A stretch of 39,445 bases of DNA from Minisyncoccota bacterium. GTDB taxonomy: Bacteria; Patescibacteriota; Minisyncoccia; Phycocordibacterales; UBA918. The position numbers and the translations under genes were made by a program. Shown here piece by piece: positions 1-39,445 of this stretch. The notes below the pieces were generated by a model. The model searched no databases and was not told the DNA's origin. It was given only the letters and a program-made list of their open reading frames with translations. Numbering within the stretch: position 1 is the stretch's first letter; each line of letters starts with the position of its first letter. Location: positions 13,965-53,409 of the forward strand of contig JALHRC010000007.1 in NCBI GenBank assembly GCA_022841645.1, given 5' to 3'.

Positions 1-1678
1 GTTTATTTTTGCCTTGGTGCGCCGCGAGGCGGCGCTTATTAAAAACTTCGTTTTTAAGACGCGCCGCCTCCGCGATAACACTTTTCGTATTCACTGCCAT
101 TTCTTTTTCAGGATCGGGTTCAGCGATACGTGGACAGATTACGTATGCTTGTCGTCCCGCAGCCAGTTCTTGTTCAACATGATCGTACATCGCCTTCTCT
201 TCACCAGGACCGACAATTTTAGTGATGACGGGTTTCCGGCCCTTGGGCATTTCATCTAAGAGGGTGATGTCGAGGTCACCGTAGATAGTGAGCGCGAGGG
301 TGCGGGGGATGGGGGTGGCGGTCATGGAAAGCAGGTGCGGCAGCCGCGCCTCTTTCTTTGCTAATTTCTTGCGCTGGCCCGTGCCAAAGCGATGTTGTTC
401 ATCGATAATAACGTACGCCAGGTGCTTAAATTCGACACTCTTGTATATGAGCGCATGGGTCCCGATAAGAATGGGCACCTCACCGTTTTTCACCCACTTG
501 AGGAGTTGGGCTTTGGAAATGGCTGTTGGCTTCTCCGGGTCGCTTTTGCTGGGGAATTTCATACAGCCACTGCCAGTGATGAGGCCGATCTGGATAGGGA
601 GATGTTTGAAGTACTCGATAAAGCTCTCAAAGTGTTGCTTGGCCAAAATTTCCGTCGGGGCCATGTAGGCGACTTGTAAATTACCAAATTCGAGTTTCTT
701 ATTCGCTCCCTCTGGTGGTCGAGAGGTTACGACCGTATAAGCAGTCGTGGCCGCGACCGCCGTTTTGCCACTCCCCACATCCCCTTCGAGAAGACGAGAC
801 ATAGCGTGATTGCCTTTGAAATCACCAATAATAGTCGCGATAGCGTTTTCCTGCGCGGCGGTGAGCGGGAAGGGGAAGCGTTCGACGAAATCAACGACGT
901 CGGTGGGACGCACATCGATCGAGTAGGTGGTGGCAGCGCTCACCGCCGCACGCTCCTGCGCCTTCTGTACTTGGATGTAAAACACTTCTTCAAAGGCAAA
1001 GCGTTTGCGGGCGCTTTCGGCGTGCTCGCGCTTTTTGGGTGCGTGGATCCACACGAGGGCGGTGGCGAGCTCGGGCAGGTGATATTTCTCTAAAATACTT
1101 TTCGGAATTGGATCCTTCATGAGGGCGAGCACCCCCTTTTCAAAACACTTAAGCGCGGTGTGGTACAACCACTTGCTCGTGACCCCTTTCACTTCGCGGT
1201 ACACCGGGTAGAGGGTGTCGTCACCGCTCCCGGTACCCTTAAAGATGGAGTCGTGGCGATCGATGGGGAGGGCGTCGAGTGGCTCTACTTCGGGGTTGCT
1301 CAGATAGAGTTTCCCTTCGCTCCCGGCCACTTTGCCAGCGAGCTTCACGTACGTACCGTTTTGGTACATCTTGGCGAGGTACGGCTGGTTAAACCACATC
1401 ACTTTGATCTTGGCCGAACCGTCTTCGATGTAGCCCTCTGCGATCGGCACTTTGCTCTTCCAGGCCTTGCGGGTCTTAAGGCCCGAGAGTTGGCCATAGA
1501 CAATAGCGTCTTGCCCCTTCCCGAGACCCTCGACCGACTGGACGTCACTAATGTCTTCGTAGCGGGCCGGCAGGTGGAGGAGTAGGTCGTAGACGGTCGC
1601 AATGCCAAGCTTTTTGAGCGCTCTTTGGTGGGTGAGGTCGAGGCGAAAGTGCGCAGACAGGAGGTCGGTAGGGAGCAT
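1..1678 (-). CDS. recG: ATP-dependent DNA helicase RecG, C-terminus cut by window edge
   Basis: Reading the minus strand from the ATG at 1678 gives about 559 residues that are still open at base 1, so the helicase C-terminus lies outside the window. The N-terminal wedge/OB region is followed by a superfamily 2 helicase core with Walker A (GDVGSGKT), a DEQH box (DEQHRFG) and the SMTATPIPRTL motif III, an order diagnostic of RecG. The family remodels stalled replication forks and branch-migrates Holliday junctions. A TATACT box lies 7 nt before the ATG with no Shine-Dalgarno, so the message is probably leaderless. It is divergent from the accessory block on its right. Codon use matches the core genes of the window. 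Confidence 0.93.
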   Translation of the reverse strand, partial: MLPTDLLSAHFRLDLTHQRALKKLGIATVYDLLLHLPARYEDISDVQSVEGLGKGQDAIVYGQLSGLKTRKAWKSKVPIAEGYIEDGSAKIKVMWFNQPYLAKMYQNGTYVKLAGKVAGSEGKLYLSNPEVEPLDALPIDRHDSIFKGTGSGDDTLYPVYREVKGVTSKWLYHTALKCFEKGVLALMKDPIPKSILEKYHLPELATALVWIHAPKKREHAESARKRFAFEEVFYIQVQKAQERAAVSAATTYSIDVRPTDVVDFVERFPFPLTAAQENAIATIIGDFKGNHAMSRLLEGDVGSGKTAVAATTAYTVVTSRPPEGANKKLEFGNLQVAYMAPTEILAKQHFESFIEYFKHLPIQIGLITGSGCMKFPSKSDPEKPTAISKAQLLKWVKNGEVPILIGTHALIYKSVEFKHLAYVIIDEQHRFGTGQRKKLAKKEARLPHLLSMTATPIPRTLALTIYGDLDITLLDEMPKGRKPVITKIVGPGEEKAMYDHVEQELAAGRQAYVICPRIAEPDPEKEMAVNTKSVIAEAARLKNEVFNKRRLAAHQGKNK

Positions 1679-1685
1679 GACAAAT

Positions 1686-1691
1686 AGTATA
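1686..1691 (-). promoter_or_regulatory. -10 box of recG (leaderless type)
   Basis: TATACT on the minus strand, 7 nt upstream of the recG ATG. The same box-to-start distance recurs at many core genes here. Confidence 0.6.
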
Positions 1692-1717
1692 CCCTATCGA
1701 AATAAGGCTGGTTTTAC

Positions 1718-1746
1718 TTGACTTTTTAATATAAGTATGCTATTAT
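1718..1746 (+). promoter_or_regulatory. Sigma70-type promoter of the 212-aa orphan gene
   Basis: TTGACT (1718-1723) and TATTAT (1741-1746) are separated by exactly 17 bp. This is one of the few complete -35/-10 pairs in the window. Transcription should start near 1753 and give a leader of about 40 nt. Confidence 0.75.
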
Positions 1747-1757
1747 AGTAGTTAGTA

Positions 1758-1780
1758 AGCCGCTCGATTCCCGAGCGGCT
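1758..1780 (+). promoter_or_regulatory. 5' UTR hairpin
   Basis: A perfect 9-bp stem (AGCCGCTCG with CGAGCGGCT) with loop ATTCC lies at the very 5' end of the predicted transcript. It sits immediately before the purine-rich ribosome site AAGGGAGAG. It may stabilise the mRNA end or control initiation. Confidence 0.6.
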
Positions 1781-1793
1781 AAGGGAGAGTGAG

Positions 1794-2432
1794 ATGACCG
1801 AGCACTGCATCACGGTGGCCGATTCCGGTTACACCGTCTACTACACCAGGAAGCCGAGCGGCCTGGCGGCCATCCTGCGCGTCACCGACGCGCAGGGCAA
1901 GCTCCTCTGGAGCGCTTCTGTCGCGGTGAGCCAGTGGCTCGCGCAGTACAGCCAGCGCATCTGTGTCATTCTCATGTGCGTTGATGACCGGGCGGTCATC
2001 GCGTACCTCGAGGAGGGCGCGCAGGGGAGGGTCGTGTATGCCACCCCGCTCTCCGACCTCCTCAATGGCCAGGCGCTCAGTCCGGTCGAGTCGCGCGCCT
2101 ACAAGGCCGCGGTCGCCGCGCAGCTCAAGCGTGGCTTCGCCACCATGTTGCGGGAGCGCGATGCGGTGCCGCAGCCGATGGAGATCGTCCTCCTCACCTA
2201 TCGCCGGGACGCGATCGTGGTCGGGGTCTACGAGGGGCGGCGGCACGTCCACCTGCTCACGGCGCTCGGCCTGTGCCCGGCGGGGAGCATGGTCGCCTTC
2301 AGGGGTGCCGAGGAGGGCACCTACAATCTCCGGCGGGCCTACACCCTCGCGGTGCTGGCCAACGGGCTCACTCCGTGCTCGCGGTCGGCCGAGGTGCCCG
2401 AGCCGACGAAGGAGTTGCTCCTCGCGGCGTAG
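1794..2432 (+). CDS. Uncharacterised 212-aa protein, GC-rich codon use
   Basis: I do not recognise a family. The protein is soluble, with no signal peptide or long hydrophobic segment. It has repeated beta-rich stretches (for example AIVVGVYEGRR and VVYATPLSDLL) and an alanine/arginine-rich middle, which fits an alpha/beta fold. The start is set by AAGGGAGAG 6 nt before the ATG. The gene is a self-contained unit with a strong promoter, a leader hairpin and a terminator just after the stop. Third positions are overwhelmingly G or C, richer than the flanking recG and malic enzyme genes, which suggests acquisition from a high-GC source. Function unknown; I am confident only that it is a real gene. 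Confidence 0.75.
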   Translation: MTEHCITVADSGYTVYYTRKPSGLAAILRVTDAQGKLLWSASVAVSQWLAQYSQRICVILMCVDDRAVIAYLEEGAQGRVVYATPLSDLLNGQALSPVESRAYKAAVAAQLKRGFATMLRERDAVPQPMEIVLLTYRRDAIVVGVYEGRRHVHLLTALGLCPAGSMVAFRGAEEGTYNLRRAYTLAVLANGLTPCSRSAEVPEPTKELLLAA

Positions 2433-2481
2433 CCGGGAGGAAGGAGCGGAACGACCACTATGTGGTTGTTACGCCATCAAG

Positions 2482-2521
2482 GCGGGGAAGGAGCACTACT
2501 ACGCTCCGACCCCGCTTTTTT
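2482..2521 (+). terminator. Rho-independent terminator after the 212-aa gene
   Basis: GCGGGG..GGAGC pairs with GCTCC..CCCCGC around a short loop and is followed by six T. A weaker hairpin (about 2449-2469) precedes it. Confidence 0.75.
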
Positions 2522-2680
2522 CTATGCCTATTATTTCAAACCCACCTCAACTTTACGTATAAATGAGTAATGCACTTTGCCCTATCACGCCGGCGGTGTC
2601 GAGACCCACTTGCTAGGAGTCGCTCAATTTGATTAAGTGGTGCGTGGGCTTGTCGCAGAAATGAAACGGAAGGGCTGCAG

Positions 2681-2917
2681 ATGGGTAAAGCAATCAAGAT
2701 AGGTTTTCTTGCACTGCTCTTTTGGTGGGGCTCGCCGCCAGCCTATGCTCAAGGAGGGGGCAAGGATGCTGTTGTTCCTTCTCTGCCGCGCGTGCCATCG
2801 CCGGCGGTGGAACGGCAGCAACTGCACTGCCTCTGGTACCGGGTGGAGTTCGTGTGGGATGAAGAAATCAATCTGCTCGCCCGACTTCGGGACAAGATGT
2901 TCGGTGAGGCGGCATAG
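2681..2917 (+). CDS. Small exported protein (78 aa)
   Basis: The first 24 residues look like a Sec signal peptide: basic MGKAIK, a hydrophobic core (GFLALLFWWG) and an AYA|Q cleavage site. The predicted mature part is about 55 residues, starting glycine-rich and then charged with a single Cys, with no recognisable domain. GGAAGGG lies upstream of the ATG at Shine-Dalgarno-like distance. A strong hairpin terminator follows. It sits between the unknown 212-aa gene and the GcrA-like gene and shares their codon bias, so it probably arrived with them. Role unknown; a secreted or periplasmic peptide is an inference from the signal sequence alone. Confidence 0.6.
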   Translation: MGKAIKIGFLALLFWWGSPPAYAQGGGKDAVVPSLPRVPSPAVERQQLHCLWYRVEFVWDEEINLLARLRDKMFGEAA

Positions 2918-2924
2918 GCACGGT

Positions 2925-2987
2925 CGGGAGCAGGGTTAGTAACCCTGCTCCCGGGAGACAGCACGGTTCCTCGAAACCGGCTTTTTT
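2925..2987 (+). terminator. Double hairpin terminator
   Basis: A perfect 13-bp stem at 2925-2953 (CGGGAGCAGGGTT with its complement, loop AGT) is followed by a smaller CGGTT/AACCG hairpin and T6 at 2982-2987. Confidence 0.7.
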
Positions 2988-3051
2988 GTTTGCTGGCAAA
3001 GGAGGGGTAAATTATGTATAGTAAATCACAGGAAAAACAGGGAGAGTTAGC

Positions 3052-3569
3052 ATGGCTTGGACCATAAAAGCAATCAAGCAACTGAGAATGCTGTGGAGTG
3101 ATGGACATTCGACAGCTGAAATTGGTCGACGGATGGGTATCGGTAAAAACGCTGTGTAGGAAAGGCGCACCGGCTGAATTTGCCAGCTCGACCAAATCCG
3201 CTTGGTACTGGTCCACGGCGGGGAAGCGAGCCGAAGGGTGGTCAAGTGTTGCCGCGTATCGACGGGCGGAACCTCGCTGCCAAGTCTTTGAAGCCGCAAT
3301 TTGGTCCGCCTGAGCCACCTGACCTACGTAAACTGCGGCTTCTGCGTGAGAGCTCTTCTGGAAGTGTGAGCGACTCAACACAGCAAACTAAGCAGCCGCG
3401 CCTTCGGTCGGGAGAGGTGCGCCAGTGTTGCTGGCCTATTGGTAACCCAGGTGCGCAGAATTTCCGCTTCTGTGTAGGGCAGGCTGTCAGGGGAAAGCCC
3501 TACTGTCCTGAACACTGCTCGGTGGCATATGTGAAGGTGCGCGATCGGCGCGAAGATGCGGCGGATTGA
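3052..3569 (+). pseudogene. GcrA-family cell-cycle regulator, single-base frameshift
   Basis: The first frame (ATG 3052, after GGGAGAG) reads MAWTIKAIKQLRMLWSDGHS and then a GcrA DNA-binding helix-turn-helix up to GIGKNAV, where TAG at 3157 stops it. Adding one G at 3156-3157 restores the family sequence (VGKAHRLNLPARP) and opens a frame to TGA 3569. The C-terminal part contains the GcrA signature CCWPIGNPG...FC...PYCPEHC..AY. An intact protein would be about 172 residues. GcrA proteins bind DNA and RNA polymerase sigma70 and tune methylation-sensitive promoters in Alphaproteobacteria. The deletion may be real decay or a consensus error. GC-rich codon use suggests transfer. Confidence 0.8.
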
Positions 3570-3574
3570 GGGTG

Positions 3575-3616
3575 GGGCGGCTGACGTGACCAAAGTCTTG
3601 GTCACGTCAGCCGCCC
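3575..3616. terminator. 19-bp perfect hairpin after the GcrA-like gene
   Basis: Arms 3575-3593 and 3598-3616 are perfectly complementary with loop AGTC. There is no long T run on either side, so it could be a U-less terminator or an mRNA 3' stabiliser. It ends the GC-rich accessory block. Confidence 0.65.
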
Positions 3617-3625
3617 TTCATGCGT

Positions 3626-3631
3626 TATACT
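3626..3631 (+). promoter_or_regulatory. -10 box of malic enzyme gene
   Basis: TATACT lies 31 nt before the ATG at 3663 and 16 nt before an in-frame TTG at 3648. Confidence 0.5.
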
Positions 3632-3662
3632 AGCCGAGTTATTCGCATTGTATTTTTCTTCC

Positions 3663-4898
3663 ATGCCTACCAAAAAGAAGTCAGCACCTAAAAAAACTAC
3701 GCGTCCTGTTTCCCGAGCCACTACCCCAGCTACTAAAAGTGTTGGGAAGGCTTCAGGCAAGAAAAAAGACTATGCGGCATTGGCGCTTACGCTCCACAAA
3801 AAGCTCGGGGGAAAAATTTCCATCGTCAGCAAGGGAAAGCTCGAAACCCGTGATGAGTGGAGCACGATGTATACGCCAGGCGTGGGAGCGGTGTCTTCGT
3901 ATATCGCGAAGCACCCTGAAGCGGCCCGTACACTCACGATCAAGCGCAATACCGTGGCGGTGGTGAGCGACGGCTCGGCCGTGCTTGGCCTCGGCAACAT
4001 CGGCCCGGTGGCCGCCCTGCCGGTCATGGAAGGGAAGTGCGCTATTTTTAAAGAAATGGCTGGAGTGGACGCCTTCCCGATTGTGCTCGACGTCCACGAC
4101 ATGGAGGGAATTGTGGCGGCAGTGAAGGCGATTGCACCAACCTTTGGCGGCATCAATCTAGAAGACATTGCGGCACCCCTCTGTTTTGCCGTCGAGGAAC
4201 GCCTCCGTCGTGAGCTGCCGATTCCAGTGATGCATGACGACCAGCACGGTACAGCGATTGTGGTACTCGCGGGGCTTATTAATGCTGCCAAAGTGGTGGG
4301 GAAGAAGTTTGAAAAGCTGCGTGTGGTCATCATCGGCGCCGGAGCGGCGGGCCGTGCGGTAGCGCTCCTTTTGCGTAAGGCGGGCATTGAGGACATAGTG
4401 GTAACCGACACCAAGGGAGCAATCTACCAAGGTCGGCCGGGTCTCGAGGGCTACAAAAAAGAATTGGCTACTCTCACGAATGCCGGGAAGCGCCAGGGTG
4501 ACGTGCTATCAGTGGTGGAAGGAGCGGATGTGCTGATTGGTGTATCGGGCCCCGGCACCATCGCCTCTGCCCACATTGCACACATGGCGCCGCAGCCAAT
4601 CGTTTTTGCACTTGCTAACCCGATTCCTGAAATTATGCCCGAGGATGCGCTGCGGGCAGGGGCAGCCGTGGTGGCGACGGGCCGTTCTGATTTTGCGAAT
4701 CAGATTAATAATTCACTCGCGTTTCCTGGTATTTTTCGGGGTGCACTCGATCGCGGCGTGAAGGAAATTACCGATGAGATGAAACTGGCGGCGGCCAAAA
4801 AATTGGCGGCCCTGGTGAAAAAGCCGACAGCGAGCGAGATTATTCCGCACGTGATGACGCCGGGCCTCATGAAGGCGGTGGCGAGTGTAATCAAATAA
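3663..4898 (+). CDS. NAD(P)-dependent malic enzyme (oxaloacetate-decarboxylating)
   Basis: The enzyme converts malate plus NAD(P)+ to pyruvate, CO2 and NAD(P)H in the cytoplasm. From the ATG at 3663 it has 411 residues, the short bacterial type. The catalytic-tyrosine motif YTPGVG is at 70-75, a MEGKCAIFKE lysine region near 125, the metal-binding DDQHGTA at 192-198, and a Rossmann loop GAGAAG at 225-230. The first 35 residues are a Lys/Thr/Ala-rich basic tail absent from typical homologues; a similar basic tail precedes CTP synthase in this window. An in-frame TTG at 3648 would add five residues. In a CPR cell lacking a full TCA cycle it would supply pyruvate and reducing power. Single-gene unit. 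Confidence 0.92.
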   Translation: MPTKKKSAPKKTTRPVSRATTPATKSVGKASGKKKDYAALALTLHKKLGGKISIVSKGKLETRDEWSTMYTPGVGAVSSYIAKHPEAARTLTIKRNTVAVVSDGSAVLGLGNIGPVAALPVMEGKCAIFKEMAGVDAFPIVLDVHDMEGIVAAVKAIAPTFGGINLEDIAAPLCFAVEERLRRELPIPVMHDDQHGTAIVVLAGLINAAKVVGKKFEKLRVVIIGAGAAGRAVALLLRKAGIEDIVVTDTKGAIYQGRPGLEGYKKELATLTNAGKRQGDVLSVVEGADVLIGVSGPGTIASAHIAHMAPQPIVFALANPIPEIMPEDALRAGAAVVATGRSDFANQINNSLAFPGIFRGALDRGVKEITDEMKLAAAKKLAALVKKPTASEIIPHVMTPGLMKAVASVIK

Positions 4899-4915
4899 AA
4901 AAGAGCGCGTTAGAA

Positions 4916-4945
4916 GCCTAGAATTTTTCCTAGGCCGGTCCTAGG
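4916..4945. repeat. Cluster of CCTAGG palindromes
   Basis: GCCTAG (4916-4921), CCTAGG (4929-4934) and CCTAGG (4940-4945) form overlapping inverted repeats (GCCTAG with CTAGGC, and CCTAGG with CCTAGG) around a T-rich spacer. They may act as a convergent terminator or an operator between the malic enzyme and the minus-strand small-protein operon. Confidence 0.45.
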
Positions 4946-4957
4946 TAAAACGATGAT

Positions 4958-4982
4958 GCGCCGCCCGCGAAGCGGGCGGCGC
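4958..4982 (-). terminator. Terminator hairpin of the small Cys-protein operon
   Basis: An 11-bp all-GC stem (4958-4968 with 4972-4982, loop GAA) lies 21 bp past the stop of the minus-strand 64-aa gene. On that strand it is followed by ATCATCGTTTT. Confidence 0.65.
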
Positions 4983-5003
4983 CTTCTGCATGTGGATGAG
5001 CCT

Positions 5004-5198
5004 TCACCCGCTCGGTCGTACGGGTCCTGCGTCGTTCGCCACTCCGCTTGCCCGCGGCGCTTCGGCAGCGCGAGCGCATGCTGGCGAACAGGCGAAGCCG
5101 ATGCGCTTTTTGCCATCGCTTGCGAAGGTAATAGTCGAGATCCCTTCTGGAGGTATCTCGATGGAAGCTCCACACGAACAGCACTGAAGGTAGCTCAT
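5004..5198 (-). CDS. Small Cys-rich, probably zinc-binding protein (64 aa)
   Basis: The protein starts MSYLQCCSCG and has a second cysteine pair in FACSPACARA, giving C6/C7/C9 and C37/C41, a pattern fitting one treble-clef or ribbon zinc site. The C-terminal 20 residues are Ala/Pro/Gly-rich and probably disordered. The ATG at 5198 is fixed by a textbook AGGAGG 6 nt upstream and overlaps the stop of the preceding 56-aa gene (ATGA), so the two are translationally coupled. A GC hairpin terminator follows. I do not recognise the family. Small metal-binding adaptor or nucleic-acid-binding protein is an inference. Confidence 0.65.
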   Translation of the reverse strand: MSYLQCCSCGASIEIPPEGISTITFASDGKKRIGFACSPACARAAEAPRASGVANDAGPVRPSG

Positions 5199-5365
5199 CC
5201 AAGTCCTCCTGTGTTGGTTGTGGTAGCGACCGGAATCCCGCCCTCAGCGCTCGCGATTACTTCGGCGAGCCAATCTTGATGCAAGAAGCAGACGATCCCC
5301 CTTCCAGTCCAATAGCGGCACTGTGGGTGTGCACAGGGTTGTTTGCCAGCAATGGTGTCGCTCAT
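5195..5365 (-). CDS. Small Cys/His protein, first gene of the operon (56 aa)
   Basis: The minus-strand ATG at 5363-5365 is preceded by GGAGGAG about 5 nt away and opens a 56-codon frame ending in TGA at 5195, sharing ATGA with the next gene. The protein holds CAHPQCRYW followed by VCFLHQDW, that is C-x4-C and then C-x2-H, compatible with a zinc knuckle. The tail (GIPVATTTNTGG) is flexible. A TTGCCG-17-TATGGT promoter sits just upstream inside the end of the MFS gene. The Shine-Dalgarno sequence, coupling and promoter support a real gene despite its size. Family not recognised. Confidence 0.6.
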   Translation of the reverse strand: MSDTIAGKQPCAHPQCRYWTGRGIVCFLHQDWLAEVIASAEGGIPVATTTNTGGLG

Positions 5366-5410
5366 GCTCTCCTCCTCGCCACGTGCCTCTGTGCGCGCGG
5401 CTCTGTAACT

Positions 5411-5439
5411 ACCATACCGATTTCATTGTCCTTCGGCAA
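5411..5439 (-). promoter_or_regulatory. Promoter of the two-gene Cys-protein operon
   Basis: On the minus strand TTGCCG (5434-5439) and TATGGT (5411-5416) are 17 bp apart. It overlaps the 3' end of the MFS gene. The predicted leader is about 40 nt. Confidence 0.5.
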
Positions 5440-6733
5440 CTGCCGGCTTTGTCATCTGTGCAGAGAGAACACGATACGAGCGCGAACGAAACGCCAGTAG
5501 CGTAGCGATAAGACCAATAAAGCCAGCGCAGATAAACACCAGTGCTATACCGCGGTCGGGTCCAGTGCCAAACCAGTCGCCGATAAGCGCCACTCCAGCA
5601 CCGGTCGTCATAAACGGAATGAATACGAATTGCGCCAGTGGCCCCGCGAGGAAGGCCGTTATGGGAGTGGCTGATGACTCAATCCCCTGCGCGAGGCCAA
5701 AGACCCGCCCTTGCCGCTCAAAAGGCACTACTTTTTGAATAATAGTCTGCTCGGTGGCTTCAATGAAAGGGTGAAGTGTCATCCATACCAGCATACCGAG
5801 GGCCAGAAGAACGATCGATGGTTGAATAACAAACACCAGGCAGACCATCCAATTGATCGAGTTGACGATCAACATGCGGCGCACGGCGTTGCTGCCGAGG
5901 CCAAAACGGGCAATATAGATGCCACCAAACATAAAACCACAGCTCAAGCAGGCAAGGAGAATTCCCCACGCTTCCACTGAGACGAGTGAGAGACCATAGG
6001 CATCCATGAGCGCCATAAACACCCCACCGAGGAAGTTATTGAAGGTAGTGAAGAAGATGAGGGCAAAGAGGCCGGGAGTTTCGCGCACCGCGGCAATGCT
6101 GCCACGGATGTCCATCTTCGACGTGCCGAGTGTCGGCGTGGGGGTTGCCTCCAGGAGTGGTATAAAAAGGAGGTGTGCGAGCGTGAGAGCGGTAACACCG
6201 ATGGCTAGCATGATCGAAATGGGCATACCCAAGAAGCCAATCGCGAGGCCCGAAAGCACCGAGGTTATGGCAAAGGTAATACTACTGGCGGTCCCGATAA
6301 GTCCATTCATCTTGTCGCGGTCCTCGGTAAAGAGGAGGGTGACGGTGGTTGAGAGTGCAATCGTGCGTAAATTGCCAGCCACGCAGCCAATAAGAAGGGT
6401 GGCCATCATAAGCCATAGCGGTAGCGAGGTGGCGGTAAAGTCGCTAGGCTCAAGGCGTAGCAAGAGAATGAGGCCAAGTATGTAGCAAAGGAGTGAGACC
6501 GTACTTGAGTAGAGCATGGCCGTTTTTTTGCGCGTGTGGTCGACGAGCGTGCCAAAAAAGAGTGATGTTATTAAAGTGACGAGCGTAAAACCACCTGCTA
6601 CGTAAGAGGTAATGAGTACCGATCCGGTCTCGATAAAAATCCAGAAGGTGAGCGCAAACCACACAAAAAAGTTCGTCGTGTTGGCGATGGCGTTGTTTAT
6701 GAGTATGTGGTAGAAAGTGCGCTTGGGCGACAT
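5423..6733 (-). CDS. MFS-family efflux transporter
   Basis: This 436-residue membrane protein has about twelve hydrophobic helices. A loop between helices 2 and 3 (GTLVDHTRKK) matches the MFS signature G-x3-D-x2-R/K-K, and a second half-repeat follows a central cytoplasmic loop near residue 205. General character (phenylalanine-rich first helix, GRVFGLAQGIESS in helix 9-10) resembles the macrolide/drug exporter branch (MFS_3). It probably exports a small toxic molecule by proton antiport; the substrate cannot be told from sequence. Single gene on the minus strand. Candidate -10 boxes lie 7-12 nt before the ATG. Confidence 0.85.
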   Translation of the reverse strand: MSPKRTFYHILINNAIANTTNFFVWFALTFWIFIETGSVLITSYVAGGFTLVTLITSLFFGTLVDHTRKKTAMLYSSTVSLLCYILGLILLLRLEPSDFTATSLPLWLMMATLLIGCVAGNLRTIALSTTVTLLFTEDRDKMNGLIGTASSITFAITSVLSGLAIGFLGMPISIMLAIGVTALTLAHLLFIPLLEATPTPTLGTSKMDIRGSIAAVRETPGLFALIFFTTFNNFLGGVFMALMDAYGLSLVSVEAWGILLACLSCGFMFGGIYIARFGLGSNAVRRMLIVNSINWMVCLVFVIQPSIVLLALGMLVWMTLHPFIEATEQTIIQKVVPFERQGRVFGLAQGIESSATPITAFLAGPLAQFVFIPFMTTGAGVALIGDWFGTGPDRGIALVFICAGFIGLIATLLAFRSRSYRVLSAQMTKPAVAEGQ

Positions 6734-6835
6734 CGCAACTACGATAACATACAGTGCTAAGGGGTGCCCCTATAGAAAGGCATGGCCCGTTTTTGCACAA
6801 ACAAAAACAACCCTCCCGGGTTGCATTTGGTGCTC

Positions 6836-7040
6836 GCGGAGGATGTGAGATTCGGTCACTCTCATGGATATTTTATATCGCCCTGCTCATAAAATATCTC
6901 ATTCGCTCGACCCCCACTCGGGCGTTCCGCTCCGCGGGCTTTGTGCGCCCTCGGTTCGAATCTCACTCCCTCGCGCTCGCACAAACAAAAACAATCCTAT
7001 GCGGATTGTTTTTGGTGCTCGCGGAGGGAGTGAGATTCGG
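6836..7040 (-). repeat. tRNA-tail element A1 (core family 1)
   Basis: Both ends carry a direct copy of the tRNA-Ser(ACT) 3' end: 6836-6855 is identical over 19 nt to 8757-8775, and 7021-7040 is a near copy. Read on the minus strand: tRNA end, terminator hairpin (CAAAAACAATCC/GGATTGTTTTTG), inverted tRNA end (6953-6975), a core with GGGGTCGAGCGAATGAGA, the hairpin GATATTTTA/TAAAATATC, GAGAGTGACCGAATC, then the next tRNA end. A further terminator-like hairpin follows at about 6797-6830. Same core as elements B and C. Confidence 0.75.
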
Positions 7041-7251
7041 TCACGAATCACTAAGTATAATCATGCACTGCGTGCAGATTCTACTAAGTGTTCGCGACCC
7101 CGGCTTGGCCGTTTTTACTCTAGGAAGAGTAAAAGCATGTCTGTGCCTTTCGAATCTCACCGCGAGTGACATCGGTCACTCGCTCATCCCCCGCGAACAA
7201 AAATGGCACCCTGGTGGGTGCTCATTATTGTATTCGCGGAGGATGTGGGAT
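7021..7251 (-). repeat. tRNA-tail element A2 (core family 1, different hairpin)
   Basis: It is bounded by tRNA-Ser 3' copies at 7021-7040 and 7236-7251. On the minus strand there is a GCACCC/GGGTGC terminator-like hairpin, then an inverted tRNA end split by an 8-bp hairpin (CGAGTGAC/GTCACTCG, about 7161-7181). A core follows that keeps the GGTCAC and GCGACCCC flanks of family 1, but its internal hairpin sequence differs from A1. Confidence 0.65.
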
Positions 7252-7302
7252 GACGTTCGGCTAGTGATAATAGGTCAGGGAGACTACTAAATTACGAAAT
7301 GA

Positions 7303-8166
7303 TTACGGATTACACCACTGACACTCTCCAGGTTCAGCCGAGTTTTTATTTTCTATGGGTTGGGTTTCTTGATAACTACATTTTTTACAACAACGTACTG
7401 TTTCTTTTACCAAATCGGTGGCTAACCCACAGCCATTACAAGGCAATCCCTTAACTACATCAGTAATAACAAAACCAGGAGTAGTGCATTTTGGGCATAT
7501 ACTTTTGCAGTTTTTTATGAGGTCAAGGGTAGCTTGCTTGATACCGTCCATTCGCTTTGGGCAACGGTGGGCTCGCATATCTGTTTCGATAAAAACAGAC
7601 TTGGTGCTCCATTTTAATAAAAGCTTTTCAGACATTGTCCGCAAGTCGTCCTCTGTAGTAATTTCCTTGTAGATGTGTCTACTGCTCGTTTCTGACTGCC
7701 TCAAAATAACTCCTTGTTTTGGAAAACCCCACGAGCAAGCGACATCCACAGCTTCTTCGGGAGTATGTACAATTTGACTTCGAACTTGTGAGTTACTGTT
7801 ACGGAAATGCCCGACAATTTCCAAATCATTTTTGATATCAATTAACACTACAATTTCAAGGTTACTTTGGACAAAAGGAATTGTAGGATGATTGCCGAAG
7901 CTGCCTTCGCTAGAAAACCCTAAATCCATCCCTGTTAGCATCATTGCTGCTTGAGCTTTTTTTCGAGCAGCTTCAAGTTGATTACCCGTCCGCTTTATAT
8001 CTCTTGTAAACGTACCAAAGCGGTCAGTATTAAAATCGTGAGGAACTGTAATGGTAATACCGAGTCCCTCTTTTAATATAGGGGAAATAACACTTTCCTT
8101 ATTATGCATTGTAGCCAGAACACCCGTTCTTTTTTCCCAATCCCCAATAATGTCCGTTGATGGCAT
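7303..8166 (-). CDS. DUF6671-like protein with C-terminal zinc ribbons (287 aa)
   Basis: The N-terminal 190 residues read like the DUF6671 family as I recall it: ATMHNKE.VI.P, DTDRFGTFTRDI-type segment, EAARKKAQAA, GSFG.HP.IPF and an RHRCPKRM-like motif (here RAHRCPKRM). The last 70 residues hold several CxxC pairs (CPKC, CNGC, CKKC, CQWC), suggesting two zinc ribbons. No catalytic function is established for the family to my knowledge. TATAAT lies 6 nt before the ATG, so the mRNA is probably leaderless. It is the distal gene of the tRNA-Ser islet and its codons are AT-rich compared with the host core genes. Confidence 0.75.
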   Translation of the reverse strand: MPSTDIIGDWEKRTGVLATMHNKESVISPILKEGLGITITVPHDFNTDRFGTFTRDIKRTGNQLEAARKKAQAAMMLTGMDLGFSSEGSFGNHPTIPFVQSNLEIVVLIDIKNDLEIVGHFRNSNSQVRSQIVHTPEEAVDVACSWGFPKQGVILRQSETSSRHIYKEITTEDDLRTMSEKLLLKWSTKSVFIETDMRAHRCPKRMDGIKQATLDLIKNCKSICPKCTTPGFVITDVVKGLPCNGCGLATDLVKETVRCCKKCSYQETQPIENKNSAEPGECQWCNP

Positions 8167-8172
8167 TTATTG

Positions 8173-8178
8173 ATTATA
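8173..8178 (-). promoter_or_regulatory. -10 box of the DUF6671-like gene
   Basis: TATAAT on the minus strand, 6 nt before the ATG at 8166. Confidence 0.55.
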
Positions 8179-8256
8179 ATGCTTGATTGCTTTCTGGACA
8201 CCCTCTATTGTGTCTTATAAAAACATGATGAGCATAGCTACTTATTTGCGATAAAT

Positions 8257-8538
8257 TTAAAAATCAAACAATTCACCGAGCATTGACTTGCGTTTGTGAG
8301 TACCTCCTCGATACTGATTATCATCATCGTCATCACGATCATATTGACGACCATTCGTAGTGTTGCTTTGAGGGTTACGAGATTGCTCTTGAGACGGTTG
8401 TTGGACGCTAGCTTTTTCAATCAGTTTATCTAATTCCCCACGGTCTAACCAAACTCCACGACATTGTGGACAGTAATCAATTTCTACCCCCTGTCGTTCA
8501 GATAGTAATAGCTGGGTATTGTCATTAGGACAGTTCAT
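8257..8538 (-). CDS. zf-TFIIB domain protein (93 aa)
   Basis: The N-terminus MNCPNDNTQL, then IDYCPQCRGVWLDRGELDKL at about 20-39, is the zf-TFIIB (transcription factor zinc finger) signature common in small CPR proteins. The rest is a Gln/Asn/Asp-rich linker with a run of Asp and a basic C-terminal end (HKRKSMLGELFDF). The family binds zinc; a direct function is not established. It lies between the 34-aa peptide and the DUF6671-like gene in the tRNA-Ser islet. A related protein with two such fingers is at 32213-32761. Confidence 0.85.
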   Translation of the reverse strand: MNCPNDNTQLLLSERQGVEIDYCPQCRGVWLDRGELDKLIEKASVQQPSQEQSRNPQSNTTNGRQYDRDDDDDNQYRGGTHKRKSMLGELFDF

Positions 8539-8554
8539 ATATTTATTAATTAAT

Positions 8555-8659
8555 TTATAAGGCTAAACCAATTAATGAATTTAAAATTGATTGTATCAAG
8601 TCTAAAATCATAATTATAATTGCTTCTATTTGGTCAAAAATTGATGTGATTTGTTCCAT
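8555..8659 (-). CDS. Possible 34-aa amphipathic peptide
   Basis: The minus-strand ATG at 8659 opens 34 codons ending TAA. The peptide (MEQITSIFDQIEAIIIMILD then IQSILNSLIGLAL) is almost wholly hydrophobic with acidic or polar residues every three or four positions, the pattern of an amphipathic or membrane-inserting helix. TATGAT lies 18 nt upstream. It occupies most of the gap between tRNA-Ser(ACT) and the zf-TFIIB gene. It resembles small membrane-active or toxin peptides only in general character. No clear Shine-Dalgarno is visible, so translation is uncertain. Confidence 0.35.
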   Translation of the reverse strand: MEQITSIFDQIEAIIIMILDLIQSILNSLIGLAL

Positions 8660-8757
8660 ACTTTAGATACACAGCATATCATACGTGATTCTAGCTAAAT
8701 AGTTTTAACAATCAATATTCCATTGAGAAACTCAACCTCGTTATCCTTGACAATCTG

Positions 8758-8844
8758 CGGAGGATGTGAGATTCGAACTCACGGGCCGTTTTACCAGCCG
8801 ACGGTTTAGTAAACCGTTGATTTAAACCACTCATCCAATCCTCC
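8758..8844 (-). tRNA. tRNA-Ser with anticodon ACT
   Basis: This 87-nt type II tRNA has acceptor stem GGAGGAT/ATCCTCC, D-arm GATGAGTGGTTTAAATC, anticodon stem ACGGT/ACCGT, loop TTACTAA, a long variable arm (GGCTG/CGGCC) and T-arm GTGAG-TTCGAAT-CTCAC. The anticodon is ACT, which would read AGU directly. Bacterial Ser tRNAs for AGY normally carry GCT, as the neighbour at 9139 does. CCA is not encoded. All stems are intact, so it is not an obvious pseudogene. Confidence 0.85.
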
Positions 8845-8926
8845 GTGCGGAGCATTGTACACGAAGCAAACGTACGATGGTACCCCCACCCCTCAACCAA
8901 ATGACCCTTGTAAACGACGTACTGGA

Positions 8927-8962
8927 AGGTACTGCATTAAATACGTATTTAATGCAGTACCT
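8927..8962. repeat. 36-nt perfect palindrome
   Basis: Arms of 18 nt are exactly complementary with no spacer, centred between 8944 and 8945. It lies 83 bp upstream of tRNA-Ser(ACT), between two divergent tRNA-Ser genes. It could be an operator, a bidirectional terminator or a recombination site. The rest of 8845-9032 shows no gene. Confidence 0.8.
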
Positions 8963-9032
8963 CCATTTCCATCCTCATCTGGCCCTTTTGTCTTACTACC
9001 TGTTTTCTGCTATTCTACCGCCACGAAGAACA

Positions 9033-9128
9033 ACACGGAGAAGTGTCAGAGTGGATGAAAGGTGCTGGGAGCACGTTTCATCCGACTGAAGGGAGGAGGA
9101 CGATCTTAGCGATCACTCTGACACTTCG
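9033..9128 (+). repeat. Upstream copy of the tRNA-Ser(GCT) 5' end with inverted partner
   Basis: 9033-9054 repeats exactly the 22 nt at 9135-9156 (4-nt flank plus acceptor 5' strand and start of D-arm). A 12-bp hairpin (about 9055-9079) follows, and then an inverted copy at 9114-9127 complementary to 9040-9053 over 14 nt. The inverted copy is equally complementary to the real tRNA 5' end (9142-9155). Confidence 0.7.
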
Positions 9129-9138
9129 AAGTGGACAC

Positions 9139-9225
9139 GGAGAAGTGTCAGAGTGGTCGATTGTGCCTCCTTGCTAAGGAGGTAGGGTGTTACAGCCCTC
9201 GAGGGTTCGAATCCCTCCTTCTCCG
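9139..9225 (+). tRNA. tRNA-Ser(GCT)
   Basis: Type II, 87 nt: acceptor GGAGAAG/CTTCTCC, anticodon arm CCTCC-TTGCTAA-GGAGG with anticodon GCT at 9173-9175, long variable arm, T-arm GAGGG-TTCGAAT-CCCTC. CCA not encoded. The 3' flank CGAGCACCAAAA runs into a terminator-like hairpin shared with the tRNA-tail elements. Confidence 0.95.
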
Positions 9226-9425
9226 CGAGCACCAAAAGCACACCAGGCATGGTTGCTTTTACGTGTGCGAGCGCGAGGAGGAGGGATTCGAACCGAAGCG
9301 TCGGGGACCCGACCGTAGCGAAGCGGAGGGTGGGCGACGCAAGTGGGGGTCGAGCGAATGAGATATTTTTGAGCAAAGCGAAATAAAATCTCCATGAGAG
9401 TGACCGAATCTTACATCCCTCGCAG
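9226..9425 (+). repeat. tRNA-tail element B (core family 1)
   Basis: After tRNA-Ser(GCT): terminator-like hairpin (AAAAGCA...TGCTTTT), inverted T-arm/acceptor copy (about 9270-9292), then a core with GGGGTCGAGCGAATGAGA, the AT-rich hairpin and GAGAGTGACCGAATC, ending in a tRNA-3'-like TTACATCCCTCGC. Its reverse complement aligns along its length with element A1. The right end resembles the tRNA-Ser(ACT) tail more than that of its neighbour. Confidence 0.7.
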
Positions 9426-9445
9426 AAGTACAACTTAATAATAGT

Positions 9446-9529
9446 GCTGGAGTGGCGAAATTGGTACACGCGCTACGTTCAGGTCGTAGTGGGGGCAACC
9501 CCGTGGAGGTTCAAGTCCTCTCTCCAGCA
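9446..9529 (+). tRNA. tRNA-Leu(CAG)
   Basis: Type II, 84 nt: acceptor GCTGGAG/CTCCAGC, anticodon arm CTACG-TTCAGGT-CGTAG (anticodon CAG), variable arm GGGGGCAACCCC, T-arm GGAGG-TTCAAGT-CCTCT. Discriminator A, CCA not encoded. It is followed by two tandem tRNA-tail elements. Confidence 0.95.
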
Positions 9530-9685
9530 CAAATAAACCGAAGGTTTTTGATGATAGAAGAGAGCACGACACTAAATGTGTCGTGCGTAGGGCTTGAAGC
9601 CCGATTGAGCTGGATTGGGAGCGAAGCGAACCAATCCAGCCAATTGGGGTACTGAACCTGTAAGGTTCAAGTCCTCTCTCCAGCA
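9530..9685 (+). repeat. tRNA-tail element D (core family 2)
   Basis: It ends at 9663-9685 with a 23-nt exact copy of the tRNA-Leu 3' end (9507-9529). Inside are a 9-bp hairpin (GCACGACAC/GTGTCGTGC), an inverted T-arm remnant (GGGCTTGAAGCC) and a core whose 10-bp stem GCTGGATTGG/CCAATCCAGC is nearly identical to element E downstream of tRNA-Asp. Confidence 0.75.
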
Positions 9686-9887
9686 TAGCACCATGAGCAC
9701 AGCGAATACGCTGTGCTGGAGAAACAAAGCCCCTGCGGGCTTTGTGTGAGGACTTGAAGCACCGGAGCTTGTGTTTTGCGACCGCAAGGAGCAAAACACG
9801 CGAGGTGCCGACCAAGAACGCGAGTATTTTTGTGAGTCGTAGACGAAACAAAAATCCGCGATTCTGGGTCTAGTCTCTCTCCAGCAC
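9686..9887 (+). repeat. tRNA-tail element F (variant core)
   Basis: It ends with AGTCTCTCTCCAGCAC at 9872-9887, a one-base-deleted copy of the tRNA-Leu tail. The inverted tRNA tail (TGCTGGAG ... AGGACTTGAA) is split by a GC hairpin (about 9722-9746). Hairpins GTGTTTTGC/GCAAAACAC and ATTTTTGT/ACAAAAAT fill the core. Long minus-strand open frames here are artefacts of the repeat. Confidence 0.65.
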
Positions 9888-9905
9888 AGCGAAGCAGAGG
9901 AAGGC

Positions 9906-10523
9906 TTAGCCACACAACGCCAGGCCAGAGATGCGCGTGCCTCTTGGTAGGGTTTTCTTCAGAGTCGAGATGGCTTCAGTGAGGGTGGTGCCGGTGGTGG
10001 TCACGTCGTCGACTACCACGATGGGGAGGCCGGCACACTCAGGCGGTAATTTCCCAGTGCTGAAACAGCCCGTTACATTTTTTAAACGCTCACCGCGCGT
10101 CAGGTGCGACTGGGGCGCGGTGTCACGGGTGCGTGCGAGGAGCTGTGAGCTGAGGCGGTGCGTGGGGTAAGCGCGCAAAGCAATTTCGAGAACGGCCGTC
10201 ACCTGATTGTAGCCACGAGTCCGTTCGCGCGCGGCACTGAGGGGAATCGGTACAAACAGTGTTGGTGGCAGAGCTGCCTTTTCGAGATAGGTCATGAGTA
10301 GTTCGGAGAGGAGGGGGGCGGCGCGGTCGTGGTGGTAGAACTTTAGGGCACGAATGGCGTGCTGGAGGAGCGGATCTCGGTAGGAGGAGAGAATGGTGAT
10401 ACGACCACGCCGCCCGGGGCAGTAGCGCGAGCGGAAGTCGGCGGCGGCAACATCGCGCAATGCGCGCACGTCCGCCTGCGGCGGCGCCATGAGATCAAGG
10501 AAGGCACGCAGGAGCGTGTGCAT
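9906..10523 (-). CDS. comF: ComF-family phosphoribosyltransferase-like protein
   Basis: The C-terminal type I phosphoribosyltransferase domain carries the PRPP-binding motif VVVDDVTTTGTT near residue 180 and the family segment VPIPLSAARERTRGYNQ. ComF proteins are needed for uptake or processing of transforming DNA in competent bacteria; their exact reaction is unknown. Unusually, the N-terminal CxxC zinc finger found in many ComF proteins is absent. I prefer the second of two adjacent ATGs (10523) because TACTAT then lies 7 nt upstream; 10526 adds one Met. It is divergent from the type IV pilus operon, which fits a joint role in DNA uptake. Confidence 0.85.
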   Translation of the reverse strand: MHTLLRAFLDLMAPPQADVRALRDVAAADFRSRYCPGRRGRITILSSYRDPLLQHAIRALKFYHHDRAAPLLSELLMTYLEKAALPPTLFVPIPLSAARERTRGYNQVTAVLEIALRAYPTHRLSSQLLARTRDTAPQSHLTRGERLKNVTGCFSTGKLPPECAGLPIVVVDDVTTTGTTLTEAISTLKKTLPRGTRISGLALCG

Positions 10524-10553
10524 CATGGCAATAGTAGCACGCACCACCCGTGC

Positions 10554-10559
10554 TACACT
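10554..10559 (+). promoter_or_regulatory. Candidate -10 box of the pilus operon
   Basis: TACACT, 34 nt before the pilM ATG, inside the divergent comF-pilM gap. Confidence 0.4.
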
Positions 10560-10593
10560 GATAGAAAGCGCACCTGGCGGTGCGGTTGTCCTC

Positions 10594-11673
10594 ATGAAAT
10601 TTTCAAGCTTGTTTTCATCACTTGGTAGCAAAAAAAGCGCAAGTGATACGCGTGCGCTTGGAATCGACATTGGTTCTTCGTCCGTAAAGGTGGTGGAAAT
10701 GGAGGAGCGGGAGGGTGTACTGACCCTTACCACCTACGGCGAAACGCAGCTTGGTCCTTACACCAACAAAGAGGTGGGACAGTCGGTGCAGCTTGAAGTG
10801 GGACAAGAGCAACAAGCGCTCGTGGATGTCTTGCGTGAATCGGCAGCAAAGGCTACTCGGGCCGTGCTCGCGATGCCACTGTCATCGAGCTTTGTGACCG
10901 TCATGAGCTTCCCGAATGTATCCGCGGAGGATGATTTGGGGCCCCGTATTCGGGTAGAGGCGCGTAAATACATCCCCACTCAAATTAGTGAAGTGACACT
11001 CGATTGGGCTGAAATAGCCAGTGGTGCTGCAGCAGTAGGGAGTCGTGATGTACTCGTAGCAGCGATCCAGAACACTGCGCTTAGCCGCCTTAAGGCACTT
11101 ACTGACTTTGTGGGCTTTCCTGAGCCACCAAGTGAAATCGAGTGCTTCAGTACCATCCGCGCTCTTTCTGACTCGTCGGCCGAACACATGGCTATCATAG
11201 ATGTGGGTGCGGTGACGACCAAACTATATATTACGCGCAGCGGACTGTTGCAGCGAATGCATCGAGTGCGGGCTGGTGGCGCGGTGAGTACGAAGCGAAT
11301 TGCTGAGGCGCTTGAATGTACGTTCGATGAAGCTGAATACAAAAAGCGCATGACAGCTACTACCGATGCTGGTTTTGCTGATCTCGATCGCGCCAACCGC
11401 AGCACCTACGAACGTGCCCTCGGTGAATTTAGTGAAGTGATTGCTAACTATGAGCAAGTGCTGGGGGCGACTGTTTCAAAGGTTATTTTAGCTGGTGGCG
11501 GCACCCTCTTTCCTACCTTTCCCGCACTGGCCGCTGAGACGCTTAAAAAGCCAGTTTCGCTGGCAGCACCGTTTGCGAAAGTAGCGTACCCAACCTTCAT
11601 GGAGGATTTGCTTAAAACCATCGGTCCCTCATTTGCTCCGGCTGCCGGAGCAGCCTTGCGTGCGTTTGAATAA
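10594..11673 (+). CDS. pilM: Type IV pilus assembly protein PilM (actin-like ATPase)
   Basis: The 359-residue protein has the actin-fold phosphate motifs: GIDIGSSSVKVVEME near the N-terminus, AIIDVGAVTTKLYI in the middle and VILAGGGTLFP near the C-terminus. PilM is the cytoplasmic ring protein that binds the N-terminal tail of PilN and links the alignment complex to the PilB motor. The start at MKFSSLF is chosen because actin-fold homology begins shortly after it; the longer open frame upstream runs into the divergent comF region. It is the first gene of the pilM-N-O-P-B-receiver-T-C cluster. No Shine-Dalgarno is visible. Confidence 0.93.
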   Translation: MKFSSLFSSLGSKKSASDTRALGIDIGSSSVKVVEMEEREGVLTLTTYGETQLGPYTNKEVGQSVQLEVGQEQQALVDVLRESAAKATRAVLAMPLSSSFVTVMSFPNVSAEDDLGPRIRVEARKYIPTQISEVTLDWAEIASGAAAVGSRDVLVAAIQNTALSRLKALTDFVGFPEPPSEIECFSTIRALSDSSAEHMAIIDVGAVTTKLYITRSGLLQRMHRVRAGGAVSTKRIAEALECTFDEAEYKKRMTATTDAGFADLDRANRSTYERALGEFSEVIANYEQVLGATVSKVILAGGGTLFPTFPALAAETLKKPVSLAAPFAKVAYPTFMEDLLKTIGPSFAPAAGAALRAFE

Positions 11674-11732
11674 GAGAGTGGCGCGGCTATTCCTGTCCAC
11701 ACGCTGGCTTCAGGTACGTGCCGCGGCGACGG

Positions 11733-11738
11733 TATACT
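11733..11738 (+). promoter_or_regulatory. -10 box before pilN
   Basis: TATACT, 6 nt before the ATG at 11745. This suggests an internal leaderless promoter in the pilus cluster. Confidence 0.55.
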
Positions 11739-11744
11739 ATCATC

Positions 11745-12512
11745 ATGGCAGAGGTACCAGGTCCTTCGTTCATTCCAAAGCCGAATACGGTGAAAGCCGC
11801 TCGCCGCAGTGTGGCGCGACAGTTATACGTATTTACCATCGTTGCCTACGCGCTCATGATAGCGGCTCTCCTTGCTACGGCAGGAGTTTTTCTCTATCAA
11901 CGGTATACTGTGTCGGTCCTCAAGGATGTGGTTACTCGATACGAAGCAGCTACACAAGATTTTGATGTTGAAGCTATGCAGGACGTCACTGAACTTGATA
12001 CGCAACTTGTCTTAGCACAGCAGCTGTTCTCGGGTACGCTGTCGATACCAACTATTTTTGAAATTATTGAAGACGCTACGATTGATACTGTCCAGTTTAA
12101 TAATGTTACCCTCGCGAGAGAGGCCGGCAACACGATAGCACTTGAGGCCAGTGTGACCACTAATTCATTTGATTCGGTGCTTTTCCAGCGGCGCATGTAT
12201 GAAGGGGCCGATCGACTGAAGACGGTCGAACTTAATGATGTGGCAATAGAATTTGCCGGGGAAGAGGGGGAAGGTGGTAGTGCGGCAGGTCGCACTACGG
12301 TATCGTTCGCGGCCGTCTTCGGGGTAAATGCTGCCGCTTTCGCCCCCACCACGACGCCTGCTATCCCCGCTACCACAAGCAGTAGTAGCTCAACGCCCCC
12401 CTCGCCTCCGGTAGCCGCCACGACATCTGCGTCTGTTCTACCTACTGCGACATCATCAGTAGTTGCTCCGAACCCCGCCATGACTCCTCCAGTTAATCCT
12501 TCTACGCCATGA
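11745..12512 (+). CDS. pilN: PilN-like pilus alignment protein
   Basis: A basic cytoplasmic tail of about 25 residues precedes one membrane helix (about 28-50), a coiled-coil-like stretch and a PilN-type ferredoxin-like domain. The last 60 residues are Ser/Thr/Pro/Ala-rich, a low-complexity periplasmic tail not typical of PilN. PilN pairs with PilO and docks PilM through its cytoplasmic tail. The assignment rests on topology and position between pilM and pilO; the sequence is divergent. Its stop overlaps the pilO ATG by 4 nt. Confidence 0.75.
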   Translation: MAEVPGPSFIPKPNTVKAARRSVARQLYVFTIVAYALMIAALLATAGVFLYQRYTVSVLKDVVTRYEAATQDFDVEAMQDVTELDTQLVLAQQLFSGTLSIPTIFEIIEDATIDTVQFNNVTLAREAGNTIALEASVTTNSFDSVLFQRRMYEGADRLKTVELNDVAIEFAGEEGEGGSAAGRTTVSFAAVFGVNAAAFAPTTTPAIPATTSSSSSTPPSPPVAATTSASVLPTATSSVVAPNPAMTPPVNPSTP

Positions 12513-13141
12513 TTCCCCAAGGCCTCATTGCGCAGGTTGCCATGATTATCCTCTCGGTCGGGATAGCGTTTTGGTACCTAAAGCCCACCGTGGAGCAAGT
12601 GCGGGTTGATCAGGATGTGATTGCGCGTTACGAGACTGAACTCCAAAATGTCACTGCAGTAAACGCAAAACTCGACGATTTAATCAGGCGTTCGAAAGAG
12701 TTTACAGAAGCTGACCGTGGTCGCTTGCGCACCTACCTTCCGTTTGAAGTCGATAGTGTGGCGGTGCAGCGGGACCTCCTCGCCCTCTTTAATGAGGCCG
12801 ATATTGAGCTCACGAGTTTATCTGCCGGAGAAGGAGGTGGTGTGACAGCTTCGCCGGCGGAAGGGGAGATGATGGTGGGCGGCGGCACACTTATTCCGCA
12901 CACATTCGTTACCACCTTCTCGGCTTCATATGAAGACCTCAAAGACCTCCTGTTGCTGATTGAAGAAAATCATTACCCGCTCCACGTCACCACCCTCAGT
13001 GTCACTGCTGGCGGTGAGGGGGATGAAGGTGTGGCACCAAGTGGTGACTTAGGTATTGATCTTACCCTCACCACGTATTCGCTGAGTATGAATGAGGCGA
13101 TCGGTGGTGCTGGCGAAGAGACGATCGATGACAGCATGTAA
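12509..13141 (+). CDS. pilO: PilO-like pilus alignment protein
   Basis: There is one N-terminal membrane helix (about 5-24), then a coiled coil (EQVRVDQDVIARYETELQ onward) and a periplasmic domain that keeps the PilO features of a paired-helix stalk and a ferredoxin-like head. The length of 210 residues matches the family. PilO heterodimerises with PilN in the inner-membrane alignment complex. It is translationally coupled to pilN by an ATGA overlap. Divergent at sequence level, so the call uses topology and gene order. Confidence 0.78.
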   Translation: MIPQGLIAQVAMIILSVGIAFWYLKPTVEQVRVDQDVIARYETELQNVTAVNAKLDDLIRRSKEFTEADRGRLRTYLPFEVDSVAVQRDLLALFNEADIELTSLSAGEGGGVTASPAEGEMMVGGGTLIPHTFVTTFSASYEDLKDLLLLIEENHYPLHVTTLSVTAGGEGDEGVAPSGDLGIDLTLTTYSLSMNEAIGGAGEETIDDSM

Positions 13142-13150
13142 CATTTCCTT

Positions 13151-13459
13151 ATGAATCTCAACAACATCATCATTGTCTTTGGTATCCTGATCGTCCTTGC
13201 GACGGGAGTTTATCTATACAGGACCCAGGGCGGGGAGCTTTTTCTCTCGGGCTCAGCAGGGGTGACTGACACTATGCTCGCTACGACCGAGCTTTATATC
13301 GAACGCTCAGCTGCACTCGATGCGCTCACACTTGAGCGGTCCACATCGCTCGTTACGTCACCAACTTTTCTGTCGCTCCGTTCCTTCAGTGGACCCATTC
13401 TTGAGCGCCCTGTTGGCCGCGGTAATCCGTTTGCACCACCGGTTGTGCCGACGCGGTAA
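13151..13459 (+). CDS. PilP-like small membrane protein
   Basis: This 102-residue protein has one N-terminal membrane helix (about 5-22) and ends with RPVGRGNPFAPP, a G-NPF motif reminiscent of PilP/GspC-type linker proteins. In diderms PilP bridges PilN/PilO to the secretin. No secretin is encoded here, consistent with a cell envelope lacking a standard outer membrane. Position between pilO and pilB supports the role. Call is tentative. Confidence 0.55.
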   Translation: MNLNNIIIVFGILIVLATGVYLYRTQGGELFLSGSAGVTDTMLATTELYIERSAALDALTLERSTSLVTSPTFLSLRSFSGPILERPVGRGNPFAPPVVPTR

Positions 13460-13465
13460 TATGCC

Positions 13466-15298
13466 ATGAATCCACTCTCTCTCTTGCGTGAGCGTGGACA
13501 CCTCACCGATGCCCTCTCGCGGCAGGTGGAGGCGGCTGTCGTCGAAAAAAACCTTTCGTATGAAGCAGCTCTCCTCGAGGCAGGTGTAGCCCCCGACATA
13601 GTGCGGGAGATTTTTGCTGAGTACTACCAGGTACCATCGTACGTGCTTGAGGAAGGGGTCACGATTCCGCAAAATATCCTCAGTTACATTCCCGAGGAGT
13701 CGGCCGCTCACTACCGCATAGTGCCGCTCTCGCGCGATGGCGATGTGCTCCTGGTTGGCGTCAATAACCCTGATGACCTACAAGTCCGTGAGGTGCTCAA
13801 TTTTGTAAGCACTAAGCACGACATGCCCTACAAGATCGTGTTCATGCTCGATCGCGATCTCACCGCGGCGCTTAAATTTTACGAAAACCTTAGTGGTGAG
13901 GTGAAAGACGTACTCGGCGGCCTTGAAAACGAACTAGACGCACAGATCGCGGCTGGCTCGGAGGAGAGTCTGCAAGAAACCAAAAAAAATCTTGAGCATA
14001 TCCAAGAAGACGCGCCGGTGACCAAAATTGTAGCGACTATCCTGCGCTATGCGGTCGATGGTGGGGCTTCCGATATTCATATTGAGCCGCGTACTGAGAA
14101 AGTGAATGTGCGTTTCCGCGTGGATGGTTCACTCGCCACTTCGCTCGAGCTTCCTAAGGCGGTGCATCCGGCCGTGGTAGCGCGCGTCAAAATTCTCTCC
14201 TCGATGCGCCTTGACGAGCGTCGTCGTCCGCAAGACGGTCGCTTCTCAGCGATGTTTGATAATCGCAAGATTGACTTTCGTGTGTCGATTCTTCCCACTA
14301 GTTTCGGCGAGAAGGTGGTAATGCGTATTCTTGATAACACGCACGGCGTGCGCACCCTTGAGGACACCGGACTTTCCAAACATCATCTCGATGCAATTCG
14401 TAAAATGAAGGAAGAGCCGTTTGGTATCATTTTGATTTCTGGCCCGACTGGTTCAGGAAAGTCGACCACGCTCTACGCGCTCCTCTCCGAAATGGATCTT
14501 CTTACCAAAAACGTCCTTTCGCTCGAAGATCCAGTGGAGTACAACATTGAAGGGGTGTCGCAGTCGCAAGTGCGGCCGGAGATTGGCTACACGTTTGCCG
14601 CTGGCTTGCGCTCGGCCCTGCGTCAGGACCCTGACATTATTATGGTGGGAGAGATCCGTGATAAAGAAACGGCGCAGCTGGCTATTCAAGCGGCACTTAC
14701 TGGTCACTTGGTGCTCTCTACCATTCACACCAACAACTCGATCGGTGTGGTGCCTCGTCTTATCGACATGGGAGTTGACCCGTACCTGATTGCGCCGACA
14801 TTAAAGCTCGCGATTGCGCAGCGTCTGGCGCGGCGCGTCTACAAGGACACTGGCCGCGAGGAACCGGTCTCGAAAAGCATGGAACTCATGATGAACGAAA
14901 CGTTTAAAACACTTCCGTCTAAATACCACGACCGTATCCCCAAAGGTCGCACCATCGTACATCCACAACCATCGCCGCAGAGCACCACGGGTCTTAAGGG
15001 TCGCGTTGCTATTATGGAAGTGCTCGAAGTCAACGACCAAATACAAGAGCTAATTCTAAAGAATGCTTCAGAAGAGCAAATCTACAACGTGGCCCGCTCA
15101 CACGGCTTTATGACCATGCAAGAGGACGCCATTATCAAAGCGCTCGAGCACGCCATTCCCTACGAAGAAATGAATGCTTTTGGGAGTAAGGCGGGAGTGG
15201 AGTTTGCCCTCGACGAGCCGCTTCCTACTGTCGATAACCACGACACGTCCCTTCTTACACCAGCTATAATAAAGGGTGATGAAGATCTTACTGGTTGA
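13466..15298 (+). CDS. pilB: Type IV pilus extension ATPase PilB (GspE family)
   Basis: The 610 residues contain an N-terminal GspE-II (MshEN-like) domain (1-150), then the secretion ATPase core with Walker A GPTGSGKST at 326-334, Asp box near 351-356 (LSLEDP), Walker B IIMVGEIRD at 391-399 and His box LTGHLVLSTIHTN at 411-423. It drives pilin polymerisation from the cytoplasmic face. Between residues 435 and 500, where PilB/GspE proteins usually have a four-cysteine zinc motif, there are no cysteines at all. It is followed by, and overlaps, a receiver-domain gene. Confidence 0.95.
   Translation: MNPLSLLRERGHLTDALSRQVEAAVVEKNLSYEAALLEAGVAPDIVREIFAEYYQVPSYVLEEGVTIPQNILSYIPEESAAHYRIVPLSRDGDVLLVGVNNPDDLQVREVLNFVSTKHDMPYKIVFMLDRDLTAALKFYENLSGEVKDVLGGLENELDAQIAAGSEESLQETKKNLEHIQEDAPVTKIVATILRYAVDGGASDIHIEPRTEKVNVRFRVDGSLATSLELPKAVHPAVVARVKILSSMRLDERRRPQDGRFSAMFDNRKIDFRVSILPTSFGEKVVMRILDNTHGVRTLEDTGLSKHHLDAIRKMKEEPFGIILISGPTGSGKSTTLYALLSEMDLLTKNVLSLEDPVEYNIEGVSQSQVRPEIGYTFAAGLRSALRQDPDIIMVGEIRDKETAQLAIQAALTGHLVLSTIHTNNSIGVVPRLIDMGVDPYLIAPTLKLAIAQRLARRVYKDTGREEPVSKSMELMMNETFKTLPSKYHDRIPKGRTIVHPQPSPQSTTGLKGRVAIMEVLEVNDQIQELILKNASEEQIYNVARSHGFMTMQEDAIIKALEHAIPYEEMNAFGSKAGVEFALDEPLPTVDNHDTSLLTPAIIKGDEDLTG
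15265..15270 (+). promoter_or_regulatory. -10 box of the receiver gene
   Basis: TATAAT inside the end of pilB, 8 nt before the ATG at 15279. Confidence 0.55.
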
Positions 15299-15647
15299 CG
15301 ATGACAATTTTCTGCGTGACATGTACGCCACTAAGTTCACCCAAGGTGGGCACGAGGTGGTGGCCGTTGACAGTGGCGCGTCGGCCCTTACGGCACTGAG
15401 TCAGGCCAGTGACTTTTCGGTGGTGATGCTTGATATGGTAATGCCAGGCATGAGCGGGCTTGAACTTCTGGTAAAAATCAAAGAGCAGTATCCCGCGCTT
15501 CCAGCAAAACTCATCGTACTCTCAAACCAAGGCCAGGAGGAAGATATACGTGAGGCTACCGAAGCTGGTGCCTCGGCCTACATTATCAAAGCTGAATCGG
15601 TACCGAGTGAAGTCCTCTCAAAAGTAGAAGCAATCTGCGCTGGCTAA
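15279..15647 (+). CDS. CheY-like stand-alone response regulator receiver
   Basis: A single receiver domain of 122 residues with the acidic pocket VDDD at 6-9, phospho-acceptor Asp52 in VMLDMVMPG, a Ser in the switch position (VLSNQ) and the conserved Lys in AYIIKAE near 102. There is no output domain. Its position between the pilB extension and pilT retraction ATPases suggests it tunes pilus motor activity, as CheY-like proteins do for twitching. No histidine kinase is in the window. A GTG at 15276 would add one residue; TATAAT just upstream favours a leaderless ATG. Confidence 0.92.
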   Translation: MKILLVDDDNFLRDMYATKFTQGGHEVVAVDSGASALTALSQASDFSVVMLDMVMPGMSGLELLVKIKEQYPALPAKLIVLSNQGQEEDIREATEAGASAYIIKAESVPSEVLSKVEAICAG

Positions 15648-15661
15648 GGCCCGTCATTATT

Positions 15662-16729
15662 ATGTCAGTTGACTACAAGCGAGAACTGGGCGCCCTCATC
15701 GAGTTGGTTTTGGCCGAAGCGGCATCAGACTTGCATTTTTCTGTGGGTGCTCATCCCATCATTCGCGTCGCGGGGTCACTGATCCCACTCCTTAAAAAAC
15801 CGATTCTTGCCGAAGAAGATGTTGACGGTTTTGCGAAGGTACTCATTCGGAAAGACATCTACGAGCGCTACGCTACTCGACGCGAAGTTGACTTTTCCTT
15901 TGAGAATGCTGACGGTGTGCGTTTTCGTGGCAACGGCTTTTATCAGCGTGGGCGGATGGCGCTGGCGCTTCGCCTTATTCCGAACGTCATTCGCACATTT
16001 AAGGAGCTCAATCTTCCGCCGGTACTCGAGAGCTTTACGCAGCGTACCCAGGGCTTCTTTCTCTGTGTGGGTCCGGTAGGGCAGGGCAAATCGACGACAC
16101 TCGCCGCCATGGTGAATCATATTAATCAGACGCGGGCCGAGCATATCGTCACTATCGAAGACCCGATTGAGTACATCTATACCGAAGACAAGGCGCTCAT
16201 TGACCAGCGTGAGGTGGGGCTCGATACCGAAAGCTTCCATGCCGCTCTTAACGCTGCCTTTCGACAAGATGTAGACGTGATTCTCGTCGGTGAAATGCGC
16301 AACGCCGAAACCATCGCCACTGCTGTAACAGCAGCTGAAACAGGCCATTTGGTGTACTCCACCCTCCACACCAATGACGCTGCCCAGACCATCAACCGCA
16401 TCATTGATTCATTTCCTGGCGATCAGCAAAACCAGATCCGCACCCAGCTCGCCGCGTCACTTATTGCAGTGTTTTCCCAGCGCCTTATTCCGCACATTTC
16501 AGGGGGTATGGTGCCAGCCTATGAGCTGCTTATCAATAATAGTGCGGTAGCAAACTTGGTCCGGGAAAACCGCATCCACGAGATCCCTTCCGTTATAGAA
16601 ACGGGTCTCGAGCAGGGTATGATCGATATGAATCGTTCGCTCCTCAAGCTTGTGCAAAACGGCGATATCACGGTCGAAAATGCGTTTCATTATTCGATAA
16701 ATCCCAAAGGCCTCGAACGCCTCATCTAG
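15662..16729 (+). CDS. pilT: Type IV pilus retraction ATPase PilT
   Basis: The 355 residues match PilT in length and layout: N-terminal PAS-like domain, Walker A at 137-145, Asp box (IVTIEDPIEY), Walker B (DVILVGEMRN), His box (ETGHLVYSTLHTND) and a late VANLVRENRIHEI segment equivalent to the PilT AIRNLIRE motif. PilT depolymerises pili and gives twitching and DNA pull-in. Walker A reads GPVGQGKST rather than the usual GPTGSGKST; Lys and Ser/Thr are kept, so activity is expected. It begins just after the receiver gene and two bases before pilC. Confidence 0.94.
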   Translation: MSVDYKRELGALIELVLAEAASDLHFSVGAHPIIRVAGSLIPLLKKPILAEEDVDGFAKVLIRKDIYERYATRREVDFSFENADGVRFRGNGFYQRGRMALALRLIPNVIRTFKELNLPPVLESFTQRTQGFFLCVGPVGQGKSTTLAAMVNHINQTRAEHIVTIEDPIEYIYTEDKALIDQREVGLDTESFHAALNAAFRQDVDVILVGEMRNAETIATAVTAAETGHLVYSTLHTNDAAQTINRIIDSFPGDQQNQIRTQLAASLIAVFSQRLIPHISGGMVPAYELLINNSAVANLVRENRIHEIPSVIETGLEQGMIDMNRSLLKLVQNGDITVENAFHYSINPKGLERLI

Positions 16730-16731
16730 CT

Positions 16732-17949
16732 ATGCTTTTTAAGTACGTTGCGGTTGATAAGGCGAGAGTCCAACGCGAAGGGACAGTGGAAGCTGCCACC
16801 ATCGACGCCGCTATTGATGCGGTGCAAAGACGCGGCTATACCGTTACCTCGATTGATCCCATTGACGAACAGAAGTCGCTCCAAGACCTCTTGCATTTTG
16901 ATCTGGCTTTTTTTAAGAGTATTTCTAACAAGGATATTGTTATTTTGTCGCGACAAATTTCCACCTTGTTTCAGGCCCATGTTTCGCCCCTCCGGATCTT
17001 TCGCCTCCTTTCCGCCGAGGTGGGTAACGTGCAGCTGCAGGTCGTGATGAACAAAATTGTGGACGACCTCCAAGGCGGGAGTTCAATCTCACGCGCGATG
17101 GCCGCCCACCCGCACGTGTTTTCTTCTTTTTACGTCAACATGGTACGCGCCGGTGAAGAATCAGGCTCGCTTGAGAAATCCTTCGCGTATTTGGCTGATT
17201 ACCTTGACCGCTCGTACGAAATTATCGCCAAGGCGCGCAACGCGCTTGTCTACCCAGCTTTTGTCATCGGCATCTTTGTTCTGGTAATGGGGCTCATGCT
17301 CACCTTGGTGATCCCTAAGATCGCTCAGATTCTTACTGACTCGGGTCAGGAGCTTCCCATCTATACCAAGATTGTCATCGGTCTTTCCAATTTTATGGTG
17401 GATTACATCGGTCTCATTTTTATCGCGCTTGCCGCTGCGGGGGTGGGGATATGGCGTTTTGCCAAGACCGATGTAGGACGACATTCAATTGATGAATTCA
17501 AGATCAGGGCGCCGGTATTAGGCAACCTGCAGCGCAAGCTCCTTTTGGCGCGTATCTGCGACAACCTCTCGACCATGCTTGGAAACGGTGTATCGATGGT
17601 GCAGGCGCTTGAGGTAACGGCCGACGTAGTCGATAACATGATCTATAAGGAAATCATCGAGTCGGCGCTCTACGAAGTGAAAGGAGGTCGTTCCTTTGCC
17701 GACTCAATTAGTGAGTATCCAGAAATTCCTTCAGTACTTTCACAAATGGTGCGCGTGGGTGAGGAAACCGGTAGTCTCTCAGAAATTATGAACACGCTCG
17801 CGAACTTCTATCGTCGTGAAGTCAATCAGGCGGTTGATACCATGATCGACCTTATTGAGCCAGCGATGATTGTGCTCCTGGGTCTTGGGGTAGGTGTGCT
17901 CCTCGCGTCGGTACTGATGCCGATCTACAACATGACAAACGCGTTCTAA
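16732..17949 (+). CDS. pilC: Type IV pilus platform protein PilC
   Basis: This 405-residue inner-membrane protein has two GspF repeats (about 70-190 and 270-395), each with the VRAGEESGSLE / VRVGEETGSLS signature, and three or four membrane helices. PilC is the rotor-like platform that couples PilB and PilT to the growing pilin fibre. It starts three bases after the pilT stop, so the two are co-transcribed. It is the last gene of the first pilus block; HicBA follows. Confidence 0.95.
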   Translation: MLFKYVAVDKARVQREGTVEAATIDAAIDAVQRRGYTVTSIDPIDEQKSLQDLLHFDLAFFKSISNKDIVILSRQISTLFQAHVSPLRIFRLLSAEVGNVQLQVVMNKIVDDLQGGSSISRAMAAHPHVFSSFYVNMVRAGEESGSLEKSFAYLADYLDRSYEIIAKARNALVYPAFVIGIFVLVMGLMLTLVIPKIAQILTDSGQELPIYTKIVIGLSNFMVDYIGLIFIALAAAGVGIWRFAKTDVGRHSIDEFKIRAPVLGNLQRKLLLARICDNLSTMLGNGVSMVQALEVTADVVDNMIYKEIIESALYEVKGGRSFADSISEYPEIPSVLSQMVRVGEETGSLSEIMNTLANFYRREVNQAVDTMIDLIEPAMIVLLGLGVGVLLASVLMPIYNMTNAF

Positions 17950-18023
17950 TGATTCTACGTTGCCGCCCGCGTATTCGCCGGCCGACGGCCTGAGTCGTTA
18001 TCGCATAAATAGTAATACTGTGG

Positions 18024-18029
18024 TATAAT
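18024..18029 (+). promoter_or_regulatory. -10 box of hicBA
   Basis: TATAAT, 6 nt before the ATG at 18036. Confidence 0.6.
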
Positions 18030-18035
18030 ATAGTT

Positions 18036-18278
18036 ATGGAGCAGTCAGACAATGTATCGATTCCTATTATTCTAGAACCACAACCAGAAGGGGGGTTCTT
18101 GGTGCGCGTGCCCGCTTTGCCTGAGGTGGTGACAGAAGGTGAAACCGAAGCAGAAGCGCTTGCTATGGCTGAAGATGCTATTAAATTAGCTCTGGTTGAA
18201 AGAGATGCACAGAAGGGAGGAGGCTTCGGTGTTTCTCCTCTGGTACCGACGGTTCACGTGCTGACTGTCGCTGTATGA
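18036..18278 (+). CDS. hicB: HicB-family antitoxin
   Basis: The 80 residues fit the partial RNase H-like HicB fold: IPIILEPQPEGGFLVRVPAL, then PEVVTEGETEAEALAMAEDA. HicB neutralises HicA. There is no C-terminal DNA-binding extension, so repression of its own promoter would need the short form alone or another factor. The stop overlaps the hicA ATG by 4 nt (ATGA). The antitoxin-first order differs from classical hicAB but is common in short HicB pairs. The pair sits inside the pilus region. Confidence 0.88.
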   Translation: MEQSDNVSIPIILEPQPEGGFLVRVPALPEVVTEGETEAEALAMAEDAIKLALVERDAQKGGGFGVSPLVPTVHVLTVAV

Positions 18279-18508
18279 GTGACGGACTTCCGGTGCTTAC
18301 CGGGAAGGTTGCGGTACGCGCTTTGGAGCGAGCGGGTTTTTTCGTGAGCCGGGTATCTGGTAGTCATCATGTGCTTATCAAAGCAGAGCCGGAGCGCACC
18401 ACTATCGTGGTGCCTGTCCACGGTAGCCGCGAATTAACGTCAGGCACTTTGCGTGCAATTATTCGGCAGGCCAATATGAGTGTTGCAGAGTTTTGTGAAT
18501 ATCTTTGA
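18275..18508 (+). CDS. hicA: HicA-family mRNA interferase toxin
   Basis: The 77-residue dsRBD-like HicA fold is recognisable: LTGKVAVRALERAGFFVSR, then the catalytic-histidine motif GSHHVLIK (His31/His32) and IVVPVHGSRELTSGTLRAII at the C-terminal half. HicA cleaves mRNA without needing the ribosome and is blocked by HicB. The key histidine is present, so the toxin looks active. Translated by coupling from hicB. Confidence 0.9.
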   Translation: MSDGLPVLTGKVAVRALERAGFFVSRVSGSHHVLIKAEPERTTIVVPVHGSRELTSGTLRAIIRQANMSVAEFCEYL

Positions 18509-18595
18509 AACGAAGGAGCTAAGAAACAACGAGACTGGTTGTCTTCGACCAATTCCACTATCCCCACCCCCACCCCTACGTTGCCACGGAGGTCG

Positions 18596-18601
18596 TATAA
18601 T
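18596..18601 (+). promoter_or_regulatory. -10 box upstream of the first pilin
   Basis: TATAAT about 97 nt before the pilin ATG. The implied leader contains a CTACGT/ACGTAG hairpin near 18610. Confidence 0.45.
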
Positions 18602-18602
18602 T

Positions 18603-18689
18603 ATGGAAGCTACGTACAACGTAGACTACTTTCAGGCTTCAGGTACACAGCTGATATCTGAAGCGGGGAGGTTTATTCCATACGATTAA
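18603..18689 (+). CDS. Possible 28-aa leader peptide before the pilin
   Basis: ATG 18603 opens 28 codons (MEATYNVDYFQASGTQLISE, then AGRFIPYD) and stops 9 nt before the pilin ATG. The ATG is only one base after the TATAAT box, too close for a transcript start to include it, which speaks against expression from that promoter. It may be chance; noted because it fills the pilin leader. Confidence 0.2.
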   Translation: MEATYNVDYFQASGTQLISEAGRFIPYD

Positions 18690-18698
18690 TATAACTTC

Positions 18699-19148
18699 AT
18701 GATTCAAACTCTACGCGAACGCGGCTTCACGCTCATCGAGCTCCTCGTCGTTATCGCAATTATTGGTATTTTAGCAGCGACGGTGTTGGCGGCACTAGGT
18801 ACTGCACGAAGTAGTGGTAATGACGCCTCGGCAAAAAGTAGTGCCAATTCATTTAAAGCGCAGGCTGAGCTTATTTACACTACGGCAAATTCATACGCCA
18901 CGGTTTGTTCGAACGCATCAACCACAGCTCTTCGCTCGGCGATTACCAACAACGACGCTGATACTGATATGTCAAATGATGCAACGCAAACCGCGGGTAA
19001 TACTGTCTGTAATGATGATGTTAATGGTTACGCGCTTAGTGTGGCACTCAACAACACCGCTGGAGGTAACTTCTTCTGTGTAGATAGCTCTGGCAATAGC
19101 ACAACCACAAATGCTCTGCTCTCCCCTGGCACTGATATTAGCTGTTGA
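18699..19148 (+). CDS. Type IV pilin (major pilin candidate 1)
   Basis: A short basic leader MIQTLRERG precedes the prepilin cleavage site G|FTLIE and the hydrophobic helix [20 protein letters not shown], the class III signal of type IVa pilins. The mature protein is about 140 residues with four cysteines (VCSNAS, TVCND, FFCVD and the terminal SC), consistent with two disulphides in the globular head. Glu5 of the mature protein is present. It is followed by a strong terminator and a second pilin with an almost identical N-terminus. PilD encoded downstream would cleave and methylate it. Confidence 0.93.
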   Translation: MIQTLRERGFTLIELLVVIAIIGILAATVLAALGTARSSGNDASAKSSANSFKAQAELIYTTANSYATVCSNASTTALRSAITNNDADTDMSNDATQTAGNTVCNDDVNGYALSVALNNTAGGNFFCVDSSGNSTTTNALLSPGTDISC

Positions 19149-19177
19149 TATCAGATAATTCTTAAAAGAATTTGCTT

Positions 19178-19208
19178 CACAAAAAGTGCCCACAAGGCAC
19201 TTTTTGTG
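19178..19208 (+). terminator. Terminator between the two pilin genes
   Basis: A 13-bp stem CACAAAAAGTGCC with its complement and loop CACAA; the T run is inside the stem. Confidence 0.85.
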
Positions 19209-19222
19209 TCATCCTGCTCTGG

Positions 19223-19228
19223 TAAAAT
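19223..19228 (+). promoter_or_regulatory. -10 box of the second pilin
   Basis: TAAAAT, 6 nt before the ATG at 19235. Confidence 0.5.
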
Positions 19229-19234
19229 ATTCGT

Positions 19235-19654
19235 ATGAAACAAAAAGGCTTCACGCTCATCGAGCTCCTCGTCGTTATCGCAATTATTGGTATTTTGGCA
19301 GCGACGGTCCTTGCTGCGCTGGGAAGGGCGCGTGAAAGCGCGGTTGAAGCGAAGATAAAATCAGAGATGAATAGTATTACAAAGCAAGCGGCACAAGTGG
19401 AGTCGGTGGCGTTTACTTACGACGAGGTGTGCGGCACAAACGGGTATACCCAAAACGCCCAAATAGTAACCTTGATTGCTGCTATTGAAACATCTACTGG
19501 TGCAGATACCGTTGTGTGCAGTAGCTCCCCCGGGGCGTTTGCTCTCTCGGTGCCACTTGGAGGCGTGCACTGGTGTGTGGACAACGAAGGAACAGCGCGC
19601 GAAATTAGTGCCGCTATTATTGAAAACGCAGACTTTGCTTGCCCAGCATCGTAG
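19235..19654 (+). CDS. Type IV pilin (candidate 2)
   Basis: The leader MKQKG is followed by |[19 protein letters not shown], the same signal and helix as the upstream pilin. 62 nt (19247-19308) match 18723-18784 at 61 positions, including synonymous sites, after which the sequences diverge quickly. The head again has four cysteines (EVCGT, VVCSS, HWCVD, FACPA). It probably arose by duplication with continuing gene conversion of the signal/helix segment. It has its own promoter and a preceding terminator, so the two pilins can be expressed separately. Confidence 0.93.
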
Positions 19655-19762
19655 GTAAAGGAGGACGTGAGTGGGTGCCCACACTTCTCTGCTCTGTGGG
19701 AGCAGCGGCCTCGCGCTGGCGTGCCGCTGTTGGTTTCGGATGCTCCGTTGGTAGCCGCTGCT

Positions 19763-19784
19763 GTAGTACGATCGATCGTACTAC
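19763..19784. repeat. 22-nt perfect palindrome (GTACGATCGATCGTAC core)
   Basis: GTAGTACGATC with its exact complement, no spacer. The inner 18 nt (19766-19783) recur at 19938-19955 with one change. Confidence 0.75.
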
Positions 19785-19857
19785 TTGTGCGTTGACATTA
19801 GAGATCTCGACCCTTTCACTGCGTTCCCCAAAAACACCGTGATATCGTCTTTAAAAC

Positions 19858-19881
19858 ACCGTTATCATATATGATAACGGT
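19858..19881. repeat. 24-nt perfect palindrome
   Basis: ACCGTTATCATA with its exact complement, no spacer. The motif AACACCGT occurs both here and about 24 bp upstream. Confidence 0.75.
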
Positions 19882-19937
19882 TATGCAAAGGCCGGATTTT
19901 TAGAGACAGACCTTTGGGCGCTACGACTACCACCGTC

Positions 19938-19955
19938 GTACGATCGGTCGTACTA
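19938..19955. repeat. Second copy of the GTACGATCGRTCGTACTA motif
   Basis: 17 of 18 nt identical to 19766-19783; an operator-like pair about 170 bp apart. Confidence 0.65.
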
Positions 19956-19971
19956 TCCCACCATCCCACAT

Positions 19972-20005
19972 ACACCACCACTTCATTTAAATGAAGTGGT
20001 GGTGT
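19972..20005. repeat. 34-nt perfect palindrome upstream of prepilin peptidase
   Basis: Arms of 17 nt (ACACCACCACTTCATTT and complement) with no spacer, 30 bp before the pilD -10 box. The 390-bp gap 19655-20046 otherwise shows no convincing gene. Confidence 0.8.
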
Positions 20006-20034
20006 GAGATATGAGAGCCGGCGGAACGGTAGGG

Positions 20035-20040
20035 TATACT
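20035..20040 (+). promoter_or_regulatory. -10 box of pilD
   Basis: TATACT, 6 nt before the ATG at 20047. Confidence 0.6.
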
Positions 20041-20046
20041 TAGCGC

Positions 20047-20919
20047 ATGGTGCTTCCCCTCAGTGAATTTGGCGTACCACTCTGGCTCCTGGTGTCGATC
20101 GCGGCCCTCTTTGGGGCGATAGTCGGTAGTTTTCTTAATGTTGTCATCTACCGGCTTCATACCGGACGTTCGCTCGCGGGGCGGAGCCACTGTCTGTCCT
20201 GCGGCGCACCGCTCTCCGCCCACCATCTCATTCCGCTCTTGTCATATCTCGCACTCCGTGGACGCTGTGCGTTTTGTGGGGCTCGTTTCACCCCGCGTTA
20301 CTTCCTCGTTGAACTCTTCACGGCAGTGTTGTTTGCGCTGGTGGTCGCGACCGCAACCGACGTCGTTTCAGCGGCGCTTCTTCTGCCAGTCATGGCCCTG
20401 CTTGTCGTCACGGTCGTCTATGATATCCGTCACCTGATCATTCCCGACGAGTGTGTACTGGCGCTCTTAGGTCTAGCTACTCTGATCGTTGGCTACCGCG
20501 CTTTCGGTGGGGGAGTGTTCGCTTGGGAGTCACTCCTCCTCGACTTCCTCGCTGCCCTTATGACCATGGCCTTCTTCTTTGCGCTGTGGTGGTCTTCTGG
20601 TGGGCGATGGATTGGCTTTGGAGATGTAAAACTCGCTGGGCCGCTCGCGCTCCTCGTGGGCGACTCCGGAGCGTTTTCGCTGGTGGTCCTTTCCTTCTGG
20701 GTGGGGGCAGGGGTCAGTCTTTTCCTTATGGCCGCGGCAGCGCTTGCTGTCCGTTTAAGGGGAAAAATAAGCTTACCATTCCCAGCCTTACCACTTACAA
20801 TGAAGAGTGCCGTCCCCTTTGCGCCGTTTCTTATCGCTGGCTGCCTCCTCGTGCTGTTCTTTGGTCTCGATGTGCTCACGCTCCTCTCATATGATTCCTT
20901 CGTTCTTCCTTCTTTCTAA
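20047..20919 (+). CDS. pilD: Prepilin peptidase / N-methyltransferase PilD (A24 family)
   Basis: The polytopic membrane protein (290 aa) has the N-terminal GSFLNVVIYRL segment, a four-cysteine zinc loop (C49, C52, C74, C77) and the two catalytic aspartate sites: YDIRHLIIPDE and GFGDVKLAG. It cleaves after the Gly of G|FTLIE signals and methylates the new N-terminus of the pilins and minor pilins in this region. It starts a second pilus block with its own promoter; the next gene, a pseudopilin, overlaps its 3' end by 29 nt. Confidence 0.95.
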   Translation: MVLPLSEFGVPLWLLVSIAALFGAIVGSFLNVVIYRLHTGRSLAGRSHCLSCGAPLSAHHLIPLLSYLALRGRCAFCGARFTPRYFLVELFTAVLFALVVATATDVVSAALLLPVMALLVVTVVYDIRHLIIPDECVLALLGLATLIVGYRAFGGGVFAWESLLLDFLAALMTMAFFFALWWSSGGRWIGFGDVKLAGPLALLVGDSGAFSLVVLSFWVGAGVSLFLMAAAALAVRLRGKISLPFPALPLTMKSAVPFAPFLIAGCLLVLFFGLDVLTLLSYDSFVLPSF

Positions 20920-21547
20920 ATTGTTCACCTTGATTCCGGCCCGACGCTCCGGCCGTGGCTTTGGTTTAGTGGAGCTTCTCGTGAGTATGAGTATTATGGT
21001 GCTCGTCGCTGCGGTGGTGCTCGCCAACCACGACCGTTTTAATAGCGGCGCCCTCCTGCGCTCCCAGGCTTACGAAATTGCATTACGTATACGTGAGATA
21101 CAGACTTCTGCGGTGAGTACGGAGGGGCTTACGGGCGGTGACTATCGTCGGCTATACGGCGCTTCGTTTACTGCTGCTAGCCCCACCAGCATTAATACAT
21201 TTTCAGCGATTCTCGACTCAAGCGGGCGTCTGACTGACCTGCAACCAGTTGGGGCACCAACACTTCTCGATGATCGTTTTGAAATTACGTGCATTAAGGC
21301 ACTCACCCTTACGGGTGAAGAGCAAGGTGCCTGTCGTGCGGCGGCGCTTGGAATGTATGCTGTGTTTCGTCGGCCCAATTATGATGCACGCTTCTATCGT
21401 CATGGAACAAATACACTTTTTACCGGTATTAATGCCATTTCAGGTATGCGTATCTATGTGGGGGCGCGGGGATCAAGCGCCAGCCGCGACGAAAGTAACG
21501 AGCGTAGTATTACCATCACCCGCGCTGGACAAATCACTGTGCAATAA
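20891..21547 (+). CDS. Minor pilin / GspH-like pseudopilin
   Basis: The start ATG 20891 lies inside the end of pilD and gives a leader of 23 residues ending RRSGRG, then |FGLVELLVSMSIMVLVAAVVL. The mature Glu5 is present. The roughly 195-residue head has two cysteines (TCIKAL, GACRAA) close enough for one disulphide. Minor pilins of the FimT/GspH type prime pilus assembly. First of four consecutive minor pilin genes. Confidence 0.85.
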   Translation: MIPSFFLLSKLFTLIPARRSGRGFGLVELLVSMSIMVLVAAVVLANHDRFNSGALLRSQAYEIALRIREIQTSAVSTEGLTGGDYRRLYGASFTAASPTSINTFSAILDSSGRLTDLQPVGAPTLLDDRFEITCIKALTLTGEEQGACRAAALGMYAVFRRPNYDARFYRHGTNTLFTGINAISGMRIYVGARGSSASRDESNERSITITRAGQITVQ

Positions 21548-21552
21548 TAGCT

Positions 21553-22245
21553 ATGATGCTCCTTCGTTCCCCGTCACCGTACGCTGGCTTTACCCTCATT
21601 GAAATGATTGTCTCTTTGGGGGTGTTCGCGGTGGTGTCCACCATTACGGTTGGTGCCTTGCTGACCCTCGTGGCTGCCAATCAGCGCTTTCAGTACGAGC
21701 AGGGAATTATGTCGAATCTCTCCTTTGCCGTCGATAGTATGGCGCGCGAGATGCGCATGGGCTTTAATTACTTCTGTGCCTCGGCGGCATCAGTGAGCGA
21801 CGGTGTGGATGTCGATGGACAATCGCGGCGGATTTTTGCAGCAAATAACGATCACCATGAACTCGTTGGCTCGCGTCGCCGCAATTGTGCGAGTGGTCGC
21901 GGCTCAAATCCGGTCCATGGGATTTCTTTCTATGAACAAGGTGACGACGTAACCGGACCTACTGCCAACCGGATATTGTATTTTTACGATGCCACTACAC
22001 ATAAAATCTATCGCCGCGTCGGTAATGGCGTTCCAGAGTCCATTACTTCCGATAGCATTAGAATTGTTGACGCCAACTTCCACGCCACGAATACCGTAGG
22101 AGGCCTGTTCCCTCCCGGTCCCTTTGACCAAGGCCAGCCAATGGTGACCATTTTTATTGCGGCCGAGTCAAACGACGATCCGCAAACACCCCGGAAGCAG
22201 TATTATTTGCAAACAACCGTGACGCAGCGCCGTCTTGATCTTTAG
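21553..22245 (+). CDS. Minor pilin, PilW/GspJ-like
   Basis: The leader MMLLRSPSPYAG precedes |FTLIEMIVSLGVFAVVSTIT. The 230-residue length and the internal segment MAREMRMGFNYFC resemble PilW/GspJ-type minor pilins, which cap the fibre tip. The segment with NDHHELVGSRRRNC and SNPVHGISFYEQ is probably a surface loop. Starts 6 nt after the previous gene and ends 3 nt before the next. Confidence 0.85.
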   Translation: MMLLRSPSPYAGFTLIEMIVSLGVFAVVSTITVGALLTLVAANQRFQYEQGIMSNLSFAVDSMAREMRMGFNYFCASAASVSDGVDVDGQSRRIFAANNDHHELVGSRRRNCASGRGSNPVHGISFYEQGDDVTGPTANRILYFYDATTHKIYRRVGNGVPESITSDSIRIVDANFHATNTVGGLFPPGPFDQGQPMVTIFIAAESNDDPQTPRKQYYLQTTVTQRRLDL

Positions 22246-22247
22246 CT

Positions 22248-22863
22248 ATGTTCAGTCACCACACTACACGCTCTTTAGTCACCGGATTTACACTAGTTGA
22301 AACACTGGTGGCAATTTCGGTACTTCTCCTTGTGGTCATTGGGCCACTTACTATTACCGCTCGTACGGCCAAAAGCTCAACGTTTGCGACCGAACAGACC
22401 ATCGCTCACTACATCGCGCAGGAAGGCCTTGAGTTTGCGCAGAAAGCGCGTGATGATCTGTTGCTCGAGCACTTCCGGTTGGCGTCGACGACACCACCAC
22501 TTACCCCGCTCGCTAATCCATGGGGGCAATTTTCCAACCAGTCAGGCACCTTTGCCCACTGTTACACAGCTACGGGGTGTGGACTGCAAACCAACAACAC
22601 GGGAACCGTGTTGGCACCAGTCAATTGTAGTGTGTCCGCCAATGCGTGTCGTATTTACTATTCAGCGGCTACTACTGAACGTAGCCGTTATCGGCATTCA
22701 CCAACTACCAATACAACAATCCAGCCCTACACGCGTACCATCCGCTTTCAAAGAATTGACAATGGGGGAGTAGTGAATGAGGTGCGGGTGATTTCTGAGG
22801 TAACCTGGCGCACGGGCTCACTGATCGCACCGCAACGGGTGCGGCTTGAGACTTCACTTTTCA

Positions 22864-22883
<20 letters not shown>
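22248..22883 (+). CDS. Minor pilin, PilV/GspI-like
   Basis: The leader MFSHHTTRSLVTG precedes |FTLVETLVAISVLLLVVIG. The segment ATEQTIAHYIAQEGLEFAQK matches the PilV/GspI pattern of a helix continuing with A-x2-A-EG-E. The head holds four cysteines. 211 residues. Its 3' end overlaps the start of the PilX-like gene. Confidence 0.83.
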
Positions 22884-25498
<2,615 letters not shown>

Positions 25499-25513
25499 TT
25501 ACGCCCGCTCTGC

Positions 25514-25519
25514 TATCAT
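25514..25519 (+). promoter_or_regulatory. -10 box of gatCA
   Basis: TATCAT, 6 nt before the ATG at 25526. Confidence 0.5.
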
Positions 25520-25525
25520 GGCCGC

Positions 25526-25822
25526 ATGACCAAAGACGACGTGGCGCACTTGGCGCGCCTTTCGCGCCTCGCCCTTACTCCTACTGAGCTCGAACGCTAC
25601 ACCCACGAAGTTTCTTCGATTGTGGAGTATGTAAGCACTATCAAGGCTCTCTCGGGGGGCGAAAAAGCGGAGACTCCAGCCGTGGGCGCACTGTTTAACG
25701 TTGCGCGTCCTGACGTGGTAACAGTTCCGGGGGGCTCGTATACCGAATCGCTTCTAGCGGCCTTTCCTGAGCGTGAAGGACGCTTTCTTAAGGTGAAGAA
25801 AATATTGAGCCATGACGAATAA
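25526..25822 (+). CDS. gatC: Glu-tRNA(Gln)/Asp-tRNA(Asn) amidotransferase subunit C
   Basis: The 98 residues match GatC: DDVAHLARLSRLALT at the start, then EVSSIVEYVSTIKAL and a C-terminal segment ending GRFLKVKKIL. GatC wraps around GatA and stabilises the GatCAB complex. Its 3' end overlaps gatA by 11 nt, a tight operon. gatB is not in the window, so the third subunit lies elsewhere. The presence of tRNA-Gln(TTG) later in the window fits use of the indirect Gln-tRNA route. Confidence 0.93.
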   Translation: MTKDDVAHLARLSRLALTPTELERYTHEVSSIVEYVSTIKALSGGEKAETPAVGALFNVARPDVVTVPGGSYTESLLAAFPEREGRFLKVKKILSHDE

Positions 25823-27269
25823 ATTTGCTACCATCGCGGCTCTCCGTTCCGCCTTTTCTGACGGCTCGTACACTCCGGCGGCGGCAGTGGCGGATGCACT
25901 TACCACTATCACCGAGAATGATCCTGCGATTCACGCTTTTCTTCATACTTACCATGACACTGCTATAGCTGCAGCAAAGGAAGCGACGGCTGCCTATGAG
26001 GCGGGAACCGCCGACCTACCACCGCTTTTGGGGGTGCCGCTCGCAATCAAGAACAATATTTTGGTGAAGGGAGAACGCGCTACGGCGGGCTCCAAAATTC
26101 TCGAGAACTACACTGCGCCCTATGATGCGACCGTCGTAGCTCGCCTACGCGCGGCCGGGGCAATTTTTATTGGTAGCACCAACCTCGACGAGTTTGCCAT
26201 GGGAAGTTCGACTGAAAATTCAGCCTATGGTCCAACCAAAAACCCGCTCGCCCCAAGCCGCGTACCGGGCGGCTCATCCGGTGGTTCAGCAGCGGCGGTC
26301 GCGATGGGGGCGGCGCCGGCCGCGATCGGTACTGACACGGGCGGCTCGATTCGCCAACCTGCAAGCTACTGCGGTCTCGTGGGCTTCAAGCCCTCCTACG
26401 GTGCGCTCTCCCGCTATGGCCTTATTGCTATGGGCTCGTCACTTGACCAAGCTGGGCCCCTTACACATACGGTAGCTGATGCAGAACTCCTTCACACCAT
26501 TATGGCGGGCAAGGACCCACTCGACGCAACGAGTTACGACCTTTCTCCCACGGCGTACGACAAGGCCAAGCCACTGACGATCGGGGTACCACGCGCGTTT
26601 CTTAAAGATGGAATCGATGACGACGTGGCCGCTCTCTTTGAAAAGCACCTCACCGAAGTACGTGCCCTCGGTCACCAGGTGGTGGATGTTGATCTGCCAC
26701 TGTTTGAGCAGGGTCTGGCTGCCTACTACATCGTTATGCCGGCCGAAGTGTCGTCAAACCTGGCCCGGTATGACGGTATTCGTTATGGACTTTCCGTCCC
26801 TGGAGACGATCTCCTGGCGGTCTACGAAAATACTCGGGCGGCGGGCTTTGGTGACGAGGTGAAACGGCGCATTATCCTCGGCACGCACGTGCTCTCCTCG
26901 GGTTACTATGACGCCTACTACAAACAAGCCGAGCGAGTGCGTACTATGATGCGTGCTGAATTGGCCGCCACCTTTGCCGGCGTGGATGTCATTGTTACTC
27001 CTACGACTCCTACGCCTGCTTTTACCTTCGGTGCTCAGGCCGACCCACTGTCTATGTATCGCCAAGATATTTTTACCGTCCCGGTCAATCTTGCGGGTAT
27101 TCCAGCACTGTCGTTCCCCATGGGAACCGTACAACGAGAGAGTGATACTCTGCCGGTTGGGGTACAATATAGTGCGCCGATCGGGTCTGATGCGCGTCTC
27201 CTCGCCATCGGCCGCGTTCTCTACGATGAGCGCTCGGCGTCCACATCATGGACCCCACCCCAACAGTAA
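25812..27269 (+). CDS. gatA: Glu-tRNA(Gln) amidotransferase subunit A
   Basis: GatA hydrolyses glutamine and passes ammonia to GatB for conversion of mischarged Glu-tRNA(Gln). The amidase triad is intact: Lys80 (PLAIKNNIL), Ser155 (VPGGSSGGSAAA) and Ser179 (TDTGGSIRQPAS), at positions standard for the family. Length 485 is normal. Translational overlap with gatC upstream and with the HEPN-like membrane gene downstream (starts at 27248, inside the gatA end) implies one transcript. Confidence 0.96.
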   Translation: MTNKFATIAALRSAFSDGSYTPAAAVADALTTITENDPAIHAFLHTYHDTAIAAAKEATAAYEAGTADLPPLLGVPLAIKNNILVKGERATAGSKILENYTAPYDATVVARLRAAGAIFIGSTNLDEFAMGSSTENSAYGPTKNPLAPSRVPGGSSGGSAAAVAMGAAPAAIGTDTGGSIRQPASYCGLVGFKPSYGALSRYGLIAMGSSLDQAGPLTHTVADAELLHTIMAGKDPLDATSYDLSPTAYDKAKPLTIGVPRAFLKDGIDDDVAALFEKHLTEVRALGHQVVDVDLPLFEQGLAAYYIVMPAEVSSNLARYDGIRYGLSVPGDDLLAVYENTRAAGFGDEVKRRIILGTHVLSSGYYDAYYKQAERVRTMMRAELAATFAGVDVIVTPTTPTPAFTFGAQADPLSMYRQDIFTVPVNLAGIPALSFPMGTVQRESDTLPVGVQYSAPIGSDARLLAIGRVLYDERSASTSWTPPQQ

Positions 27270-27871
27270 CTGCGACGACCACAAGCGGACAACTCGAACT
27301 TGTCGGTTACGACGCCGTGACACCTTTTTTGGGCTGGCTGTTTGGCGACGGCCCGCTCTCAGGTGGCGTGGGTGGCATTGTCAGTACCTTGGCTTCTCTT
27401 TGGTCGGTCTATGCCATTCTCGCCTACCTCTTTTCAGCTATCTGTCTCGGTCTCTACGTCTACGCCAAAGTGCGCACGGGGCAGCTTGAAGAACTGCAGG
27501 ACGAAATGATCGCCAAGGCTGAAGAATTGTATGATGAACAGTACCGGACCGGACCGAAGAACGACCGCTTGGCTGACGTGATGAATCATATTTCGAGTGA
27601 TAATCCAAACGACTGGAAACTCGCCATTATTGAGGCTGACATTATTCTCGACGATTCCCTCAAGCGTGCGGGGTATGGCGGTGCTTCGCTTGGCGAGCGT
27701 CTGCGCAGTCTCACGCCAACTCAACTACCCAGCCTCGATGATGCGTGGCAGGCACATAAAGTGCGCAACCAAGTAGCGCACGGTGGGGCTGACTTCGTCC
27801 TCACGAAGCGCCTCGCGGAAGATACTATCAAACAATATCGTCGGGTCTTTGCAGATTTGGGTGTGGGGTAG
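27248..27871 (+). CDS. Membrane-anchored HEPN-like protein (207 aa)
   Basis: A hydrophobic region at about 43-73 (SLWSVYAILAYLFSAICLGL) anchors the protein. A cytoplasmic helical domain follows with NDWKLAIIEADIILDDSLKR and KVRNQVAHGG. R173-NQVA-H178 is an Rx4H motif as in HEPN domains, which in many proteins form RNase active sites. I recall similar membrane proteins as common in Parcubacteria, without a known function. Its ATG lies within the 3' end of gatA, so it is co-transcribed with gatCA. The RNase idea is inference from the motif; several HEPN proteins are non-catalytic. Confidence 0.75.
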   Translation: MDPTPTVTATTTSGQLELVGYDAVTPFLGWLFGDGPLSGGVGGIVSTLASLWSVYAILAYLFSAICLGLYVYAKVRTGQLEELQDEMIAKAEELYDEQYRTGPKNDRLADVMNHISSDNPNDWKLAIIEADIILDDSLKRAGYGGASLGERLRSLTPTQLPSLDDAWQAHKVRNQVAHGGADFVLTKRLAEDTIKQYRRVFADLGVG

Positions 27872-27893
27872 AGGGTTTTATTACGGCGAAAGA

Positions 27894-27930
27894 AAGGGTG
27901 TGAGCGCACGACGAGTGCGCTCACACCCTT
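27894..27930 (+). terminator. 16-bp hairpin after gatCA operon
   Basis: AAGGGTGTGAGCGCAC with its exact complement, loop GACGA, no T run after it. Confidence 0.65.
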
Positions 27931-27991
27931 GCGCCGTCGTCATTTGTGGTGTACCCTCATAGCACTCGTTTGCAGCTGCGAAGTAATTTTA

Positions 27992-28045
27992 GGGGGGTAG
28001 AGGAGCGGTATCGAGCGGAAGAATTATTCTGTCTCATAACCTCCC
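27992..28045 (+). pseudogene. tRNA-fMet fragment upstream of the intact gene
   Basis: 27992-28010 matches 28088-28106 (tRNA 5' part) at 18 of 19 positions, and 28034-28045 repeats CTCATAACCTCC, the anticodon loop and 3' stem strand. The 5' anticodon-stem strand and the T-arm are missing. It is a broken tandem copy about 96 bp upstream. Confidence 0.65.
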
Positions 28046-28086
28046 CTGAGATCGCTAAAAAGTGATGTGAGAGTAAAAATGAATAT

Positions 28087-28157
28087 AGCGGGGTAGAGGA
28101 GCGGTACCTCGGGAGGCTCATAACCTCCAGACCCCGGTTCGATTCCGGGCCCCGCAA
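28087..28157 (+). tRNA. tRNA-fMet(CAT), initiator type
   Basis: Acceptor GCGGGG/CCCCGC with an unpaired A1/A72 end, D-stem GAGG/CCTC giving A11-T24, anticodon arm GGAGG-CTCATAA-CCTCC and T-arm CCCGG-TTCGATT-CCGGG. The 1-72 mismatch and A11-T24 are initiator features. However, only two of the three initiator G-C pairs (29-31) are present, A-T replacing one. CCA not encoded. Confidence 0.8.
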
Positions 28158-28164
28158 CAACATA

Positions 28165-28200
28165 CACAAAAAGACCTGACACCAGTCAGGTCTTTTTGTG
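28165..28200 (+). terminator. Terminator after tRNA-fMet
   Basis: 16-bp stem CACAAAAAGACCTGAC with its complement, loop ACCA. Confidence 0.9.
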
Positions 28201-28264
28201 GTTTAACTACGACGGCTAGTAAAAACATGTAGATTTCTAGTAGCTTTCCTTTTAGGCAATCTGC

Positions 28265-28270
28265 TACAGT
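28265..28270 (+). promoter_or_regulatory. -10 box of the nucleotidyltransferase gene
   Basis: TACAGT, 8 nt before the ATG at 28279. Confidence 0.45.
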
Positions 28271-28278
28271 AGCAACAT

Positions 28279-28983
28279 ATGCAATGCGTTATTTTGGCAG
28301 CGGGGAAGGGTACTCGGCTGCGGCCACTGACGGAAACCACCCCGAAGCCGCTCGTAAAAGTAGCGGGGAAGGCTCTTTTAGATCACGTGGTTGAAGCGCT
28401 CCCGAGTGCGGTTGAGGAAATTATTTTGGTGATTGGATATTTAAGCGAACAGATACGCACTCACTGCGGCGAGACGTACTACGGACGGAAGGTCACGTAC
28501 GTGGTGCAAGAGGAACAACGAGGTACCGGGCACGCTTTGTGGTTGTGCAAGGATCTTATCAAGGGTCGTTTTCTCTACATGTTTGCTGACGACCTCCACG
28601 GCCGGGCAGATATTGCCCGTGCCTGCTCGTATACACGCTCAATGCTCACTCTTACCACCGATACTCCCGAACGCTTTGGTATTGTAGTGCGTAACCCTGA
28701 CGGTACTCTCGCGGAATTTGTTGAAAAACCGTCACACCCACCATCGAACCTGGCGTCCACTGGTGTTTTTGTGCTCGATCAGCATATCTTTTCGTACGAT
28801 CTTGCCATTGAGACGAAAGGAGAGTTTTATCATACTGATGTGATCAAGGAATATGCCAAGGATCACCCGATAGCGGTGGTGGAGCAGTCTCTGTGGATCC
28901 CGATTGGCTACCCTGAAGACATTGGGAAGGCTGAACGTATTTTGGCCGCCCGGTCACTCGTGGGTGAGGGGAGTCGAATCTAA
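28279..28983 (+). CDS. Sugar-phosphate nucleotidyltransferase
   Basis: The nucleotidyltransferase signature AAGKGTRLRPLTETTPKPLV is at residues 7-26, followed by GTGHAL (base recognition), FADDL (metal-binding Asp) and FVEKP (substrate lysine). These are the features of GlmU/RfbA/GalU-type enzymes that make NDP-sugars from sugar-1-phosphate. At 234 residues it lacks the C-terminal acyltransferase helix of GlmU, so it is a stand-alone pyrophosphorylase. The exact sugar cannot be told. A single-gene unit with a predicted leaderless mRNA. Confidence 0.9.
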   Translation: MQCVILAAGKGTRLRPLTETTPKPLVKVAGKALLDHVVEALPSAVEEIILVIGYLSEQIRTHCGETYYGRKVTYVVQEEQRGTGHALWLCKDLIKGRFLYMFADDLHGRADIARACSYTRSMLTLTTDTPERFGIVVRNPDGTLAEFVEKPSHPPSNLASTGVFVLDQHIFSYDLAIETKGEFYHTDVIKEYAKDHPIAVVEQSLWIPIGYPEDIGKAERILAARSLVGEGSRI

Positions 28984-28998
28984 GCCTTGAGCAGTAGA

Positions 28999-29028
28999 TA
29001 CTGAATCAACTCTAGAGTTAATTCAGTA
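28999..29028. repeat. 15-bp inverted repeat upstream of the HTH/LAGLIDADG-like gene
   Basis: TACTGAATCAACTCT with AGAGTTAATTCAGTA, no spacer and one mismatch. It follows the nucleotidyltransferase stop and may be its terminator or the end of a mobile unit. A similar hairpin precedes the paralogue at 38.5 kb. Confidence 0.6.
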
Positions 29029-29097
29029 CATTGGTAGATAACGAGAGTTGAATGTAGAAGATATGGCGCTGTGTCTAAGTGAACCACGGCTATATGG

Positions 29098-29103
29098 TAG
29101 AAT
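29098..29103 (+). promoter_or_regulatory. -10 box of the HTH/LAGLIDADG-like gene
   Basis: TAGAAT, 6 nt before the ATG at 29110. Confidence 0.5.
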
Positions 29104-29109
29104 AAACAT

Positions 29110-29790
29110 ATGGCTAAAACACAGGAAAAGGGGAGAGCTGTGAAGATGAGGCGACAGGGCGTAAGTATTAAAGATATTGCCACTCAGGTCGGGGTCTCTC
29201 CGGCAACAGTTAGCATATGGTGTCAGGATATTTTGCTTACCAGAGCCCAGAAAGAGAAGTTGTTTAAAAAGCAGATTGCGGCTGGACACAAAGGTCGCAT
29301 GATTGGCGCTCTCAAAAATAAGCAGATGAGGCTGCAGAATGTGGCTAATCAGGCAGTGATAGCACAGAGGCGTTTGGGAGGACTTTCCGCCCGTGACCGG
29401 TTTCTTTTGGGGATTGGTCTCTACTGGGGTGAAGGGACAAAGAGCCGTCAATCTGCAACGGCGATAGTAAATTCAGACCCGGACATAGTGCTTTTTGCTC
29501 GTGATTGGTTTGAAAATCTGGGGGTCAATCGATGTGACTTTCGGGTTTACGTATCGATTTCTTCTCTCCATAAGGAACGGGAAATAGCAATTGTTAATTT
29601 TTGGTCTCGTACTTTGGCCATACCAAGGCAGCAATTCAACCGGGTCACCTATTTTAAGACAGCACGAAAAAAGGTTTACGAAAACCACGATTCGTATTAT
29701 GGTATTGTGGCTTTGCGCGTACGAAGGGGAACTGACCTGAAATATATGATTTTAGGTCTTATCGATGCGTGTAAGGTATTGCCGGGGTAG
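29110..29790 (+). CDS. HTH plus LAGLIDADG-like protein ending inside tRNA-Met
   Basis: The N-terminal helix-turn-helix (VKMRRQGVSIKDIATQVGVS then PATVSIWCQ, residues 11-38) is of the resolvase/HTH_23 kind. After a basic linker, residues 100-111 (LGIGLYWGEGTK) resemble a LAGLIDADG motif, with Glu in the catalytic acid position. The rest alternates strands and helices as in single-motif homing endonucleases. The last codons GCC-GGGG-TAG region are shared with tRNA-Met: the stop codon TAG is U8-A9-G10 of the tRNA. A paralogue with the same arrangement is at 38574-39273. Nuclease function is inference. Confidence 0.7.
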   Translation: MAKTQEKGRAVKMRRQGVSIKDIATQVGVSPATVSIWCQDILLTRAQKEKLFKKQIAAGHKGRMIGALKNKQMRLQNVANQAVIAQRRLGGLSARDRFLLGIGLYWGEGTKSRQSATAIVNSDPDIVLFARDWFENLGVNRCDFRVYVSISSLHKEREIAIVNFWSRTLAIPRQQFNRVTYFKTARKKVYENHDSYYGIVALRVRRGTDLKYMILGLIDACKVLPG

Positions 29791-29855
29791 CTCAGTTGGT
29801 TAGTAGCGTGGGACTCATAAGCCCAAGGTCGTGAGTTCGAATCTCACCCCCGGCA
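29781..29855 (+). tRNA. tRNA-Met(CAT), elongator type
   Basis: Acceptor GCCGGGG/CCCCGGC, anticodon arm TGGGA-CTCATAA-GCCCA, T-arm GTGAG-TTCGAAT-CTCAC. The D-arm has an extra T (GTTAGTAGC), leaving three pairs, and there is an A.G pair at 31-39. A CAT tRNA could also be tRNA-Ile2. Its first ten bases double as the end of the upstream reading frame. Confidence 0.88.
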
Positions 29856-29880
29856 CAGCTCAGAGGTGGCGTTTTAGAGA

Positions 29881-29909
29881 TCAAAGCAGCAGTCATGAAG
29901 CTGCTTTGA
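29881..29909 (+). terminator. Hairpin after tRNA-Met
   Basis: TCAAAGCAGC with GCTGCTTTGA, 9-nt loop. No T run on the plus strand, so it may be a processing hairpin instead. The sequence 29910-30003 holds a TATACT box (near 29926) and an ACAAACTT/AAGTTTGT stem before tRNA-Asp. Confidence 0.45.
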
Positions 29910-30003
29910 AAATTTATGAAATCATGTATACTACGGGGCACAAACTTTTTTTGAAGCGCAAAAAAGTAGTTTTTGAGAAGTTTGTAAAAATGAGGAAGAA
30001 AGT

Positions 30004-30294
30004 GCGGGCGTAGCTCAGCTGGTTAGAGCGCTTCCCTGTAGCAATGCAGCTTTCTGTCGAAATGGCAGATTGAAACTTTCCGGGATATCGGTGAAGGCTA
30101 AGTCTTGTAATGAGATATGCGAATACCGAGGGAACCCCATACACACAAACACATAGTGTGGGGGCGCCGTAGAGACTAGATACCGGAACACCTACAAGCA
30201 CATATGCTCACGGTGAAGATATAGTCCATGCCGTTATGAAAATAGCGGATTACATGCACGGAAGAGGCCGAGGGTTCGAGTCCCTTCGCTCGCG
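30004..30294 (+). tRNA. tRNA-Asp(GTC) interrupted by a group I intron
   Basis: Exon 1 (30004-30039) ends in CTTCC-CTGT and exon 2 (30257-30294) begins CAC-GGAAG, so splicing yields a perfect anticodon loop CTGTCAC (anticodon GTC) and a 74-nt tRNA. The acceptor is GCGGGCG/CGCTCGC with one G.U and the T-arm is GAGGG-TTCGAGT-CCCTT. The intron sits between positions 35 and 36. CCA not encoded. The tRNA 3' end is copied twice downstream in tRNA-tail elements. Confidence 0.9.
30040..30256 (+). ncRNA. Group I self-splicing intron in tRNA-Asp (217 nt)
   Basis: The 5' splice site follows a U paired with G of the internal guide (CTGT with GCAG, forming P1). P7 can be drawn as GACTA of GTAGAGACTAGATA with TAGTC of the S element AAGATATAGTCC. 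A GC hairpin (CCCCATAC...GTGTGGGGG) fits P6, and the intron ends in G (30256). Size and site type fit the compact subgroup IC3 introns of bacterial tRNAs. There is no ORF inside. Confidence 0.85.
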
Positions 30295-30296
30295 CA

Positions 30297-30461
30297 GGCA
30301 AAAACCGCCAAAAGGCGGTTTTTGTGTGCGGGCGAAAGTGTTGGTGTGGGACACCAACACGTGGGACTCGAAGCCCGATTGAGCTGGATTGGGAGCGTAG
30401 CGAACCAATCCAGCCAATTGGGGTACTGAACCTGTAAGGTTCGAGTCCCTTCGCTCGCGCA
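30297..30461 (+). repeat. tRNA-tail element E (core family 2)
   Basis: It starts with a terminator hairpin (30300-30324). Then comes an inverted tRNA-Asp tail split by a hairpin (TTGGTGT...ACACCAA) and the family 2 core (stem GCTGGATTGG/CCAATCCAGC) nearly identical to element D. It ends at 30438-30461 with a 24-nt exact copy of the tRNA-Asp 3' end (30273-30296). Confidence 0.75.
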
Positions 30462-30698
30462 AGACAATGAGGCCGGCACGTTAGTGCCGGCCGATTGTGT
30501 TTTGCGACGGTGTGAAGGGGCTCGAAGGGCGAAGTCGGGGGTCCCTCTGGGCCGACTAGCCGGGGTCGATCGAATGAGGTTTTATGAGACGAAGTCGAAG
30601 TAAAACCCATGAGAGTGACCGAGTCCCTTCGCTCGCGCACGAAAAATATCCCCGTAATGGGGAATTTTTTGTGCGAGCGAAAGTATCGGTGTGGGACG
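30462..30698 (+). repeat. tRNA-tail element C (core family 1) plus truncated follower
   Basis: GGGGTCGATCGAATGAGG, a GGTTTTA/TAAAACC hairpin and GAGAGTGACCGAGTC place it with elements A1 and B. Its direct tRNA-Asp tail is at 30620-30639 (20 nt exact). A further terminator (about 30641-30671) and a partial inverted tail (GTGCGAGCGAAAG...GGGAC) show the start of another, truncated unit. Confidence 0.7.
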
Positions 30699-30733
30699 AG
30701 AATGTTTGTACCAGTGTGCCAAACTGACTGTTA

Positions 30734-30739
30734 TATACT
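30734..30739 (+). promoter_or_regulatory. -10 box of the HIT gene
   Basis: TATACT, 6 nt before the ATG at 30746. Confidence 0.6.
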
Positions 30740-30745
30740 AGAAGT

Positions 30746-31192
30746 ATGGACATCTTGGACATTCCTTTTCGTGATAGCACACACGTTATTTATGATGGAA
30801 CACATTGGACACTTATTTTGCACCGTGACAACCAGTCGTACCTGGGACGTTCGATTGTCTATTTAAAATCACGAATTGACGACGATGTCCTTACTCTCAG
30901 TGATGCGGAGCGAAACGAACTGTGGCTGGATATTTTACCCAAATACAAGCAGTCCATGGAAGCAGCTTTTTCTGCTGACAGGATCAATTACTCTCATCTT
31001 GCAAATACTGAACATTTCATCCACTGGCACTTAGTGCCTCGGTATGAAAAGAACCCGGTACGCGAATGTGAAGGCGAAACTTTTGTCGATGAGCGTGTCG
31101 GTAAGCATTATGCGCCGGCGCCGGAAAAGCCCGTGTCGGCGCAGGTGATGGACGCAATTTTAGAAAAAATAAAAGAACACTGGCCACGTTAA
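30746..31192 (+). CDS. HIT-like nucleotide hydrolase/transferase
   Basis: The 148-residue protein carries the histidine-triad segment NTEHFIHWHLVPRY with H90, H93 and H95, matching the HIT layout h-H-x-H-x-x with the N-terminal strand region THWTLILHRDNQSYLG before it. HIT proteins cleave nucleotidyl bonds such as Ap4A, AMP-lysine or adenylated substrates. The spacing of the first His differs slightly from canonical HxHxH, so the subgroup is unclear. First of a run of five plus-strand genes with short gaps; predicted leaderless. Confidence 0.78.
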   Translation: MDILDIPFRDSTHVIYDGTHWTLILHRDNQSYLGRSIVYLKSRIDDDVLTLSDAERNELWLDILPKYKQSMEAAFSADRINYSHLANTEHFIHWHLVPRYEKNPVRECEGETFVDERVGKHYAPAPEKPVSAQVMDAILEKIKEHWPR

Positions 31193-31197
31193 ATAGT

Positions 31198-31815
31198 ATG
31201 CTCACCACCCACCACTGGTACGTCATCGCGTTCTCCGCTCTTTACCTATTCGTAGGCGGACTCTACTTTGCTCGTGACTTTAATCTGGAGTTTGTTATTT
31301 ACGTGGGCGTCATCGTCGCTATTTTTGCGGGCGTGTTCGCCACCCTTCGTCACACCCGCTTCCCGGTGTGGATGCTGTGGCTCCTTTCCGTATGGGGCCT
31401 GATGCATGTGCTCGGCGGCCTCGTAGAAACGCGCGACGGGGTATTGTTTACCTACCGCATTTATCCCTTCTTCGATGGCGGGGGCGATTTCTTCATTCTG
31501 AAGTACGATCAGGTGGTCCATTTCTATCTTTACGGCCTCGTTGCGCTCATGAGTTACCACGCGCTGCGTGTACCACTTGCGGTAGTCGGCAGTACGTTTT
31601 TGGTGGCGCTCTCGGCTGCACTTATTTCTCTTGGTGTCTCTAGCCTTAACGAAATTATGGAATTTTTGATTGCCGTCAATCTGGAGCGGCATGGGGTAGG
31701 GGGCTATCACAATGCGATGCTCGATCTCATATTCAACGGCGCGGGTGCAGCCGTAGCAGTAGTAGTGTATGCGGTCATGGAGAAGCAAGGTGGTGAAGTA
31801 GTCCGCTTACCGTAA
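31198..31815 (+). CDS. DUF2238-like (YjdF-type) membrane protein
   Basis: The 205 residues include six or so membrane helices. The features I associate with DUF2238/YjdF are present: WGLMHVLGG, KYDQVVHFYLYG, SLNEIMEFLIA and a late YHNAMLDLIFNGAGA, with conserved His, Asp and Glu residues inside or next to helices. No biochemical function is established for the family as far as I know. It starts 6 nt after the HIT gene and ends 9 nt before the zincin gene. Confidence 0.75.
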   Translation: MLTTHHWYVIAFSALYLFVGGLYFARDFNLEFVIYVGVIVAIFAGVFATLRHTRFPVWMLWLLSVWGLMHVLGGLVETRDGVLFTYRIYPFFDGGGDFFILKYDQVVHFYLYGLVALMSYHALRVPLAVVGSTFLVALSAALISLGVSSLNEIMEFLIAVNLERHGVGGYHNAMLDLIFNGAGAAVAVVVYAVMEKQGGEVVRLP

Positions 31816-31823
31816 GCACTCAC

Positions 31824-32204
31824 ATGACCGACGAGGCATTCATGAAGCTGGTTGATATGGGGGTCGCGGCACTTGGAGAGCGGGTCCACGAGCGCCTCAA
31901 GAATGTGGCCATTGTGGTGAAAGACTATCCGTCACGAGAACAGCGAGAAGATATGGGTATAGCGCCCGATGAGGTACTGTTTGGTCTGTATGAGGGAGTG
32001 CCACAAACCGAGCGGGGAATCGATGCACCCCTTCTCCCTGACGTCATTACCGTTTTCAAAGAACCCATCTTAGCTGCCTACAGTGACCCGCACGATATCG
32101 CCATCTGTGTGGCCAACACGGTCTGGCACGAGGTGGCGCACCACTTTGGTCGGGATGAGGAATGGGTGGCAGAGGAAGAGCGACGGCGGGGAAAGGAGCT
32201 ATAA
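31824..32204 (+). CDS. Zincin-type metallopeptidase-like protein (126 aa)
   Basis: HEVAHHFGRDEEWV at 102-115 is an HExxH zinc site followed at the right distance by an acidic residue, as in the small zincin family PF06262 (metallopeptidase-like, often annotated as possible acetylglutamate-kinase neighbour). The N-terminal half (VAIVVKDYPSREQREDMGI and LFGLYEGVPQTER) agrees with that family. It is soluble, with no signal peptide. The TAA stop is inside the TATAAT box of the next gene. Substrate unknown. Confidence 0.85.
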   Translation: MTDEAFMKLVDMGVAALGERVHERLKNVAIVVKDYPSREQREDMGIAPDEVLFGLYEGVPQTERGIDAPLLPDVITVFKEPILAAYSDPHDIAICVANTVWHEVAHHFGRDEEWVAEEERRRGKEL

Positions 32205-32205
32205 T
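32200..32205 (+). promoter_or_regulatory. -10 box of the double zf-TFIIB gene
   Basis: TATAAT overlapping the stop codon of the zincin gene, 7 nt before the ATG at 32213. Confidence 0.55.
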
Positions 32206-32212
32206 AATTATC

Positions 32213-32761
32213 ATGCGCTGCCCACACGACAATGCTGCACTCACCACCCATACCCATAAATCGGTGACGCTCGATGTGTGCGAATTGTGTCACGGAGTGT
32301 GGGTGGACGGTGGAGAGTTTGAGAAGCTCACGCTGCACTTTAGTGCACCGGCCCTTCATGGGGGAACTGATATTCGTGACAGCCTCCCAATCGGAGACGG
32401 AAAAACAACACCGAAAGATTTCTGGCAAGAAGACATAGTGGCCTGTCCACGAGACGGTGTAATGATGCAAAAGCACTACTTTGCTGGGACTACCATTGGC
32501 CTTGACCATTGCGAGACGTGCGACGGTTATTGGCTTGGTGGTGCAGAACTTTCTGCCGCGGCTCGTGAAGTAGAGCCACACCCGGTGCAAGATGCCATGG
32601 GACGTTTTGTGCTAAAAGAGCTATCGCTACCGCCCTCAGTCGTCCGCGACGAGGCACGAAGTGACCCGCGTGTGCCAGAAGAATTTGCTGCCACCTTCCA
32701 TGACCCAGCACAGCTTTTATGGGTCGCTGGTAACTTCCTCTTTTCAACACTCTTGCGTTGA
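32213..32761 (+). CDS. Protein with two zf-TFIIB zinc fingers (182 aa)
   Basis: Finger 1 spans MRCPHDNAAL to LDVCELCHGVWVDGGEFEKL; finger 2 spans ACPRDGVMMQK to LDHCETCDGYWLGGAEL. Both have the C-P-x-D ... C-x2-C-x-G-x-W pattern of the zf-TFIIB family. The C-terminal 50 residues end in a moderately hydrophobic segment (LLWVAGNFLFSTLLR) that may touch the membrane. A single-finger relative lies in the tRNA-Ser islet. The start is placed at the ATG right after TATAAT; an upstream in-frame extension would overlap the zincin gene. Confidence 0.85.
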   Translation: MRCPHDNAALTTHTHKSVTLDVCELCHGVWVDGGEFEKLTLHFSAPALHGGTDIRDSLPIGDGKTTPKDFWQEDIVACPRDGVMMQKHYFAGTTIGLDHCETCDGYWLGGAELSAAAREVEPHPVQDAMGRFVLKELSLPPSVVRDEARSDPRVPEEFAATFHDPAQLLWVAGNFLFSTLLR

Positions 32762-32814
32762 AAATTGGTATCATTGATAAATTAGTTATTGTGTACTAGC
32801 ATGACACACTGATC

Positions 32815-32887
32815 GCCACCGTAGCTCAGTTGGTAGAGCATGTCACTCGTAACGACAAGGTCCGCAGTTCGATTCTGCGCGGTGGCT
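32815..32887 (+). tRNA. tRNA-Thr(CGT)
   Basis: 73 nt: acceptor GCCACCG/CGGTGGC, D-arm GCTC/GAGC, anticodon arm TGTCA-CTCGTAA-CGACA (anticodon CGT, with an A.C pair at 31-39), T-arm CGCAG-TTCGATT-CTGCG. Discriminator T, CCA not encoded. A start codon follows one base after the tRNA end. Confidence 0.93.
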
Positions 32888-32888
32888 C

Positions 32889-33191
32889 ATGAATAATGAA
32901 AATTTAATTCCTAAACGAGGTGAAAGTGGCAACCTGCGTTTGGATGCAATTGAGTTGCTACTTGATCAGGGAGAATCTACTGAGGCAGTTCGTCTAGCAG
33001 GTCTCCTTTTAGATAGCTATCGCTCAATTACTGGTAAAACTATTCAACAGGAAATAGCAGAAACGATACGGGAGGCAAAGTCGCGTGAGCATCCAGAAGT
33101 CTACGCGGATGAATGGGTAAAAATGCTTCGAGATATTGAACATCATGTTGCTCGACTTGAGCAAATTATTCGACAATATGGAGAAAAATAG
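32889..33191 (+). CDS. Hypothetical helical protein starting at the end of tRNA-Thr
   Basis: 100 residues, almost all predicted helix, acidic, with no membrane segment or known motif. The middle (RLDAIELLLDQGESTEAVRL) looks like a helical hairpin and the C-terminus (EHHVARLEQIIRQYGE) like a coiled coil. The ATG begins one nt after the tRNA-Thr(CGT) discriminator, so tRNA 3' processing would leave a message with a 1-nt leader. Another tRNA-Thr follows 51 bp after the stop. Codon use is somewhat AT-rich. No family recognised; good length and composition support a real gene. Confidence 0.65.
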   Translation: MNNENLIPKRGESGNLRLDAIELLLDQGESTEAVRLAGLLLDSYRSITGKTIQQEIAETIREAKSREHPEVYADEWVKMLRDIEHHVARLEQIIRQYGEK

Positions 33192-33242
33192 CTAATTATG
33201 CTATAGTCTCGCCGTTGTATAAATACAACAAGATTTTTGATT

Positions 33243-33315
33243 GCCAATGTAGCTCAGTTGGTAGAGCGCGTCCATGGTAAGGACGAGGTCTTCGGTTCAA
33301 TCCCGAACATTGGCT
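33243..33315 (+). tRNA. tRNA-Thr(GGT)
   Basis: 73 nt: acceptor GCCAATG/CATTGGC, anticodon arm CGTCC-ATGGTAA-GGACG (anticodon GGT), T-arm TTCGG-TTCAATC-CCGAA. It is followed by CCA, the only tRNA here with an encoded CCA, which is also the first three bases of the terminator stem. Confidence 0.95.
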
Positions 33316-33352
33316 CCATAATAAAAACCCCGGTAAGGGGTTTTTATTATGG
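33316..33352 (+). terminator. Terminator after tRNA-Thr(GGT)
   Basis: 16-bp perfect stem CCATAATAAAAACCCC with its complement, loop GGTAA. Confidence 0.92.
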
Positions 33353-33402
33353 AGTCAATGGCAGCGGTGCATTGCTGCGTCTTTCTGGGAGCAGTGGTCT
33401 GC

Positions 33403-33408
33403 TATACT
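33403..33408 (+). promoter_or_regulatory. -10 box of the 65-aa membrane gene
   Basis: TATACT, 8 nt before the ATG at 33417. Confidence 0.55.
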
Positions 33409-33416
33409 AATTTTAT

Positions 33417-33614
33417 ATGAACAATAATAAGTGGTATTTCACTGCCTCGGCGATTGCTTTCACGGTTATCGCGATTGCGCATCTTGGTCGGATTGTATTT
33501 GAGCTCGAGGCAGTAATCGCTGGGTATCCGATCCCGCTGTGGGCGAGCGGCGTGGCCGTGCTGCTCGCGGGCTACCTAGCGACGCGCGGTTTTATGGAAG
33601 CACGTAAGCTCTAA
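33417..33614 (+). CDS. Small two-helix membrane protein (65 aa)
   Basis: Two hydrophobic segments (about 8-22, FTASAIAFTVIAIAH, and 38-56, IPLWASGVAVLLAGYLATRG) are joined by a loop with Glu residues; the N-terminus MNNNKW and C-terminus MEARKL are polar. I see no known family. It stands alone between terminators, with a TATACT box 8 nt before the ATG and a very strong hairpin after the stop, which supports it being a real monocistronic gene. Confidence 0.7.
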   Translation: MNNNKWYFTASAIAFTVIAIAHLGRIVFELEAVIAGYPIPLWASGVAVLLAGYLATRGFMEARKL

Positions 33615-33631
33615 GCCTTTGCATTGATGTT

Positions 33632-33669
33632 GAAAGCCGTGGCGCCCCGCAAGGGGCGCCACGGCTTTC
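33632..33669 (+). terminator. 17-bp perfect terminator hairpin
   Basis: GAAAGCCGTGGCGCCCC with its complement, tetraloop GCAA, then TTTTT. Its 3' edge lies just before the prfB -10 box. Confidence 0.93.
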
Positions 33670-33676
33670 TTTTTGC

Positions 33677-33682
33677 TATACT
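33677..33682 (+). promoter_or_regulatory. -10 box of prfB
   Basis: TATACT, 11 nt before the ATG at 33694. Confidence 0.5.
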
Positions 33683-33693
33683 CACCACACACT

Positions 33694-34587
33694 ATGTCGG
33701 CCCCTTTTGCTCCCATAGATCTAGCAGCACGGATTGCCGAAATCGAAGCCGCGATGCAGCAGCCGACGTTTTGGAATGATCCACGGGCAGCGCAGGCCAT
33801 GATTAAAGAACTGGGTGAACTCAAAGACGTTGCCTCCGGGAAAGGGAAGTTTGATCGCAGTGACGCAGTGTTTACCATCGTCGCAGGGGCGGGCGGTGAC
33901 GACGCTGAAGACTTTGCGCGGATGTTGTACGAAATGTACCAGCGGTATGTTGACGGCCGCAGCTGGTCTATCCTTACCCTGGACAGCAATGAAAACGATC
34001 ACGGTGGTTATCGCAACCTCACCTTTCAAGTTTCAGGAAAGGGAGCGTACGGCACACTGCGCAGCGAGTCCGGCGTGCATCGCCTCGTACGCATTTCACC
34101 TTTTAACGCCAACGACAAACGACAGACGTCGTTTGTACTGGTAGAAGTTTCGCCGTACGTGGAAGAATCGGCAGTGCGCCCTCTCCCGGAAGATGAGCTT
34201 GATATTTCTTTTGCGCGCTCAGGTGGTGCCGGTGGACAAAACGTCAATAAACGCGAGACGGCGGTACGCATCACCCACAAGCCTACTGGCATTTCTGTTC
34301 ATGTTTCAAGTGAACGCAGCCAACAGCATAATCGTGAGCGCGCCCTCGCCCTCCTTTCAGGCAAAGTGTTCGCCTTTGAAGAAGCGCAGCGTGCCCGTGA
34401 ACTGCAAGGTCTGTCAGTAGAAAAAACGCTTAAAATTGAGTGGGGAAGCCAGATTAGGTCGTATGTGCTCCACCCGTACCAAATGGTAAAAGATCATCGT
34501 ACCAACACTGAAGTACGCGATGTAGACCGAGTTCTGGGGGGCGACATTCAGGTTTTTCTTGACGCCGCTGGCACGACCGTTTCTTAG
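33694..34587 (+). CDS. prfB: Peptide chain release factor 2 (RF2)
   Basis: The GGQ motif (GGAGGQNVNKRETAVR, Q182) catalyses peptide release and the SPF tripeptide (ISPFNAND, 135-137) reads UAA/UGA, marking it as RF2 and not RF1. It has 297 residues against about 365 in E. coli; the missing part is the N-terminal domain 1, here reduced to about 50 residues. There is no in-frame UGA autoregulatory frameshift site. RF2 presence supports UGA as a stop codon in this organism. Own promoter, single gene. Confidence 0.95.
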   Translation: MSAPFAPIDLAARIAEIEAAMQQPTFWNDPRAAQAMIKELGELKDVASGKGKFDRSDAVFTIVAGAGGDDAEDFARMLYEMYQRYVDGRSWSILTLDSNENDHGGYRNLTFQVSGKGAYGTLRSESGVHRLVRISPFNANDKRQTSFVLVEVSPYVEESAVRPLPEDELDISFARSGGAGGQNVNKRETAVRITHKPTGISVHVSSERSQQHNRERALALLSGKVFAFEEAQRARELQGLSVEKTLKIEWGSQIRSYVLHPYQMVKDHRTNTEVRDVDRVLGGDIQVFLDAAGTTVS

Positions 34588-34592
34588 CGTGG

Positions 34593-34598
34593 TATACT
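34593..34598 (+). promoter_or_regulatory. -10 box of ftsEX
   Basis: TATACT, 9 nt before the ATG at 34608. Confidence 0.55.
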
Positions 34599-34607
34599 TA
34601 TGCACGC

Positions 34608-35291
34608 ATGATTTACTTTGATAACGTGTCAAAGGTGTACAGCGACGGACGGTCGGCTGCGCTCCATGAAGTCACGTTTCAAGTGGCGCCGCGTGAGTTT
34701 GTTTCCATTGTCGGTCACTCCGGCGCTGGCAAGACCACACTCCTTAAAATGATTATTGCCGAGGACCGTCCCACCGACGGCCGGGTCTATTTTGAGTCGC
34801 TTGATGTGCACAAAATTCCGCGCTCGCGGCTGCCACAATATCGCCGCAAAATTGGGACGGTCTTTCAAGACTTTAAGTTGCTTCCCAACAAAACCGCCTA
34901 CGAAAATATCGCCTTCGCCATGGAGGCCAATGGGCGCTCTGACGATGAGATTGCAGAAAATGTGCCGCAAGCACTCGCACTGGTTGACCTCGACGACAAA
35001 GCATGGAATTTTCCTAATGAACTTTCAGGCGGAGAGAAGCAACGGGTGGCAATTGCGCGCGCGATCGTGAATCAGCCGGATATTATTGTCGCTGATGAGC
35101 CTACCGGCAATCTTGACCCGATTGCTACCTATGAAGTAGTGCAGATTCTTAAAAAAATCAACGACCTGGGTACCACGGTTATTATGACCACCCACAATAA
35201 GGGAGTCATCGACGAGCTTGGTCGGCGCGTTATTACCATGGACGAAGGGCGTGTAGTACGCGACGATGAGAGCGGAAAGTACGTGCTATAG
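34608..35291 (+). CDS. ftsE: Cell division ATP-binding protein FtsE
   Basis: A 227-residue ABC ATPase with Walker A GHSGAGKT at 36-43, the ABC signature LSGGEKQR at 139-146 and Walker B VADEPT at 161-166. The family-specific FQDFKLLPNKTAYEN segment marks it as FtsE. With FtsX it forms a mechanotransmission ABC complex that activates cell wall hydrolases at the septum. It is followed 9 nt later by ftsX in one operon. Confidence 0.95.
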   Translation: MIYFDNVSKVYSDGRSAALHEVTFQVAPREFVSIVGHSGAGKTTLLKMIIAEDRPTDGRVYFESLDVHKIPRSRLPQYRRKIGTVFQDFKLLPNKTAYENIAFAMEANGRSDDEIAENVPQALALVDLDDKAWNFPNELSGGEKQRVAIARAIVNQPDIIVADEPTGNLDPIATYEVVQILKKINDLGTTVIMTTHNKGVIDELGRRVITMDEGRVVRDDESGKYVL

Positions 35292-35300
35292 TCATACGGT

Positions 35301-36221
35301 ATGGTCACGGCGATACGGCGAGTAGTGCGGGCGGGATTTGTTGGGTTTTGGCGCAATGCCTACGTGAGCCTGGCGTCTATTTTTGTTATGACCGTCGCCC
35401 TGTTCGTGATCGGGGCGACGATGTTTATCGAACAGCTCCTCACTTCGTCACTCATTAAGCTCCAAGAAAAAGTTGACATCAATGTGTACTTCGAGCCGAC
35501 GGCACCGCAAGAAGAAATTGATGCTTTGCGTAAGGCGGTTGCAGCGTTACCTGATGTGGCGCACGTGACCTATCTTTCGCGTGAAGAAGCCCTTGAGCGC
35601 TACCGCGAGCGCTACCGCAACAATGAAATTGCTATGCAGGCTCTTTCAGAGTTGGGAGAAAATCCTCTCGGCGCGACCATCGCTATTCAAGCTAAAGAAA
35701 CATCACAGTACGAGTCAATCGCCCGGTTTCTCGAAGAAGAGCGTGAGCGTACATCGGCCGGTGCGTCGGTGATTGACGATATTAACTACGCCCGGAATAA
35801 GGAGTCAATCGATACTCTCACTTCAATCATTGCGGCGGTGGAGCGGGCGAGCTTCATCACGATGGTAGTTCTGCTCGTGGCAGCCGTACTCATCTCCTTC
35901 AATACTATTCGCCTCGCTATTTACACCGCCCGCGAAGAAATCGGCATCATGCGCCTCGTTGGCGCATCGAACACCTTTATTCGTGGTCCCTTTATGCTTC
36001 AAGGCATTATGTACGGGGTGGTAGCTGGGGTGCTCGCACTACTCGTTCTCTATCCGATCTTGGTGTGGTTAGGGCCCCGTACTGAACTGTACTTCGAACT
36101 CAACCTTTTCTCGTATTTCATTGATAACTTCACCTACTTCTTTACCACCATTATTGGTGTGGGTGTGGCGATTGGGTTTATCTCATCCACCCTCGCGGTT
36201 GCGCGTTATTTACGCATCTAA
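35301..36221 (+). CDS. ftsX: Cell division protein FtsX
   Basis: The 306 residues show one N-terminal membrane helix (about 22-44), a large extracytoplasmic domain (DINVYFEPTAPQEEIDALRK through about 160) and three C-terminal helices with the FtsX/MacB segment EIGIMRLVGASNTFIRGPF. It is the membrane partner of FtsE, passing ATP-driven movement to peptidoglycan hydrolases outside. Gene order ftsE-ftsX is the usual one. pyrG begins 9 nt after its stop. Confidence 0.95.
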   Translation: MVTAIRRVVRAGFVGFWRNAYVSLASIFVMTVALFVIGATMFIEQLLTSSLIKLQEKVDINVYFEPTAPQEEIDALRKAVAALPDVAHVTYLSREEALERYRERYRNNEIAMQALSELGENPLGATIAIQAKETSQYESIARFLEEERERTSAGASVIDDINYARNKESIDTLTSIIAAVERASFITMVVLLVAAVLISFNTIRLAIYTAREEIGIMRLVGASNTFIRGPFMLQGIMYGVVAGVLALLVLYPILVWLGPRTELYFELNLFSYFIDNFTYFFTTIIGVGVAIGFISSTLAVARYLRI

Positions 36222-36230
36222 GACCACGGC

Positions 36231-37940
36231 ATGAAAAAAACTCCCCGACCGTCTCGTACCACTTCCGCTCGCCGCACTCCTTCGGTCGCCGCCCCGACCC
36301 CCAAGTATATTTTTGTCGTCGGGGGAGTGATGAGTGGCGTAGGCAAAGGGGTGACGGCCTCTTCAATTGCGTGTGTACTGCAGGCGCGGGGACTGAGGGT
36401 CACGGCACTTAAAATCGACCCGTACATCAATGTCGACGCCGGCACCATGAACCCTACCGAACACGGTGAGGTGTTTGTTTTGCGTGAAGGCCTCGAGACC
36501 GACCAAGACATGGGTAACTACGAACGTTTTCTCAATCTTGATTTGCCGGCCAAAAATTATATGACGACCGGTAGCGTGTATCTTTCGGTCATCAAAAAAG
36601 AACGTAATCTTGAATACGGTGGCAAGAATGTTGAGGTAGTGCCTGATATTCCGCTCGAGGTTATTAGACGAATCAAAACAGCTGCACAAGACGCTATAGC
36701 TGATGTTGCACTTATCGAAGTGGGGGGGACGGTCGGTGAATATCAAAATATTTTGTTCCTCGAAGCGATTCGCATGATGAAGCAAGAGGCGCCAGCGGAC
36801 GTGGTGACGGTGATGGTGAGCTACCTCCCGGTCCCGGGCTCGATTGGGGAGATGAAAACCAAGCCCACCCAGACAGCCGCCCGTACCCTCAATAGCGCTG
36901 GGGTGTTTGCCGACATGATCATCGCGCGTAGTTCGGTGCCGGTCGACGATAAGCGTAAGGCCAAGATTGCCACCTTTTGCAATGTCCGCCAGGAAAATGT
37001 CATTAGCGCGCCGGACGTGGAAAGCATCTACGACATCCCAATAAATTTTGAAAAAGACAATCTTTCACAGCGGCTGTGCGAACTCTTGGGTCTGCCAGCA
37101 AAGGGCCAGGCCGATCTCGGTGCCTGGAAACGTTTTGTGGCAAAGCAAAAGGCTGCGAAGGTGAATAGCAAGCAGGAAGTGACGATCGCCGTGGTGGGAA
37201 AGTATTTTACGACCGGAGATTTTGTCCTCTCTGACGTGTACCTTTCGGTAATTGAATCGATTAAATATTCAGCCTACGCCCTTGGACTCAAGCCCACCAT
37301 TGTGTACCGCTCAAGTGTAGACTTCACCGACAAAAAGCGCTGCAAAGAACTAGATGCTTACGATGGCATCCTTGTGCCGGGTGGGTTCGGTGCAACCGGC
37401 ATCCCGGGGAAGCTTAACGTTATTGAATACGCGCGCACCAAGAAGATCCCGTACTTCGGTATTTGCTACGGTATGCAGCTTGCGGTCCTTGAGTTTGCAA
37501 AAAACGTTCTCGGTCTTAAGCAGGCGAGTACTGAGGAGATTGATCCAAAGGCCAAAGATTTGGTCGTGCATATCATGGACGAGCAACGCGAAAAAATTGC
37601 GCACAGTGACCTCGGCGGCACCATGCGTCTTGGTGAATACCCGGCCGTGCTGGCGGCTGGCTCGCTCGCCCGCAGTGCGTATAAGTCGGCCGAGATTATT
37701 GAACGTCATCGCCACCGCTACGAGATCAACAATGATTATGTACCGGCGCTGAGGGATCGGGGGGTAGTATTTTCTGGCACCTCGCCCGACGGTCGCCTGA
37801 TGGAAATCATGGAGCTCTCGCGTGAGACCCACCCGTTTTTTGTGGGCACACAATTTCATCCCGAATTTCTCGCCCGCCCCTTGCGCCCTCATCCACTCTT
37901 TACGGCATTTGTAAAAGCCGCCTACGAGGAAGGGAAGTAA
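36231..37940 (+). CDS. pyrG: CTP synthase
   Basis: The enzyme makes CTP from UTP, ATP and glutamine. The synthase domain shows GGVMSGVGKG (P-loop, 31-40), KIDPYINVDAGTMNP (61-75) and EVGGTVGEYQN; the glutamine amidotransferase domain has Cys412 in GICYGMQ and His543/Glu545 in HPEF. Compared with usual homologues (about 540 aa) it has about 24 extra N-terminal residues rich in Lys, Arg, Ser, Thr and Pro, echoing the basic tail of the malic enzyme. It is the third gene of the ftsEX transcript by spacing. A later start is not available before the P-loop. Confidence 0.96.
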   Translation: MKKTPRPSRTTSARRTPSVAAPTPKYIFVVGGVMSGVGKGVTASSIACVLQARGLRVTALKIDPYINVDAGTMNPTEHGEVFVLREGLETDQDMGNYERFLNLDLPAKNYMTTGSVYLSVIKKERNLEYGGKNVEVVPDIPLEVIRRIKTAAQDAIADVALIEVGGTVGEYQNILFLEAIRMMKQEAPADVVTVMVSYLPVPGSIGEMKTKPTQTAARTLNSAGVFADMIIARSSVPVDDKRKAKIATFCNVRQENVISAPDVESIYDIPINFEKDNLSQRLCELLGLPAKGQADLGAWKRFVAKQKAAKVNSKQEVTIAVVGKYFTTGDFVLSDVYLSVIESIKYSAYALGLKPTIVYRSSVDFTDKKRCKELDAYDGILVPGGFGATGIPGKLNVIEYARTKKIPYFGICYGMQLAVLEFAKNVLGLKQASTEEIDPKAKDLVVHIMDEQREKIAHSDLGGTMRLGEYPAVLAAGSLARSAYKSAEIIERHRHRYEINNDYVPALRDRGVVFSGTSPDGRLMEIMELSRETHPFFVGTQFHPEFLARPLRPHPLFTAFVKAAYEEGK

Positions 37941-37946
37941 CCTATT

Positions 37947-38222
37947 ATGTCTCGCCGTATCGTCAAAAAGATCTTGCCTGAGTATTTTGATCTCATTTCT
38001 TTAGGCAAGAAGAAGTACGAATTTCGTCTAGCTGACTTTGAAGCTGAGGACGGTGATGTTCTGGTACTTGAAGAATGGGACAGTGTCGATCCAGCTACTC
38101 GTAAATCTACTGGTCGAGTGATTGAGAAAACTATTACCTACGCACGTAAGTTTCGGATTGATGAACTAAACCAACTTCAGGATATGAAGGAGCATGGTTT
38201 TTACATCTTGCAATTTGATTAA
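37947..38222 (+). CDS. DUF3850/ASCH-like small protein (91 aa)
   Basis: KKILPEYFDLISLGKKKYEF and RLADFEAEDGDVLVLEEWD follow the DUF3850 / ASCH pattern (K-x-P-x-YF-x5-G-K-K-x-E-R ... GD-x-L-x-L-x-E), a PUA-like fold thought to bind RNA. The end (HGFYILQFD) is a typical closing strand. The gene starts 6 nt after pyrG and ends 2 nt before the MazG-like gene. Function unproven; RNA binding is inferred from the fold family. Confidence 0.8.
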   Translation: MSRRIVKKILPEYFDLISLGKKKYEFRLADFEAEDGDVLVLEEWDSVDPATRKSTGRVIEKTITYARKFRIDELNQLQDMKEHGFYILQFD

Positions 38223-38224
38223 AT

Positions 38225-38524
38225 ATGAACAAAGAACAGCAACTCATCGATGTCTGGATGAAGGAGCAGGGCTGGTCGTATTGGAAGCCACACGAAATAT
38301 TGGCGCGCCTCATGGAAGAAACTGGTGAGTTTGCCCGACTGGTGAATCACGAGTATGGTCCAAAGAAAAAGAAGGAGGGCGAATCGGTCCAAGACTTCGA
38401 AGACGAGATCGGTGACATCCTCTACACCCTCGCCTGCTTTGCCAATAGTCATGGCATCAGCCTCGATGCTGCCTTAGAGCGCAGTATTCAAAAGGTAGCT
38501 GGGCGTGATAAGGGGCGCTTCTAA
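38225..38524 (+). CDS. MazG-like nucleotide pyrophosphohydrolase
   Basis: The 99 residues contain the all-alpha NTP-PPase metal motif EETGE (31-35) and, about 35 residues later, EDEIGDILYTLACFAN with E-x2-D. These acidic residues bind Mg2+ in MazG/dUTPase-type enzymes that hydrolyse (d)NTPs to (d)NMP plus PPi, a house-cleaning role. It is single-domain, half the length of E. coli MazG. Last gene of the pyrG transcript by spacing. Confidence 0.9.
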   Translation: MNKEQQLIDVWMKEQGWSYWKPHEILARLMEETGEFARLVNHEYGPKKKKEGESVQDFEDEIGDILYTLACFANSHGISLDAALERSIQKVAGRDKGRF

Positions 38525-38535
38525 ATGTGTATATC

Positions 38536-38575
38536 GAACATACAATACCACTTATGCCAGTGGTATTGTATGTTC
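38536..38575. terminator. 17-bp perfect hairpin between MazG-like gene and the broken HTH gene
   Basis: Arms 38536-38552 and 38559-38575 are exact complements around TATGCC. It may end the pyrG transcript or mark the left edge of the HTH element, as at 28999-29028. Confidence 0.7.
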
Positions 38576-39273
38576 AGTAAAATCACCAGTTTCGTTAAAG
38601 AACACAGCGGTAGCACTGCGACGGCGAGGAAAAACCTATAGTGAAATCCTGGCTGTGGTACCAGTAGCAAAGTCGACACTATCGCTGTGGCTACGCGAAG
38701 TGGGCCTGAGCACTGCCCAAAAGCGGCATATAACTCTAAAGAGCCAAGATGCGCAGCGGCGTGGTGCCCTGGCGCGTAAAACGCAACGCCTTGCCTCCAC
38801 CTCACAGATAATAAAAGCGCTAAGCGGAAATCGGTGCTCTCACCGCACACGAACTTCTTCTTGTTGGTACGGCGCTTTATTGGGCAGAGGGGTCAAAACA
38901 GGGTGAGCGTACCGTAAGTACGGGACTTATATTTAATAATACTGATACAGCAATGCTTCGAGTATTCCTTAGGTTTCTGCGTGAAGTTATTAAAGCACCT
39001 TGGTCGGATATTACTTTGACCCTGTATATTCACCAAAACCACCGACACCGTGTACCTGATGTAGAGCGCTATTGGCGAAAAACACTTAAGGAGCCACGGC
39101 TCCTATTTGGTGGAGTGTATTACAAACGCCATAATCCCGAGCCGGGGCGGATTAAAATTGGTGAAAAGTACTATGGTACGGTGCGAGTAGTCGTACGTCG
39201 ATCGACCAATCTCTCAAGGAAGATTTCTGGATGGATATGTGGTATAAATGATGCCACTTGCCCGGTCGTCTAA
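38574..39273 (+). pseudogene. HTH plus LAGLIDADG-like gene, frameshifted, ending inside tRNA-Gln
   Basis: Frame 1 gives a helix-turn-helix (ALRRRGKTYSEILAVVPVAK, STLSLWLREVG) aligning with the protein at 29110. Near 38822 an extra A shifts the frame; removing it joins IIKAL to AEIGALTAHELLLVG and then ALYWAEGSK, the LAGLIDADG-like motif, with homology to the end. The last codon before TAA lies in the tRNA-Gln D-arm. No ATG is in frame before the HTH, so the start is also unclear. Both defects suggest decay, or a consensus error in the case of the single base. Confidence 0.7.
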
Positions 39274-39329
39274 CGGTAGGACATCAGGTTTTGGTCCTGA
39301 GTATTGGGGTTCGAGTCCCTGCCGGGCAG
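39259..39329 (+). tRNA. tRNA-Gln(TTG)
   Basis: 71 nt: acceptor TGCCCGG/CCGGGCA, anticodon arm TCAGG-TTTTGGT-CCTGA (anticodon TTG), T-arm TGGGG-TTCGAGT-CCCTG with two wobble pairs. Discriminator G, CCA not encoded. It overlaps the end of the upstream broken HTH gene by 15 bp. Confidence 0.94.
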
Positions 39330-39330
39330 C

Positions 39331-39374
39331 GAGCATAGAAAAAAGCACCATCACGGGTGCCTTTTTCTATGCTT
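39331..39374 (+). terminator. Terminator after tRNA-Gln
   Basis: Long stem AGCATAGAAAAA...GCACC with GGGTGC...TTTTTCTATGCT, one mismatch. Confidence 0.85.
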
Positions 39375-39402
39375 ATCGCTACGAGATCGGGGACGAGAAA
39401 GG

Positions 39403-39440
39403 CGGAAGCAAACAGTCTGGGAGACTGTTTGAACCGCCAG
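39403..39440. repeat. Hairpin at the right window edge
   Basis: GGCGG...AAACAGTC pairs with GACTGTTT...CCGCC around TGGGA. It may be the first part of another tRNA-tail element after tRNA-Gln, cut by the window end. Confidence 0.4.
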
Positions 39441-39445
39441 GGTCG

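Follow-up and report, generated by a model that had tools for sequence, protein, structure and literature searches.

Probable LAGLIDADG homing endonucleases encoded at the 5' ends of tRNA genes in Patescibacteria

I-DmoI is an archaeal LAGLIDADG homing endonuclease with two LAGLIDADG repeats and without a helix-turn-helix (HTH) domain; its gene lies in an rRNA intron. WhiA is a chromosomal regulator in which a non-catalytic LAGLIDADG scaffold stands before a C-terminal HTH, and it shows no linkage to tRNAs. In CPR bacteria, single-motif LAGLIDADG proteins occur in rRNA insertions, and one of them, I-ShaI, is an active dimeric endonuclease (PMC11270868). SegB of phages T4/T6 is a free-standing GIY-YIG endonuclease that is encoded between tRNA genes and cuts within them, its site having the motif RAWTSGAAC (PMC13096335; PMC2988022). 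Another T4 endonuclease, I-TevI, represses itself via an operator similar to its homing site (PMC2988022).

Members of the family described here resemble the I-ShaI group in being single-motif LAGLIDADG-like proteins of the same phylum; the I-ShaI group, however, sits in rRNA insertions, and the word tRNA is absent from the main text of PMC11270868. Like SegB, which is free-standing in a tRNA cluster, the family genes are free-standing beside tRNAs, but SegB has another nuclease fold and is a single phage locus, whereas the family has a branch per tRNA species. The papers covered by an incomplete literature search deal with LAGLIDADG proteins in CPR rRNA insertions and with SegB in phage tRNA clusters; none of those read describes the present family.

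The gene under study lies in a stretch of 39,445 nucleotides from a Minisyncoccota bacterium (contig JALHRC010000007.1, positions 13,965 to 53,409), the whole of which we call the window. It occupies positions 29110-29790 of the forward strand and encodes 226 amino acids. The initial annotation described a DNA-binding HTH, a motif GLYWGEGTK that can be aligned with LAGLIDADG, and a stop codon supplied by bases 8-10 of tRNA-Met, and all three descriptions hold. The N-terminal HTH covers residues 2-37 (29113-29220; Pfam HTH_23, E 6.2e-8; AlphaFold2 helices 2-15, 20-27, and 31-37) and is the sole domain named for the window protein in single-protein searches of Pfam, NCBIfam, PHROGs, and PDB. The coordinates of the reading frame and of tRNA-Met(CAT), located at 29781-29856 of the same strand by both ARAGORN and Rfam, agree in placing the stop TAG (29788-29790) at tRNA nucleotides 8-10. 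Upstream of the gene are a GAAC element (29081-29084) and a -10-like box TAGAAT (29098-29103), the latter ending 6 nt from the ATG.

The C-terminal half of the protein (residues 91-226; 29380-29787) is probably a divergent LAGLIDADG domain related to I-DmoI both by profile and by modelled fold. AlphaFold2 with the family alignment gave a pLDDT of 95, both for the full-length protein and for the isolated C-terminal domain. The second repeat of I-DmoI tops the structural list for both models (Z 7.4 and 7.2; 2.7 A over 85 residues). In VIA-align this match spans 85 of 141 residues, and I-DmoI entries rank above unrelated folds, with bI3 maturase (Z 4.9) and E-DreI (Z 4.6) lower, among unrelated folds. 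A Z below 8 is not by itself decisive for the LAGLIDADG fold. Foldseek returned nothing at E <= 0.001; its top ranks were IspF and other unrelated folds, and with E above 0.001 this ranking was not counted as evidence. A profile of 109 C-terminal domains found I-DmoI as its only match in PDB (E 3e-4), with LYWGEGxK on LYVAEGDK and the near-invariant glutamate and lysine on E117 and K120 of I-DmoI. In the window protein these residues are E108 and K111 of GLYWGEGTK (residues 103-111; 29416-29442). Curated LAGLIDADG profiles gave no match above the cut-off for the window protein in the Pfam search, and Pfam LAGLIDADG_3 was reached weakly by four of the 109 domains (best E 0.0024); a curated profile can miss a divergent member. 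The predicted fold is in moderate agreement with a relation to homing endonucleases. The family differs from I-DmoI in having one motif, an N-terminal HTH, extra elements, and a position beside tRNAs. A LAGLIDADG-type motif with its acid is kept in 135 of 145 members, and all ten losses (10/10) fall in a single, vertically inherited lineage, the Gly(gcc) members from the window's genus. The one pair without saturation, the intact L104/L111, has dN/dS of ~0.08.

The family is absent from Pfam, NCBIfam, and PHROGs, and is uncatalogued in the sense that its C-terminal domain has no model in any library searched. The 215 non-redundant members come from Patescibacteria/CPR, a few huge-phage contigs, and one Omnitrophota. 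Our first survey, of 40 relatives and 286 genomes across the phylum, yielded 148 non-redundant members with a stop; 98 of the 286 sampled genomes, about one third, contain the family. A same-strand tRNA lies within -40..+300 nt of the stop in 118 of these 148 members, nearly always within -23..+46. When abutment is defined as -25..+50, it is observed for 114/148 members as compared with 15/241 other ORFs of at least 200 aa at the same loci, an outcome in favour of the initial annotation. Nor are homologues usually far from tRNAs in the pooled set, where in 181 of 215 cases the stop is directly followed by a same-strand tRNA (within -110..+60). Many apparent exceptions are members before tRNAs that are split by group I introns and missed by ARAGORN. 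Taking the identities of split tRNAs from their exons, we found tRNA-Thr (L022, L024), tRNA-Phe (L069, L072, L098, L100), tRNA-Asn (L071, L080), and initiator tRNA-Met (L057); adding these nine and two contig-truncated tRNAs brings the members directly 5' of a same-strand tRNA to 192/215. Convergent or divergent orientation relative to the branch's own tRNA is seen in a few members (L017, L066, and L019 for Ile; L040 for Trp). The abutment to tRNAs, unlike the exact stop position, is beyond chance.

The source genome (1.1 Mb) contains five family members, matched six times because a frameshifted copy at tRNA-Gln is hit in each of its two halves. One further member precedes tRNA-Ile(TAT), its stop likewise at nucleotides 8-10, another is followed by tRNA-Gly(GCC) 4 nt from its stop, and the fifth is divergent from tRNA-Val. 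Distant members on large viral contigs from IMG/VR (L056, L058, L059; contig size up to 340 kb) are located beside tRNA-Val or within tRNA arrays. A search of INPHARED phage records with a Gly(tcc) member gave no match.

The protein tree and tRNA identity correspond almost one to one, each branch being tied to one tRNA. On the tree of 145 members, 115 of which are labelled by 20 tRNA identities, we count 20 changes of identity versus 73-83 in 200 shuffles. Individual branches nevertheless span many host families, 11 for Ile, 10 for Gly(tcc), and 9 each for Trp and Ala. A blind scan of a named genome collection used the Gly(tcc) branch, as the whole-family alignment is too diverse for contig scanning. 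It recovered 67 further members, nearly all from CPR/Patescibacteria lineages by record title; 61 have a tRNA directly 3', which is Gly(tcc) in 58 cases. The remaining six include two that converge on Gly(tcc) at a distance of 4-7 nt, two located 52 nt ahead of Gly(tcc), and one whose contig ends inside the start of Gly(tcc).

Inside one tRNA branch, members follow host relatedness (15 changes, whereas shuffles need at least 24), which means that inheritance is mainly vertical and accompanied by loss. For the same reason, the congruence with tRNA identity could come from strict linkage and vertical inheritance alone. One clear outlier against the vertical pattern is a probable transfer outside the phylum, in a contig titled Omnitrophota (L228; flanks of up to 76% GC). 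Here a member is found in a Thr-Tyr-Gly-Thr-tuf-Trp tRNA cluster, in the order 5' half of tRNA-Gly truncated at the anticodon, family gene, complete tRNA-Gly(tcc). This single case suggests that the gene and the tRNA arrived together, with a break in the resident anticodon loop. The same contig has a low-GC ORF at 1689-2418, between tRNA-Tyr and the tRNA-Gly 5' half, that looks TIR-like, the domain being judged by eye. A search for similar footprints across members revealed no clear excess elsewhere. tRNA fragments were rejected as a general insertion scar, partial copies being present near 19/180 family tRNAs versus 71/301 control tRNAs. Upstream fragments were likewise rejected as a footprint (7/215 members versus 5/360 control ORFs), several of these fragments being the 3' exons of tRNAs split by introns. 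Copies of tRNA 3' ends (approximately nucleotides 50-72) recur 130-430 bp downstream of many tRNAs of the genus, for example at 30439-30462 of the window; these are perhaps old attachment sites.

The family is sporadic in the genus, and both empty and occupied sites can be observed at tRNA-Met and tRNA-Gln. In most genus members a nucleotidyltransferase gene directly precedes tRNA-Met; in the window these two (the former at 28279-28983, forward strand) are separated by the family gene. At the second site, the relative G004, in which no family member was found, has mazG, approximately 70 bp, and tRNA-Gln, whereas the window has mazG, a frameshifted family copy, and tRNA-Gln. This copy (38499-39273, forward strand; stop-to-stop frames 38499-38906 and 38824-39273) abuts tRNA-Gln(TTG) at 39259-39330 of the same strand and has its stop at nucleotides 13-15 of the tRNA. 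Strong inverted repeats at 29000-29030 and 38572-38610, just upstream of both copies, are candidate terminators of the upstream genes or operators. In G004 the tRNA-Met/tRNA-Asp pair is inverted relative to the genus (L187 2292-2504, on the reverse complement).

The explanation that we favour, and consider reasonably probable, is that these are free-standing homing endonucleases residing in the 5' flank of a putative target tRNA gene and inherited mainly vertically, with loss and occasional transfer. It brings together the position and orientation of the genes, their congruence with tRNA identity, the occupied and empty sites, the conserved acid and lysine, and the low dN/dS of the L104/L111 pair. 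The N-terminal HTH and the single-motif LAGLIDADG domain would bind DNA, probably as a dimer, and the protein would cut the gene-free allele of its own tRNA locus, the neighbouring tRNA gene being the putative target and the exact site within the locus a matter of inference. Double-strand-break repair would then copy the gene in, placing it after the tRNA promoter but ahead of the tRNA 5' end. In this position it might do little harm, because either the upstream promoter would read through the gene and the tRNA, or the 3' end of the gene would supply a promoter, and any 5' leader would be removed by RNase P. What counts against homing, besides the low structural scores (Z 6-7.4) and the largely host-following inheritance, is that a donor with an intact tRNA would need protection; a comparison of family-adjacent tRNAs, for Met and others, gave no clear pattern of altered, resistant sequence.

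Another scenario is that the family comprises domesticated regulators of tRNA genes, each co-transcribed with its tRNA, binding its own promoter, and tuning the expression of that tRNA. Inheritance that mostly follows the host would fit such a role, as would the conserved GAAC element, which overlaps the promoter region and is enriched upstream of the genes (84/140 upstream regions versus 33.5 expected). WhiA provides a precedent for a regulator on a LAGLIDADG scaffold. It shares with the family the combination of LAGLIDADG and HTH, and it is non-catalytic, a state that the Gly(gcc) proteins from the window's genus have largely reached; in the family, however, the order is HTH then LAGLIDADG, and the acid is kept except in this one lineage. 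The genus-wide Gly(gcc) copy is acid-less in 10 genes and yet has dN/dS of ~0.11, from one pair with dS near saturation, and looks like a retained, non-catalytic descendant. On the other hand, the acid and lysine are retained in essentially all other branches, and the patchy occurrence (98/286 genomes) and frameshifted copies are ill-suited to a needed regulator. We consider regulation unlikely. The GAAC element resembles the core of the tRNA T-arm as well as the SegB site, but its enrichment is confounded with promoter sequence and upstream tRNA ends. That it might be a T-arm copy, comparable to the SegB motif, and serve as an operator is only a lead.

The genes could alternatively serve the group I introns of neighbouring tRNAs, as mobility endonucleases or maturases engaged in collaborative homing (described in PMC3984707), rather than being parasites of tRNA leaders. 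Approximately 9 of ~103 group I intron matches, from 116 genomes and the window itself, are at most 160 bp away from a family member, the coordinates having been matched by hand; the tRNA-Asp intron near the window gene is one of them. The nine members directly before intron-split tRNAs include four at Phe, two at Thr, and two at Asn, and the tRNA-Gly remnant in the Omnitrophota contig ends at the anticodon, the usual place of such introns. However, more than 90% of members are followed by intronless tRNAs. The window points the same way, as its group I intron (RF00028, 47.9 bits) splits the anticodon loop of tRNA-Asp(GTC) at 30004-30295, whereas the gene abuts tRNA-Met. No member was seen inside an intron; a candidate intron-encoded gene (L022) was rejected because its ORF overlaps tRNA-Thr and the intron from the 5' side. 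A known endonuclease also targets a tRNA gene, but it is encoded in the group I intron whose mobility it drives and is specific to one tRNA. We therefore give a dedicated role in intron mobility a low probability; the proximity fits a shared ecology at tRNA genes, possibly with collaborative homing, but most family tRNAs are intronless. The introns themselves are gained and lost between close relatives, since tRNA-Asp is intronless in relatives such as G004. The latter has a group I-type insertion of ~190 nt in tRNA-Thr(GGT) (L187 4174-4441, reverse complement) that is missing from the window (33243-33318). In L069, the 5' flank of the family gene apparently contains a complete tRNA-Val(TAC) nested within a split tRNA gene.

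The position of the stop codon was initially proposed to act as a switch, RNase P removing the in-tRNA stop from a shared transcript, leaving a non-stop mRNA, and coupling tRNA maturation to low nuclease output. Such coupling is possible for about a third of the members and does not hold as a family rule. The frame ends within the tRNA or runs through it in 69/215 members, the others stopping earlier; the stop is at nucleotides 8-10 in 33 members and at 13-15 in 26 of the 215. These positions follow from invariant tRNA nucleotides: in 306 of 499 tRNAs the first stop of the corresponding frame is at nucleotide 8 (U8-R9-G10), and a different frame has its first stop at nucleotide 13 in 160 of 499. 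Since the stop position is generic, fusion itself is no evidence of a switch, and the stop position varies within single branches. Co-transcription is plausible for the members that end in or run through the tRNA, few of which have a -10-like box before it (11/66); the corresponding count for members with the stop 11-30 nt away is 21/45. An evolved switch is nonetheless very improbable. Of the original proposal of a homing enzyme fused to a tRNA 5' end, the HTH with a LAGLIDADG-type domain, the probable homing nature, and the position at the tRNA 5' end are supported; stop removal by RNase P as a rule is not.

The same box counts make both separate transcription of the tRNA and read-through with release by RNase P plausible. 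Judging from the sequence, a -10-like box at the 3' end of some family genes could start the tRNA separately, and for the window gene, which has neither such a box nor a gap, co-transcription and a non-stop mRNA are possible. A -10-like box also stands 4-18 nt before the start codon in 133/200 members (20/200 in a background window), and Shine-Dalgarno-like motifs are rare (18/138 members). Together these features suggest that the mRNAs are near-leaderless and that the gene occupies the place of the tRNA leader. More tentatively, and with some doubt, the 5' leaders of tRNAs may be the niche of a class of selfish genes, with one endonuclease branch per tRNA species. Removal of the leader by RNase P would protect such genes from counter-selection, as splicing does for intron-encoded endonucleases, and translation and tRNA maturation would compete on one transcript where the stop is inside the tRNA.

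In summary, the family may represent a new way for probable selfish DNA-cutting genes to sit harmlessly beside essential genes. If its members are homing endonucleases, they would constitute a natural collection of single-motif nucleases that covers about twenty different tRNA-linked specificities, and the targeting of tRNA genes would be testable across numerous sister enzymes. As a case of domestication, the Gly(gcc) lineage without the acid lends itself to study. Residence in front of tRNA genes would then be a third route to harmlessness, besides introns and inteins.

Follow-up and report, generated by a model that had tools for sequence, protein, structure and literature searches.

A putative family of small non-coding mobile elements at gene 3' ends in Paceibacteria, with ends that may be copied from the host gene

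Introduction

Behind the tRNA-Asp(GTC) gene of a 39,445-nt stretch of DNA from a Minisyncoccota bacterium (the window, as this whole stretch is called below) there are two short elements, E and C, whose central parts recur in the same stretch behind other tRNA genes, and whose ends are copies of the tail of tRNA-Asp. This raises the question of whether such elements are mobile or gene-converted units with ends adapted to the gene that hosts them, as was claimed from a reading of the sequence alone, or whether they descend by simple duplication from a single tRNA locus. The elements of the window, which are assigned to three families according to their core, and the tRNA genes that host them are the following.

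30004–30295, plus strand: tRNA-Asp(GTC), host of E, with exons 30004–30039 and 30257–30295 (ARAGORN, introns allowed)
30040–30256, plus strand: group I-like intron of 217 nt in the anticodon loop of tRNA-Asp(GTC) (ARAGORN; Rfam Intron_gpI with 47.9 bits, E 2e-9, just below the gathering cut-off of 50)
30273–30296, plus strand: tail 1, the own 3' tail of tRNA-Asp, GGTTCGAGTCCCTTCGCTCGCGCA (repeat family D1)
30297–30324, plus strand: terminator-like hairpin separating tail 1 from element E (sequence and fold)
30325–30461, plus strand: element E, family 2 (R1 model match at 30361–30454, 104.3 bits, E 5e-25), consisting of anti-tail (30325–30336), inserted hairpin P0h (30338–30360), T-arm part of the anti-tail (30363–30371), core and tail 2
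30372–30442, plus strand: core of E, with the P2/P3 hairpin, a conserved TACT linker and P4, GAACCT-GTA-AGGTTC (covarying structure)
30438–30461, plus strand: tail 2 of E, GGTTCGAGTCCCTTCGCTCGCGCA, copy of the tRNA-Asp tail
30512–30639, plus strand: element C, family 1, with anti-tail GTGAAGGGGCTCG, a core containing GGGGTC...GTGACC, and a tRNA-Asp tail (fold z −4.2)
30640–30698, plus strand: hairpin and truncated start of another unit, GTGCGAGCGAAAG...GGTGTGGGAC (sequence only)
9446–9529, plus strand: tRNA-Leu(CAG), host of D
9562–9686, plus strand: element D, family 2, with a tRNA-Leu tail (R1 match at 9587–9680, 102 bits; fold z −8.1)
9745–9890, plus strand: second unit behind tRNA-Leu, with a family 3 core and a tRNA-Leu-like terminal tail, CTCTCTCCAGCA (read from the sequence)
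9275–9425, plus strand: element B, family 1, behind tRNA-Ser(GCT), with a 5' arm that fits Ser(GCT) and a tail of the Ser(ACU) type
6815–6930, minus strand: element A1, family 1, with a tRNA-Ser(ACU) tail

Shared cores and host-adapted ends

Elements D and E have the same core, which contains the 10-bp stem GCTGGATTGG/CCAATCCAGC and lies at a constant offset of 20774 (D 9597–9660). The sequence-only reading had predicted that identity between the two would drop at the tRNA-derived ends, and the alignment shows such a drop, with 63 of 64 identical positions in the core, 7 of 10 in the 5' arm and 18 of 25 in the tail. Outside the elements, identity is 19/60 upstream and 20/60 downstream, which corresponds to the chance level (32–33%); judged by this alignment, the flanks of D and E are unrelated. 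The end of E had been assigned to tRNA-Asp and not to tRNA-Leu, and in fact 30438–30461 is identical to 30273–30296 over 24 nt; since this is an exact copy located 165 bp from its source, a chance match is excluded. D ends with 23 nt of the tail of tRNA-Leu(CAG), so that 9507–9529 is repeated at 9663–9685. The composition proposed for C was also found, namely a tRNA-Asp tail of 20 exact nt (30620–30639) joined to the family 1 core, which in the alignment is common to A1, B and C with short indels.

The tail of B matches that of tRNA-Ser(GCT) at only 10 of 17 positions and is instead of the Ser(ACU) type, as in A1. B therefore keeps a foreign tail, and the adaptation of the ends is not universal. 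A feature that the earlier reading did not mention is that in each element the tail of the same tRNA is also present in inverted form, as the 5' arm; together with the direct copy at the other end, this makes the adaptation two-sided.

Anti-tail, predicted folding and strand

The inverted copy, or anti-tail, is TGCGGGCGAAAG + GTGGGACTCGAA in E; in D it reads GAGAG + AGGGCTTGAA. Each of the two is complementary to the tail of its own tRNA, and in both elements the P0h hairpin interrupts it at the boundary between the acceptor and the T-arm. The predicted fold of E is a single structure of −84.4 kcal/mol (z −9.3) that comprises the arm helix, P0h, the P2/P3 hairpin, the TACT linker and the P4 hairpin with its GTA loop. 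On the other side, tail 1, the terminator hairpin and the anti-tail are predicted to form one long hairpin of −78.1 kcal/mol (z −9.2); both folds being comparably stable, the anti-tail would have two alternative pairing partners. In 39 of 48 informative units the acceptor side of the anti-tail is a better match for tail 1 and its 3' flank, and in 1 of the 48 for tail 2 and its flank. At tRNAs that have no tail copy the anti-tail is mostly missing as well, which indicates that the unit brings both arms with it.

A covariance model of the D/E core, built from 25 units, has compensatory (double) changes in 21 of its 29 pairs. Among 3510 pair cells, taken from an alignment that was fitted to this model and is hence biased towards standard pairs, 90.7% are Watson-Crick, and G-U is more frequent than A-C (127 versus 63). 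The excess of G-U over A-C indicates that it is the gene-sense strand that folds into the selected structure, and such a structure fits an RNA or single-stranded DNA of that strand.

Attachment to tRNA genes and evidence for movement

Ninety-six of 120 distinct copies follow a tRNA gene on its own strand, 20–260 nt downstream (median 70), and their hosts cover 33 tRNA types; none of the 120 was found upstream of or opposite to a tRNA gene. The other 24 have no tRNA within 300 nt, and some of these are degraded. Tail 2 equals the local tRNA tail over 17 nt in 39 of the 54 units that could be scored.

Several genomes contain units with the same core and different arms. In G030, the units at Tyr and Leu(CAA) have 100% identical cores, with arms AAGGATTTGAA/TTCAAATCCTT against GAGGGAGTCGAA/TTCGACTCCCTC, all differences being confined to the arms, both of which match the local tRNA. 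The Lys and Leu units of G002 also have 100% identical cores and arms that differ likewise, and in the genome of the window the cores of the Asp (E) and Leu (D) units are 98% identical. The mean core identity is 0.48 for the same tRNA in different species and 0.53 for different tRNAs; measured in this way, core similarity is independent of tRNA identity.

The locus formed by a gene for an HTH protein, tRNA-Gly(GCC) and an oriC/parS-like region carries a unit in six genomes (G000, G001, G005, G020, G022 and G032). At the same locus no unit was found behind tRNA-Gly in seven others (G007, G016, G024, G030, G031, G033 and G034), and the clearest of these empty sites consist of the tail and one hairpin, without an anti-tail. 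Mobile elements are generally recognized by the recurrence of one sequence at sites that are not orthologous and by relatives in which a site is empty, and both signs are found here. The cores of the relatives and the presence or absence at tRNA-Gly(GCC) thus support the earlier view that these are mobile units and not descendants of one tRNA locus.

Units behind protein genes

Units are also present behind fusA, lepA and rplK (identified with Pfam), where again the end of the gene is repeated. In G000 the last codons of fusA exist in three copies that all read KDVEEEA* and have synonymous differences only. The lepA tails read KSD*, KSD* with a serine codon of the other family (TCA versus AGT), and ESD*. 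Units of fusA with a recognizable second tail were found in G000, G009, G011 and G015, and many other species of the genus are without them. In the fusA and lepA tails there are 18 synonymous versus 6 nonsynonymous codon changes (P 4e-9 against neutrality), in a test that covers few loci, counts per codon and uses a frame for tail 2 chosen by homology. rplK was excluded from this test because its tails differ in length; they show 1 synonymous and 3 nonsynonymous codon changes. The tail 2 peptides of fusA resemble tail 1 of their own genome, even though this C-terminus varies widely between species. The duplicated protein tails are under coding constraint, with the protein sequence mostly kept. 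The anti-tail of protein genes often begins at the stop codon, so that the gene end and the anti-tail form a tight hairpin.

The homing of a donor tail, in which tail 1 would be imported from another species, was considered and is weakened; compared by eye, tail 1 of fusA in G000 is most like the native tail of a sister species, and the tail 2 peptides fit their own genome.

Search for a partner enzyme

None of the transposases, integrases or reverse transcriptases tested as candidates tracks the number of elements. A reverse transcriptase domain (RVT_1) is present in 9 of 28 genomes and was not found in G030, which has 32 elements, nor in G044, G045, G048 and G056. The Y1 transposase, which IS200/IS605 or REP elements would need in trans, is missing from 8 of the 28, including G044 with 18 elements; among the carriers without it are G002, G007, G016, G020, G022, G034 and G044, with 3–18 elements. 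Cas1 (PF01867) is found in one genome and missing from 27 of the 28, and the tyrosine recombinase (PF00589) occurs mostly once per genome regardless of copy number, with five in G036, which has 0 elements. CCA follows tail 2 in 6 and tail 1 in 2 of 58 listed units, an excess that is not convincing for retro-copying of a mature tRNA.

A protein with HTH and LAGLIDADG-like parts, always encoded beside tRNA genes, was rejected as a partner, given that it was not found in several element-rich genomes. In the window, an HTH protein with a GLYWGEG motif is encoded at 29110–29790 on the plus strand; its family profile matches the homing endonuclease I-DmoI (E 0.001), and the 28 homologous copies examined, of which this genome has five, are all neighbours of a tRNA gene, mostly 20–180 nt upstream of it and on the same strand. 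The HTH/GLYWGEG proteins are possibly a family of tRNA-gene homing endonucleases; the structure predicted for the HTH protein is of low confidence (pLDDT 61), and its fold matches are meaningless.

Neighbouring and related sequences

Elements that look like mirror images of the units are located at the 5' ends of tRNA genes, where they repeat the head of the tRNA, consisting of the acceptor and the D arm, with a break at the GG of the D-loop. They were seen in the window (9033–9138 and 27981–28086), at L073 (4038 and 7055), L035 and L027, upstream of tRNA-Ser, Met, Trp, Tyr and Glu, and several of them are followed by an ATGAAA...TTTCAT hairpin. Pseudogenes of tRNA-Arg and tRNA-Glu with an element core inside the T arm lie beside the intact gene (L132, about 1160–1320; L027, about 1110–1500), and the tRNA-Glu pseudogene has in addition a 5'-type element in its D loop.

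Larger units were found at L084, L089, L081, L076, L077 and L035, in which the family 2 core is flanked by a hairpin module of family 3 (GGAGC...GCGAG) and by a hairpin with GTGAGAAG...CTTCGCAAGACC; from their sequences, the element families look like modules of one architecture. A common sequence, GACGCGTCGA...GGTCAAG...CTTGACCGT...TTCTNGCCCGAG, is present at L123, L126 and L136 about 100–200 nt before an orphan element that has no tRNA, with a protein gene on its other side, and a search of Rfam with it was negative. In the window, a gene for a DUF6671 protein (7303–8166, minus strand, E 9e-59) lies between tRNA-Ser(ACU) and its array of tail copies (6815–7260), and is possibly the cargo of a larger unit. 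Two adjacent ORFs (18699–19148 and 19235–19654) have in common a repeat of 86 nt (87%), which in translation resembles the N-terminus of a type IV pilin.

Proposed mechanism

The explanation that we prefer, and that we consider probable though well short of certain, is that Paceibacteria (Parcubacteria) harbour a family of small, non-coding mobile elements, to which E, C and D belong and which reside at gene 3' ends and capture the ends of their host genes. The units measure about 90–350 nt, and their hosts are chiefly tRNA genes and occasionally fusA, lepA or rplK. Each unit would consist of the anti-tail, which is the inverted 3' end of the host, a structured core, folded as a three-way junction of the gene-sense strand, and tail 2, a fresh direct copy. 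It is proposed that the core is the moving part and that the 3' end of the new host gene is copied in both orientations around the arriving core; the insertion would be harmless, given that the gene keeps its own end (tail 1). The arms may arise by copying at insertion, with the anti-tail templated by tail 1 and its 3' flank in the manner of a fold-back copy, which would explain the extension of the anti-tail into the sequence that flanks tail 1. The presence of P0h inside the anti-tail is something that simple fold-back copying does not explain. The active form would be RNA or single-stranded DNA of the sense strand.

The evidence for the movement itself is comparative, and two considerations speak against copying at arrival: the foreign tail of B, and the fact that gene conversion together with quasi-palindrome correction could produce adapted arms. 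The preferred explanation also has against it that none of the candidate enzymes follows the copy number and that 24 of the 120 copies are without a tRNA within 300 nt. A further proposal, which we hold to be rather doubtful, is that the units represent a self-mobile and protein-free class of ribozyme-like or intron-like RNA, whose anti-tail would be an internal guide copied from the target for insertion, and possibly splicing, where tRNA genes and genes of translation end.

Alternative explanations

Since the duplicated protein tails stay under coding constraint, the most interesting rival is an intron-like unit that is excised from RNA (or DNA), joining the gene body to tail 2; the anti-tail would then be an internal guide, comparable to that of group I introns, that pairs with tail 1 in the unspliced state or with tail 2 in the spliced one. 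The predominance of synonymous changes in fusA and lepA, the triple KDVEEEA* of G000, the two codon families used for the same serine and the likeness of the tail 2 peptides to tail 1 of their own genome all agree with excision, as does the fact that the anti-tail is common to two mutually exclusive and very stable predicted folds. Nevertheless, all host genes found are already intact through tail 1, which makes a restoration needless; three of the four changed rplK codons are nonsynonymous, the acceptor differences in the tail 2 of tRNAs pair with the tRNA 5' strand in 5 of 13 cases, approximately as random bases would, and the units are short and without similarity in Rfam to group I or II introns. 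This possibility is consequently regarded as unlikely, albeit to be reckoned with.

Dedicated mobility could also be dispensed with, if segmental duplication or recombination over short homology spread the units and if gene conversion by the adjacent tRNA, together with quasi-palindrome (template-switch) correction, homogenized the arms. In their T-arm parts, GGANTCGAA / TTCGANTCC, the arms are near-universal, which allows units from any tRNA to pair and recombine behind a different one, and both the foreign tail of B and the tandem units, which repeat the flank too, speak for such events. However, recombination of the RecA type over 9–10 nt of homology is rare, the flanks of D and E are unrelated, the fully adapted arms in G030 with zero core changes would require that conversion stop at the arm boundaries every time, and units are found behind fusA, lepA and rplK, genes that have no T-arm; we therefore think it an unlikely account. 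Of the earlier suggestion that the elements are gene-converted, what stands concerns the ends only: an adjacent tRNA that converts tail and anti-tail could cause or help their adaptation. A conserved functional RNA of the host, such as a tRNA-like decoy or an RNA for 3'-end processing, would account for the strong covariation on the gene-sense strand, the strict downstream orientation at tRNA genes and the re-formation of tRNA-like acceptor and T-arm helices, but is made very improbable by the presence and absence of units at the same locus, the range of 0–32 copies per genome, the lack of orthologue conservation at a given tRNA and the units behind protein genes. The least credible of these explanations, to which we give hardly any weight, is that the units are what is left of an integration at gene 3' ends, of the integrase or casposase type and accompanied by a duplication of the target site, as in genomic islands and casposons: the set of targets is casposon-like (PMC4046053) and the gene end is directly duplicated, but Cas1 and the tyrosine recombinase are distributed as described above, no coding capacity was seen in the units, and a target-site duplication leaves the inverted copy unexplained. 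The casposon version is largely refuted, and a tyrosine recombinase that acts on a folded single strand is possible.

Distribution among relatives

A BLAST search with the core of D was positive in 31 of 59 relatives, spread over 9 of 25 genera, and the covariance model detected the family in 26 of 27 chosen related genomes, with 1–32 copies each. The class-wide search with the covariance model gave only 7 positive genomes out of 113, a count obtained with stricter filters than the 26 of 27. The exact core pattern was found in 39 stretches when 84,980 species genomes were searched. The carriers with a name are MAGs of Patescibacteria (Kaiser-, Taylor-, Zambryski-, Nomura-, Vogel- and Ryanbacteria, and other Parcubacteria), a few records being titled only 'bacterium'; the search for viral carriers was negative, with no exact core pattern found in viral contigs. 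Given that the carriers are independent MAGs, an assembly artefact is very unlikely.

At least 26 relatives carry copies that were missed by all the annotation resources tested, and these copies can be a source of error in the annotation of tRNAs and in assemblies of Patescibacteria. Should the ends be copied at insertion, the units would have a harmless way of entering essential genes without a fixed target sequence; should the tails become joined to the gene at the RNA level, the units would be a very small splicing element of a new kind.

Comparison with known systems

A search of Rfam 15 with the units gave only tRNAs at the gathering threshold, other matches being far below the gathering scores of their families. 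No prior description of these elements was found in the literature on tRNA in Patescibacteria, ribozymes, RNA motifs and mobile elements at tRNA ends, in a search of open-licence papers only, which makes it weak evidence; the best reading is that the family had not been described before. To our knowledge, no described transposon, intron or repeat has a shared core enclosed by host-specific ends in both orientations.

Casposons are found at the 3' ends of tRNA and aEF-2/EF-G genes, where the gene is left intact and the target end is directly duplicated (PMC4046053). The units have in common with them the 3' end of a tRNA or EF-2/EF-G gene as the target and its direct duplication; however, casposons are DNA transposons with Cas1, PolB and terminal inverted repeats, whereas the units are gene-free and the host tail is also inverted. 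Theta ribozymes are small structured RNAs located directly 3' of many phage tRNA genes, which are HDV-like and cleave at the end of the tRNA (PMC10879173). They share their position with the units, which differ in being a three-way junction closed by the copied tRNA tail, 20–260 nt away from the gene.

The tyrT repeats of E. coli, which give rise to rtT RNA, are repeats downstream of a tRNA gene that each contain its 3' tail, and they concern one locus and one tRNA, a restriction that does not hold for the units and their many tRNA types; we know of no inverted copy in these repeats, of no mobile core that they share between tRNAs, and of none behind protein genes. MITEs and REP palindromic repeats are short, non-coding, multi-copy and hairpin-forming, with ends that are specific to the element, in contrast to the units, whose ends are specific to the host gene and which are strictly attached to gene 3' ends. 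As to group I introns, the units resemble them in carrying a sequence complementary to the gene at the insertion point, in the manner of an internal guide sequence, and differ from them in that they are without the group I core (P3–P8), are as short as about 92 nt and leave the host gene uninterrupted.

Follow-up and report, generated by a model that had tools for sequence, protein, structure and literature searches.

Genes and features at the two tRNA loci

The window, by which we mean the whole stretch of DNA analyzed (the terminal 39 kb of a contig, from a genome of 1.116 Mb with 43 tRNAs), contains two copies of a small gene, one intact and one decayed, each with its stop codon inside the 5' part of a tRNA gene. 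The features are as follows.

29110–29790, + strand: intact first copy, encoding P0001 (226 amino acids), with its stop at bases 8–10 of the tRNA
29781–29856, + strand: tRNA-Met(CAT), linked to P0001 (ARAGORN)
30004–30293, + strand: tRNA-Asp whose anticodon loop is split by a group I intron (anticodon read by eye; RF00028, 47.9 bits, E 7.8e-10)
36231–37940, + strand: pyrG (CTP synthase), the conserved upstream neighbor that marks the orthologous tRNA-Gln site (NCBIfam TIGR00337, 639 bits; synteny)
38536–38575, no strand: perfect 17-nt inverted repeat with a 6-nt loop, reaching to the coding start of the decayed copy
38574–38819, + strand: N-terminal piece of the decayed copy (HTH and start of the long helix), lacking a start codon (similarity to L045, profile match)
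38779–38842, + strand: stretch of reading-frame change (two profile matches in different frames, overlapping at 38779–38834)
38842–39273, + strand: C-terminal piece, a single LAGLIDADG-type domain (ALYWAEGSK), with its stop TAA within the tRNA (similarity to L045 and P0001)
39259–39330, + strand: tRNA-Gln(TTG), linked to the decayed copy (ARAGORN; Rfam RF00005, 53.8 bits)

P0001 comprises an HTH (residues 2–37), a long helix (residues 45–89) and a LAGLIDADG-type domain (residues 91–226). At 38574–39273 two frames code for an HTH at the N-terminus and a LAGLIDADG-type domain at the C-terminus, in the same order as in P0001. Both pieces match L045, an intact relative from another species that is likewise a tRNA-Gln member, with 53% identity over 72 amino acids for the N-terminal piece and 39% over 132 amino acids for the C-terminal piece (38842–39270). 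The C-terminal piece is also homologous to P0001 (31% identity, E 3e-14). The initial annotation, which had described two copies of the same gene with the same domain order and had named a lack of homology as a reason to abandon this view, was correct on both points.

The other signs of decay that had been described were found as well. The reading frame changes where the two profile matches overlap, in agreement with a break placed near 38822, and there is no in-frame ATG, GTG or TTG close to the conserved N-terminal part; going in the 5' direction, the first start in frame is GTG 38505, within the upstream gene. The gene ends in the 5' part of the tRNA, its TAA (39271–39273) forming bases 13–15 of tRNA-Gln. 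The catalytic glutamate (see below) is retained. Because of the frame change, the missing start codon and the stop within tRNA-Gln we read this copy as a pseudogene. This would not hold if the frame change near 38820 were an error of the assembly, as it may be, or if an unusual start together with a frameshift were used.

Inverted repeats

The hairpin that the initial annotation placed just upstream of both copies turned out to be two different structures. The arms of the repeat at the decayed copy (38536–38552 and 38559–38575) end at the expected coding start, whereas the palindrome at the first copy (28999–29028) is located about 80 nt upstream of the gene and is unrelated in sequence. The repeat at 38536–38575 is possibly an operator or an mRNA hairpin. 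Across the family, inverted repeats ending at the start codon were observed in 13 of 136 members compared to 12 of 816 control positions, an enrichment that concerns a minority of the genes. Repeats of the other kind are found 45–100 nt upstream of the gene and look like terminators of the upstream gene. A shared hairpin as the end of a mobile element was rejected, since it mixed the two kinds.

Spread of the family and linkage to tRNA genes

A whole-genome protein and profile search yielded five copies in the source genome and no other convincing match. Four of them are followed by a tRNA on the same strand (Met, Gln, Ile(tat) and Gly(gcc)); their stops end on base 10 or 15 of the tRNA, or fall 4 nt short of it. 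The fifth copy and tRNA-Val(tac) are divergently oriented, about 90 nt apart. For a single gene, the expected share with a same-strand tRNA within −100 to +150 nt of the stop is about 0.5% (43 tRNAs in 1.116 Mb). The earlier argument that the arrangement is unlikely to be due to chance, originally based on two cases, can now draw on five tRNA-linked copies, four of them with the tRNA directly downstream.

Family matches are present in 33 of the 38 genomes of the genus and in 30 of 116 genomes sampled from the phylum. A contig scan with P0001 over 84,980 species identified 151 relatives, and the 80 best were retained. These 80 carry Patescibacteria-type or "bacterium" MAG titles with one exception, L119 (Burkholderiales), which is probably mis-binned because it is placed among Nomurabacteria copies in the tree. 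By protein similarity the window groups with Patescibacteria, and the closest relative of P0001 on a named contig among these best 80 of 151 is from Candidatus Kaiserbacteria (53%).

In total 200 copies were classified: 67 from the genus, 78 from the contig set and 55 from the phylum. The identical copies L141 and L149 were left out; some further contigs may come from genomes already counted in the genus. In 158 copies (50, 66 and 42 in the three sets) a tRNA follows directly on the same strand, and most of the others are linked to a tRNA differently, so that the initial annotation's second safeguard, a search for homologues without tRNA linkage, also came out in its favor. The stop is at gap −10, i.e. 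at tRNA bases 8–10, in 40 of the 158, and reads T-A-G in the cases inspected; most tRNAs would offer a stop at this position. In nine further copies (5, 1 and 3) the tRNA is interrupted by an insertion. Eight copies (L096, L046, L140, L151, L159, L272, L283 and L289) are divergent from the tRNA, the 5' end of which faces the gene start across about 65–146 nt; they use the same side of the tRNA in the opposite orientation. Seven copies have the same-strand tRNA upstream, two are convergent and face the 3' end of the tRNA, and three are located at a contig edge.

The classification rule left 13 copies without a linked tRNA. In L041 and L063 a tRNA follows at 162 and 166 nt, and for one copy of G034 the rule overlooked a tRNA at 14 nt. 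Downstream of L044 come a partial second copy and tRNA-Met, and an initiator tRNA with an intron lies divergent to it. In three cases a second insertion has displaced the older copy, and L155 ends 61 nt before the end of its contig. The remaining five (L160, L178, L268, L284 and L290) have no linked tRNA. A target fragment of the type left by WHO elements was considered at L160 and dropped, the similarity covering only 12 nt.

Predicted structure and the catalytic residue

The predicted model of P0001 (pLDDT 95) consists of the HTH, a 45-residue helix and an alpha/beta domain. In a structural comparison with VIA-align the best match was I-DmoI, with a Z-score of 7.2 for 86 residues at 2.7 Å, a value below 8 and therefore not decisive by itself. 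I-DmoI also led the matches outside the HTH when PDB sequences were searched with a profile (E 5e-5). In this alignment LYVAEGDKT of I-DmoI is found under the family motif LYWGEGTK, and by the aligned ranges Glu117 of I-DmoI, which according to the PDB title was mutated for study, lies opposite Glu108 of P0001. Chains of IspF headed the Foldseek list; this fold was discarded, the matches being weak (best E 0.017) and unsupported by the profile search. For the model of a Gly(gcc)-linked member, LAGLIDADG chains came first (Z 8.2), and the matches included a LAGLIDADG intein, I-DmoI, E-DreI and WhiA (Z 5.5). The models thus predict a LAGLIDADG fold for the family. With one such domain per chain, the proteins are presumably dimeric.

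Searches of Pfam, NCBIfam and PHROGs matched essentially the HTH only and gave no recombinase or transposase domain in the family proteins. The family offers a likely identity for short Patescibacteria proteins with HTH-only matches in these databases.

The catalytic glutamate is present in all 104 labeled rows outside the tRNA-Gly(GCC) group, in 11 of the 30 rows labeled Gly(gcc) and in 4 of the 7 unlabeled rows. A loss of catalytic residues as in WhiA is accordingly not a property of the family; it has largely taken place in the Gly(GCC) clade alone.

One clade per isoacceptor

A tree was built from 141 proteins with 132 labeled rows and 18 tRNA labels. The label changes 18 times on this tree, where the possible minimum is 17 and 100 shuffles gave a mean of 86.8 and a lowest value of 79. 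Met, Ile(tat), Arg(cct), Gly(tcc), Gly(gcc), Trp, Val(gac), Val(tac), Arg(tcg) and others form one clade each, or nearly so. Three "Ser(cga)" labels fall in the tRNA-Glu clade, at loci where that tRNA chances to follow. The geometry differs in the tRNA-Glu clade, the members of which are mostly downstream of or divergent from their tRNA. Because the clades match isoacceptors, paralogues within a genome are less close to each other than to copies at the same tRNA elsewhere, a pattern expected of target-dedicated homing genes.

Empty sites, displacement and decay

Twenty tRNA-Gln loci of the genus were fetched. In 12 of them pyrG is located upstream as in the window, giving 13 syntenic loci including the window itself. 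The gene is present at two of these, the window and L229; a look at relatives, as the initial annotation had proposed, gave one further copy among these syntenic loci. At L216 tRNA-Gln follows about 90 nt after pyrG with nothing in between. The gene is a free-standing open reading frame outside any intron or intein and is present or absent at orthologous sites. The earlier description of the decayed copy as a homing gene after fixation of its site is in line with this as far as homing is concerned, judged from sequence; fixation does not agree with occupancy of 2 of 13 loci.

The tRNA-Gln loci show a further peculiarity. Partial copies of the 5' end of tRNA-Gln lie 86–188 nt upstream of the intact tRNA in L214, L218, L219, L224, L225 and L226. 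They end at tRNA position 18–20 (51 in L218) and are separated from the intact tRNA by hairpin-rich inserts; L221 contains a piece comprising tRNA-Gln positions 36–51. These partial copies look like scars of insertion inside the tRNA. The palindrome AAACAGTCTGGGAGACTGTTT (39410–39430 in the window, just 3' of tRNA-Gln at the contig end) recurs beside tRNA-Gln(ctg) pieces in two other genomes (L218 and L221), as a short hairpin element dispersed near tRNAs.

In three genomes (G004, G005 and G034) a second copy with an intact motif is inserted between the resident Gly(gcc) gene and its tRNA. The stop of the displaced residents is 708–713 nt away from the tRNA, compared to 2–18 nt in abutting relatives. 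The insertion point is thus the short spacer at the 5' end of the tRNA. Among the 55 copies from the phylum, 42 look intact and 13 are broken or partial, the latter including weak profile matches and contig ends. Four viral contigs of 55–340 kb also hold family members: L232, L234 and L235 are located just before a tRNA, and L233 before an intron-bearing, initiator-like tRNA.

Repeats of tRNA ends as insertion marks were searched around the genes and were absent; no duplicated tRNA end flanks the family genes. Fragments of the target tRNA on the far side of the gene were not enriched, with 7 of 180 loci at a score of at least 14 compared to 34 of 180 control maxima.

Intron-bearing tRNAs

Eleven copies adjoin a tRNA whose anticodon arm contains an insertion. 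Group I matches above the Rfam cut-off were obtained for L043, L044, L236, L249, L260 and the viral L233, with the flanking tRNA halves assigned by eye; the match at L042 (46.8 bits) is under the cut-off. For L064, L070, L077 and L176 the interruption, in tRNA-Arg-like genes, was read by eye only, and L070 gave no Rfam group I match even at a lax threshold. The intron-containing tRNA-Asp in the window, which lies 3' of the first copy, was missed by ARAGORN, and its RF00028 score is under the cut-off of 50. Two other RNA matches were noted: a sub-threshold Rfam match to sbcD RNA in the window (33514–33673, + strand; 33.8 bits, cut-off 40, E 0.0015), and a run of six group I intron-like matches, all on the same strand, in G003 contig 1 (889–5208), perhaps an intron-rich rRNA gene.

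A promoter-like block in the tRNA-Gly(GCC) resident

The Gly(gcc)-linked member occurs in 30 of the 38 genomes and is the most widespread copy of the genus. We examined 29 copies of the resident type, 25 of which abut the tRNA (0–20 nt). In 23 of these 25 the codons AAT ACT ATA ATC, which contain a TATAAT block, are unchanged while neighboring synonymous sites vary. The two others (L091 and L095) have a different 3' end. The block is absent from the resident at 77 nt and from all three displaced residents. Among 48 conserved amino acid columns, codon invariance is highest in five, namely the Leu, Asn, Thr, Ile and Ile of the block. The Leu codon TTG opens a TTGCAY hexamer exactly 17 nt before TATAAT in 23 of 23 genes (TTGCAT 15, TTGCAC 6, TTGCTT 1 and TTGCAG 1). 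TTGCAY-N17-TATAAT has the textbook sigma-70 layout, and in the Gly(GCC) gene it is apparently a captured tRNA promoter.

Relative to synonymous shuffles, the −10 element gave a mean z of 1.65 over 27 genes of the Gly(GCC) clade. A −10 element in the 3' part of the gene in all clades was rejected, with values of 0.08 for Ile, 0.23 for Met and −0.37 for Arg(cct). By eye, a weaker TTTACG-N17-TATGGT pattern is seen in the Met clade.

The sole usable pair of Gly(GCC) residents gave a dN/dS of 0.12; the others are mostly saturated. As the residents retain full-length proteins under apparent purifying selection, a cellular role is suggested for them.

Proposed mechanism and alternatives

Based on these results, the decayed copy probably belongs to a family of LAGLIDADG homing endonucleases that are free-standing and invade tRNA genes at their 5' edges, in Patescibacteria as well as in the phages of these bacteria. 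Empty sites, second insertions, broken copies, copies on phage contigs and the neighboring intron-bearing tRNAs all fit free-standing homing endonucleases directed at tRNAs. We also lean towards a wider reading, namely a radiation of such endonucleases, each dedicated to one isoacceptor, at the 5' ends of more than 20 kinds of tRNA gene, in some cases alongside a group I intron of the same tRNA. The Gly(GCC) member would have become indispensable in one genus, its coding sequence serving also as the sigma-70 promoter of the tRNA.

We propose the following mechanism. The protein would cut alleles that lack the gene, where leader and tRNA meet or close by, a target site that we infer from the insertion points. 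Repair from the donor would then place a copy of the gene no more than about 17 nt from the tRNA. The tRNA would stay intact, since the 3' part of the gene supplies a promoter or preserves one. Later the gene would decay or be displaced by a new arrival between gene and tRNA. At tRNA-Gly(GCC) the tRNA promoter would have come to lie in the coding sequence, making deletion costly; the gene would be kept for this reason, with the nuclease function lost and the protein retained.

Several observations count against the homing mechanism: far-side tRNA fragments are not enriched, seven copies have the tRNA upstream and two are convergent, and the Gly(GCC) residents are under purifying selection. Codon-level conservation of a promoter is, moreover, clear in the Gly(GCC) clade only.

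As an alternative, the proteins might be cellular regulators like WhiA, with a LAGLIDADG fold that does not cut, each controlling its co-transcribed tRNA. WhiA has the same combination of HTH and LAGLIDADG domain, the latter matches the Gly(GCC) model, and the Gly(GCC) copy, widespread, under apparent purifying selection and with the glutamate in only 11 of 30 rows, would agree with a regulator. We nevertheless consider this unlikely for the family: the glutamate is invariant outside that clade, the genes are patchy at orthologous tRNAs (2 of 13) and in the phylum, and displacement by second copies, decay and the positions beside tRNAs with group I introns do not suit a regulator.

An enzyme acting on the tRNA or its transcript, such as a processing factor, an anticodon nuclease or an intron maturase, might travel with its substrate gene. 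Isoacceptor fidelity and the adjacency to intron-bearing tRNAs would agree with this, and some LAGLIDADG proteins act as maturases according to the accessible part of one account (PMC3984707). Most linked tRNAs are free of introns, though, the N-terminal HTH is of the DNA-binding type, and the gene is missing at the same tRNA in most relatives, which makes such an enzyme very improbable.

Slightly less credible still is an integrating element of one gene, with tRNA genes as its attachment sites, as for many integrases. It would account for a tRNA-specific insertion of one gene with boundaries near the tRNA, but the database matches are confined to the HTH, with no recombinase or transposase domain, and no duplicated tRNA end surrounds the gene. 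Integrases, moreover, mostly use the 3' end of the tRNA. Finally, chance overlap, for which the small genomes and short spacers might speak, is refuted by the 158 of 200 copies with a downstream tRNA where about 0.5% are expected and by the match of clades and isoacceptors, and can be dismissed.

Being conserved and of many kinds, tRNA genes are an ideal niche for homing genes, and one clade per isoacceptor provides a natural panel for the change of LAGLIDADG specificity between targets. If the wider reading is correct, a dead selfish gene would be locked in the genome by the tRNA it once invaded, and the tRNA-Gly case makes it testable how a selfish gene becomes undeletable.

Comparison with known systems

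The single chain of I-DmoI contains two LAGLIDADG motifs, and the enzyme is encoded in an rRNA intron. The family described here shares its predicted fold, and the region of Glu117 of I-DmoI aligns with the motif LYWGEGTK, but its members carry a single motif together with an HTH and do not reside in an intron of their own. WhiA differs from the family in its opposite domain order and its genomic context. Like the family, WhiA (DUF199) combines a LAGLIDADG domain with an HTH, and it has been domesticated as a transcription factor (PMC3984707, accessible part).

In the open-access literature, as far as its text was accessible (including PMC8172020 and PMC7143001), we found no description of tRNA-linked LAGLIDADG genes in Patescibacteria; the free-standing homing genes at tRNAs that we found there are from phages. 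LAGLIDADG genes in rRNA insertions of CPR bacteria belong to the same host group and nuclease superfamily, but sit inside the insertions, and the word "tRNA" is absent from the accessible text of that report (PMC11270868). T4 SegB and other free-standing phage endonucleases resemble the family as homing genes of tRNA regions capable of intronless homing. SegB is a phage-only member of the GIY-YIG family that cuts a tRNA intergenic region, and clades dedicated to isoacceptors are not described in the part of the paper available (PMC2988022). In collaborative homing, the free-standing endonuclease at cyanophage psbA belongs to a different nuclease family, as far as the same partly accessible account goes (PMC3984707), and only 11 of the copies examined in the present family adjoin an intron-bearing tRNA.

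The WHO elements of Torulaspora and Lachancea yeasts, as presented in the accessible part of their description (PMC7282813), are intein-like with a zinc finger, have one main protein-coding target and leave target fragments, whereas the present family combines an HTH with a single LAGLIDADG domain, has more than 20 tRNA targets and showed no target fragments. In both systems, homing endonuclease genes (putative ones in the present family) are parked at the edge of the target, which for WHO is one essential gene. WHO newcomers adjoin the target while older copies are pushed away and decay (PMC7282813); likewise, the newest copy is nearest to the target in three of our genomes, at tRNA-Gly. Further comparable features of the yeast system are one domesticated offshoot, HO, and, in some relatives, an intron at the cleavage site (PMC7282813).
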